Positions 1 through 41,863 of a stretch of 41,863 bases of DNA are shown one piece after another. Source of the DNA: Candidatus Puniceispirillum sp. (lineage in GTDB: Bacteria; Pseudomonadota; Alphaproteobacteria; Puniceispirillales; Puniceispirillaceae); assembly GCA_016778895.1 (NCBI GenBank), contig JADHOR010000013.1:1-41863 (forward strand), in the 5' to 3' direction. The notes below the pieces were generated by a model. The model was not told the DNA's origin, made no database searches, and saw nothing but the letters and a program-made list of their open reading frames with translations. How positions within the stretch are numbered: the stretch's first letter is position 1; each line of letters starts with the position of its first letter. A program made the position numbers and the translations under genes.

Positions 1-9
1 GCTCTGTTT

Positions 10-519
10 CTAGTTTTTATTGATTTTTTGGTTTAACGCCTTGGCCACATTTTCTGGCACAAAGCTGGATATATTGCCGCCAAAAAGTGCGATTTCTTTG
101 ACAAATCGCGATGCCACAAAATGCTGCTGTTCGGCAGCCATCAAAAACATTGTTTCTAATTCGCCATGCAATCGTTTGTTGATACTGGCCATCTGAAATT
201 CATATTCGAAGTCGGCAACCGCCCGTAGCCCTCGCAAAATCGAGGTTGCGCCTTGCTCGCTGGCAAAATCGGTCAGCAAACCGGAAAAGCTTTTGACCAG
301 AACCGGCGGGCCTGAATTTGTTTCGGCATTGATCCTATCAACCTCGGCCTTAACCAGCGCTGTTCTCTCTTCAATCGAAAAAAGTGGCTGTTTACCCAAA
401 TTAAGCGATACGGCAACAATCAATTGATCGCCAAGCTGTGCGCCGCGTTCAATAATGTCGATATGACCGTAGGTAAGCGGGTCAAAGGTGCCCGGATACA
501 CAATAACCTTCTGGCTCAT
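10..519 (-). CDS. coaD: Phosphopantetheine adenylyltransferase
   Basis: Transfers AMP from ATP to 4'-phosphopantetheine, the penultimate step of coenzyme A synthesis, in the cytoplasm. The 169-residue protein has the usual family length. It shows the N-terminal nucleotidyltransferase signature (YPGTFDPLTYGH, where the GH supplies the catalytic histidine), the RAVADFEYEFQM block typical of bacterial CoaD, and the C-terminal ASRFVKEIA segment that alphaproteobacterial members carry in place of the ISSxxVKE form. I chose the ATG at 519 over the in-frame TTG one codon upstream. The gyrA stop and this ATG share one base (TGATG), so translation is probably coupled to gyrA. The stop lies close to the window edge, so anything further down this operon is out of view. 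Confidence 0.95.
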   Translation of the reverse strand: MSQKVIVYPGTFDPLTYGHIDIIERGAQLGDQLIVAVSLNLGKQPLFSIEERTALVKAEVDRINAETNSGPPVLVKSFSGLLTDFASEQGATSILRGLRAVADFEYEFQMASINKRLHGELETMFLMAAEQQHFVASRFVKEIALFGGNISSFVPENVAKALNQKINKN

Positions 520-3221
520 CAATTATCCTTATCTTTGGCCATTGCCGTGTCTTCTGCCGTGTCGTCTATCTCTGCTGTGGTTGGCTGTGCAGTGGGATCA
601 CTGTCTACGCTGCTTCCTGCCTGTGTGTCAGCGCTATTTTCATTATCGAGATTACCCTCATCCAGATCATCATCGTCACTTTCGGTCTCTCGGATCAGGC
701 CTGCTGATACAACCTTTTCACTATCATCATCGGCAACGTCAAACAGCCTGACGCCTTGTGTTTTGCGGCTGGCGATACGGATAGAATCCCCCTCGCCGCC
801 ATGCACCCTGATGCGAATGATTTGCCCCATGTTGGTGACCAGCATCAGCTGGTCTTCTTCAACGACAGCGAATGATGCCATAACCTTGCCATTGCGTTTG
901 CTGGTCTCGATATTGGCGACGCCCTGCCCGCCCCGGCCAGATTGGCGATAGTCATTTACCGGCGTGCGTTTGCCATATCCATTTTCGGTAACTGACAGGA
1001 TAAATTCCTTTTCCTCATCAGCAATGATGGACATTGAAACCACACGGTCATCACCAAGCAGACGGATGCCGCGAACACCTGTACTGTCACGTCCGCGGAA
1101 CACCCGCACCGCATTGGCCGCAAAGCGGATTGCCTTGCCATTACGGGTAGCCATCAAAACATCATCATCATCACTACATGGCAGCACACCAACCAGATCG
1201 TCACCGTCCTGCAGCTTCATGGCGATCTTGCCATTACGCTTGATATTGGTGAAATCGCTGAGGTTATTGCGCCGGACATTGCCCGATGCAGTGGCAAACA
1301 TCACGTTCAAATCGGCCCAACTAGTTTCATCTTCTGGCATTGGCATGACCGTATTAATGGTCTCTTGCGGCTCAATCGGTAAAATATTTACCATCGCCTT
1401 GCCAAGTGATTGCGGTGCTGCCTCCGGTAATTTATAGCATTTCAGCTGATAGACTATGCCCCGCGACGTAAAGAACAATATCGGCGTATGTGTATTGGTT
1501 ACAAACAGCCTTGTAACGAAATCTTCATCACGTGTTTTCATGCCTGCCCGGCCTTTGCCGCCGCGCCGCTGGGCACGATAAACCGATAATGGCACCCGCT
1601 TGATATAGCCGCGATGGCTAACCGTCACCACCATGTCTTCTTGTTGGATCAGATCTTCATCATCCTGATCGCCAAGCTGGTCGGTGATCTCGGTGCGCCG
1701 CGGATTAGCCAGACGTTCACGGGTTGCAGCCAATTCATCGAGAATGACACGGCTAACTCTTGTATCGGATCCAAGGATATCGAGATAATCGGCAATCTTA
1801 TCGGCAAGCTCACGCGTTTCATCACTTAGTTTTTCGCGTTCCATGCCGGTCAAGCGTTGCAGCCGCAATTCCAGAATGGCCCGTGCTTGTGTTTCAGACA
1901 AACGATAGTGACCATCAACAACCTCATGCCCGGGATCATCAATCAGCGAGATAAAATCGACCACTTCGGCCGCTGGCCAGTTGGTCTCGCAAAGGGTATT
2001 ACGCGCTGTTTCGGTATCAGGCGCCTTTTTGATCAATTCAATAATGGTGTCGATCGAGGCCAGCGCAACCATCAAACCTGCCAGAATGTGGGCGCGGTCG
2101 CGCGCTTTTGCCAGCAGGAAAGTTGTCCGCCTTACCACCACTTCCTTGCGGAACGCGCAAAAGGCAACAATAACATCTTTCAGGCCCATTTGTTGCGGGC
2201 GGCCACCATTCATCGCCAGCAGATTCACCGGAAAACTGGTTTGCAGCCGGGTATGGCGATAAAGCTGGTTCAACACCACATCGCCCGACGCATCGCGCTT
2301 TATTTCGATGACAACGCGCATACCATTACGGTCAGACTCGTCGCGGATGTCTGAGATCCCCTCTAGCGTCTTTTCACGCACCATTTCACCAATGCGCTCT
2401 AGCAATTGCGCCTTATTCACCTGATAAGGGATTTCGTGAATGATGATGGCCTCACGATCCTTGGCGTTTGTTTGCACTTCGGCCTTGGCGCGCATGATGA
2501 TTGATCCACGGCCAGTGGCATAGGCCTCGCGGATACCGTGACGCCCCATAATTAGACCGCCTGTCGGAAAATCTGGGCCGGGCACAATCTCGGTCAAGGC
2601 TTCGGTGGTGATGTCAGGATTGGCAATATAGGCCTCACAGGCGGCAATCACCTCGGCAGGATTATGCGGCGGAATATTGGTTGCCATCCCAACCGCAATA
2701 CCATTCGCGCCGTTCACCAATAAATTTGGATATTCTGCCGGCAAAACAGTTGGTTCCAGTTGGGTTTCATCATAATTGGCGGTGAATTCAACGGTGTTTT
2801 TGTCGATATCACGAAGCAGACTTTCGGCCGCGCGCGCCAGCCGTGACTCCGTATAGCGCATCGCCGCTGCTGGATCGCCATCGACCGAACCAAAATTACC
2901 CTGCCCGTCAACCAGCGGCATGCGCATCGAGAAATCTTGCGCCATGCGCACCATGGCCTCATAGATCGACGAGTCGCCATGCGGGTGATAGTTACCCATC
3001 ACGTCACCAACGATACGCGCCGATTTACGCGGCGGTTTCGACCAATCGTAATTGCCTTCCATCATCGCATAGAGAATGCGGCGATGAACTGGCTTTAGCC
3101 CGTCACGAACATCTGGCAACGCCCGCGACACAATCACGCTCATCGCATAATCCAGATAGGATTTGCGCATTTCATCCGAAATCGAAATTGTTGGATTGGT
3201 CGAATCGGTAATGTCGGTCAC
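519..3221 (-). CDS. gyrA: DNA gyrase subunit A
   Basis: DNA-cleaving subunit of gyrase, which introduces negative supercoils as a GyrA2GyrB2 complex. From the GTG at 3221 it is 900 residues long. The active-site tyrosine is Y123 (MRYTESRL). The quinolone-determining region reads HGDSSIYE, so the two resistance positions are S84 and E88; the serine is the susceptible-type residue, and E in place of D is common natural variation. The C-terminal wrapping domain carries the GyrA box QRRGGKG, and the protein ends in a long Asp/Glu-rich tail. The frame stays open to another GTG at 3299, but the extra 26 residues do not resemble the family, whereas the sequence from 3221 begins like other alphaproteobacterial GyrA proteins. 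A hairpin sits just upstream of this start. Confidence 0.96.
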
Positions 3222-3242
3222 GCTGTGGTACTTTCTGCCTTT

Positions 3243-3267
3243 TGGGGAGGCAAACCGGCGCTCCCCA
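3243..3267 (-). promoter_or_regulatory. Hairpin in the gyrA 5' leader
   Basis: A perfect 7-bp GC-rich inverted repeat (TGGGGAG / CTCCCCA, 11-nt loop) lies about 22 nt upstream of the preferred gyrA GTG start. There is no U-tract, so it is not an intrinsic terminator. It could affect access to the ribosome site or mark an operator. The function is inferred from position only. Confidence 0.35.
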
Positions 3268-3372
3268 CACTGGTCGGTAACAATGCCCAGCACCGTCACA
3301 TCTATCCATAATATTTACATGATTTAGGCGCAATATGACACCAAATATTGTGGTTTTGACAGTTTTTTCCCC

Positions 3373-3408
3373 AAAAAAACGGCACCTTGCTGTCACCGCA
3401 AGATACCG
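3373..3408 (-). terminator. Intrinsic terminator of ssb
   Basis: Read on the minus strand just after the ssb stop, an 11-bp stem (CGGTATCTTGC / GCAAGGTGCCG, two G-U pairs, loop GGTGACA) is followed directly by seven T. It should separate ssb transcription from gyrA. Confidence 0.85.
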
Positions 3409-3436
3409 CTTTATGTATGAAGTTTAATTTACTGAA

Positions 3437-3928
3437 TTAAAATGGAATATCATCATCCATGTCGTTTGAGCTGCGCATTGGTGGCGGGCTTGACTGGCCA
3501 TCATTAGGCAGTGACTGGCCATAGCCGCCTTGGTTGTTCCCATATCCGCCGCCGTCACCCATGCCGGATGATTCGCCGCGCCCGCCAAGCAGGGTCAACT
3601 CACCGCGGAAGCGCTGCAATACTACTTCGGTGCTATATTTCTCAACACCCTGCTGATCTGTCCATTTACGGGTTTGCAGCTGGCCTTCGATATAGCAGGT
3701 CGATCCTTTGCGCAGATATTGTTCGGCAATCCGGCCCAGATTTTCATTAAAAATTACAACACGATGCCACTCAGTCTTTTCACGTTGCTCACCGCTGTTC
3801 TTGTCTTTCCAGCGTTCTGATGTTGCCAATGATAAATTCACCACTTTGTTGCCGTCTTGCATGGATCGCACCTCAGGGTCGCGCCCTAGATTGCCGACTA
3901 GGATGACTTTGTTGACGCTGCCTGCCAT
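3437..3928 (-). CDS. ssb: Single-stranded DNA-binding protein
   Basis: Coats single-stranded DNA during replication, recombination and repair, and recruits partner proteins through its C-terminal tip. The 163-residue protein has an N-terminal OB fold beginning [19 protein letters not shown], with [10 protein letters not shown] and TEWHRVV core motifs. A Gly/Gln/Ser-rich disordered linker follows, and the protein ends in the acidic tip DDDIPF. The ATG at 3928 is preceded by AGGAG at normal spacing. The frame extends 18 codons further upstream, but those residues do not belong to the family. The gene is divergent from uvrA across about 240 bp, as in many proteobacteria. I could not find a canonical alphaproteobacterial LexA box in that gap. 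Confidence 0.95.
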
Positions 3929-4165
3929 TGCGAGATTACTCCTGAGTTCATGATATCTTCGGTGCGTTGGCACCAAAAACATAAAGGTGATTAAGAGCTA
4001 AGATTACCCATGCCGATAAGGGTATGACAAGGCCAAATTGGCGGATCGCAGGATCAATCGCTGTAATGTAAAATTTGTCGGTTTTGTACCCAGTTATTGC
4101 AACGGTTTTTGTGAAAGTTGCAAATCAGTTTTTTCGTCCGGAATTAGGGCTAAAAAGAGTGGCTA
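3929..4165. promoter_or_regulatory. Divergent ssb/uvrA promoter region
   Basis: This 237-bp gap must hold promoters for both ssb (minus) and uvrA (plus). It is A/T-rich on the uvrA side. I looked for the GTTC-N7-GTTC alphaproteobacterial LexA operator and did not find a convincing copy. No -35/-10 pair is strong enough to place. Confidence 0.5.
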
Positions 4166-7105
4166 ATGGCAAGCCAGCCGGTTTATAGTCCGACGATGCC
4201 AAATGAAGCTAAATCTCCGTCGCTTGCCGCTGCGGTAAAGCAAAGCGCCCGCGCTGATAAAACAATCGAACCGCGCATGATTTCGGTGCGCGGAGCGCGT
4301 GAACATAATCTGGCCAATGTTGATATCGATCTGCCGCGTGATCAGCTGGTGGTGCTGACTGGCCTGTCTGGATCTGGCAAGTCCTCGCTGGCTTTTGATA
4401 CAATTTATGCTGAAGGCCAGCGCCGCTATGTCGAATCACTCTCGGCCTATGCGCGTCAGTTCCTTGATATGATGAACAAGCCGGATGTCGATTTAATTGA
4501 GGGGCTGTCTCCGGCGATTTCGATTGAGCAAAAAACCACCTCACGAAACCCGCGCTCTACCGTCGGAACAGTAACTGAGATCTATGATTATATGCGCCTG
4601 CTCTGGGCGCGGGTCGGGATAGCCTACTCACCGGCGACCGGCCTGCCAATCCGCAGCCAGACGGTCAGTCAGATGGTTGATATTCTAATGGCGCTTGACG
4701 ACGGCAGCCGGCTTTATTTGCTGGCGCCTATTGTGCGTGGCCGAAAGGGTGAATATCGCAAGGAATTGGGTGAATTACACCGTAAGGGCTTTAGCCGGGT
4801 GCGAATTAACGGCGAGATTTATGATGTCGATGACACGCCGCAGCTGGATAAGCAGAAGAAGCATGATATCGAGGTCGTCGTTGACCGGGTCGTGATCACC
4901 GGTGATCCGGATGAGTTGGCTACGCGGCTTGCTGACTCGCTTGAGACCGCGCTTGGGCTTAGTGATGGTCTGGCGTTTGCCGATTATGCGGATAAAGATG
5001 ATCGCATCGTCTTTTCTGCGCGTTTTGCCTGTCCTGAGTCCGGTTTCACCATTGATGAGATTGAGCCCCGTCTGTTTTCATTCAACAACCCCTATGGTGC
5101 CTGCACTTCATGTGACGGTCTTGGGGTCAGTAGCCACTTTGACGAACAGCTGGTTGTTCCAGACAAACAAATTAGCCTTCGAAACGGTGCGTTGGCGCCA
5201 TGGTTGTCAAGCAGTTCACGCTATTACCTACAAACGCTGGAGTCGCTGGCAAAGCAGTTCAAATTTTCGCTGGATGTGCCGTTTGCAGCACTTGATGATG
5301 ATGTGCAGTCGATCATCCTCCATGGAACGGGCAAAATGCCGGTGACAATGGAATTTGACGATGGTATGCGCTCATACCGTACAACCAAGCCGTTTGAAGG
5401 CGTGATGCCCAATCTGGCGCGCCGATATCGTGAAACGGATTCATCATGGGTGCGTGATGAGCTGGAGAAATTCCGGGCTAATTTACCCTGCACCAGCTGT
5501 AAGGGAAAGAGGCTGAAGAACGAGGCTTTGGCGGTAAAAATTGATAAGCTCGATATATCTGATATCGCCCGTCTGTCGATTGCTGACGCGCGTCAGTGGT
5601 TCATTGATCTTGGGGCAAAACTGAGCGGACAGGATTCTGAAATTGCTGCCCGTATTCTAAAGGAAATCAACGAACGCCTGGGCTTTTTGGTGAATGTCGG
5701 GCTTGGTTATCTGGCAATTTCGCGGAATTCGGGCACATTATCGGGCGGCGAGTCCCAGCGGATCCGCCTTGCTTCGCAAATTGGTTCAGGCTTGACTGGC
5801 GTTCTTTATGTTCTTGATGAGCCTTCGATTGGGCTGCATCAGCGCGATAATGACCGGCTTTTATCAACCCTGATCCGGCTGCGTGATCTTGGCAATACGG
5901 TGTTGGTTGTTGAACATGACGAAGAGGCTATTTTGCTGGCCGATTATGTGGTTGATATGGGACCGGGCGCTGGTGTTCATGGCGGCCATATTGTGGCTGC
6001 TGGCACTCCTGACGACGTGAAGAGGCACCCGGAGTCTCTAACTGGAAAATATCTATCCGGGGCGCTGGAAATCTCGGTGCCAAAGAAACGCCGCACGCCA
6101 AAGAAAGACCGCTTCATTCGGGTGGAAAATGCCACTGGCAATAATTTACGGGATGTTTCCGTTAAGTTCCCGCTTGGGGTTTTGACTTGTGTCACCGGGG
6201 TTTCTGGTGGCGGAAAATCAACCTTGGTGCTGGAAACATTGTGGAAGGCTTTGGCGCGCAGCCTGCACAAGGCACGCGAGGTCCCTGCCCCGCATAAAGC
6301 CATTTATGGCGCCGAATTCCTTGATAAGGTGGTGGACATTGACCAATCACCAATTGGCCGAACGCCACGTTCAAATCCGGCCACCTACACAGGCGCCTTT
6401 ACACCGATCCGTGAATGGTTTGCCGGCCTTCCCGAGGCCAAGGCGCGTGGTTATGCGCCCGGGCGGTTTTCGTTCAATGTCAAGGGCGGTCGGTGCGAGG
6501 CTTGTCAAGGCGATGGCCTGATCAAGATCGAAATGCATTTTCTGCCTGATATCTATGTCACCTGCGACAGTTGCAAAGGCCGGCGTTATAATCGTGAGAC
6601 GCTGGAAATCACCTGGCGCGGCAAATCGATTGCCGATGTTCTGGATATGACCGTTGAAGAAGGGGTCGAATATTTCAAGGCGGTACCGTCTATCCGCGAA
6701 AAGCTGGAAACGATGCTGCGTGTCGGGCTTGGCTATGTGCGGATTGGTCAGCAGGCAACTACCTTGTCAGGTGGTGAGGCACAGAGGGTAAAGCTGTCCA
6801 AGGAATTATCGCGGCGCGCGACGGGGCGTACAATTTATATCCTTGATGAGCCGACCACTGGCTTGCACTTCCATGACATCGCCAAGCTTCTGGAGGTTCT
6901 GCAAGAGCTGGTCGAGCAAGGTAATAGCGTGATTGTTATTGAGCATAATATGGATGTGATCAAAACCGCCGACTGGATCATTGACCTTGGCCCCGAGGGC
7001 GGTGATGGCGGCGGTTACATTGTGGCTGAGGGCACCCCAGAAAAAGTGGCAAAGACGTTGGAATCGCACACTGGCACTTATCTTGCCCGTATTTTGGGAA
7101 GGTGA
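4166..7105 (+). CDS. uvrA: UvrABC system protein A (excision nuclease ATPase)
   Basis: Damage-recognition ATPase of nucleotide excision repair. It dimerises, scans DNA and loads UvrB at lesions. The 979-residue protein carries two ABC-type ATPase modules: Walker [10 protein letters not shown] at residues 66-74 with signature LSGGESQR near 525, and a second Walker [10 protein letters not shown] near 680 with signature LSGGEAQR near 867. Cys pairs for the zinc modules are visible (CTSCDG, CTSCKG, CEACQG, CDSCKG). It is somewhat longer than E. coli UvrA because of roughly 35 extra N-terminal residues before the conserved [11 protein letters not shown], so a later start cannot be excluded. An AAGAG site precedes the chosen ATG. 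trmFO follows within 10 bp, so the two are probably cotranscribed. Confidence 0.97.
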
Positions 7106-7111
7106 TGCGTG

Positions 7112-8470
7112 ATGACTAATATTGCTCCTATTCATGTGATTGGTGGCGGGCTTGCCGGGTGCGAGGCCGCGTTTCAGATTGCCAGCTTGAATGTGCCGGT
7201 CGTGCTGCATGAGATGCGGCCGGTTCGCAAAACCGACGCTCATCACGGCGAAGGGCTGGCAGAACTGGTTTGTTCAAACTCGTTTCGTTCGGATGATGCA
7301 ACTGCCAATGCCGTCGGTGTTCTGCATCAGGAAATGCGGCTTTTGGGGTCATTAATTTTAAAGGCGGCTGATGCTGAAAAGGTGCCAGCTGGTGGCGCGC
7401 TGGCGGTTGATCGTGACCGGTTCTCTGCCGCAGTTGAGGCCGTGATTACGGCGCATCCGCTAATCACCGTTCAGCGTGAGGAAGTGGGCGATATCCCCGA
7501 TGATTGGCAGCAGGTCATAATCGCAACCGGCCCGTTGACATCGCCTGATCTGGCCGAGGCAATCCGCCGCTGGGGCGGTGAAGATGATCTGGCTTTTTTC
7601 GATGCGATTGCGCCGATTGTGCATTTTGACAGTGTAAACATGGATGTAGCGTGGTTTCAGTCGCGCTATGACAAATCTACCGATGGCGGCGATGGCAAGG
7701 ATTATATCAATTGCCCAATGACCCAGCCACAATATGAGGCTTTTATTGACGCGCTGTTGGACGGCAAGAAAATGTCTTTCAAAGAATGGGAGGAAAATAC
7801 CCCCTATTTTGACGGCTGCATGCCGATTGAAGTGATGGCATCGCGGGGCCGTGAAACATTGCGCTGGGGGCCGATGAAGCCGGTTGGCCTGACCAACGCA
7901 CATGATGGCTCGCGTCCACATGCGGTCATCCAGCTGCGCCAAGATAATGCTCTTGGTACGCTCTATAATATGGTTGGGTTCCAGACCAAGCTGAAATATG
8001 CCGAACAGGTGCGTGTATTCCAGACAATTCCCGGGCTTGAAAACGCCCAATTTGCGCGCCTTGGTGGATTGCATCGCAATACGTTTATCAATTCGCCGCG
8101 CCTTCTTGATCAACAATTGCGGTTGAAGGCAAAACCAAAATTGCGGTTTGCTGGGCAGATCACTGGTGTTGAGGGCTATGTCGAATCCGCGGCTATCGGC
8201 TTGCTGGCTGGCCGAATGGCGGCGGCTGAAGTGCTGGGGCTTAAATGGGTCGCACCTCCGGTTGATACTGCGCATGGCGCGCTGCTGGCACATATAACCG
8301 GCGGCGCAATGGTGGATAGTTTCCAGCCAATGAATGTTAATTTTGGTTTGTTTCCCGAATTACCGCTGAATGAACGTGGCCGACGGCCAAAAGGGCGTGA
8401 CCGTAAAGCCGCCTATGCTGAACGTGCGTTAACCAATATGACCGTATGGCGTGATGCCGCGTTGGCCTAG
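7112..8470 (+). CDS. trmFO: Methylenetetrahydrofolate--tRNA-(uracil-54-C5)-methyltransferase
   Basis: FAD- and folate-dependent enzyme that makes ribothymidine at position 54 of tRNAs. It replaces the SAM-dependent TrmA found in enterics. The 452-residue protein has the N-terminal FAD-binding motif [11 protein letters not shown], and the two conserved functional cysteines are visible as C54 ([11 protein letters not shown]) and C236 ([13 protein letters not shown]). The C-terminal [11 protein letters not shown] and [14 protein letters not shown] blocks are typical. I prefer the ATG at 7112 to the GTG one codon earlier. It sits directly behind uvrA. Downstream, a 75-bp convergent gap to the minus-strand phytoene-synthase-like gene shows no clear terminator. 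Confidence 0.95.
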
Positions 8471-8545
8471 GCGCTTGTTCAGTGGCGAGCCCCCATCTTA
8501 ATTGCGCCAAGGTGGATTCAGCTCAGATTCATTGTGGGTTTTAGC

Positions 8546-9208
8546 TTATTTGGGCGGCCTGAAGATGTGCCATATCAGCATATGCCAGCCAAGTGCTGGA
8601 TGGGAAACATCAGCTGTCGGCCGCGCCATGTAGCGCAGGAAACAGCCAGCCAGATATAGCCATGACCGTTTTCTGCCAGCATCATCGCGGCGCAAGGCAA
8701 TGATCTGCGGCTGGTTGAGATTATGCCCGTCATGTGCCAGCTGACCCCTCACAACATGATGTAAATAATGGCCGATATCAGCTGCTGTTGCGGCCTCTTT
8801 TTTGTGCCCAAGCCGTGTTGCAATGAGCGCCCATGTTGCAGCCCATCCTTCGGTGCTATCCCGCGTCTCATCATGGCAGGCAGATTGCCAATGCGCGATC
8901 AGCGTAATGATCTGTTGCCGAAGCCCTTCATTGATCTCAAATAGATCCTGTAATTGACTAACCAGCGGCGCGGTATGATGCGTTTCAGCCGCCAAAGCAT
9001 CGGCCCACCATTGCACACGGATCGCGGCAAGCAGTGACTCGCTAGGGATATGCAGCGCCGCATCAAGCGCCATCGCAAGGTCAAATACCGAGGCTGCAAG
9101 CCATTGGTCTTTTTCAGTCTCAAACATCAGACAAAGCGCCAATGGTCTGCCAAGTGGATGATCATTGTCGCGTAATGCCGCGATGGCTGTTTTGGCGTTA
9201 CTCGTCAT
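8546..9208 (-). CDS. Squalene/phytoene synthase family protein (NDUFAF6-like)
   Basis: A 220-residue protein of the squalene/phytoene synthase fold. Support comes from the IRVQWWADAL helix, the HYLHHVVRGQ segment and the ALRRDDAGRKRSWL stretch, which resemble the short alphaproteobacterial members related to the mitochondrial complex I assembly factor NDUFAF6. I do not see the two Asp-rich DxxxD motifs needed for prenyl-diphosphate chemistry, so catalysis is doubtful. It is also shorter than most family members. It follows the Mth938-domain gene, itself related to NDUFAF3, which fits a shared assembly role. No strong ribosome-binding site precedes the ATG. The fold assignment is moderately sure; the function is inference. 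Confidence 0.7.
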   Translation of the reverse strand: MTSNAKTAIAALRDNDHPLGRPLALCLMFETEKDQWLAASVFDLAMALDAALHIPSESLLAAIRVQWWADALAAETHHTAPLVSQLQDLFEINEGLRQQIITLIAHWQSACHDETRDSTEGWAATWALIATRLGHKKEAATAADIGHYLHHVVRGQLAHDGHNLNQPQIIALRRDDAGRKRSWLYLAGCFLRYMARPTADVSHPALGWHMLIWHIFRPPK

Positions 9209-9255
9209 TTTTTTTCGGATGTGCTGTGATGGGGCATCATCGGACTATGATCGAG

Positions 9256-9678
9256 TTAGGCAACCGCATAAAGACCGGCGCCAGCGGTGCGGCCCTCGCT
9301 CATCAGCACGTTCCATGTCCGGCAGGCCGCCGCTGTTGACATGATCTCAAGCGCGATACCCTGTTCATGAAGGTAATGCGCCAAGTCATTCATTGGGTCC
9401 ATAGGCGCGCCGCCAACTCCTAGAATAAATAATGGCGGTAACGCCTTGCCAAGGCCGGGCAGAATATCGTCAATCTTGAGGTCAGCCGGATTGGCAGGCG
9501 GTGTCCAGATCGCAGTTTTGCGCGGGCCCAGTAAAACCGAGCCGCTGTAGCGATTGCCTGAAATGCGGAAACTGTGATCACCATAGCCATGAACAAGCTG
9601 TAGGTCACCTGTTGCCTCAAAGGTTTGGATATTAACAAGGTCACTTGACCCATCATGGGGTGATTTAGGATCGTTCAT
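9256..9678 (-). CDS. Mth938-domain protein (DUF498, NDUFAF3-like)
   Basis: A 140-residue protein of the Mth938/DUF498 family, the bacterial relatives of the mitochondrial complex I assembly factor NDUFAF3. Recognisable features are the GDHSFRISGNRYSGSVLL strand region, LFILGVGG, and the C-terminal IALEIMSTAAACRTWNVL-type segment before a Gly/Ala-rich end. The preferred ATG at 9678 overlaps the end of secF by 14 nt. An upstream in-frame start at 9714 would overlap by 50 nt and add residues with no family resemblance. The overlap implies coupling to secF. No enzymatic activity can be assigned from the sequence. Confidence 0.8.
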   Translation of the reverse strand: MNDPKSPHDGSSDLVNIQTFEATGDLQLVHGYGDHSFRISGNRYSGSVLLGPRKTAIWTPPANPADLKIDDILPGLGKALPPLFILGVGGAPMDPMNDLAHYLHEQGIALEIMSTAAACRTWNVLMSEGRTAGAGLYAVA

Positions 9679-10603
9679 ATTCAGGCTTTTCAACGCCGTG
9701 ATCTTCATCGTCATTGCGTTTTAGGTCAAACCGTGACAGCAATCCTACGGCAACAAAAACCGATGAATAGGTGCCGATCAGCACGCCCCATATCATCGCA
9801 ATGGCAAAATCACGCAACACGGCGCCACCAAAGATAACAATGGCACCCAGCGCAAGTAAGGTGGTCACCGACGTCATAACGGTTCGTGACAAAGTCTCGT
9901 TTAGCGATTTGTTTAAAATATCGACAATGCTGTATGATTTGTAGCGGCGCAGGTTTTCACGAACCCGGTCAAACACAACTACCGTATCATTGATCGAATA
10001 GCCGGCGATGGTCAAAATTGCGGCAACAGTTGCAAGGTTGAACTCAAAACTGGTCAGCGCAAACAACCCAACCGTTGTTAAAACATCGTGCGTTAACGCC
10101 AGAATTGCCGCTATCGAGAACTGCCACTCAAAGCGGAACCAGATATAGACCATAATGGCAAACAACGCGCAAACAACCGCCAGCATTCCCTTTTCAGCCA
10201 GTTCTGCACCAACAGTCGGCCCCACAAATTCAGTGCGCCGGATATCAAAATCACTGCCAAGGGTCTTGCCAATAAGCTGAATTGCCGCAATTTGCGCATT
10301 TTCATCACCGTCTTGGCGTTGAATACGGATCAAAACATCGGTTTCAGTGCCAAAGCCTTGGAGGCTGATATCACCAAGTCCCAATTGTTCCAGATCGCCG
10401 CGAAGGCCGGCAATATTTGCCGGGCCGGTTTTGTCTCGTGCCTCGATCAGGATGCCGCCCTTGAAATCAATACCAAGGTTCAGGCCAATCAAAGCAAACA
10501 AGCCAATTGATGCCGCGACAAGAAGCGACGAAAAAATAAATGCAAGCCGGTGGAATTTAAGAAAGTTTATTGATGTGTTGCTTGAAACAAGTTTAAGGCG
10601 CAT
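9665..10603 (-). CDS. secF: Protein translocase subunit SecF
   Basis: Inner-membrane RND-type partner of SecD that uses the proton gradient to help release proteins exported by SecYEG. The 312-residue protein has a first membrane helix near residues 20-45, the family motif LGIDFKGG, a periplasmic domain, and a second helix cluster containing AGYSINDTVVVFDRVREN, the signature of SecF transmembrane segment 4. An AGGAAGG ribosome site precedes the ATG. It follows secD by 15 bp and overlaps the Mth938 gene, consistent with one yajC-secD-secF transcript. Confidence 0.96.
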   Translation of the reverse strand: MRLKLVSSNTSINFLKFHRLAFIFSSLLVAASIGLFALIGLNLGIDFKGGILIEARDKTGPANIAGLRGDLEQLGLGDISLQGFGTETDVLIRIQRQDGDENAQIAAIQLIGKTLGSDFDIRRTEFVGPTVGAELAEKGMLAVVCALFAIMVYIWFRFEWQFSIAAILALTHDVLTTVGLFALTSFEFNLATVAAILTIAGYSINDTVVVFDRVRENLRRYKSYSIVDILNKSLNETLSRTVMTSVTTLLALGAIVIFGGAVLRDFAIAMIWGVLIGTYSSVFVAVGLLSRFDLKRNDDEDHGVEKPEYERS

Positions 10604-10618
10604 CGGAAAGACCCCTTC

Positions 10619-12172
10619 CTAAAGAACAAATTTGCTGGGGCGTTTGCGTTCAACCCACAAAACGATGAACAAACGTGTCACCATAACAGCTGTAAACATC
10701 GAGGTTGCAATACCGATGCCCAGCGTGACAGCAAATCCCTTAATCGGGCCCGATCCAAAAATATATAAGAATAACGCCGCAAATAATGTGGTGAGGTTTG
10801 AGTCAACAATCGTTGAGATAGCGCGTTGATAGCCGCCATCAATCGCGGCAATCGCAGAGCGTCCGTTGGACATTTCCTCACGAATCCGCTCAAACACTAG
10901 CACATTAGCGTCAACTGCCATTCCCATTGTCAAGACAATGCCAGCAATACCGGGAAGTGTAAGAGTGGCTTGCAAAGCCGAAAGAGCAGCAACGATTAAG
11001 ATGATGTTGACCGCCAAAGCCGCAACGGCAAGTCCGCCAAAAAAGCCATAGCTGGCAACCATGTAAACGGCCACCAATATCAAACCAATCAGCGCGGCAA
11101 TTTCACCGGCGGCAATCGAGTCTGCACCCAGCCCCGGGCCAATTGACCGTTCTTCGAGAATAATCAGGGGTGCAGGTAACGCCCCTGCCCGCAATACAAG
11201 TGCAAGCTCATTGGTTTCAGCAACGCTGAAATCACCGGTAATTTGACCGCTGCCAAAAATCTGTGACTGAATGGTTGGCGCCGAAACGACCTTGCCATCC
11301 AGAATAATCGCAAATGGGCGCCCAATATTTTCGCCCGTTACCTTGCCAAAACGCCGCGCCCCGGCTGCGTTAAGGGTAAAGCTGACCGCCGGGCGATTGT
11401 TCTGATCAAAGGTTGCGGTTGCCCCATCCAGCATTTCACCACTGACCATGACGCGCTTTTCAATGACATAGCTGCGTCCATCTGCGTTGGCGCTTTCCAT
11501 CAGAATGCTGCCGGGCGGCGTGCGGTCACGCTGGATCGCTTCGCTTGCGCTCATCCGCAAATCAACCAGCTGGAAGGTCAGTTTTGCGGTACGGCCAAGT
11601 AGCCGTTTAACTGCCTCGGGATCGTCGACGCCGGGCAGTTGAACCAGCACCCGCTCAGCCCCCTGGCGCTGAATAATTGGCTCTTTCGTGCCTTCTGGGT
11701 CGAGCCGGCGGCGGATAATCTCGATTGATTGCTCGACTGTCCGTGTCCGCATTTGGGTCAGCCCTGTCTCGGTAAAGGCAACGCGGTAGGTTGTTCCCTC
11801 ACTGCTGACACTGTAATCGTTGCCAAGCTCTACCAGAATTTCTTTTGCTTTCGCCGTGTCTTCAGCGTCGCGAACTTTTAGCGAGACCGTTTCCTCGGTG
11901 ACCTGAAGGTCGCTGAAACGGACTTTTTCGGTCCGGAAATCACGCCGGATCATCTCACCCAGATTTTCCAGTCGTTCCCTTTTAACCGCATCAACATCAA
12001 CGCGCAGCAGCAAATGCGATCCACCTTGAAGGTCGAGACCAAGGTTGATCTGCTTTCCGGGAAGAAAGCTTTTGTCGATGCCGTCGCCAATTACATTAGG
12101 CAGCGCGAAAACGACCCCCAAACTGGCGATTGCGGCAACCAACAGTTTTTTCCAAAGCTGGAATTGCAACAT
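10619..12172 (-). CDS. secD: Protein translocase subunit SecD
   Basis: Inner-membrane accessory subunit of the Sec translocon. The 517-residue protein has an N-terminal membrane helix (LLVAAIASLGVVFALP), the conserved LGLDLQGGSHLLLRVD, a large periplasmic region with the P1 head, the NELALVLRAGALPAP and ERSIGPGLGADSI motifs before the second helix, and the TM4 signature GMAVDANVLVFERIREE, whose Asp is linked to proton flow. It lies between yajC and secF in the usual order and on the same strand. The 98-bp gap to yajC holds no obvious terminator. Confidence 0.97.
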   Translation of the reverse strand: MLQFQLWKKLLVAAIASLGVVFALPNVIGDGIDKSFLPGKQINLGLDLQGGSHLLLRVDVDAVKRERLENLGEMIRRDFRTEKVRFSDLQVTEETVSLKVRDAEDTAKAKEILVELGNDYSVSSEGTTYRVAFTETGLTQMRTRTVEQSIEIIRRRLDPEGTKEPIIQRQGAERVLVQLPGVDDPEAVKRLLGRTAKLTFQLVDLRMSASEAIQRDRTPPGSILMESANADGRSYVIEKRVMVSGEMLDGATATFDQNNRPAVSFTLNAAGARRFGKVTGENIGRPFAIILDGKVVSAPTIQSQIFGSGQITGDFSVAETNELALVLRAGALPAPLIILEERSIGPGLGADSIAAGEIAALIGLILVAVYMVASYGFFGGLAVAALAVNIILIVAALSALQATLTLPGIAGIVLTMGMAVDANVLVFERIREEMSNGRSAIAAIDGGYQRAISTIVDSNLTTLFAALFLYIFGSGPIKGFAVTLGIGIATSMFTAVMVTRLFIVLWVERKRPSKFVL

Positions 12173-12270
12173 GATGACAACACTCTTGGTTAGAGGTGGA
12201 AACGGACAGCGCCGGAATTAAACGGCCGCAATAGCGGGCCATAATATCTCCGGCGATTAGCTGGCCAGCG

Positions 12271-12597
12271 TTACGCTTTTTTTGCTGGTTCGGTCTTGCC
12301 TCTGATGTCGGCAATCATCGCCCTGACGACGTGAACTTTCACGTCCTTAGCAATTTCGACTTCTACAGTGTCGCTGTCTTCCGTCACCTTAACGACAGTG
12401 CCGGTCAGGCCGCCTGACGTTACGATCTTGTCACCACGCCGGATGGCAGCAAGCATCTCGCGGTGTTGTTTTGCACGCTTTTGCTGTGGGCGGATCAGCA
12501 GAAAATAGAAAATTACCATCACGAAAAGTATTGGTAACAGGCCAAAACCGCCTTCTGCAAAGCCACCTGATTGTGCAAATGCTGGGGTAATAAACAT
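12271..12597 (-). CDS. yajC: Preprotein translocase subunit YajC
   Basis: Small inner-membrane protein of the SecDF-YajC complex. From the ATG at 12597 it is 108 residues: a short N-terminus rich in Ala/Gln/Gly, one membrane helix (LLPILFVMVIFYFLLI) directly followed by the hallmark RPQQKRAKQHREML, then the KIVTSGGLTGTVVKV domain. A GGAGA ribosome site lies 8-9 nt before this ATG, which is why I reject the longer frame starting 23 codons upstream. It is the first gene of the Sec operon and is divergent from the DUF815 ATPase. Confidence 0.95.
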   Translation of the reverse strand: MFITPAFAQSGGFAEGGFGLLPILFVMVIFYFLLIRPQQKRAKQHREMLAAIRRGDKIVTSGGLTGTVVKVTEDSDTVEVEIAKDVKVHVVRAMIADIRGKTEPAKKA

Positions 12598-12725
12598 CTT
12601 GGAATTTCTCCAATTATCGTTGAAAATACTATTTGGAAACATAAACGCCCTTGCGCTTTGCCGCAATGACCCATATTCCCTTTTTACAAAGTTTCCTCAA
12701 CAATCTTGATCCGACCGAGCGAAAA

Positions 12726-13595
12726 ATGAATATGTCTGACGATACCGGCCTGCTTCTTGGCGAATTGACCCGCATTGCTGACGCACTGGAGCGCCAATAT
12801 CCGGCTGATATGAAGCCTGAAGCGCTAGTCAAGGCTGACGCTTATGTCTGGCAATCTGAGGTTCGCAAACTGGTGCCGGTGACAAAGATTAGCCGGCTGG
12901 ATATTGGCCTTTTGAAGGGGGTCAATGAGCAGCGCGATAATTTACTGTCCAATACCCTCGGGTTTGTCAGCGGATTTCCAGCAAATAATGCGCTTTTATG
13001 GGGTGCACGTGGCACTGGTAAATCATCGTTGGTAAAGGCGGTGCATGGCACTGTGATCGAACGTGGGTACGATCTGGGCCTCGTTGAAATTCACCGTGAA
13101 GATATCGCTGACCTGCCGTTTTTGATGTCTTTTCTTGCGCAAATTGACCGCTATTTTATCATTTTCTCAGATGATTTGGCCTTCGAAGGCGGTGAAAGCA
13201 CCTATAAATCACTGAAAGCGGCACTTGAAGGCGGCATCGAAGGGCGGCCTGAAAATATTGTATTCTATGCCACGTCTAACCGGCGTCATCTGATGCCGCG
13301 GCAAATGATGGAGAATGAGCGCTCAACCGCAATCAATCCGTCCGAGACAACCGAAGAAACCGTATCATTGTCAGATCGGTTTGGCCTGTGGATTGGGTTT
13401 CATTCGATCGATCAGGATACCTATCTTGAGATGGTTGATGAATATATTAATTTTTACAATATAAAAGCGGGCGATATTGATGTACGACATGAGGCGCTTG
13501 CATGGTCAATCGGACGCGGATCACGCTCTGGCCGTGTCGCATGGCAATTCATCACAGACCTTGCAGCTCGAACGAAAACATCACTGCGGCGTTAG
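12726..13595 (+). CDS. DUF815-family P-loop ATPase
   Basis: A 289-residue AAA-type ATPase of the DUF815 family, common in alphaproteobacteria beside yajC and of unknown cellular role. Walker A is GARGTGKSS at residues 93-101. A Walker B-like FIIFSDDL follows, then a conserved FYATSNRRHLMPR block of sensor type and a DRFGLWIGF motif. The family is usually read as an ATP-binding, possibly nucleic-acid- or protein-remodelling factor, but nothing here fixes a substrate. In-frame upstream starts exist at 12651 and 12666. I favour the ATG at 12726 because homologues begin close to LLGELTRIADALE, but the start is not certain. It is convergent with the LysM/M23 gene across a 24-bp gap. Confidence 0.85.
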   Translation: MNMSDDTGLLLGELTRIADALERQYPADMKPEALVKADAYVWQSEVRKLVPVTKISRLDIGLLKGVNEQRDNLLSNTLGFVSGFPANNALLWGARGTGKSSLVKAVHGTVIERGYDLGLVEIHREDIADLPFLMSFLAQIDRYFIIFSDDLAFEGGESTYKSLKAALEGGIEGRPENIVFYATSNRRHLMPRQMMENERSTAINPSETTEETVSLSDRFGLWIGFHSIDQDTYLEMVDEYINFYNIKAGDIDVRHEALAWSIGRGSRSGRVAWQFITDLAARTKTSLRR

Positions 13596-13619
13596 CCTCT
13601 TAGCGGCACAACCAGCCCG

Positions 13620-14594
13620 TTAGGAAATGACGTTTCTCGGATCAATGGGCTGACGCGATTTACGGATCTCAAAGTGAAGTTGCGGGCGAACAACCCGGCC
13701 CGACGTGCCGATTGTGCCAATCGCCTGCCCTGCGGTCACGATATCGCCTTCCTTCACAGTGATTTCTCCAAGATGCGCATAGGCAGTAATGATGCCACCA
13801 TCATGCTTGACAAGCACGAGCTTGCCAAAGCTTTTGATGTTAGTACCGACAAAGGCGACCCGTCCTTTTGCCGCTGCACCCACCGCGACACCCTCTTTGG
13901 CAGCGATGTTAACCCCGTCATTATGAACGCCGCGCTGTGAAGGCCCAAATTCACTGATAACCTCACCTTCAACCGGCCAGATAAATCCCGAGCCTCCGGC
14001 CGATGATGGCGCAACAAAGCGTTTGCGCGGTGCAGCTGGTGCGCTGCTTTTTGCGACTGTTGATGCAGGCTGAGCGATATTGGTTTCACTGATCCCGCCC
14101 GGGAGCCCGATATCCAGAACTGAAAAATCGAGGCTATTTGGCAATTGCAATGTTTGCCCGACGGTCAGCTCAAATGGCGGGGCAAGATCATTCAGCTCAG
14201 CTAATTGATATTGGCTAACGGCATAACGTTGCGAGATGACGTAAACCGAGTCACCCGGACGTACGATGTGGGTGCGACGCGGGACGATTTTCAGGGCCTG
14301 GCCTTTTGCAATGATGTAAGGCGGCAAAAGACTATTTTCTTCAATAATTGATTGTGGCGTGACCTGGTAGCGTGTTGCAACGCCGTATAGCGTATCATTT
14401 TCGCGTACGGTTACCATCCGACTTGCCGGGATAGGCTCAACCGGCTGGCGCAATGGCGCGACAATCACATCTGCGGGTGTGGAGCGGGTTAGGCCAAGAT
14501 TAGGCGTTTGACAGGCCGAAAGCACAAGCGCAGTGGCGCCAAGCAAAAATAATCCAGAGCAGGATTTAAGACCGGACCGAAGTTCTAGCGGCAT
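13620..14594 (-). CDS. LysM/M23 lipoprotein, NlpD-like with degenerate LytM site
   Basis: A 324-residue predicted lipoprotein: positively charged N-terminus, hydrophobic stretch and lipobox LSAC with C28. Two LysM peptidoglycan-binding repeats follow (about 60-105 and 107-152), then an Ala/Ser-rich linker and an M23/LytM domain (about 203-324). In the LytM domain the zinc ligands look lost. The first motif reads HNDGVNI where active enzymes have HxGID (N225 and N229 at the ligand positions), and the final HxH is QLH (Q305). Only the AYAH histidine (H274) and H307 remain. By analogy with NlpD and EnvC it is more likely an activator of cell-wall amidases at division than a hydrolase. It sits immediately downstream of pcm in the usual surE-pcm-nlpD order. 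Confidence 0.88.
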   Translation of the reverse strand: MPLELRSGLKSCSGLFLLGATALVLSACQTPNLGLTRSTPADVIVAPLRQPVEPIPASRMVTVRENDTLYGVATRYQVTPQSIIEENSLLPPYIIAKGQALKIVPRRTHIVRPGDSVYVISQRYAVSQYQLAELNDLAPPFELTVGQTLQLPNSLDFSVLDIGLPGGISETNIAQPASTVAKSSAPAAPRKRFVAPSSAGGSGFIWPVEGEVISEFGPSQRGVHNDGVNIAAKEGVAVGAAAKGRVAFVGTNIKSFGKLVLVKHDGGIITAYAHLGEITVKEGDIVTAGQAIGTIGTSGRVVRPQLHFEIRKSRQPIDPRNVIS

Positions 14595-15227
14595 TTACTC
14601 ACCCTCAATCAGTGGCACAAAGGTTACAGGCATTAAGGTGACGCGTTCAAACCCAATATCATGCCGGGTCACGACAACGAGAGCTTGGGCTTTGCCATGA
14701 CCCTCTGGTGCTACCATGATGCCGCCAATTTTTAACTGCTGCAACAAAATGTCGGGAATTTTGTCACATCCGCATGTCAGAATGATCCGATCAAACGGCG
14801 CCGCTTCAGGCCAGCCCTTTGATCCATCGCCAAAACGAAAGCTGATATTTGAGATGCGTAGATCCCGAATTCGGTTTTCTGCGTCAACAAGCAATGGGCG
14901 CAGGCGCTCCATCGAATAGACGCGGCGGCACAGATGTGTCAGGATTGCCGCCTGATAGCCGCTGCCGCAGCCAATTTCAAGAACGCGTTCACGCCCCTCA
15001 AGCTCTAGCGCTTCAGTCATGCGCGCAACAACATAAGGCTGACTTATGGTCTGGTCATAAGCGATTGGAAGTGATGAATTTTCATAGGAATGATGCCGCA
15101 ATGCAACTGGTACAAATAATTCACGCGGCACTTGCTCAAGCGCTGCCAGCACGCGCGAATCCATAATGCCAAGGCCGCGCAGGGTCATTATCAATTGCGC
15201 TTTTTGAGGTTGGAAATCGCTTGTCAT
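14595..15227 (-). CDS. pcm: Protein-L-isoaspartate O-methyltransferase
   Basis: Methylates the abnormal isoaspartyl residues that form in ageing proteins, starting their repair, with SAM as donor. The 210-residue protein shows the family block DQTISQPYVVARMTEAL and SAM motif I VLEIGCGSGYQAAIL, followed by YSMERL, where the acidic residue contacts SAM. The C-terminal part is normal in length. It ends directly against the LysM/M23 gene and starts 4 bp after the surE stop, so surE-pcm-nlpD is almost certainly one transcript. It is clearly different in sequence from the second methyltransferase homologue beside tolC. Confidence 0.93.
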   Translation of the reverse strand: MTSDFQPQKAQLIMTLRGLGIMDSRVLAALEQVPRELFVPVALRHHSYENSSLPIAYDQTISQPYVVARMTEALELEGRERVLEIGCGSGYQAAILTHLCRRVYSMERLRPLLVDAENRIRDLRISNISFRFGDGSKGWPEAAPFDRIILTCGCDKIPDILLQQLKIGGIMVAPEGHGKAQALVVVTRHDIGFERVTLMPVTFVPLIEGE

Positions 15228-15231
15228 GGCG

Positions 15232-16011
15232 TTACGTGATTTCAGATAAATCTAATACCGGCAACTGATCCAGCATTGCATGTGCGGTAACATCCATCAT
15301 CAGTGGTGTCAGCGAAATCCAGCCATCATTCAGCACAGCACGGTCGCTGCCATCGCTGGTCTCAGACGCGCTGTTCAACGGCCCGAGCCGATAGTGATTT
15401 GGAGATGCGCCTTTAATGATCACATCACCAAGTTTGTGGCGGTCAAGATGCGCCGGCTTAAGGCCTTTGATCTCGGCCGGGTTGCTCTTCGGAAAATTGA
15501 CGTTCATCACTGTGCGCGACGGTATTCCCAATTGCAAGATATGGCGAATAACCCTATCGCCATATATCCGGCTGGCGGCATAATCAGTCGGATCATCACG
15601 GCCATGCCGCTGTGAAAGGGCAATCGCCGGCACGCCAAGCAATGCTGCCTCCATCGCCCCAGCAACGGTTCCTGAATAGAGAATATCATCGGCAACATTC
15701 ATTCCGTGATTGATGCCGGTCAAAACCAGGTCGGGCGGTTGATCAAGAATTTCGGCCATGCCGAAAATCATACAATCGCTCGGCGTGCCAGAACATTGAA
15801 AGGTCTTCGGGCCTAACTGGTCGATAACAACGTCACTGCGAAGCGTAATCGAACGCGACGCACCAGACCGGTTATCGCTTGGAGCAATTACCCAGACATC
15901 GTCGCTGAGACCAACAGCAATTTCACGCAATATGTTGATCCCAATCGCATCAATGCCGTCATCATTGCTAATTAGAATTCGGCCGATGGGTTTTTTTGAC
16001 AAACCTGTCAT
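15232..16011 (-). CDS. surE: 5'/3'-nucleotidase SurE
   Basis: Metal-dependent phosphatase acting on nucleoside monophosphates, linked to stationary-phase and stress survival. The 259-residue protein contains the metal-binding SNDDG (D17, D18) at the N-terminus, APSDNRSGAS, the GTPSDC loop and the signature LVLTGINHGMNVADDILYSGTVAGAMEA. Length is normal. Its ATG shares one base with the serS stop (TGATG), indicating coupled translation, and pcm follows at once. Confidence 0.95.
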   Translation of the reverse strand: MTGLSKKPIGRILISNDDGIDAIGINILREIAVGLSDDVWVIAPSDNRSGASRSITLRSDVVIDQLGPKTFQCSGTPSDCMIFGMAEILDQPPDLVLTGINHGMNVADDILYSGTVAGAMEAALLGVPAIALSQRHGRDDPTDYAASRIYGDRVIRHILQLGIPSRTVMNVNFPKSNPAEIKGLKPAHLDRHKLGDVIIKGASPNHYRLGPLNSASETSDGSDRAVLNDGWISLTPLMMDVTAHAMLDQLPVLDLSEIT

Positions 16012-17294
16012 CAGGCTTTTGCCACCAACCGGTCGGTACCCATGTAGCCGTGCAGGGCTCTTGGCAGGAGAATACTGCCATTTTCCTGCTGACCATTTTC
16101 CAAAACCGCAATCAGCGTGCGTCCAACGGCGAGCCCGGATCCATTCAGTGTATGTAGAAACCGGGTGTCGCCAGTTTCCGCGTCACGAAAGCGGGCCTTC
16201 ATACGGCGTGCCTGAAACGGCCCACAATTCGAGCAGGATGAAATCTCCCGATACATGCCGCGCCCCTCATCCTGACCCGGAAGCCAGACTTCGAGATCAT
16301 AGGTTTGCTGGGCTGAAAATCCGGTATCACCGCTACACAGCTTTAGCACCCGATAAGGCAGTTCTAGCTTTTGTAGAATCGCCTCGGCGCAGGACGTCAT
16401 ACGGTCCAGTTCTTCAGTTGATTGATCAGGATGAACGATTGACACCATTTCTACCTTGGAGAATTGATGCTGGCGAATCATCCCGCGCGTATCGCGGCCA
16501 GCCGAGCCAGCCTCGGATCGGAAACATTGCGTATAGGCAGTCATCCGCAATGGCAGGGCTGCGCCATTGATAATTTCGTCAGCAACAATATTAGTCAGCG
16601 GTACCTCGGCGGTAGGAATTAGCCATTTATCATCAGTCCGATAGAGATCTTCAGCAAATTTGGGCAACTGGCCGGTTCCGGTCATGGTTTGGCTGTTGAC
16701 CAGGGCTGGTGGCAGGGTTTCAACATAGCCGAATTCGGTTGTGTGCGTGTCCAGCATAAAGGTAGCCAGTGCGCGTTCCAGTCGGGCTAGCTGGCCCGAT
16801 AGCACAACAAAACGCGCCCCGGCCAGCTTGGCGCCAAGGGCAAAGTCCATCTGCCCAAGCCCCTCACCCAGCGCCACATGATCCTTTGGCGTAAACGAAA
16901 ATTGAGGCAGATCTCCAATGGTGCGAATCAGTTCATTCTGCGTTTCGTCATCACCGTCAGGCACTGACGCATCGAGAATATTGGGCAATTCAAGAAGCCA
17001 GGTATCCAACTTATCAGCCAGCTTTGCTTCCTCGTTTTCAAGCGCCGGCATATTGGCTTTAATCTCATTCACCTCGGCGATCAGCGCGTTAGCATCACCG
17101 CCCTTTGCCTTTAATGCACCGATCTCTTTTGAGGTCTGGTTGCGGCGCGACTGCATCTCTTGAATTTTGGCTTGCAGGGAACGCCGGTTGCTGTCTGCCT
17201 CTAGGATTTCACTTGCCATTGGGGTAAGCTTGCGCCGTTTTAACGCAGCGTCGAAAGCATCAGGGTTCTCACGGATAAAGCGAATATCATGCAT
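16011..17294 (-). CDS. serS: Serine--tRNA ligase
   Basis: Class II synthetase charging tRNA-Ser. The 427-residue protein begins [11 protein letters not shown], as in most SerRS proteins. It has the long N-terminal coiled-coil arm (about residues 28-105) that contacts the tRNA variable arm, then the class II catalytic core with motif 2 ([21 protein letters not shown]) and motif 3 ([19 protein letters not shown]). Length is typical. It lies between tatC, after a 143-bp gap, and surE, which it overlaps by one base. Confidence 0.97.
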
Positions 17295-17437
17295 TATTAA
17301 ACTCGGTTTGCTGGTCAGGTTTGATTTGTGGTTTCTCTTCGTGAATTGCGTATCGCTAATCTCGATTGGCGCTGTCTTTGTCTATGCAGTCTTTATCGGT
17401 GCAGCCTCATTGGGCATATGGCGCGTCAAATGCTCAC

Positions 17438-18259
17438 CTAACTATTGTCGAACTCGGTGTCTGCTGGCGGGCTCATCACTCTTGCCCCCAGAATTGATAA
17501 TTCGTACAAAACAATAATCGGAACAGCTAATAAAAGCTGTGAAATCACATCTGGCGGGGTCAGAATTGCGGCAACAACAAAGGCTACAACAATAGCAATC
17601 TTGCGTTTTTCGGCCAGCCCTTGATGTGTGACCAAACCGGCGCGTGCCAACAACAGCAAAATTACTGGCAATTCGAAGGCGAGACCAAATGCAAAGATCA
17701 ACCGCATCATTAATGACAGATATTCGCTGATACGGGGTTCAAGTTCGATCGGCAGCGCACTGCCATCGCCAAGCATTTCGAACGATACAAAGAATTTCCA
17801 CGCCATTGGCGTTACGATGTAGTAAACCATTGCCGCACCTAAGGTAAACAGAACCGGCGTCGCGATCAAAAATGGCAGAAAGGCCTGTTTTTCATTCTTG
17901 TATAATCCGGGCGCAATGAATTTCCAAAGCTGCATGCTGATAATCGGAAAGGTTACGCACAGAGCGGTGAAGAACCCGACCTTTATCTGGGTGAAAAACC
18001 CTTCATGCAGTGCGGTGAAGATCATCCGGCCGCCACCTTTTTCTTGGAGAATTTCGGCCAGCGGCGCCTGCAAGAACACAAATACCTGATAGGCAATACT
18101 GTTGCTGGTTGTGCCGGGCAATGGTGCAACGCTCAGTAAAAACAACACCAAAAAAGCAGCTAATGCGATACCCAGACGGTTACGCAATTCGGTCAGATGA
18201 CCAATTAGCGTCATGCGGCCGTCACTCTGGCCAGAATTATCTGCTTCCTGCTCTGCCAT
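17438..18259 (-). CDS. tatC: Sec-independent protein translocase TatC
   Basis: Six-helix inner-membrane receptor for twin-arginine signal peptides. The 273-residue protein has the N-terminal LIGHLTELRNRLG motif, which helps bind the twin arginines, the LHEGFFTQIKVGFFTALCVTFP region, and the AFELPVILLLLARAGLV helix. Hydrophobic segments match the family topology. Short polar extensions occur at both ends. It begins 6 bp after tatB. Confidence 0.96.
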   Translation of the reverse strand: MAEQEADNSGQSDGRMTLIGHLTELRNRLGIALAAFLVLFLLSVAPLPGTTSNSIAYQVFVFLQAPLAEILQEKGGGRMIFTALHEGFFTQIKVGFFTALCVTFPIISMQLWKFIAPGLYKNEKQAFLPFLIATPVLFTLGAAMVYYIVTPMAWKFFVSFEMLGDGSALPIELEPRISEYLSLMMRLIFAFGLAFELPVILLLLARAGLVTHQGLAEKRKIAIVVAFVVAAILTPPDVISQLLLAVPIIVLYELSILGARVMSPPADTEFDNS

Positions 18260-18265
18260 CGTGAC

Positions 18266-18709
18266 CTAGCTCCCAGTCTTCTTTTTTGCGGAGGTTTCCT
18301 CTTTTGCAGCCTGGTCATGCGGCGGCGCTTCATTTATCGTTTCAGCAATTCCGTCACCGGTCGCCCCCGCCAGATCACGGATTTCACCAACATCGCCTTT
18401 AAGTCCAGTTTCGGTCGCGGATTTTTTCAAATCCTCAACCGAACCTTTCAACTCGCCGCCCGGGTCAATAGCATCAGCGACCCCGGCCAGGTTGCCACGT
18501 TTAACATCGGCGAGTGTGTTCTTGATATCGCCAAGCTCGGCTTCATCAGCCATGTCCTGCATGCCGCGCGAAAACTCAGCCGCCATAGACCTAACTTGGC
18601 GGATCATCCGGGTAAACCCTCGTAGCATTTTCGGCAATTCCTTTGGGCCGACCACCATGATCAGCACAAAGGCAACAATCAAGAACTCCCAGCCGCCAAT
18701 ATCAAGCAT
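18266..18709 (-). CDS. tatB: Sec-independent protein translocase TatB
   Basis: Partner of TatC in the Tat substrate receptor. The 147-residue protein has the normal design: a short membrane helix (GWEFLIVAFVLIMVVGPKELP) with the conserved GPKELP turn, an amphipathic helix (LRGFTRMIRQVRSMAAEFSRGM), and a variable charged C-terminal tail. It lies between tatA (19 bp upstream) and tatC in the standard order. Confidence 0.94.
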   Translation of the reverse strand: MLDIGGWEFLIVAFVLIMVVGPKELPKMLRGFTRMIRQVRSMAAEFSRGMQDMADEAELGDIKNTLADVKRGNLAGVADAIDPGGELKGSVEDLKKSATETGLKGDVGEIRDLAGATGDGIAETINEAPPHDQAAKEETSAKKKTGS

Positions 18710-18728
18710 TATCTGCTCCTAGCGCCTA

Positions 18729-19022
18729 TTAGTTGGCAGCTTTTTTAGCAGATGCTTTTTTTGTTGCGGCCTTTTTAGCAGCCGCTTTTTTCGGCGCTGC
18801 TTTCTTGGCAGCCGGCTTCTTTGCGGCTGGCTTTGGCGCCGTTTCGATTGCTTCCGCCTCTTCCGCTTCTTCTTCCGGCCCTTTTAGGCCAGTTTTAAAA
18901 TTGCGCAGGCCTTTGCCAAAATCGCCCATGATCGCTGAAACTTTGCCTCTGCCACCGAACAGCAGCAGAACAACGGCAAGAACAACGATCCAATGTAAAA
19001 TACTGAATGTACCGCCAAACAT
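18729..19022 (-). CDS. tatA: Sec-independent protein translocase TatA with Lys/Ala-repeat tail
   Basis: Pore-forming subunit of the Tat system. The 97-residue protein has the membrane helix ([15 protein letters not shown]) and amphipathic helix ([20 protein letters not shown]) of TatA. After an acidic patch (about 49-60), the last 34 or so residues are a tract of KPAAKK / KKAAPKK / KKAAAKK-type repeats, like eukaryotic histone H1 or bacterial histone-like tails. This lengthens the protein beyond the usual core and makes the tail strongly basic. A repeat-derived, expandable tail is likely; an effect on function is unknown. An AGGA ribosome site precedes the ATG. Confidence 0.93.
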
Positions 19023-19086
19023 GGTTTAGGTCCTCATTTCCAATTCGTTTCGGCCAGTGGTAAAACCGCGACCGCCAGATCAACGC

Positions 19087-19115
19087 ACTATAGACAGGGG
19101 TTTGGCTGCCGACAA
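19087..19115 (-). promoter_or_regulatory. Predicted sigma-70-type promoter for tatABC
   Basis: On the minus strand TTGTCG (19115-19110) and TATAGT (19092-19087) are separated by exactly 17 bp, about 65 bp upstream of the tatA ATG. Match to consensus is 4/6 and 5/6. It would give tatABC its own start downstream of the inserted ABC gene. Confidence 0.45.
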
Positions 19116-19200
19116 GAAGTCCTTGGCCCAACCTGCCCAGAAAAGTGACTATAACTGCAAAAAAACCCGAGGTTTTGCGCGTTCATACTTGCGTAGTGGA

Positions 19201-20250
19201 TTATTCTTCGCCATTTCCCGCAGCAAACACGAACGCCTGCGCCGGATCGACCCGAACGCGAACCTGACTACCAACCTCGATAGAGTTAAGCCCGGGTATC
19301 CGCGCATGGAGGTGCAGCACATTACGCCCCGTTGGAACTGAGAAGTGAATAAGCGACGCACGGCCAAGCAAACGAGACTCCATAACCTCGCCAATTACGC
19401 CATCATTGCCGGCGTCGATCAGCATCGCTTCATGTCGGATTACTACACTGGCCGGGCTGCCATCGCTAAGTGTTTTGGGCGCGCGAAACTCACCAAGTGG
19501 GGTGATGACCTTGTCTTTGGCAACAACACCCTCGACCCGGTTTACCTCGCCAAAAAACTCGGCAACAAATGCGCTGCTCGGCTGGCAATAGAGGTTAACT
19601 GGCCGGCCTGTCTGAACAACTTGACCATCACGCAGAACAACAATCCGGTCAGACATGAACATTGCCTCTTCGGCATCATGCGTCACCATAAGGGCAGCGG
19701 CATTCGAGGCTTTCAAGACATGCAGCGTCTGGTCACGTATCCGCTCGCGAAGACGGCTGTCAAGGCCGGCGTAAGGCTCATCAAGCAGAATAACAGCCGG
19801 TTTTGGTGCCAATGCGCGGGCCAAGGCAACCCGCTGTTGCTGGCCGCCTGATAATTCATGCGGGTACATATCGCTGAGTCCGTCGATTCCGACCTCACCC
19901 AGCACTTCAAGGCCCCGCCTAGTTGCCGCGCTGCCTTTTTCCGTCAATCCGAAGATAACATTCTGGATAACTGTCAAATGCGGAAATAGCGCATAATCCT
20001 GAAACATATAGCCGATGCCACGTTGTTCGGGTGGCTGCACAAAATCAGCCGAGGAAATGACCTGGTTATGCAGACAGATGCTGCCATGTTGCGGCTGTTC
20101 AAGCCCCGCTGCTAGGCGTAATAGCGTGGTTTTACCGCACCCAGATGGGCCGAGCAGCGAGACCACCTCGCCCGGTTCGACATGAAAGCTGACGTCACGC
20201 ACCGACAGGCTTCCATTATAGGCATGCCGGATCTGGTCGAATTCAAGCAT
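19201..20250 (-). CDS. ABC transporter ATP-binding protein (FbpC/PotA type)
   Basis: Cytoplasmic ATPase of an importer of the iron(III)/polyamine/sugar class. The 349-residue protein has Walker A GPSGCGKTT (34-42), Q-loop FQDYALFPH (84-91), signature LSGGQQQR (133-140), Walker B AVILLDEP and the switch histidine H191, followed by a C-terminal TOBE-like domain (about 235-345). The LLRLAAGLEQPQHG and YALFPHLTV blocks are closest to FbpC-type Fe(III) ATPases as I recall them. The ATG at 20250 has a GGAGAG site just upstream and overlaps the scpB stop by 8 nt, so it is translationally coupled to scpB. No permease or binding-protein gene is nearby, which makes it an orphan subunit inside a chromosome-segregation/Tat operon. 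The substrate cannot be told. Confidence 0.9.
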   Translation of the reverse strand: MLEFDQIRHAYNGSLSVRDVSFHVEPGEVVSLLGPSGCGKTTLLRLAAGLEQPQHGSICLHNQVISSADFVQPPEQRGIGYMFQDYALFPHLTVIQNVIFGLTEKGSAATRRGLEVLGEVGIDGLSDMYPHELSGGQQQRVALARALAPKPAVILLDEPYAGLDSRLRERIRDQTLHVLKASNAAALMVTHDAEEAMFMSDRIVVLRDGQVVQTGRPVNLYCQPSSAFVAEFFGEVNRVEGVVAKDKVITPLGEFRAPKTLSDGSPASVVIRHEAMLIDAGNDGVIGEVMESRLLGRASLIHFSVPTGRNVLHLHARIPGLNSIEVGSQVRVRVDPAQAFVFAAGNGEE

Positions 20251-20932
20251 TCTGCTCTCCATCATATCCGGCTTCTAGCAAGCCATCCTCGAGGAAATTG
20301 CTGTCGAGCTCGTCATCCATATCGTTATCAAGCTCGTCATGATCAATATCACCGGTTTCGGCTGTTTGATCCATCAATGCACCAAGGATTTGGCCCTTGC
20401 GAAGGAGGCCTGCGGCTTTCAAATCATCCATACCCGGCAAATCAGTGATATCGCCGAGACCAAAATGATCCAGAAAGGCCGGGCTGGTTCCCCAGGTCAA
20501 CGGGCGGCCTGGCGTGCGACGGCGCCCGCGCGGCTTGATCCAGCCAAGTTCAAGCAAGATATCCATCGTGCCTTTTGACAGGCTTATCCCGCGAACCTCT
20601 TCGATTTCTGCGCGGGTAATGGGCTGGTGATATGCAATGATCGCCAACACTTCCAGCGCGGCGCGCGATAATGGGCGCTCAATTTGCTTATGCTGACTCA
20701 ACCGTTCGGCAATCTCAGCTTTGGTACGAAATGCCCATCCATCGCCAACTTTGCACAGCTCGATGCCGCTGGCGCTGTCATAGCGTGCCGAGACCAGTGC
20801 GATAACGTCAGCGATCTCAATATTTTCGGGCAAATGGACGATTAGTTCGCGCTCGCGGATGGGCCGATCGGAAGCAAAGATCAGGGCCTCGATTGTGGCA
20901 GCGCAATCTTGTAGCGGTGACAGCACGGTCAT
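20243..20932 (-). CDS. scpB: Segregation and condensation protein B
   Basis: Winged-helix subunit of the SMC-ScpAB condensin that compacts and separates chromosomes. The 229-residue protein shows IEALIFASDRPI, SRAALEVLAIIAYHQPITRAEIEEVRGI and the RRRTPGRPLTWGTSPAFLDHFGL block typical of ScpB. A C-terminal acidic extension (D/E-rich after about residue 190) goes beyond the conserved core. Its ATG lies one base after the scpA TAG stop. The end overlaps the ABC ATPase gene. Confidence 0.95.
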   Translation of the reverse strand: MTVLSPLQDCAATIEALIFASDRPIRERELIVHLPENIEIADVIALVSARYDSASGIELCKVGDGWAFRTKAEIAERLSQHKQIERPLSRAALEVLAIIAYHQPITRAEIEEVRGISLSKGTMDILLELGWIKPRGRRRTPGRPLTWGTSPAFLDHFGLGDITDLPGMDDLKAAGLLRKGQILGALMDQTAETGDIDHDELDNDMDDELDSNFLEDGLLEAGYDGEQNA

Positions 20933-20933
20933 T

Positions 20934-21716
20934 CTAGTCTCTTACTTTCATGTATAAAGGCGCAAAGTGAGTGTCTTGCCGCAGTCTTAGCACGCCTTCG
21001 CGGGCCAATTCCAGTGATGCCACAAAATGAGACGCCGTTGCCGAGCGTAAATCCAGCGGCGATTGCAGGTCGGCTGGTAAAAAATGCTGTAAAACTGTCC
21101 AGTCGGGGCTGCTGCTGATCAGTTCACGCAGGCGTTTAGCCGCCTCCTCGACCGAAAATAGCCGTGTCGCAGCGATGGTCAAGGTCTCAGCATCTTCAGC
21201 CGAGCGGATATCGCCGTAACATGACAGTAAATCATACAATGTTGCCGTCCAAATGGCCTCGCTGGTGTTTGCAAACTGTTCGGGGGCACCGCGGGCAAAA
21301 CGTTGCTGGCCAAGCCGTGGAAGCGAGGAAAGACGTTTGGCGGCCTGCTGCATTGCCTCAAGTCGCAACAGCTGATAGCGCAGCGCATCTGCCATATCGA
21401 CCATTTCTTCAGCCTGCTCGGGCTCGGGGTCAGGCAGTAAAAGCCGGGATTTCAAATAGGCAAGCCATGCCGCCATGACAAGGTAATCGGCGGCAATTTC
21501 TAGATCGAGTTCGCGCGCACTATTTACAAAGGCCAGATATTGCTCAGCCAACGGCAGGATAGCAATTTTGGTAAGATCAACCTTTTGATCCCGAGCCAGA
21601 TTGAGCAACAGATCAATCGGCCCCTCAAACCCGTCAAGATTGACAAATAATGCCAATTGCACTGACGGGTCTTGCGTTGCCTTATCGTCGTTGAAGCTGT
21701 CGTCGAAATCACTCAT
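20934..21716 (-). CDS. scpA: Segregation and condensation protein A
   Basis: Kleisin subunit bridging the two SMC heads. The 260-residue protein has the N-terminal FEGPIDLLLNLARDQKVDLTKI block and the AADYLVMAAWLAYLKSRLLLP helix that define ScpA, an acidic central stretch, and a C-terminal winged-helix part (FVASLELAREGVLRLRQ). It forms a tight pair with scpB. A 61-bp gap separates it from the SPOR gene, where most alphaproteobacteria carry nagZ. Confidence 0.95.
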   Translation of the reverse strand: MSDFDDSFNDDKATQDPSVQLALFVNLDGFEGPIDLLLNLARDQKVDLTKIAILPLAEQYLAFVNSARELDLEIAADYLVMAAWLAYLKSRLLLPDPEPEQAEEMVDMADALRYQLLRLEAMQQAAKRLSSLPRLGQQRFARGAPEQFANTSEAIWTATLYDLLSCYGDIRSAEDAETLTIAATRLFSVEEAAKRLRELISSSPDWTVLQHFLPADLQSPLDLRSATASHFVASLELAREGVLRLRQDTHFAPLYMKVRD

Positions 21717-21777
21717 AATCGGTGTAATAATGCCAGTTCACAATTGGTTCGGAGGTTGATCAATTTTTATCGGCTAA

Positions 21778-22656
21778 TTATGGACTTGGTTGGATGAATT
21801 TGCGCAGAAAACAATCCTGCCCCGACCGTCGTAGAACGCCACAAATCCTATCTGCATCGCCGCGTGGCAAAGGCACACTTACAATCCGGTAAAAGACACC
21901 ATTACTGCCAGTGTCAACCTTCATGCTTTCAAGCTCAACGTCATTCAGTCTCGATTTATGTTTCTTCGATAGGATTTTAGCCATTTCATCTGCTTTGGCG
22001 GCACTTCTAAACGCCGCCAGCTGGATCATGTAAAGCGGCGCATCACCCTCGATTACGATCACGCGCTTTTTAATCTTCGATGTGGTGGCTTCTTCCGCTT
22101 TTGACTGACTGACTGATGTATCCGCCGATTTTGCAGCTGGCTTAGGCTTTGCCGCTGGTTTAGTCGGATTATCAACATTTGGCTTTGGTGGGGTATCGTC
22201 CTTGGCTGGTTTGGTCTTTGGCAGTGATTTTCTTGGCCCTGTATCCGGCCCGGATATGGCCGATTTTGCCGGATCTGCACTGGCGGCAAGATTGGGCTCG
22301 GTCATTGCTGGCGCAGCCGGTATTGCGGCATTCGCATCGGCCTCAATAACCGGTGGTGGCTCGGGGTTTGGTGCGGCGGGGCGGAGAAATTCGGCTTGGC
22401 TGCCGGCGTTGCTGCCGCCCTTTAGAATATCAACAACAAGCAAATCCTGATGATCAATTTTTTCACCGCCTGGGTCGTCTGGTTTGACCTTGATTGGCCC
22501 TTTTACCGCCTTCACAATAGTCACGTCGGTCGCGGTTTTTGAGATCAGGCTGGGCAGCATGAAATAGGTGGTCATGCCAACAACGACAACAATGCTGGCA
22601 AGAACGGTGAACCATCCCCAATTGACGCCACTCACCTGTTGATCTTGATCGCTCAT
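21778..22656 (-). CDS. SPOR-domain membrane protein
   Basis: A 292-residue predicted inner-membrane protein. It has a short cytoplasmic N-terminus, one membrane helix (WFTVLASIVVVVGMTTYFML, about 15-35), a long Pro/Lys/Ala-rich periplasmic linker (about 90-200), and a C-terminal SPOR domain (about 208-285, MIQLAAFRSAAKADEMAKIL onwards). SPOR domains bind glycan strands lacking stem peptides at division sites, so a role at the septum or in wall turnover is likely. It starts 8 bp after argS and is in the conserved argS-SPOR-scpA order. The linker is low complexity and the exact partner is unknown. Confidence 0.85.
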   Translation of the reverse strand: MSDQDQQVSGVNWGWFTVLASIVVVVGMTTYFMLPSLISKTATDVTIVKAVKGPIKVKPDDPGGEKIDHQDLLVVDILKGGSNAGSQAEFLRPAAPNPEPPPVIEADANAAIPAAPAMTEPNLAASADPAKSAISGPDTGPRKSLPKTKPAKDDTPPKPNVDNPTKPAAKPKPAAKSADTSVSQSKAEEATTSKIKKRVIVIEGDAPLYMIQLAAFRSAAKADEMAKILSKKHKSRLNDVELESMKVDTGSNGVFYRIVSVPLPRGDADRICGVLRRSGQDCFLRKFIQPSP

Positions 22657-22664
22657 CTCGCGCT

Positions 22665-24395
22665 CTACATTTCTTCCAAGGCTTTTATGGATAGCACATT
22701 TAAACCCGTCCGAATAACGAAACTTGTTGCCTTAACAAGCTGGATTCGCGCCGCAGTTATGCTGGCATCATCCTCTACGATAAAGCGCAATGAAGGGTTT
22801 TCCCTTCCGGCATTCCACAACGAATGAAACCGGCTGGCAAGATCAACAAGATAGAAGGCAATACGGTGTGGCTCATGCGCCATTGCGGCAGACTCGACCA
22901 ATTTCGGCCAGCCAACAAGCATTTTAACAACAGCCAATTCAGCCGGATCGCTTATCAGATCAAGATCTGCATTTGTTGGAATGGCCTGATCTTTCTCGAA
23001 CTGGCGAATGACCGAGCACGCCCGCGCATGTGCATATTGAACATAGAAAACTGGGTTATCGCGTGATTGTTCGGTAACTTTTGCGAAATCAAAATCTAAT
23101 GTCTGATCATTGCGCCTTGTTAGCATGATAAAACGTATCACATCAGCACCAACCGCCGCGATCACATCTTCAACCGTGACGAAGGTGCCGGCGCGTTTCG
23201 ACATTTTGACCGGTTGCCCGTTATCAAGCAGATTGACCAGCTGGCATAATTTGATGTCGAGCATATTTTGCTGGCTAGACAATGCGGCAACAGCTGCGGT
23301 CATGCGTTTGACATAGCCGCCATGATCAGCCCCAAAAATATTGATCAACGGGCCTTTGGTCCGATCCAGCTTGTCGAGATGATAGGCCACATCAGCAGCA
23401 AAATAAGTCCATGTGCCGTCAGATTTCTGCAAAGGTCGGTCGGTGTCATCGCCAAAAGCGCTGGCTTTAAACAGCAATTGTTCACGCGGTTCCCAATCTT
23501 CCGGCTCTTTTCCTTTCGGCGGCTGTAAAACACCCTGATAAAGATGTCCATCCTGCTGTAGCTTATCAATCGCGCGCTGTACCGCGCCAGAGCTGACCAA
23601 GGCGCGTTCAGACGAGAATTGATCCATTCTAATCCCAAGCGCCAAAAGGTCGGTTTTGATCCCGGTCATGACGGCGTCGATGGCAAAGCTGCGTAGCGTT
23701 GCAATCCATTCATCCTCGGCTTTGTCGAGATACAAATCACCATCACGTGCCGCAAGCGCCTCGCCAACCTCGCGCAAATATAACCCCGGGTAAAGACCGG
23801 CAGGAATTTCGCCAATATCGTGGCCAAGCGCCTCGCAATAGCGCAGATAAGTTGAGCGTGCGAGCACATCGACCTGACCGCCAGCATCATTGATGTAATA
23901 TTCGCGTGTGACGTTCCAGCCACAAAACTCCATCAATCCTGCTAGGGCGTCGCCAATCACCGCACCGCGGGCGTGGGCGGCGTGTAAGGGGCCAGTCGGG
24001 TTGGCCGAGACAAATTCAATATTGACCGGCTTTCCAGCCCCGATTTCGCTTTTTCCGTAGTGCAGGTCAGCTGCCAGAATATCGGCGATCTCGCGGGTCC
24101 ATAGACGTGTTTCAATGCGTAAGTTCAAAAAGCCTGGCCCAGCGATTTCGACCGCAATTACCCCGTCAATCTTTTCCAACTCGCTAGCGAATAAGCTGGC
24201 GAGGTCACGCGGTGATTTCCCCGCCTGTTTTGCCAGAACCATGGCGGCATTGGTGGCGATATCGCCGTGACTTTCATCACGCGGCAATTCAAAAACAACC
24301 CGGCTGGTATCAAGACCAGCCACCACTTGTTTGGTGGCGACGAGATTGCTGATAATCGTTTGAAACTCGGCTTCAAAGCAGGAAAAAATATTCAT
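22665..24395 (-). CDS. argS: Arginine--tRNA ligase
   Basis: Class I synthetase charging tRNA-Arg. From the ATG at 24395 it is 576 residues. The HIGH-type motif is HAAH at residues 138-141 in [15 protein letters not shown], and the KMSKS-type motif is [11 protein letters not shown]. An N-terminal Add-1-like tRNA-binding domain and the C-terminal DALR anticodon domain ([12 protein letters not shown], then about 450-576) are both present. The frame continues 9 codons upstream to a TTG, which I reject. It directly follows dgt. Confidence 0.96.
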
Positions 24396-24429
24396 CAATT
24401 CAGGTCTTTTCTCTATCCGCAAGCGGGAA

Positions 24430-25692
24430 TTATCTCAAAATGGGGCCGAGGTCGAACAGGCGTTCATGCTCGACAATGGCATATCGGTCGGTCATCGAGG
24501 CGATATAGTCCGCGATAATACGAGCCCGATCTGTCCTTGTCATGTCACTCAAAGGCTGATTTTCATAAAACTGCCAATCACTCGGTAATGTGTTCGGTTC
24601 GGACATAAACAAATCAAACAGATCTGTCACCACCCGTTTTGCTTTACTGGTCATCCGGTTCACCTTGTAATGCCGCCACATATTTTTAAATAAGAAGGCT
24701 CGTAAGCCCTCAAGGTCTGCCGCCATTTCAGGGGAAAAGCCGATCACCGGCTTGGTGTGACCGCGAATATCATCCACCGTCTTGGCGTTTAATGCGGCAA
24801 GGTTAATGGTGGAAACAGCAAGCATATCCTCAACAAACACCGATATAAGCCGGCGCACCAGCTCGTGCGTTACGCGGCCGAGTTCTAGCTTGCCATGACG
24901 GGATTCGATATCTGCAAGGGCCTTTCCGACCTGTGGTAAAGACCGGATATCATCAATATGAAACAGCTCGGCACGCAGCGCATCGTCAAAATCATGCGAT
25001 AGATAGGCAATGTCATCAGCCAGATTAGCAAGTTGCGCTTCGGCCGATGAGTGAGCCTCCAGCTGTAAATCCATCGCCTTATCCACCGCGATAATCGCTG
25101 GCCGAAGGCTGCTGCGATCCTTGATAGCCCCGTGATGCTTTACGACACCCTCAAGAGTTTCCCATGACAGGTTGAGGCCATTGAAACCGGCATAACGCTG
25201 TTCCAGCTGGGTGAGAACGCGCACAGTCTGTTCGTTGTGATCAAATCCACCATGATCGGCCATTAACCGGTCAAGAGCATCTTCGCCCGCATGACCAAAC
25301 GGCGTATGGCCGAGATCATGTGCAAGCGCGACAGCCTCGGCTAGATCGTCGTTCAAGCCAAGCGCGCGTGCCATTGATCGTGCAATCTGCGCAACCTCCA
25401 GCGAATGTGTCAAACGGGTGCGAAAATAATCACCTTCATGGTAAACAAAGACTTGGGTCTTGTGCTTGAGGCGGCGAAACGCACCGGAATGGATAATGCG
25501 GTCACGGTCACGCTGAAATGGGGTGCGGCTAGTCGGGGAATTATGTTCCTGCTCATCAAGCATGCGGCCGCGACTTGCCGGGCCGTGGCAGGCATAAGGC
25601 TGGAGGGCGCGATGTTCAACAATTTCGGTCAATTGGCACCTGTACCATCTATTTGGTTCATTTGATTGGCTCACTCTTCCAGACGATGACAT
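24430..25692 (-). CDS. dgt: Deoxyguanosinetriphosphate triphosphohydrolase-like protein
   Basis: HD-domain enzyme that removes triphosphate from dNTPs, helping to set dNTP levels. The 420-residue protein has [28 protein letters not shown] and the HD metal site [13 protein letters not shown] ... [17 protein letters not shown], plus a C-terminal antiviral/associated helix domain. It belongs to the shorter class common in alphaproteobacteria. Homologues usually begin near [14 protein letters not shown], so the real start may lie downstream of the ATG used here, which has no good ribosome site. It is the head of the long minus-strand run and is divergent from erpA. Confidence 0.9.
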
Positions 25693-25735
25693 AAACAAAT
25701 CCAAGATCGTTAATGCCAGTTCCGACCATCGCGTC

Positions 25736-25771
25736 TATCCGCTGCGTTTATTGTATCCGCTGCGCTTACTG
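25736..25771. repeat. Tandem pair of 18-bp repeats in the dgt/erpA gap
   Basis: Two adjacent 18-bp units (TATCCGCTGCGTTTATTG and TATCCGCTGCGCTTACTG) differ at two positions. They lie in the 275-bp divergent region between dgt and erpA. They could be paired binding sites for a regulator or a chance duplication. Nothing else clear is seen in this gap. Confidence 0.6.
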
Positions 25772-25967
25772 TAGGCGTTGCCGAGAAAAACCGCAATCAC
25801 TCCGCAGGTCAGCCCACCCCGTCATCGGATGCTAATCGGGTAATCCTGATCTGCATGTGATCTTGATTTGTGCGCGATCTGGGGCCATATTCGGATAGTG
25901 GCGTAAAAGCGCGCAAGCCCCCTAGGGTTGCCGTCCAAGCCAATGACCGTCAAAGGCAGGCAAAGCA

Positions 25968-26348
25968 ATGAGCGAGCAAAATAACTTTTCAACTGATACT
26001 GCCGTACCCGCACCGCAAAACCAGGGTGTGTTTGGCCTTAGTGAGGCTGCCGCAGGGCGGATTACGCAATTGCTAGAGGGCGAGCCTGCCGGCAGCTTTT
26101 TCCGCGTGGCCGTGCTAGGCGGTGGGTGCTCGGGCTTTCAATATGATTTCAGCATTGATCAAAGCCGCAGCGATGATGACATTGTTTTTCACGCATATGG
26201 GGTAGAAGTCGTTGTCGACGATATGTCGCTGGAACTGATCGACCATGCCGAACTGGATTATGTGCAGGATTTGATGGGGTCATATTTTGCCGTGACCAAT
26301 CCTAATGCAACTGCATCATGCGGTTGCGGCACGTCATTTTCTGTTTAA
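25968..26348 (+). CDS. erpA: A-type iron-sulfur carrier protein
   Basis: Small protein that receives an Fe-S cluster and delivers it to target enzymes. The 126-residue protein carries the three conserved cysteines of the HesB/IscA/ErpA family: C54 in GGGCSGFQY and C118/C120 in the SCGCGTSFSV tail. The first 20 or so residues are a polar extension. ErpA versus IscA cannot be told with certainty, but the dgt-erpA-xthA order is the one seen for ErpA in alphaproteobacteria. xthA begins 5 bp after the stop, so the two are likely cotranscribed. Confidence 0.9.
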   Translation: MSEQNNFSTDTAVPAPQNQGVFGLSEAAAGRITQLLEGEPAGSFFRVAVLGGGCSGFQYDFSIDQSRSDDDIVFHAYGVEVVVDDMSLELIDHAELDYVQDLMGSYFAVTNPNATASCGCGTSFSV

Positions 26349-26353
26349 CGGCA

Positions 26354-27124
26354 ATGCGGATCGCTAGCTGGAATGTGAATTCGATTAAGGCGCGGCTGGA
26401 TATTGTCACTGGCTGGTTGGCCGGTGATACCACTGATGTTTTGTTAATTCAGGAAACAAAATCGCAGGATGTGAATTTTCCGGTTTCAGCCTTTGCCGAC
26501 CTTGGCTGGCACGTCGCTTTTCATGGCCAGAAAAGCTATAACGGTGTCGCAATTGCGAGCCGGTTCCCCATTGAGGATGTCGTCATTGGGCTGGATGGCG
26601 ACAATGCGGATGAACAGGCACGCTATATGGAGGCAACCATCAATGGCGTGAGGGTGGCAACGATTTATCTGCCGAATGGTAACCCTGCCCCCGGCCCTAA
26701 ATTTGACTATAAGCTTGGCTGGATGGCGCGCCTTGAGGCGCGTGCCATGACATTGCTTGGCGATGAGAGGCCAGTTGTGCTTGGCGGCGATTTCAACGTT
26801 ATTCCCGATGATATTGACTGCTATGATCCGGCTGGATGGGCCGGTGATGCCTTAACCCGGCCGGAAAGCCGCGGGGCGTTTCGCCAGCTCTTGCACAAAG
26901 GCTATGCCGACGCCCTGCGCAGCCTTAATCCCAGCGGGGTTTTCTATAGTTACTGGGATTATCAGGCGGGCGCATGGCAGCGCGATCACGGCGTAAGGAT
27001 TGATCATTTGCTGCTTTCGCCAGAGGCGCTTGATCGCATTGAGGATGTTGGCATTGATCGTGCCCCGCGCGGGTTGGAAAAACCGTCTGACCATACGCCT
27101 ATCTGGTGCCAGCTTCGCGCCTAA
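26354..27124 (+). CDS. xthA: Exodeoxyribonuclease III (AP endonuclease)
   Basis: Cuts DNA at abasic sites and removes blocked 3' ends in base-excision repair. The 256-residue protein shows the exonuclease-endonuclease-phosphatase core: IASWNVNSIKARL (metal Asn), LIQETKSQD (catalytic Glu), GVAIASRFPI, YLPNG, VLGGDFNVIPDDID (Asp/Asn) and C-terminal RIDHLLLSPEA and KPSDHTPIWCQL (catalytic Asp-His). The ATG at 26354 is the family start; a longer frame overlapping erpA is rejected. It shares a bidirectional terminator with ilvD. Confidence 0.95.
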   Translation: MRIASWNVNSIKARLDIVTGWLAGDTTDVLLIQETKSQDVNFPVSAFADLGWHVAFHGQKSYNGVAIASRFPIEDVVIGLDGDNADEQARYMEATINGVRVATIYLPNGNPAPGPKFDYKLGWMARLEARAMTLLGDERPVVLGGDFNVIPDDIDCYDPAGWAGDALTRPESRGAFRQLLHKGYADALRSLNPSGVFYSYWDYQAGAWQRDHGVRIDHLLLSPEALDRIEDVGIDRAPRGLEKPSDHTPIWCQLRA

Positions 27125-27157
27125 TGCCTCGTATCTCATATCAATTGCGCCTGAAAT

Positions 27158-27191
27158 AAAAAAGCCGGATCAATCTGACCCGGCTTTTTTT
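27158..27191. terminator. Bidirectional terminator between xthA and ilvD
   Basis: The stem AAAAAAGCCGG / CCGGCTTTTTT with an 11-nt loop is flanked by an A-run on the left and a T-run on the right. It therefore serves the convergent genes on both strands. Confidence 0.9.
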
Positions 27192-27208
27192 CAAATGCAC
27201 CCGACGAT

Positions 27209-28939
27209 TTAGATGTCGGCATACATATGGGTTTCAGCTTTGCCGCCCGGATGCGTCAACGCGCCTTTTTCGGCAGAACCTACAGTCTGTGCATATTTCC
27301 AGATTGCCCCCGAATTATAGTCGGTTCCGCGCGGCTGCCATGCGGCGCGGCGCTTGGCAAGTTCGGCCTCGTCAAGATCGACCTCGATCGTGCCAGTTTC
27401 GGCGTCAATGGTGATGGTGTCACCATCCTGCAATAGGCCTATCGGCCCCCCAACAGCTGCTTCTGGGCCGACATGACCGACACAAAAACCGCGTGTTGCG
27501 CCCGAAAAACGCCCATCTGTGATCAGGGCGACCGTGTCACCAGCGCCCTGCCCATAAAGTGCGGCGGTCGTTGCCAGCATTTCGCGCATTCCCGGGCCAC
27601 CTTTTGGGCCCTCATAGCGGATTACCAGAACGTCGCCTTCTTGGTAGTCACGGCGTTCAACCGCGGAAAACGCATCTTCTTCACAATCAAAGCATCGCGC
27701 CTTGCCGGTGAATTTGAGGGTTTTCATACCGGCGACTTTTACAATTGCGCCTTCTGGAGCCAGATTGCCGCGAAGCCCAATAACGCCGCCAGTTGGCGAC
27801 AGTGGATCTGCAGTTGTGCGGACAACATCCTGATTTGTCGGGAACTTCACATCAGCTAGGTTTTCGGCAATGGTCTTACCGGTCACGGTGATGCAGTCGC
27901 CATGCAGAAAACCGCCATCAAGCAGGGTTTTCATCAAAATCGGTACGCCGCCAATTTCGTACATATCGCGCGCAACATAACGCCCGCCGGGTTTCAAATC
28001 AGCGATATACGGTGTTTTCTTGAAAATCTCGGCAACGTCATGCAGGTCAAAATCAATGCCACATTCTGAGGCAAGCGCTGGCAAATGCAGGCCAGCATTG
28101 GTTGATCCGCCCGATGCTGCCACAACGGTGGCGGCATTTTCAAAGGCTTTGCGGGTCAGGATGTCACGCGGCCGCAAATTCGCCCGCACCAAATCCATGA
28201 CGATCCGGCCTGAATGATAGGCATACTCATCACGCGACTCATAAGGTGCTGGGGCACCGGCTGAACCGGGGATTGCCAGTCCAATCGCCTCAGAAACACA
28301 AGCCATGGTGTTCGCGGTAAACTGGCCGCCACATGAGCCTGCACTTGGGCAGGCGACGCATTCCAGCTCGTGCAAATCTTCATCCGACATATTGCCGGCT
28401 GCGTGCGCGCCAACCGCTTCAAACACATCCTGAACGGTTACGTCTTTATCCTTGAACCGTCCCGGCAGGATCGAGCCGCCATACATGAAAACTGATGGCA
28501 CATTTAACCGCGCCATTGCCATCATCACACCCGGCAATGATTTATCACAGCCAGCCAGCCCGACAATCGCATCATAACAATGTCCCCGCACGGTCAGTTC
28601 AATCGAGTCGGCGATAACTTCACGGCTGACCAGCGAAGACTTCATGCCCGCATGCCCCATCGCAATACCGTCGGTAACGGTAATCGTGGTGAATTCGCGC
28701 GGCGTGCCAGCATGTTCACGAACACCGCGTTTCGCTGCCTGCGCCTGTCGGGCCAATGCGATATTACAAGGTGCGGCCTCGTTCCATGTTGATACAACAC
28801 CAACTAGCGGCTGGTTGATCTCTTCTTCGGTCATGCCCATTGCATAGTAATATGAACGGTGTGGCGCCTTTTCAGGGCCAACCGAAACATGGCGGCTTGG
28901 CAGATTGCTTTTGTCGATAGGCTTGATGCTGTCAGGCAT
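27209..28939 (-). CDS. ilvD: Dihydroxy-acid dehydratase
   Basis: Fe-S enzyme that dehydrates 2,3-dihydroxy acids to 2-keto acids in isoleucine, valine and pantothenate synthesis. From the ATG at 28939 (AGGAG ribosome site upstream) it is 576 residues. The likely cluster ligands are C58 (EAAPCNIAL), C131 ([11 protein letters not shown]) and C203 ([14 protein letters not shown]). The conserved PCEED-type site appears as [12 protein letters not shown], followed by [17 protein letters not shown] and [11 protein letters not shown]. An upstream extension of 11 codons is rejected. No other branched-chain gene is nearby. Confidence 0.96.
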
Positions 28940-29002
28940 TTTTAAACTCTCCTTTAAAGTCACCGGCCGCATCCGCGGCCTTATCAGATCGCTGTCTTGG
29001 GC

Positions 29003-31660
29003 TTATCCAAGCCGTTTCAAGGCAGCTGTTAGGCCATTAAGGCGTGTATTTTCCTCGTCAAGACGCCGGCGGTTTTCCGCCACAACATCTTCGGGAGCCT
29101 TCGCAATAAAGCCCGGATTGTCGAGCTTTTTCGCTATTTTCTCAATTTCGCCAGTAACGCTGGCAATTTCTTTGTTGAGGCGTGCCGCTTCGGCAGTCAA
29201 ATCCAGAATATCGGCTAACGGAAGACCGATTTCCATTCCATCGACACTGCCGCGCGCGCTGCCGTTGACAAAGCTGTCGACGATTGTGATGCCACCGAGG
29301 CGCGCAAGCCGCAGCAAGGCGGCCTGCTGGTTGTCAATTGCGCGCTGCTGAAGTTCAGTGCAACCGCGGATATTTAGCACCGGCTTGGCCGATAATGGAA
29401 CGTTCATTTCAGCGCGGATATAACGAATTTCGGTAATGAGTTGGATCACAAACCGCAATTCACTGACCGCATCGCCCTCATCTGCGCCAAGCGGTGCGGG
29501 CCAGCTTGCACCGATCAGTAAATCGTCACTGGCAAAGATTTCACGGTTCAATTCTTCGGTCAGGAACGGCATAAACGGATGCAGCAAACGCAAGGTTCCA
29601 GCCAAAATCGTGCTGGCTGTGGCCCTTGTTTCGGCGGCAGCGCTGGCGTTGTCATCATTCAGACTAGGCTTGATCAGCTCGACGTACCAGTTGCAATAGG
29701 AATTCCAGATAAAATGATACAGCGCGTCCGCCGCTTCATTAAACCGGTACAGCTCGATGGCCTTGGTGGTCTTTTCAATGGCATCGCTATATTCGGAGAC
29801 AATCCATTTGTTGATCGGTTCGTTTACAGTCCGAAGGTCAATCGAGGCTGATCGGGTGCAACCGTTCATTTGCAGAAACCGGCAGGCATTCCAGATTTTC
29901 GTGGTAAAATTCCGATAGCCTTCCAGACGCGTTGTCGACATTTTGATGTCACGTCCCTGCGCTGCCATTGCCGCCAAGGTAAAGCGCAAGGAATCGGCAC
30001 CATATTGGTCGATAAGCTCAAGCGGATCGAGAACATTGCCCTTGGATTTGGACATTTTCTGACCCTTTTCATCGCGGACCAGCGCGTGGATATAAACCTC
30101 GCGGAACGGCACTTCACCATCCATGAAATGCATGCCCATCATCATCATGCGGGCAACCCAGAAAAAGATGATATCAAAGCCGGTGACCAGAACATCACCC
30201 GGATAATAACGCTTTAATTCTGCCGTCTGATCTGGCCAGCCAAGGGTTGAAAACGGCCATAGCCCGCTTGAGAACCATGTATCCAAGACATCTTCATCGC
30301 GGGTTAACGGGACCGTCTTGCCATAATGCTTGGCGGCGGCGTCAATGGCATCGGCCTCATTCGCCTCGACAAACACCTGTCCGTCAGGGCCATACCATGC
30401 TGGTATCCGGTGTCCCCACCAGAGCTGGCGCGAAATACACCAAGGCTGGATATTCCGCATCCATTCGAAATAGGTCTTGTTCCAGCGTTCAGGAACAAAT
30501 TTGGTGCGACCCTCTTCAACCGCTTTAATGGCTGGTTTGGCGAGTTCTTCAGCGTTCACATACCATTGATCCATCAACCAAGGCTCGATAACAACGCCGG
30601 ACCGATCGCCGTGCGGAACAACGTTTTCAACGATCTCTTCGCGTTCAACAAGCTCTTGGGCGTCTAGATCAGCCAAAATCTGGCGGCGGGCGTCATAACG
30701 ATCAAGCCCCTGATATTTTTCCGGGATTTCGGGAATCGATTCCATTGATGCTGTTGCCGTCATCAAATTGATCAGCGGCAGGCCATGCCGGCGGCCAACT
30801 TCAAAATCGTTGAAATCATGCGCCGGCGTGATTTTCACCGCGCCTGAGCCCTTGTCCATTTTGGCATATTCATCAGCAACAATCGGAATTGGCCGGTTTG
30901 ACAATGGCAAAATTGCCATCTTGCCAATCAAATGCTGGTAACGCTCATCGTCAGGATTAACCGCGACCGCGCCATCACCAAGCATTGTTTCAGGCCGCGT
31001 TGTAGCAATAGAAATATATTCGTTTTCAGTGCCTTCAATCTTGTATTTAAGATGCCACATTGAACTTTTTTGTTCAATCTGCTCGACCTCGAGATCGGAA
31101 ATCGCGGTCATTAGTTTCGGGTCCCAATTGACCAGACGCTTGTCGCGGTAAATCAATCCTTCACGATGCATTTGCACAAATGTTTTAATCACAGCCGCCG
31201 ACAGGCCATCATCCATGGTAAAACGTTCGCGCTGCCAATCGGCAGACGCACCAAGGCGGCGCAGCTGTTTATGGATCATGCCGCCAGACTCGGCCTTCCA
31301 TTCCCAAATTTTTTCAATAAATGCGTCACGGCCAAGATCACGGCGCGCGATGTTTTGGGCAGCCAGCTGGCGTTCGACCACCATCTGCGTGGCAATGCCT
31401 GCATGGTCGGTGCCAGGTTGCCATAACGTGTCACGTCCAGCCATCCGATGATACCGGATCAGCAAATCCTGCAAAGTAAAGGTCAGCGCATGCCCCATAT
31501 GCAGGCTGCCAGTCACGTTTGGCGGCGGCATCATAATCGTGTAGGGCGTTGCCTTTGAGTCAGGCGCGCAGGCAAAATGACCGCTATCTAGCCATGTTTC
31601 ATAACAGTTCGCTTCGATGGATTTCGGGTCATAGGTCTTTGCTAAGGTTGGCTCGGTCAT
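29003..31660 (-). CDS. valS: Valine--tRNA ligase
   Basis: Class I synthetase charging tRNA-Val, with editing of threonine. The 885-residue protein has the HIGH-type motif HMGH (54-57) in PPPNVTGSLHMGHAL, the editing domain around ATTRPETMLGDGAVAVNP, the KMSKSKGNVLDPLELI motif, an anticodon domain, and a C-terminal coiled coil (about 820-885, LNKEIASVTGEIEKIAKKL). Length is normal. It is the last recognisable gene of the tolC-(popZ-like)-valS arrangement. Confidence 0.97.
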   Translation of the reverse strand: MTEPTLAKTYDPKSIEANCYETWLDSGHFACAPDSKATPYTIMMPPPNVTGSLHMGHALTFTLQDLLIRYHRMAGRDTLWQPGTDHAGIATQMVVERQLAAQNIARRDLGRDAFIEKIWEWKAESGGMIHKQLRRLGASADWQRERFTMDDGLSAAVIKTFVQMHREGLIYRDKRLVNWDPKLMTAISDLEVEQIEQKSSMWHLKYKIEGTENEYISIATTRPETMLGDGAVAVNPDDERYQHLIGKMAILPLSNRPIPIVADEYAKMDKGSGAVKITPAHDFNDFEVGRRHGLPLINLMTATASMESIPEIPEKYQGLDRYDARRQILADLDAQELVEREEIVENVVPHGDRSGVVIEPWLMDQWYVNAEELAKPAIKAVEEGRTKFVPERWNKTYFEWMRNIQPWCISRQLWWGHRIPAWYGPDGQVFVEANEADAIDAAAKHYGKTVPLTRDEDVLDTWFSSGLWPFSTLGWPDQTAELKRYYPGDVLVTGFDIIFFWVARMMMMGMHFMDGEVPFREVYIHALVRDEKGQKMSKSKGNVLDPLELIDQYGADSLRFTLAAMAAQGRDIKMSTTRLEGYRNFTTKIWNACRFLQMNGCTRSASIDLRTVNEPINKWIVSEYSDAIEKTTKAIELYRFNEAADALYHFIWNSYCNWYVELIKPSLNDDNASAAAETRATASTILAGTLRLLHPFMPFLTEELNREIFASDDLLIGASWPAPLGADEGDAVSELRFVIQLITEIRYIRAEMNVPLSAKPVLNIRGCTELQQRAIDNQQAALLRLARLGGITIVDSFVNGSARGSVDGMEIGLPLADILDLTAEAARLNKEIASVTGEIEKIAKKLDNPGFIAKAPEDVVAENRRRLDEENTRLNGLTAALKRLG

Positions 31661-31774
31661 GGTTCCAGATGGGTCATTATCATTGGTTGGACGACAAAAA
31701 TGCGGAGTGCCTGTCAGTCGTCATGTTAAAACGCCTATTTAATCATCTAAAGTGATCATCCCTAAATGAAGAGT

Positions 31775-32005
31775 TTATTTTGATTTATCGACAGGTTTTG
31801 TACGACTTTGTGGGGTGGCTTGCAACGCATCATCAACCAAATTAGCTATATTCTCGTCAAGCCAACGTTCAATTTGTGCATGAAGCTTACGGCGAAGGCG
31901 TGATTTCAGCGAGTTATGCTGCGCCGGGCTTGAATGATCCTGGATGTGACTAGCTGCTTGCTGCCAATTTTTAACAGATCTTTCCGGGCAGCTGATGATT
32001 GCCAT
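31775..32005 (-). CDS. Short PopZ-like (DUF2497) protein or remnant
   Basis: A 76-codon frame located where alphaproteobacteria keep popZ, between tolC and valS. The segment LKSRLRRKLHAQIERWLDEN followed by IANLVDDAL resembles the C-terminal helical motif of PopZ/DUF2497, which self-assembles at cell poles. The N-terminal conserved motif (EEILASIRRII-type) is not found. An in-frame TGA lies immediately before the ATG. A different frame is open just upstream (from TTG at about 32070 through PDTIILEDV) but ends in its own stop. This could be a frameshifted and decayed popZ or a genuinely short variant. The assignment rests on one motif plus position. Confidence 0.4.
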   Translation of the reverse strand: MAIISCPERSVKNWQQAASHIQDHSSPAQHNSLKSRLRRKLHAQIERWLDENIANLVDDALQATPQSRTKPVDKSK

Positions 32006-32257
32006 TCAACCGGATCATGCAGTTCGCAGGGGTTCATTCCAACATCTTCGAGGATAATGGTGTCTGGCAATTAAGGGGTAGCTGTGGTCTGACCCCTAGC
32101 CTTCCGGGCGATTTTATCGTCCCAGTTGACGTCAGAGGGGGCGCCTAGCCACATCTCTTAGCCGTAAAACACCGACCTCTCTTTTCGCCAAACTGGGCTG
32201 CGGCAGGTGCTCCTGTCCAGCTGAGAAAATACCAGATACCCCTGTGAATATAGCCAT
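32006..32257. other. Gap between the popZ-like ORF and tolC
   Basis: No convincing intact gene here. It holds an open stretch on the minus strand from TTG near 32070 that runs into the popZ-like region in another frame, a 26-codon frame ending at the TAA just before it, and an inverted repeat AGGGGT / ACCCCT (32074-32079 and 32092-32097, 12-nt spacer) without a T-run. Confidence 0.5.
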
Positions 32258-33637
32258 TTAGTCGGTGCTGGTGCGGCGCTGGAATGGAAATGTGGTGTAA
32301 AACGGGTCTTGCGGCGCCGGCATCTCGGCCAATGACCCAAGAACCTCACCTAGCCCCAGCTTTTCGGCTGTAAGGTCGCCGGTTGCGGCCTTTAGGCGGA
32401 ATGCAGCCAGCAGTTGATTATGCTCGGCGGTTACAAGGCTCAGTTCAGCGTCATTGACGTCCTTTTCCGCATCAAGAAGATCAAGCGCAGTTTTTTGTCC
32501 GAACTGAGCTTCGCTGGCAATGCCTTTGGCAACCAAGCGGAAGGCGTCAATCTCTCTGGCAACAGCTTCAAGTCGGATTGCTGTTGCTTCCCAGTTCCGA
32601 AACGCCTCACGCGCGGCGACTTCAACCTTGCGCGTTGCCTCGGCCCAGTCTAGTTTCGCCTGCTTGTGGTTGGCAGCGACTCTGCGGGCTGCGGAACGTG
32701 TTGCATTTGTCGACAATAATGGTGATGAAAACACCAGCTGGGCGGCGAGTTCGTCCTTGTCCTGCGAAGTGCCAGTTGCGGCTTTGGTATTTGCGGACAG
32801 GCTAAAGGCCAATGTTGGCCGAACCCCTGCCTGTAACGTGTTAAATGCCTGATCAGCGGCACGCTCTGCGGCTATAGCTGACAAAATATTTGGGTGATCA
32901 GCCCGCGCCTTTGTTTCAGCGGCCAGCAAGTCAGTCGGCAGATAACCGCTGATAGTTGGCTTGTCTAGGCTATCGGCGGCTCTGCCAGTTAGCGAGCGAT
33001 AGCTATCTTCGGCGTTGGCCAATCGCGTTTGCGCCAGTATTTTATCAGATTGCGCCCGTGCATAGCGCGCCCTCGCCTCGGCAAGCCGTGTCGGCGTTGC
33101 GGCCCCTGCTTCCACGCGAATACGTGATGCGTCAACATGCGCCTTTAACCGGGTTAGATTTTGCGCGTGAAGCGCAACTTCGCGGCGGGCTTTCAGCACA
33201 TTGAGATAAGTTTCGATTGTGCCTAGAATAACTGCCTGTTCGGTTTTGGCATAATTTGCTGTTGCCATTTGCAGATTAATTTGGGCAAGCAGCGTCTTTT
33301 CTTTGGTCTGGCCTCCATCATAGATGTTTTTTGATAGGGTGACGCCAGTTGCTATCGAATTCGTTTGTTTAAACCCTGCTCCATTCCTGCTATCAGCCGT
33401 GCCAACGGTACCGGTGGCATTTAACCGGGCAGATAGATCACTTGTCGATGTGTTGGTGCCGATGGCTTCTCGTATGGCCAACCAGCTCTGGCGCGCTGCC
33501 GAAATTGCGGTTGAGTTTGCTAAACCGGCACGAAGTGCATCATCAAGTGATATCGCGATTGCTGGCGATGTGGACATCCCCATGCATCCAAACAGAATCG
33601 AAGCAGTAATCTTTTGGCGGATTTTCAGCATAGACAT
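32258..33637 (-). CDS. tolC: TolC family outer membrane efflux channel
   Basis: Outer-membrane exit duct for type I secretion and multidrug pumps. The 459-residue protein has an N-terminal signal peptide (about 1-28, ending SPAIA), two internally similar outer-membrane-efflux repeats, and long heptad-rich helices (for example AQNLTRLKAHVDASRIRVEAGAATPTRLAEA and its second-half counterpart around GQKTALDLLDAEKDVNDAEL). The GGQTKEK and NIYDGG region fits the beta-barrel strands. It follows the methyltransferase-like gene by 20 bp, the usual alphaproteobacterial pair. No inner-membrane pump gene is present here. Confidence 0.92.
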   Translation of the reverse strand: MSMLKIRQKITASILFGCMGMSTSPAIAISLDDALRAGLANSTAISAARQSWLAIREAIGTNTSTSDLSARLNATGTVGTADSRNGAGFKQTNSIATGVTLSKNIYDGGQTKEKTLLAQINLQMATANYAKTEQAVILGTIETYLNVLKARREVALHAQNLTRLKAHVDASRIRVEAGAATPTRLAEARARYARAQSDKILAQTRLANAEDSYRSLTGRAADSLDKPTISGYLPTDLLAAETKARADHPNILSAIAAERAADQAFNTLQAGVRPTLAFSLSANTKAATGTSQDKDELAAQLVFSSPLLSTNATRSAARRVAANHKQAKLDWAEATRKVEVAAREAFRNWEATAIRLEAVAREIDAFRLVAKGIASEAQFGQKTALDLLDAEKDVNDAELSLVTAEHNQLLAAFRLKAATGDLTAEKLGLGEVLGSLAEMPAPQDPFYTTFPFQRRTSTD

Positions 33638-33657
33638 GGTTTGTTTTACCGATCTTT

Positions 33658-34338
33658 CTAAAAGGTAAATTCGGGCTTTTTGTTAAATTCATCAAGGTTG
33701 GGTACGCAAGCGTCGAAAAGTGGTTTTCGTACAAAGCTACTACCCGACCGCATCCAAAGGCTAGCCACCCCAATTGGCGCACTAGCTGGACGGTACACTG
33801 CCGCCAACTTACCTTTCGGGGCAAGCTGCTGAAGCAGAGAGTCCGGCATCATCTCAACACTGCCCTCAACCAGAATTTGATCATAAGGTCCCTCTTCTGC
33901 ATAGCCATCAACAAGCCGGGACTTGACTACTGCCGCATTATCAACACCGTTGGATACCAAAATTTCTTGCGCCTTTTCAACAAGCTGGGCACGGGTTTCA
34001 ACGGCAATGACTGATCCGGCAAGATGCGCAATGATTGCGCTGCCGTAACCGCTGCCGGCTCCAACGACCAGAACACTGTTGCCAGCTCTGATTTCCAGCG
34101 CCTGTATCAACCTCGCCAGCACCATTGGTTCCATAAGGTTACGCCCACCCGGCAGCAGTAGGTCTTCGTCGATGTAGGCAACGGCTCTTTGATTTTTGCC
34201 AACAAACGCCTCGCGAGGCACAGTCAAAAACGCGTCTAGCACCTTTTGATCGGTGACTTTTGACGGGCGGATCTGGCAATCCACCATCATTTTACGGGCA
34301 GTTTCAAACGAGGTCTGATTCATCTTGTGGTCACTCAT
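33658..34338 (-). CDS. TolC-linked protein-L-isoaspartate O-methyltransferase family protein
   Basis: A second member of the isoaspartyl methyltransferase family, 226 residues. It shows MVDCQIRPSKVTDQKVLDAFLTVPREAFV and a SAM motif I of the form VLVVGAGSGYGSAIIAHLAG. The usual substrate-site block TISQP is replaced by LLLPGGRNLMEPMVLARLI, so a different substrate is likely. This divergent type is regularly found next to tolC in alphaproteobacteria. The start may be the ATG here or the ATG five codons later. It lies 2 bp after the upstream unknown ORF, suggesting cotranscription with the pilin-like genes. Confidence 0.85.
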   Translation of the reverse strand: MSDHKMNQTSFETARKMMVDCQIRPSKVTDQKVLDAFLTVPREAFVGKNQRAVAYIDEDLLLPGGRNLMEPMVLARLIQALEIRAGNSVLVVGAGSGYGSAIIAHLAGSVIAVETRAQLVEKAQEILVSNGVDNAAVVKSRLVDGYAEEGPYDQILVEGSVEMMPDSLLQQLAPKGKLAAVYRPASAPIGVASLWMRSGSSFVRKPLFDACVPNLDEFNKKPEFTF

Positions 34339-34340
34339 TG

Positions 34341-34805
34341 TTAATTTTGTGTTGGGTAGTCTTCGTATCCTGCATTTGCCGCGATGCCGCGCAGGTTATC
34401 CCCTCTTATACGGCCAGAATGATAGCTATTCAAGCTGACAATATTCTCGGTGTGCAGCAGCATCAAACGCAATGTGATTGGCGATTGTAACTCCGTGGCC
34501 ATCTGACAAAATGAGACGACATTTTTTAGCATGGCACTCGTGGTGAAATTCAGCTTGGCCAAAGTAGATTTTACCTTCAGCTGGACCGCGGCAACCGCAT
34601 TTGGATCAAGCGTACCCAAATCAGTCGGTGCCATTGCGCTAACCGTATCCCCGATTAATTCCAGATAGTTGGGCGTTGATAAACTAATCCCGCTTGAGAC
34701 TTCACCGCGGCTTTCAGTAAACGACGTATAAAATCGTGACGGGTTGGTCTCCTCAAAGCCCATGTAACGGGGCAATATGATGTGGCTGTCTCTCGGGAGG
34801 GACAT
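34341..34805 (-). CDS. Unknown protein, probable downstream half of the pilin-like gene
   Basis: A 154-codon frame that I do not recognise. It overlaps the end of the upstream pilin-like ORF by 53 bases in a different frame, and in its own frame a TGA lies two codons before the ATG. The sense of the protein sequence runs on naturally from the upstream ORF: the text up to SETIANLIN joins well to SLPRDSHIILPRYMGFEE. A single-base change near 34805 would therefore fuse them into one protein of about 340 residues. Read alone it has no signal peptide, helix or known motif, which also argues that it is a C-terminal part. It could be a frameshift mutation, a sequence error or programmed +1 frameshifting. 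Confidence 0.55.
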   Translation of the reverse strand: MSLPRDSHIILPRYMGFEETNPSRFYTSFTESRGEVSSGISLSTPNYLELIGDTVSAMAPTDLGTLDPNAVAAVQLKVKSTLAKLNFTTSAMLKNVVSFCQMATELQSPITLRLMLLHTENIVSLNSYHSGRIRGDNLRGIAANAGYEDYPTQN

Positions 34806-35358
34806 TGATCAAATTGGCGATGGTTTCGCTGGCAACCACTTGGCAATCTGCAACAAAACTAGAATAACCCTGACTGGCCACTGCATCGGCCAGATGAACG
34901 CATTTTGGGATGGTAAAGGCAAAGCGGTGGCCTTTTCCGAAAATGGTCGCAGGATTTAGCCGGTGTTCGCCCTGCAGATCACCCCGCATGGCTGTGTTAC
35001 GGTAAATAATCGGCGTGCTGGTTTCGCTAAGCGTTTCATTTTTGAAATCATGTTTGATAAAGGTCCTGATCGCCTGATTTTTTTGCTGAATGTTGAGTCG
35101 GATCCTGCCTTCTGTAAAAGTGGTCTCACTTAGCTGCATAACTCTAAGTCCAACAATGCTTACCGATGCAAGCAATGTCATCGCGGTCATCAAATCGACG
35201 AGGAAAAATCCTGCCGTTAAATGACGATCAAACTGCTTGTCATGCTGTCTTGCCACGGAGGCTATGTCTCGCATCAATTGTGTTTTTGTGAGAACCGTAT
35301 AACCATCAGCAATAACTTTGAAATTAGAGCTTTCTAATTTTGTGAACGGATTCGACAT
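34753..35358 (-). CDS. Pilin-like (type IV prepilin motif) protein, N-terminal part
   Basis: A 201-codon frame. Around residues 47-75 it has TAGFFLVDLMTAMTLLASVSIVGL, which fits a type IV prepilin/pseudopilin N-terminus: Gly50 before Phe51 as the peptidase site, an acidic residue at +5 (Asp55 in place of the usual Glu), then a hydrophobic helix. The leader is long (50 residues from the first ATG; 22 if the ATG at 35274 is used). The rest contains two cysteines (CVHL, DCQV) that could pair. No assembly ATPase, platform protein or prepilin peptidase gene is in the window. The gene is the first of a run leading to the methyltransferase and tolC. The C-terminal end appears cut by a frameshift into the next ORF. 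Confidence 0.6.
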   Translation of the reverse strand: MSNPFTKLESSNFKVIADGYTVLTKTQLMRDIASVARQHDKQFDRHLTAGFFLVDLMTAMTLLASVSIVGLRVMQLSETTFTEGRIRLNIQQKNQAIRTFIKHDFKNETLSETSTPIIYRNTAMRGDLQGEHRLNPATIFGKGHRFAFTIPKCVHLADAVASQGYSSFVADCQVVASETIANLINVPPERQPHHIAPLHGL

Positions 35359-35376
35359 TGCAGATAGTTTAGATCG

Positions 35377-35403
35377 TTGACCTGATCAAAATCATCGTAT
35401 ATC
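35377..35403 (+). promoter_or_regulatory. Possible promoter of tRNA-Cys
   Basis: TTGACC (35377-35382) and TATATC (35398-35403) are separated by 15 bp, ending about 21 bp before the tRNA. The spacing is a little short, so this is tentative. Confidence 0.35.
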
Positions 35404-35424
35404 ACCGGCGCATAGCTTCCTTGT

Positions 35425-35498
35425 GGCCCGGTGGCAGAGTGGTTATGCAGCGGTTTGCAAAACCGTGTACATCGGTTCAATTCCGGTCCGGGCCTCCA
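35425..35498 (+). tRNA. tRNA-Cys (GCA)
   Basis: Seven-pair acceptor stem GGCCCGG / CCGGGCC, anticodon loop with GCA (TTTGCAAAA), T-arm GGTTCAATTCC, discriminator T as usual for tRNA-Cys, and an encoded CCA end. Confidence 0.95.
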
Positions 35499-35654
35499 TT
35501 TTTCCTGTTATGTTTAGGGGTGTAGTTGCCAATTGCGGTGATTGCCCAGCAGGCTCAGGGGGGCTTTTGCAGACGAATGAGCGGGCGGCTTTGCCTGATG
35601 ATGCGATCGTGGCGCCTTTACCTATTGGTTAACTGAAATTGGATTGGAGACGGA

Positions 35655-36572
35655 ATGTCGCGCACGATGGCAAATTTCCTTATGTGCTGCGCGGCCTTGT
35701 TTTGGGGTGCGACCTTTATTGCGCAAAAAACCGGAATGGAAACCATTGGACCGATGGGCTTTACCTTTGGTCGTTATGTCATTGGTACGCTGGTGCTGGT
35801 GCCGTTGGCTATTTGGGAAGCGCGCAAGGTCAGCCTGATACCTTCCATGGTTCGGGATCGGAGGCTGTGCTGGGGCGCTCTTGGGCTGGGCTTCTTAATG
35901 TTTGGCGGGATCGGGCTTCAGCAAACCGCACTTATTTACACAAACGTCACCAATGCGGCGTTTTTAACAGCACTTTATGTGCCGCTAGTGCCATTGATTG
36001 CGGCTGTTTTTTTGCGCCGTCATGTTGCGGTGAATATCTGGCCTGCTGTCGTTATCTCGTTGGTTGGCAGTTTCCTTCTGTCCGGCAATTCTAGTCTATC
36101 AGCGCAATTTGGTGATATACTGATCGTCGGCGGTGCGGTGTTTTGGGCTGGACATATCTTGTTGATCCAGTCGGTAATGGCAAAAATAAATGCACCGTTT
36201 CAGCTGTCAGTATTGCAGTCAACAGTGACTGCGCTGATCGCTGGATTGGTGATGTTGCCGCTTGAAGCGCCAGGCCCGGGTGATTTTCTGCCGATGCTAC
36301 CCCAGCTTGCCTTTGCTGGCATTATTGCGGTGGGGCTTGGCTTTACTATTCAGCTTGTGGCGCAGCGTCATACCACCGCCCCTGCTGCAGCTCTGATCCT
36401 GTCACTTGAGTCAGTGTTTGCCGCTTTTTTTGGTTGGTGGTTGCTTGGTGAGACACTTGTTCAACTGGCGATTGTCGGTTGTGTTCTGATTTTTCTGGCG
36501 GTTATCATTGCCGAAGTGTTATCAGAGCACCAAATCAAGACGATTTTTAGAAACTTTTGCAAGCCTAGATGA
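35655..36572 (+). CDS. EamA/DMT family transporter
   Basis: Inner-membrane protein of the drug/metabolite transporter superfamily, 305 residues. It has about ten hydrophobic segments in two EamA repeats; the first begins CCAALFWGATFIAQKTGM and the second begins GDILIVGGAVFWAGHILLIQSVM. The late motif AALILSLESVFAAFFGWWLLGE is typical of the family. The substrate cannot be read from sequence. A GGAG site precedes the ATG. It lies between tRNA-Cys and the flavin reductase, all on the plus strand, and may be unrelated to the selenium genes further down. Confidence 0.9.
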   Translation: MSRTMANFLMCCAALFWGATFIAQKTGMETIGPMGFTFGRYVIGTLVLVPLAIWEARKVSLIPSMVRDRRLCWGALGLGFLMFGGIGLQQTALIYTNVTNAAFLTALYVPLVPLIAAVFLRRHVAVNIWPAVVISLVGSFLLSGNSSLSAQFGDILIVGGAVFWAGHILLIQSVMAKINAPFQLSVLQSTVTALIAGLVMLPLEAPGPGDFLPMLPQLAFAGIIAVGLGFTIQLVAQRHTTAPAAALILSLESVFAAFFGWWLLGETLVQLAIVGCVLIFLAVIIAEVLSEHQIKTIFRNFCKPR

Positions 36573-36696
36573 CGACCTTGGGTTGGACGTGCTAGAAGCC
36601 ATCAGCAATTTTTAGCAAACTGTCCGCTTTTGATAGGACTTTGGGTAATCTGGGGGTGCAGTGCCCTTGGTGTTTTTTTCTTGTGGTGAGGCCTGA

Positions 36697-37203
36697 ATGA
36701 CAAAACCTGCTATCTCCAGCGATCAATCTGTGACAAGCGCGGCATTGCGGGGTGCAATGGGGCAATATCTGACCGGGGTAACAATTGTTACGGTTACAGG
36801 TCCTGACAATGTTCCATATGGTCTAACGGTAAATTCGTTTAATTCGGTCTCATTAACGCCGCCGTTGATACTGTGGTCGCTGGATAACCGGAATGATAAT
36901 TTGGCGTTATTCAAGGGTGCTAGAGGCTTTGCGGTAAACATCCTTTCGGCAGATCAACTGGATTTATGCAAGGTTTTCTCTGGTGCTGAAAACAACCGAT
37001 TTGCTAATTGTGATTGGCATTTTGGCTCCTATGGTCAACCGCTGTTAGCGGAATCGCTTGTAAGTCTGGAATGCCGGCCTTGGGCGAAATATGATGGTGG
37101 CGACCACACAATTTTTGTGGGTGAAGTTATGTCGATAAAACAATGTGATGGCAAGCCAGCCGCCTTTTATAACGGCAAGCTCGGCCAGTATGACGGTGGT
37201 TAA
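36697..37203 (+). CDS. Flavin reductase-like domain protein
   Basis: A 168-residue protein of the flavin reductase-like family, which binds FMN/FAD and often supplies reduced flavin to a partner enzyme. The family pattern is visible as LRGAMGQYLTGVTIVTV, YGLTVNSFNSVSLTPPLILWSL, FAVNIL and the C-terminal HTIFVGEVMSI / YNGKLGQY. Length is normal for single-domain members. A GTGAGG ribosome site precedes the ATG. It ends 45 bp before the NADH-dehydrogenase/SelD fusion, so they may be cotranscribed, but the partner is unproven. Confidence 0.88.
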   Translation: MTKPAISSDQSVTSAALRGAMGQYLTGVTIVTVTGPDNVPYGLTVNSFNSVSLTPPLILWSLDNRNDNLALFKGARGFAVNILSADQLDLCKVFSGAENNRFANCDWHFGSYGQPLLAESLVSLECRPWAKYDGGDHTIFVGEVMSIKQCDGKPAAFYNGKLGQYDGG

Positions 37204-37248
37204 TGAGACGCAACAGATAAGGCCGGTTGAGCCTGAAACACGTTAAAG

Positions 37249-39588
37249 ATGAAGCGCGAAACTCCCATTTTGGCCGATCTGGTTTTTCTCGGTGGCGGCC
37301 ATGCACAAATTGCCGCGATCAAAAGTTTTGCGATGAATCCGGTTCCGGGTTTGCGCCTAACGATTGTGACTGCAACAACACGCACTCCCTATTCCGGTAT
37401 GCTGCCGGCCTATGTTGAAGGGGTGTGGGACGATGATGATTTGCACATCGATCTTGCCCATCTGGCCCAGTTCGCCGGAGCAAGGCTGTTGGTGGCGCCC
37501 TGCATCGGCATTGATGCCGATGATCGCAAGCTGTTCTTTGACGATAGGCCACCGCTGCATTTCGATTTATTATCTATCAATATTGGCGGGCAGCCCGATT
37601 TGGACGCGATTGATGGAGCCGTTGATCATCTGATACCGGTGAAACCGATTGCCAAATTTCAGCAGGCTTTGGACGGTTTGCTCGCTGCCGGCTTTCTGAG
37701 GCGGCTTGCGGTGATCGGCGGCGGTGCGGCGGGGTGTGAATTGGCTTTGGCGTTGAGGAAACGCTTGCAAAGCCTGGGTGCAAAGCCACAAATGACGCTT
37801 TACAGCCGCGCACCTAAGTTGCTGTCCCAAATGTCTCCCCGTGCCGGCCAGCTTATGCTTGCGGCATTATATGATGCTGATATTCGGCTTCATCTAGGAT
37901 GTAGGGTTGATGCTGTTGAGGCTGGGCGTTTGCGGATTGGCGACAAAACCGAAGAATTTGACGCCGGATTTCTGGTATCGGCAGTGCGCCCGCCGCGCTG
38001 GTTAAGCTCGACCAGTCTTGCGCGTGACAAAAATGGTTTTCTTGCTGTTCGGCAAACCCTCCAATCGTTAAGCCATCCTTATATTTTTGCTGCTGGCGAC
38101 ATCGCGACGGTTGAAGCTAATCCAAGGCCAAAGGCAGGTGTTTTTGCGGTGCGAGCCGGCCCAGTTCTGGCAAAGAATTTGCGCAAATATCTGCATGGGC
38201 ACAGGTTAAAAAAATGGTCTGCGCAAAAACGCTACCTTGCCATTATTGGCTGTGCTGACGGAGGCGCAATCGCATCTTGGGGGCAGTTCGGCGTAAAAGC
38301 GGACTGGTTGTTAGCGTTGAAATACCGGATCGACCAGCGGTTTATGGCGAAATATCAAAATCTATCGATGCCGGCCTTACCTGCGCCAGTGCCATTTGCG
38401 GGGATTAAGCGCGATCATAATATCCAGCAAGATGGCAGCGATGATGTCGCATCAGGTTTGCGCGCCAATGATCCAGCCTATGCGGCAATGCGGTGTCTTG
38501 GCTGTGCAGCCAAGGCTAGTCACGCGGTTTTAGCCACCGCGCTGGAAGATGCTGTAAATTTGGCGATATCACAGGGTGCCGAGCGTGCATTGATGCCTGA
38601 TCAGGGTATCGAGAGCGATGCAGCCATCATGAAGGCGCCGCCAGCGGGCAGCAACCTGGTTCAATCGGTCGATGTTCTGTCCGAAATTGTCTCTGATCCG
38701 TTTTTGCTCGGGCGTATCGCTGCTGTTCATGCGCTGAGTGACCTCTATGCGGCGTTGGCAAAGCCGACATCAGCTTTGGCGATTGTTAACCTTCCCGAAG
38801 CCAGTCTGGCGATCCAGACCAATCAATTGACGCAAATACTTGCTGGCGGCTTATGTGCGCTTAGCGAAGACGGGGTTCGGCTAAATGGTGGCCATACCAG
38901 TGAAGGAGGTTCGCTATCGGTCGGATTTTCTGTCACCGGATATTGTCATGCCGAGACAACACCGCCGCTTACTCAAACGCATGAAAATCTGGATAAGCTT
39001 GTTCTGGTATTAACAAAACCGATTGGGACTGGCGTAATCATGGCGGGGCGGATGCAGCTTGTTGCCAAGGCGCAATGGGTCGATGCCGCAATTGCCCAAA
39101 TGGCAAAATCCAACAGGATTGCTGCTCAAAAATTTGCAGCTAGAGGTGCCATTGGTGCGACCGACATAACTGGTTTTGGGCTGGCGCGGCACGCCCATAA
39201 TCTAAGTCTCCGGTTGGGGGCTAGCGGCTGCATGATTGATCTTGCCGCCCTTCCTCTTCTTGATGGTTCGCTGCCGTTAATATCGTCTGGCATTAGGTCA
39301 AGCCTGCATGATCAGAACCGTACCGCGGTAATGTTGGACTCCAGTCACCTTGACGATGCGGCTGCCAGCTATTTTGCCGCGCATATCGAAACTCTGTTTG
39401 ATCCTCAAACCAGCGGTGGCTTGCTTGGTGTTTTCCGGTCAGAAGACGCAACAGTGCTGATTGATGAATTGTGCGGTGATGGCATTGCCGCCGCGATTAT
39501 TGGCAAGCTGGATTCTGGTCATGATGGCATCAGGGTAACCAATAAACTGCCCAACGAGACCGGTCATTTGCGGAATTTGAGCCAATGA
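37249..39588 (+). CDS. selD: Fused NADH dehydrogenase-like / selenide, water dikinase
   Basis: A 779-residue two-part protein. Residues 1 to about 390 form a FAD/NAD(P)-binding oxidoreductase of the NDH-2 type, with dinucleotide motifs LVFLGGGHAQIAAI at the N-terminus and RRLAVIGGGAAGCELALAL near 160. Residues about 405-779 are selenide, water dikinase (SelD), which makes selenophosphate from selenide and ATP. The SelD active-site strip is RCLGCAAK with C416, C419 and K422; a cysteine, not selenocysteine, occupies the catalytic position. The GAIGATDITGFGLARHAH and DPQTSGGLL blocks confirm SelD. Such fusions are known in several bacteria; the oxidoreductase half may prepare reduced selenium or channel it. 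It is followed by mnmH, the likely user of the selenophosphate. Confidence 0.93.
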   Translation: MKRETPILADLVFLGGGHAQIAAIKSFAMNPVPGLRLTIVTATTRTPYSGMLPAYVEGVWDDDDLHIDLAHLAQFAGARLLVAPCIGIDADDRKLFFDDRPPLHFDLLSINIGGQPDLDAIDGAVDHLIPVKPIAKFQQALDGLLAAGFLRRLAVIGGGAAGCELALALRKRLQSLGAKPQMTLYSRAPKLLSQMSPRAGQLMLAALYDADIRLHLGCRVDAVEAGRLRIGDKTEEFDAGFLVSAVRPPRWLSSTSLARDKNGFLAVRQTLQSLSHPYIFAAGDIATVEANPRPKAGVFAVRAGPVLAKNLRKYLHGHRLKKWSAQKRYLAIIGCADGGAIASWGQFGVKADWLLALKYRIDQRFMAKYQNLSMPALPAPVPFAGIKRDHNIQQDGSDDVASGLRANDPAYAAMRCLGCAAKASHAVLATALEDAVNLAISQGAERALMPDQGIESDAAIMKAPPAGSNLVQSVDVLSEIVSDPFLLGRIAAVHALSDLYAALAKPTSALAIVNLPEASLAIQTNQLTQILAGGLCALSEDGVRLNGGHTSEGGSLSVGFSVTGYCHAETTPPLTQTHENLDKLVLVLTKPIGTGVIMAGRMQLVAKAQWVDAAIAQMAKSNRIAAQKFAARGAIGATDITGFGLARHAHNLSLRLGASGCMIDLAALPLLDGSLPLISSGIRSSLHDQNRTAVMLDSSHLDDAAASYFAAHIETLFDPQTSGGLLGVFRSEDATVLIDELCGDGIAAAIIGKLDSGHDGIRVTNKLPNETGHLRNLSQ

Positions 39589-39632
39589 TGCGACCTTGCC
39601 GGATAACGTTTCTTTCCTGTGAGGCTGGATGA

Positions 39633-40697
39633 ATGTCGACACCGATTAATCGCATTGCCGCCGATCTGGAGATGATCAAAGATGCCAATTTTAACAGCAT
39701 TATTGACGTGCGCTCACCGGCTGAATTTGCTGATGATCATATGCCGGGCGCTATTAACCTGCCGGTACTTGATGATAATGAGCGTGCGCAAATTGGCACC
39801 ATCTACAAACAGGTAAACCCGTTTGAGGCAAAACGCGCCGGGGCGGCACTTGTGGCTAAAAACATCTCCGCACATCTGCAAAGCCAGCTTGCCATGAAAG
39901 GCCGTGATTGGCGGCCGCTGGTCTATTGCTGGCGGGGGGGGCAGCGAAGCGGATCGATGGCGCGCATCTTTAGCGATATTGGCTGGCATAGCACAGTGAT
40001 TGAGGGTGGCTACAAAGCCTATCGCAAGACTGTTCTGGATCAGCTAGACGACGTGCCAGCACGGTTTCGCCTGATTGTGTTATCGGGTGCAACCGGCACG
40101 GCCAAAACCCATATTTTACGCGCAGCTGCCAAAATGGGTGCACAGGTTTTGGATCTTGAGGCACTCGCCAATCATCGCGGGTCATTGCTTGGCAGTGAGC
40201 CCGGATCGCTGCAACCTGCTCAGCGGCTATTTGAGTCTCATTTGCTTGCTGTCATGTTGAAATTTGATCCGGCGAGACCAGTTTTTATCGAGGCTGAAAG
40301 CAATAAGATTGGCCAGATACACCTTCCGGCCGCGCTATGGGCGTCAATGCGTAAGGCTAGCCGCGTCAGCCTTATTGCCCCGATTGACGCACGAATTGCC
40401 TTTCTGCAACGCGATTATCGACACATCATTGAACAGCATGAAAATCTGATGGAACTGCTTGGAGGGCTGCGCCATCGTTACAGCGCGGTAACCCTTTCCG
40501 AATGGCAGAAAACGATTAAGGCGGGTGACTGGAACCGCTTTGTTCGCAGTTTGCTTAAAACGCATTATGACCCGTCTTACGCGCGCTCAACCGCATCGAG
40601 GCCGCTGACCGATATTCTGACACTCACAGCAACCACGCTTGATGACGATGACATCCACCGCCTTGCTGGCAAGCTAGCTGAACTCGACCCGCGCTAG
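39633..40697 (+). CDS. mnmH: tRNA 2-selenouridine synthase
   Basis: Also called SelU. It replaces sulfur by selenium in 2-thiouridine at the wobble position of certain tRNAs, using selenophosphate. The 354-residue protein has an N-terminal rhodanese domain with catalytic C99 in VYCWRGGQRSGSMA and a C-terminal P-loop domain. The P-loop reads GATGTAKT (152-159), with Ala where most P-loops have Gly before the Lys. The block FIEAESNKIGQIHLP is typical of the family. It is 44 bp downstream of the SelD fusion. I see no selA, selB or selC in the window, so selenium use here may be limited to tRNA modification. Confidence 0.93.
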   Translation: MSTPINRIAADLEMIKDANFNSIIDVRSPAEFADDHMPGAINLPVLDDNERAQIGTIYKQVNPFEAKRAGAALVAKNISAHLQSQLAMKGRDWRPLVYCWRGGQRSGSMARIFSDIGWHSTVIEGGYKAYRKTVLDQLDDVPARFRLIVLSGATGTAKTHILRAAAKMGAQVLDLEALANHRGSLLGSEPGSLQPAQRLFESHLLAVMLKFDPARPVFIEAESNKIGQIHLPAALWASMRKASRVSLIAPIDARIAFLQRDYRHIIEQHENLMELLGGLRHRYSAVTLSEWQKTIKAGDWNRFVRSLLKTHYDPSYARSTASRPLTDILTLTATTLDDDDIHRLAGKLAELDPR

Positions 40698-40771
40698 CCT
40701 TCGCAAAAGCCATTTTTACCGCGTAGTTTTCTCTTTTCATCGGCTCGCGGTTATTTTGCTTGAAAACGGGC

Positions 40772-40799
40772 TTGCATATCAGGTTTTGTCCTGTATAAC
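40772..40799 (+). promoter_or_regulatory. Predicted promoter of tRNA-Asn
   Basis: TTGCAT (40772-40777) and TATAAC (40794-40799) are separated by 16 bp, with the -10 ending 17 bp before the mature tRNA 5' end. Spacing and position suit a tRNA gene. Confidence 0.6.
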
Positions 40800-40816
40800 G
40801 CTTGGCAAGGCATTAT

Positions 40817-40891
40817 TCCCCGGTAGCTCAGCGGTAGAGCAAGCGACTGTTAATCGCTTGGCCGGCGGTTCGAATCCGTCCCGGGGAGCCA
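40817..40891 (+). tRNA. tRNA-Asn (GTT)
   Basis: Seven-pair acceptor stem TCCCCGG / CCGGGGA, D-arm AGCTCAGCGGTAGAGC, anticodon loop CTGTTAA with GTT, T-arm GGTTCGAATCC, discriminator G and encoded CCA. Its 3' end is the last core-genome sequence before the composition changes, so it is a candidate attachment site. Confidence 0.96.
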
Positions 40892-40992
40892 CTTTCTTTC
40901 ACGCAATAAATCAGTCACTTAGGTCTTTATTGGCTCCGCTCTCGGGTCAAGAGATTAATTGGATTCGTTCACATTTAATTTACATTTATCAC

Positions 40993-41079
40993 CTAGTATT
41001 TCGCCAATTCACCTGCAACCATTGTAAGTGCTTTTTCGGTGTTTTTTGTTGAACGACCTGTGATGAGTAAATTGCTCAC
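40993..41079 (-). CDS. Possible 28-residue peptide ORF
   Basis: From a GTG start the minus strand encodes 28 residues with a protein-like composition (SNLLITGRSTKNTEKAL, then MVAGELAKY). There is no good ribosome site, and the open frame continues upstream without an ATG. It may be a small protein or the tail of a decayed gene. I do not recognise it. Confidence 0.25.
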   Translation of the reverse strand: MSNLLITGRSTKNTEKALTMVAGELAKY

Positions 41080-41102
41080 AAATGTAAGCTGACTTAGCAG
41101 CG

Positions 41103-41246
41103 ATGTATAACGAATACAGAGAACGGAGATCAGCCGGCTAACGAGCCGCAATCGATGCTCGTAATGCAACTGAGGAAGCCGTTAGAGAAAAAGCAAAAGC
41201 ACTCGGCTACAGCTACCACAGAATTAACTCTTCATTTTGGTTCTAG
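41103..41246 (+). pseudogene. Small broken ORF with an in-frame TAA
   Basis: From the ATG at 41103 the frame encodes MYNEYRERRSAG, then meets TAA (41139-41141), and continues for 34 codons of protein-like sequence (RAAIDARNATEEAV, later KALGYSYHRINSSFWF) to a TAG. The second part has no start codon of its own. This suggests a 47-codon gene interrupted by one stop, or a stop that is read through. I do not recognise the family. It is divergent from the 28-residue frame, 23 bp away. Confidence 0.35.
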
Positions 41247-41265
41247 CTAGCACAAAGAGTGCAAA

Positions 41266-41283
41266 GGAAGAGCATCCTCTTCC
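41266..41283 (+). other. Perfect 7-bp hairpin
   Basis: GGAAGAG and CTCTTCC flank a CATC loop just after the broken ORF and 28 bp before the terminator. Together the two hairpins look like the 3' half of a small structured RNA, but this is inference. Confidence 0.4.
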
Positions 41284-41311
41284 ATAATCTAAAGGCGACT
41301 ATTGACAATCA

Positions 41312-41341
41312 GCCCCGTTGGTTCGCCAGTGGGGCTTTTTG
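41312..41341 (+). terminator. Intrinsic terminator with TTCG tetraloop
   Basis: An 11-bp stem (AGCCCCGTTGG / CCAGTGGGGCT, two G-U pairs) is capped by TTCG and followed by a run of five T. It ends whatever is transcribed from the region after tRNA-Asn. Confidence 0.88.
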
Positions 41342-41410
41342 GTCCAATGAGGACAGCACATGCTTAGGAACCATTGAATAATGATGTGGCGAAGACTATC
41401 TAAACTGCTC

Positions 41411-41424
41411 TTTGTTTAAACAAA
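41411..41424. promoter_or_regulatory. Perfect 14-bp palindrome, candidate operator
   Basis: TTTGTTTAAACAAA is fully self-complementary. It lies 18 bp upstream of the ATG at 41443, a natural place for a dimeric repressor or activator to act on that gene. Confidence 0.45.
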
Positions 41425-41442
41425 CAGGGGAATTGACTAATT

Positions 41443-41688
41443 ATGGCAAAAGGACCAGCAGCGAAGAAACAGACAGCACCGAAGAGTGCAGCAGTGCCTA
41501 AAGTAGCTGCAAAGAAACGTGGTCGTCCGGCTAAAGCTGCACCAAAGGTTGCGCAGGCAGTTGTTGCTGAAGCACCTCAGAAGAACGCCTTTGAGGAGAA
41601 GTTTGGTGAAGGCACGGCCTTTGACTTGGATTACGGCAAACTATTGATCATTGCATTGTGTGTCTACATTGCAGTTCAGGTCAGCTAA
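41443..41688 (+). CDS. Small Lys/Ala-rich protein with AT-hook-like motif and C-terminal membrane segment
   Basis: An 81-residue protein that I do not recognise. Residues 1-40 are basic and rich in Lys, Ala and Pro, with KKRGRPAK near 28-35, close to the GRP core of AT-hook DNA-binding motifs and to histone H1-like tails. Residues 48-65 are more acidic (NAFEEKFGEGTAFDLDYG). The last 15 or so residues are hydrophobic (LLIIALCVYIAVQVS) and could be a tail anchor. This combination suggests a protein that ties nucleic acid to the membrane, but that is inference. A GGGG-containing site lies about 15 nt before the ATG, a palindrome lies just upstream, and a strong terminator follows, so it appears to be a single-gene unit. 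It belongs to the low-G+C segment after tRNA-Asn. Confidence 0.75.
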   Translation: MAKGPAAKKQTAPKSAAVPKVAAKKRGRPAKAAPKVAQAVVAEAPQKNAFEEKFGEGTAFDLDYGKLLIIALCVYIAVQVS

Positions 41689-41711
41689 ACACGTAGACCA
41701 AAGATCAATTC

Positions 41712-41744
41712 AAGCTCATCAGTCAACGCTGGTGGGCTTTTTTT
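41712..41744 (+). terminator. Intrinsic terminator after the 81-residue gene
   Basis: An 11-bp stem (AAGCTCATCAG / CTGGTGGGCTT, two G-U pairs), a 6-nt loop and a run of seven T, 24 bp after the stop codon. Confidence 0.88.
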
Positions 41745-41783
41745 GCTACTTGACATACTGCTGACGTAAACAGAGGATGTACA

Positions 41784-41863
41784 ATGAATTCTTTAAAGAT
41801 TGGAATGGCAAGCATAGTTGCAATAGGAGTGGGTCTGTTAGCGAGAGATGTGGTGGGTAGTGG
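41784..41863 (+). CDS. Unknown protein with N-terminal hydrophobic segment, cut by window end
   Basis: An ATG preceded by AGAGG at good spacing opens a frame that stays open to the window end (26 full codons). The visible residues, starting MNSLKIGMASIVAIGVGLLA, look like a signal peptide or membrane anchor. A TTGACA lies about 30 bp upstream, but I see no well-spaced -10. No family can be named from so little. Confidence 0.5.
   Translation, partial: MNSLKIGMASIVAIGVGLLARDVVGS

Follow-up and report, generated by a model that had tools for sequence, protein, structure and literature searches.

A Probable Phage-Related Remnant at the tRNA-Asn Gene of a SAR116-Type Genome

The tRNA-Asn Locus and the Borders of the Insert

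The window, by which we mean the whole stretch of 41,863 nucleotides that was analyzed, ends at position 41863, where contig C42 of a SAR116-type assembly (Candidatus Puniceispirillum sp., 2.17 Mb in 61 contigs) also stops. Close to this end lies a gene for tRNA-Asn (40817-40891), the CCA of which is encoded in the DNA, and upstream of it stands a gene that we take to be selU-like, the homologs of which lie directly upstream of tRNA-Asn in relatives too. The features of the locus, which continues onto contig C41 of the same assembly, are as follows.

39633-40697, + strand: presumed selU-like gene of 354 aa (ORF), the left flank of the site
40817-40891, + strand: tRNA-Asn (GTT), found by ARAGORN and Rfam; the attachment gene, which the insertion left intact
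40845-40891, + strand: attL core, nucleotides 29-75 of the tRNA, of which nucleotides 29-73 are repeated at C41:838-882
40892-41863, no strand: left 972 bp of the insert, with low G+C and the contig overlap; p59 and p96 are found here only in this genome
41070-41231, + strand: broken ORF, interrupted by two in-frame stops; its relative is an 84-aa ORF in the viral contigs L100 and L101
41311-41336, + strand: intrinsic-terminator-like hairpin
41443-41688, + strand: p81, an intact small protein of 81 aa with a basic N-terminal half (KKRGRP), a nearly invariant C-terminal helix, and relatives in phage contigs
41712-41739, + strand: intrinsic-terminator-like hairpin downstream of p81
41784-41863, completed at C41:60-239, + strand: p59, 59 aa (ORF), hydrophobic by eye
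C41:268-558: p96, an ORF of 96 aa between p59 and attR
C41:838-882: attR, a decayed copy of tRNA-Asn (nucleotides 29-73) with 40 of 45 bases retained, directly before hisIE
C41:923-1594, - strand: presumed hisIE, beyond attR

The sequence-only reading had placed the start of an integrated element directly after tRNA-Asn, on the grounds of a drop in base composition, strong terminators, and ORFs that it called tiny, broken or unknown. The drop is real, as the 972 bp downstream of the tRNA (40892-41863) have 44.2% G+C, which is below every 972-bp window sampled at 50-bp steps across positions 1-40816 (minimum 46.4%, mean 52.0%). Terminators are likewise present, with two terminator-like sites on the + strand at 41311-41336 and 41712-41739, and six on both strands of the 2,064 bp scanned, against a shuffle mean of 2.5. 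The ORFs are indeed small; that all are broken does not hold, since p81 and p59 are intact, the ORF at 41784 continuing unbroken into C41 to a total of 59 aa.

The window closes with 139 bases that recur without a mismatch as the start of C41, and a search of the 61-contig assembly found this stretch only at these two contig ends. The join of C42 to C41 rests on this overlap and on synteny, not on reads. Beyond the join, the second copy of the tRNA-Asn 3' end that an integrated element should leave was found in degenerate form at C41:838-882 (40/45), followed by genes that are presumably hisIE, hisF and, by resemblance, the remainder of the his operon. In comparison, the best match to the 45-base core was 25 in 1000 shuffles, and also 25 on either strand of window positions 1-40700. 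From the end of the tRNA to attR, the insert thus measures 1,670 bp (972 bp on the window and 698 bp at C41:140-837) with 43.7% G+C, and it is bordered, as mobile elements and flexible islands are, by a tRNA 3' end and its direct repeat.

This size presumes that the overlap is one stretch assembled twice. Were it instead a true direct repeat, more element DNA could lie unassembled between C42 and C41, and the island would be larger. The start of C42, the sole other contig end checked, overlaps no other contig, so contig ends in this assembly do not all carry such an overlap, and tandem inserts occur at the tRNA-Asn site in genomes G115 and G030; the 139-bp stretch is, on the other hand, unique to the two ends, and the p59 ORF that starts inside it runs intact onto C41. 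We consider this larger island distinctly unlikely, and describe the insert as 1,670 bp in what follows.

The Same Site in Related Genomes

Among 136 genomes searched, most of them fragmented, 35 had an intact tRNA-Asn with downstream DNA, and in 14 of these, the window's own genome (G000) included, hisIE follows on the same stretch. Relatives without the insert had been named as the comparison to make, and one was found: in G002 the site is empty, with the hisIE match starting from base 25 after the tRNA. This distance is 411-693 bases in G004, G005, G006, G007, G009, G012, G013, G015 and G020, and it rises to 1,759 in the window's genome, 1,942 in G022, 4,754 in G115 and 7,398 in G030. The G011 contig carries only a 3' fragment of the tRNA, which ends 24 bp before the hisIE match. 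Neither p59 nor p96 was found at the site in any of the 12 other relatives (besides G002) with tRNA and hisIE on one stretch, nor were the two found there in the remainder of the 35 genomes surveyed, and a p81 relative occurs at the site in G115 alone among the surveyed relatives, in a different arrangement.

Further copies of the tRNA 3' end, of at least 40 nt, lie downstream in 6 of the 35 genomes (G000, G010, G030, G113, G115, which has two, and G127), with shorter matches of 16-28 nt in G016, G030 and G037. A tyrosine integrase related to any of five query integrases stands within 3 kb of tRNA-Asn in G016, G037, G115 and G134 (4/35). Together with the empty site of G002, the different inserts at the same place in G010, G022, G030, G115 and others give the pattern of a genomic island. 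We did not find the opposite arrangement, with relatives sharing the same genes here and carrying no second attachment copy and no integrase. The proposal of an integrated element at tRNA-Asn is thus borne out by the attR copy, the empty site, the integrases beside the tRNA in relatives, and the phage attachment sites described below.

The short gaps have to be weighed against this, as intervals of 400-700 bp that contain no att copy are frequent at the tRNA-Asn site in the genus, and the insert could in principle be ordinary intergenic DNA grown by drift, its tRNA-like stretch a chance match or ancestral duplicate. We regard this as highly improbable, given that attR lies at the expected border with 40 of 45 bases against 25 for the best chance match, and that the insert is low in G+C and holds phage-like genes.

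An informative counterpart to the insert, taken here as an integrated element, is found in G115, with the order selU, tRNA-Asn, a 104-aa gene (DUF3764), att2, an OsmC-like gene, a 56-aa hydrophobic ORF, a p81 relative, an integrase, att3, p126 and hisIE. Both att copies are clear (62/64 for att2 and 58/63 for att3), the p81-bearing piece is 2.8 kb long, and the integrase within it is a tyrosine integrase of 322 aa (PF00589, E 1e-11). Along the direction of transcription, G115 reads integrase, p81, small hydrophobic protein and enzyme-like gene, with which the order p81, p59 (hydrophobic), p96 in the window's insert agrees; elsewhere in the order, p81 does not keep these neighbors.

Between tRNA-Asn and hisIE lie five 3' ends of phage endolysin genes, one in G022, two in G030, and two in G115, one of them with a stop (stretches L046, L038 and L084). 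A function of these ends at the DNA level was considered and rejected: in an alignment of eight sequences read by eye, similarity between different endolysin types does not extend past the stop codon and terminator, or does so only slightly, and we therefore read the ends as scars.

We also note pieces at tRNA-Asn that are bounded by one or two repeated tRNA 3' ends (L028 in G010, L038 in G030, L084 in G115, L144 in G113, and L145 in G127). Copies of the 5' part of the gene (nucleotides 1-38 to 1-55) were seen in L053, L059 and L152, and also in G054 and G114, some of them at contig ends; one such copy lies about 2 kb upstream of the intact tRNA in G023, and G034 has two.

Integrases, Phage Contigs, and the Genes of the Insert

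An integrase, which the sequence-only reading had suggested seeking, was not found in the element. A blastx search of both flanks of the insert against five integrases returned no integrase or remnant of one, only chance matches (best E 0.28), such that the insert does not carry the integrase that a tRNA-integrated island would have of its own. The five Pfam integrase matches of the genome all lie on other contigs, none of them related to the G115 integrase at E 1e-10, and a further truncated integrase lies on C43. Flexible islands at tRNA genes often lose their integrase, and we class the insert as an island remnant because of its borders.

Integrases that may act at this tRNA were found in viral DNA. 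Scanning IMG/VR, the contigs of which are predicted viruses, for the exact 25-nt end of tRNA-Asn gave 15 stretches, five of them with the whole tRNA. Four others (L125, L130, L133 and L134) have no whole tRNA and match 47-52 nt of its end at 100%, including an exact copy of the attL core; in each, this attP lies within 180 bp of a match to an integrase that is 34-38% identical to that of G115 (E 4e-39 to 1e-68). In the other 6 of the 15 stretches, the tRNA match spans 42-54 nt at 91-94%. A single-subunit-type (T7-like) RNA polymerase (phrog_414) is encoded by L125, L133 and L134, a primase-helicase (phrog_239) by L125 and L133, and an endolysin of one common type (phrog_315) by L130, L133 and L134. 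Separately, we observed a 14-kb viral contig (L128, 279-14479) with a whole tRNA-Asn, a 45-nt repeat of the tRNA end at its far end, and, adjoining the tRNA, a 389-aa ORF that looks integrase-like by eye.

The attP sites of the four contigs are followed within 400 bp on their right by 3-7 copies of the heptamer TCGCTTG/CAAGCGA, where about 0.05 are expected, and have 0-1 copies on their left. In 8 of the 35 genomes, the 300 bp that follow tRNA-Asn also contain at least three copies of this heptamer, the sequences of two of them (G004 and G015) being almost identical, and we infer that these repeats are candidate integrase arm sites. The 1,670 bp of the insert, unlike the T7-like phages with attP at tRNA-Asn, hold none. 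Thus, the integrase type of those phages may not be the one responsible, and insertion by it is not supported.

Given that phage contigs with matching attP exist, the insert could also be a mini-cassette or satellite that was never autonomous: lacking its own integrase, it would have been inserted and moved by that of a phage which infected the cell and shared the att core. In G010, G030 and G115, the first pieces span just 0.9 kb between att copies and have no integrase that we could find, which would fit such elements. The p81-bearing piece of G115 has an integrase of its own, however, and the endolysin 3' ends in the gaps of G022, G030 and G115 speak for the decay of larger elements; we therefore judge this origin unlikely and prefer that of a once larger, phage-related element.

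The genes of the insert point to phages as well. The broken ORF is related to the 84-aa ORF of L100 and L101 (tblastx, 39% over 54 codons, E 2e-7 and 4e-7), and both contigs also carry relatives of the p81 C-terminus. The two contigs are of the HMO-2011 type, the DNA polymerase and integrase of L100 being 63% and 56% identical to those of Puniceispirillum phage HMO-2011. No ORF in the insert exceeds about 105 aa, which is too short for the replication and structural genes of this phage type (helicase, primase and DNA polymerase; portal, capsid and terminase). The insert carries genes related to the HMO-2011 type and is not classed as an HMO-2011-type prophage. An L100-type attP at tRNA-Asn was also considered, and the stretches of L100-L104 that were searched hold no tRNA-Asn match.

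The p81 gene has 21 loci in varied places in 16 of the 136 genomes of the order (that of G026 being weak, E 3e-4), 21 loci in IMG/VR, and 31 in a genome collection, of which 15 are titled Candidatus Puniceispirillum or SAR116, two are presumably G002 and G018, and 14 are titled otherwise, some of them perhaps phage DNA. In the IMG/VR loci the ORF mostly has 38-65 codons from stop to stop; in L110-L114 it has 128-134 codons, with the helix near the ORF start. When the last 30 codons are compared, 17 base differences and no residue change separate the window from G005:C25, and 26 base differences and two residue changes separate it from phage contig L094. Of the 20 pairs listed, 19 have a dS that exceeds 1.8 or is so high that no value can be given. 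With the residues nearly unchanged and silent sites mostly saturated, these codon comparisons indicate strong purifying selection on the C-terminal peptide. The N-terminal half is variable, and is missing from all four aligned phage copies.

No Pfam, PHROG or NCBIfam model scores above its cut-off or names p81, and tblastn against a phage collection that includes HMO-2011 gave no match. The Pfam AT_hook score (14.0 bits) is below the cut-off of 17.4, and we therefore do not claim an AT-hook for p81. The structure model has a mean pLDDT of 59.9, a low confidence, and we rely on no part of it other than the C-terminal helix (59-80). A related integrase or integrase fragment lies within 7 kb of p81 at 5 of the 21 loci in the clustering, in addition to G115; in G030:C6 a fragment is about 6 kb away. 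We also observed a second p81 copy in the window's genome (G000:C43:1392-4609, L026), with a truncated tyrosine integrase and an ORF of 367 aa close by, and, from ORF reading, recurring small proteins near p81 in several genomes that resemble dimeric alpha/beta-barrel types.

For p96, relatives of which occur elsewhere in seven other genomes of the order, the structure model (mean pLDDT 89.5) finds its best PDB matches at E 7e-5 to 1e-3 and 5-16% identity, mostly among dimeric ferredoxin-like or antibiotic-biosynthesis-monooxygenase-like folds, and suggests only a dimeric alpha/beta-barrel-like fold. An NCBIfam profile search returned matches below cut-off only, and searching a viral structure library with predicted structures gave no useful name. 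Relatives of p126, the gene beyond att3 in G115, were found at 27 IMG/VR loci; a short p81 relative lies near a p126 relative in L100-L103, and the p126 copy in L100 has further relatives in four records of Melnitz phages (61%, E 4e-29) and in phage C48C1 (38%).

Origin of the Insert and Comparison with Known Systems

Taking these observations into account, the insert is very probably a shrunken prophage or phage-related island that was put in at tRNA-Asn, has decayed, and is now immobile. The features of the borders are explained by site-specific insertion at the tRNA 3' end through a tyrosine recombinase, with later loss and decay. The incoming attP would have matched nucleotides of about 29-75 of the tRNA, so that crossover would have restored the full tRNA on the left (attL) and placed a partial copy on the right (attR), before hisIE. 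The integrase would then have been removed by a later deletion, attR would have drifted at 5 of its 45 bases, and one phage-like ORF would have broken, with p81, p59 and p96 retained. That an integrase was formerly present and lost, the order of these events, and the type of integrase responsible are our inference.

As to what p81 does, a speculative reading, which we consider quite unlikely in its entirety, is that a phage membrane microprotein was taken over by bacteria. Its nearly invariant tail-anchor helix, which various types of marine phage encode, usually in a very short ORF, would have been joined in SAR116 lineages by a basic N-terminal half, AT-hook-like in some copies, and the protein might sit in the membrane and affect DNA from there, for example by blocking the entry of further phages or by tethering DNA. 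It would then be selected cargo, which keeps scars at tRNA-Asn and elsewhere.

Insertion at tRNA genes is of a kind already known; what is new is the tRNA-Asn site and the p81 peptide. We found no published description of this site among titles and abstract openings, which is no proof of absence. HMO-2011-type podophages have SAR116 and Roseobacter RCA strains as hosts; in some subgroups a tyrosine integrase is present in most members, and phage CRP-3 integrates at the 3' end of tRNA-Met (PMC9038755, PMC6918029). The relatives of p81 and of the broken ORF in L100 and L101 are the likeness to this type; the insert differs in having no ORF long enough for replication or structural genes, and in lying at tRNA-Asn, whereas the searched part of L100 has no tRNA-Asn attP.

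The integrase-bearing marine phage groups G16 and G18 were linked to SAR116 through an attP that equals a host tRNA (PMC3861242). L125, L130, L133 and L134 fit the same logic, an exact tRNA fragment with an integrase, which does not imply membership in either group. Additive flexible genomic islands at tRNA genes in Alteromonas (PMC4119200, PMC5217437), and the tRNA-Lys island of Ca. Methylopumilus, which measures 330 bp to 42 kb and in which the final 20 nt of the tRNA are repeated (PMC10872708), share with our locus the same position across relatives, the presence or absence of cassettes, repeated tRNA 3' ends, and many unknown genes. The insert differs from them in its host (SAR116), in its tRNA (tRNA-Asn), and in being a single decayed 1.7-kb unit with phage-like genes.

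Tycheposons, known from Prochlorococcus, are associated with tRNA genes and a tyrosine recombinase, and belong to aquatic hosts with small genomes. The insert resembles them in its tRNA association and in its aquatic, small-genome host. It is not one of them by size or content, at 1.7 kb with no recombinase found, against the 4-200 kb with cargo described for them (PMC10872708).

SAR116 is an abundant ocean group that is hard to grow, and tRNA-Asn, which lies beside his genes in part of the group, is a landing site for phages and islands in it. The exact attP-attB match ties uncultured phage contigs to SAR116-type hosts, and decayed att copies and endolysin ends are a record of past infections. 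Finally, the p81 peptide, which phages and bacteria have conserved almost without change, offers a well-defined target for functional tests.
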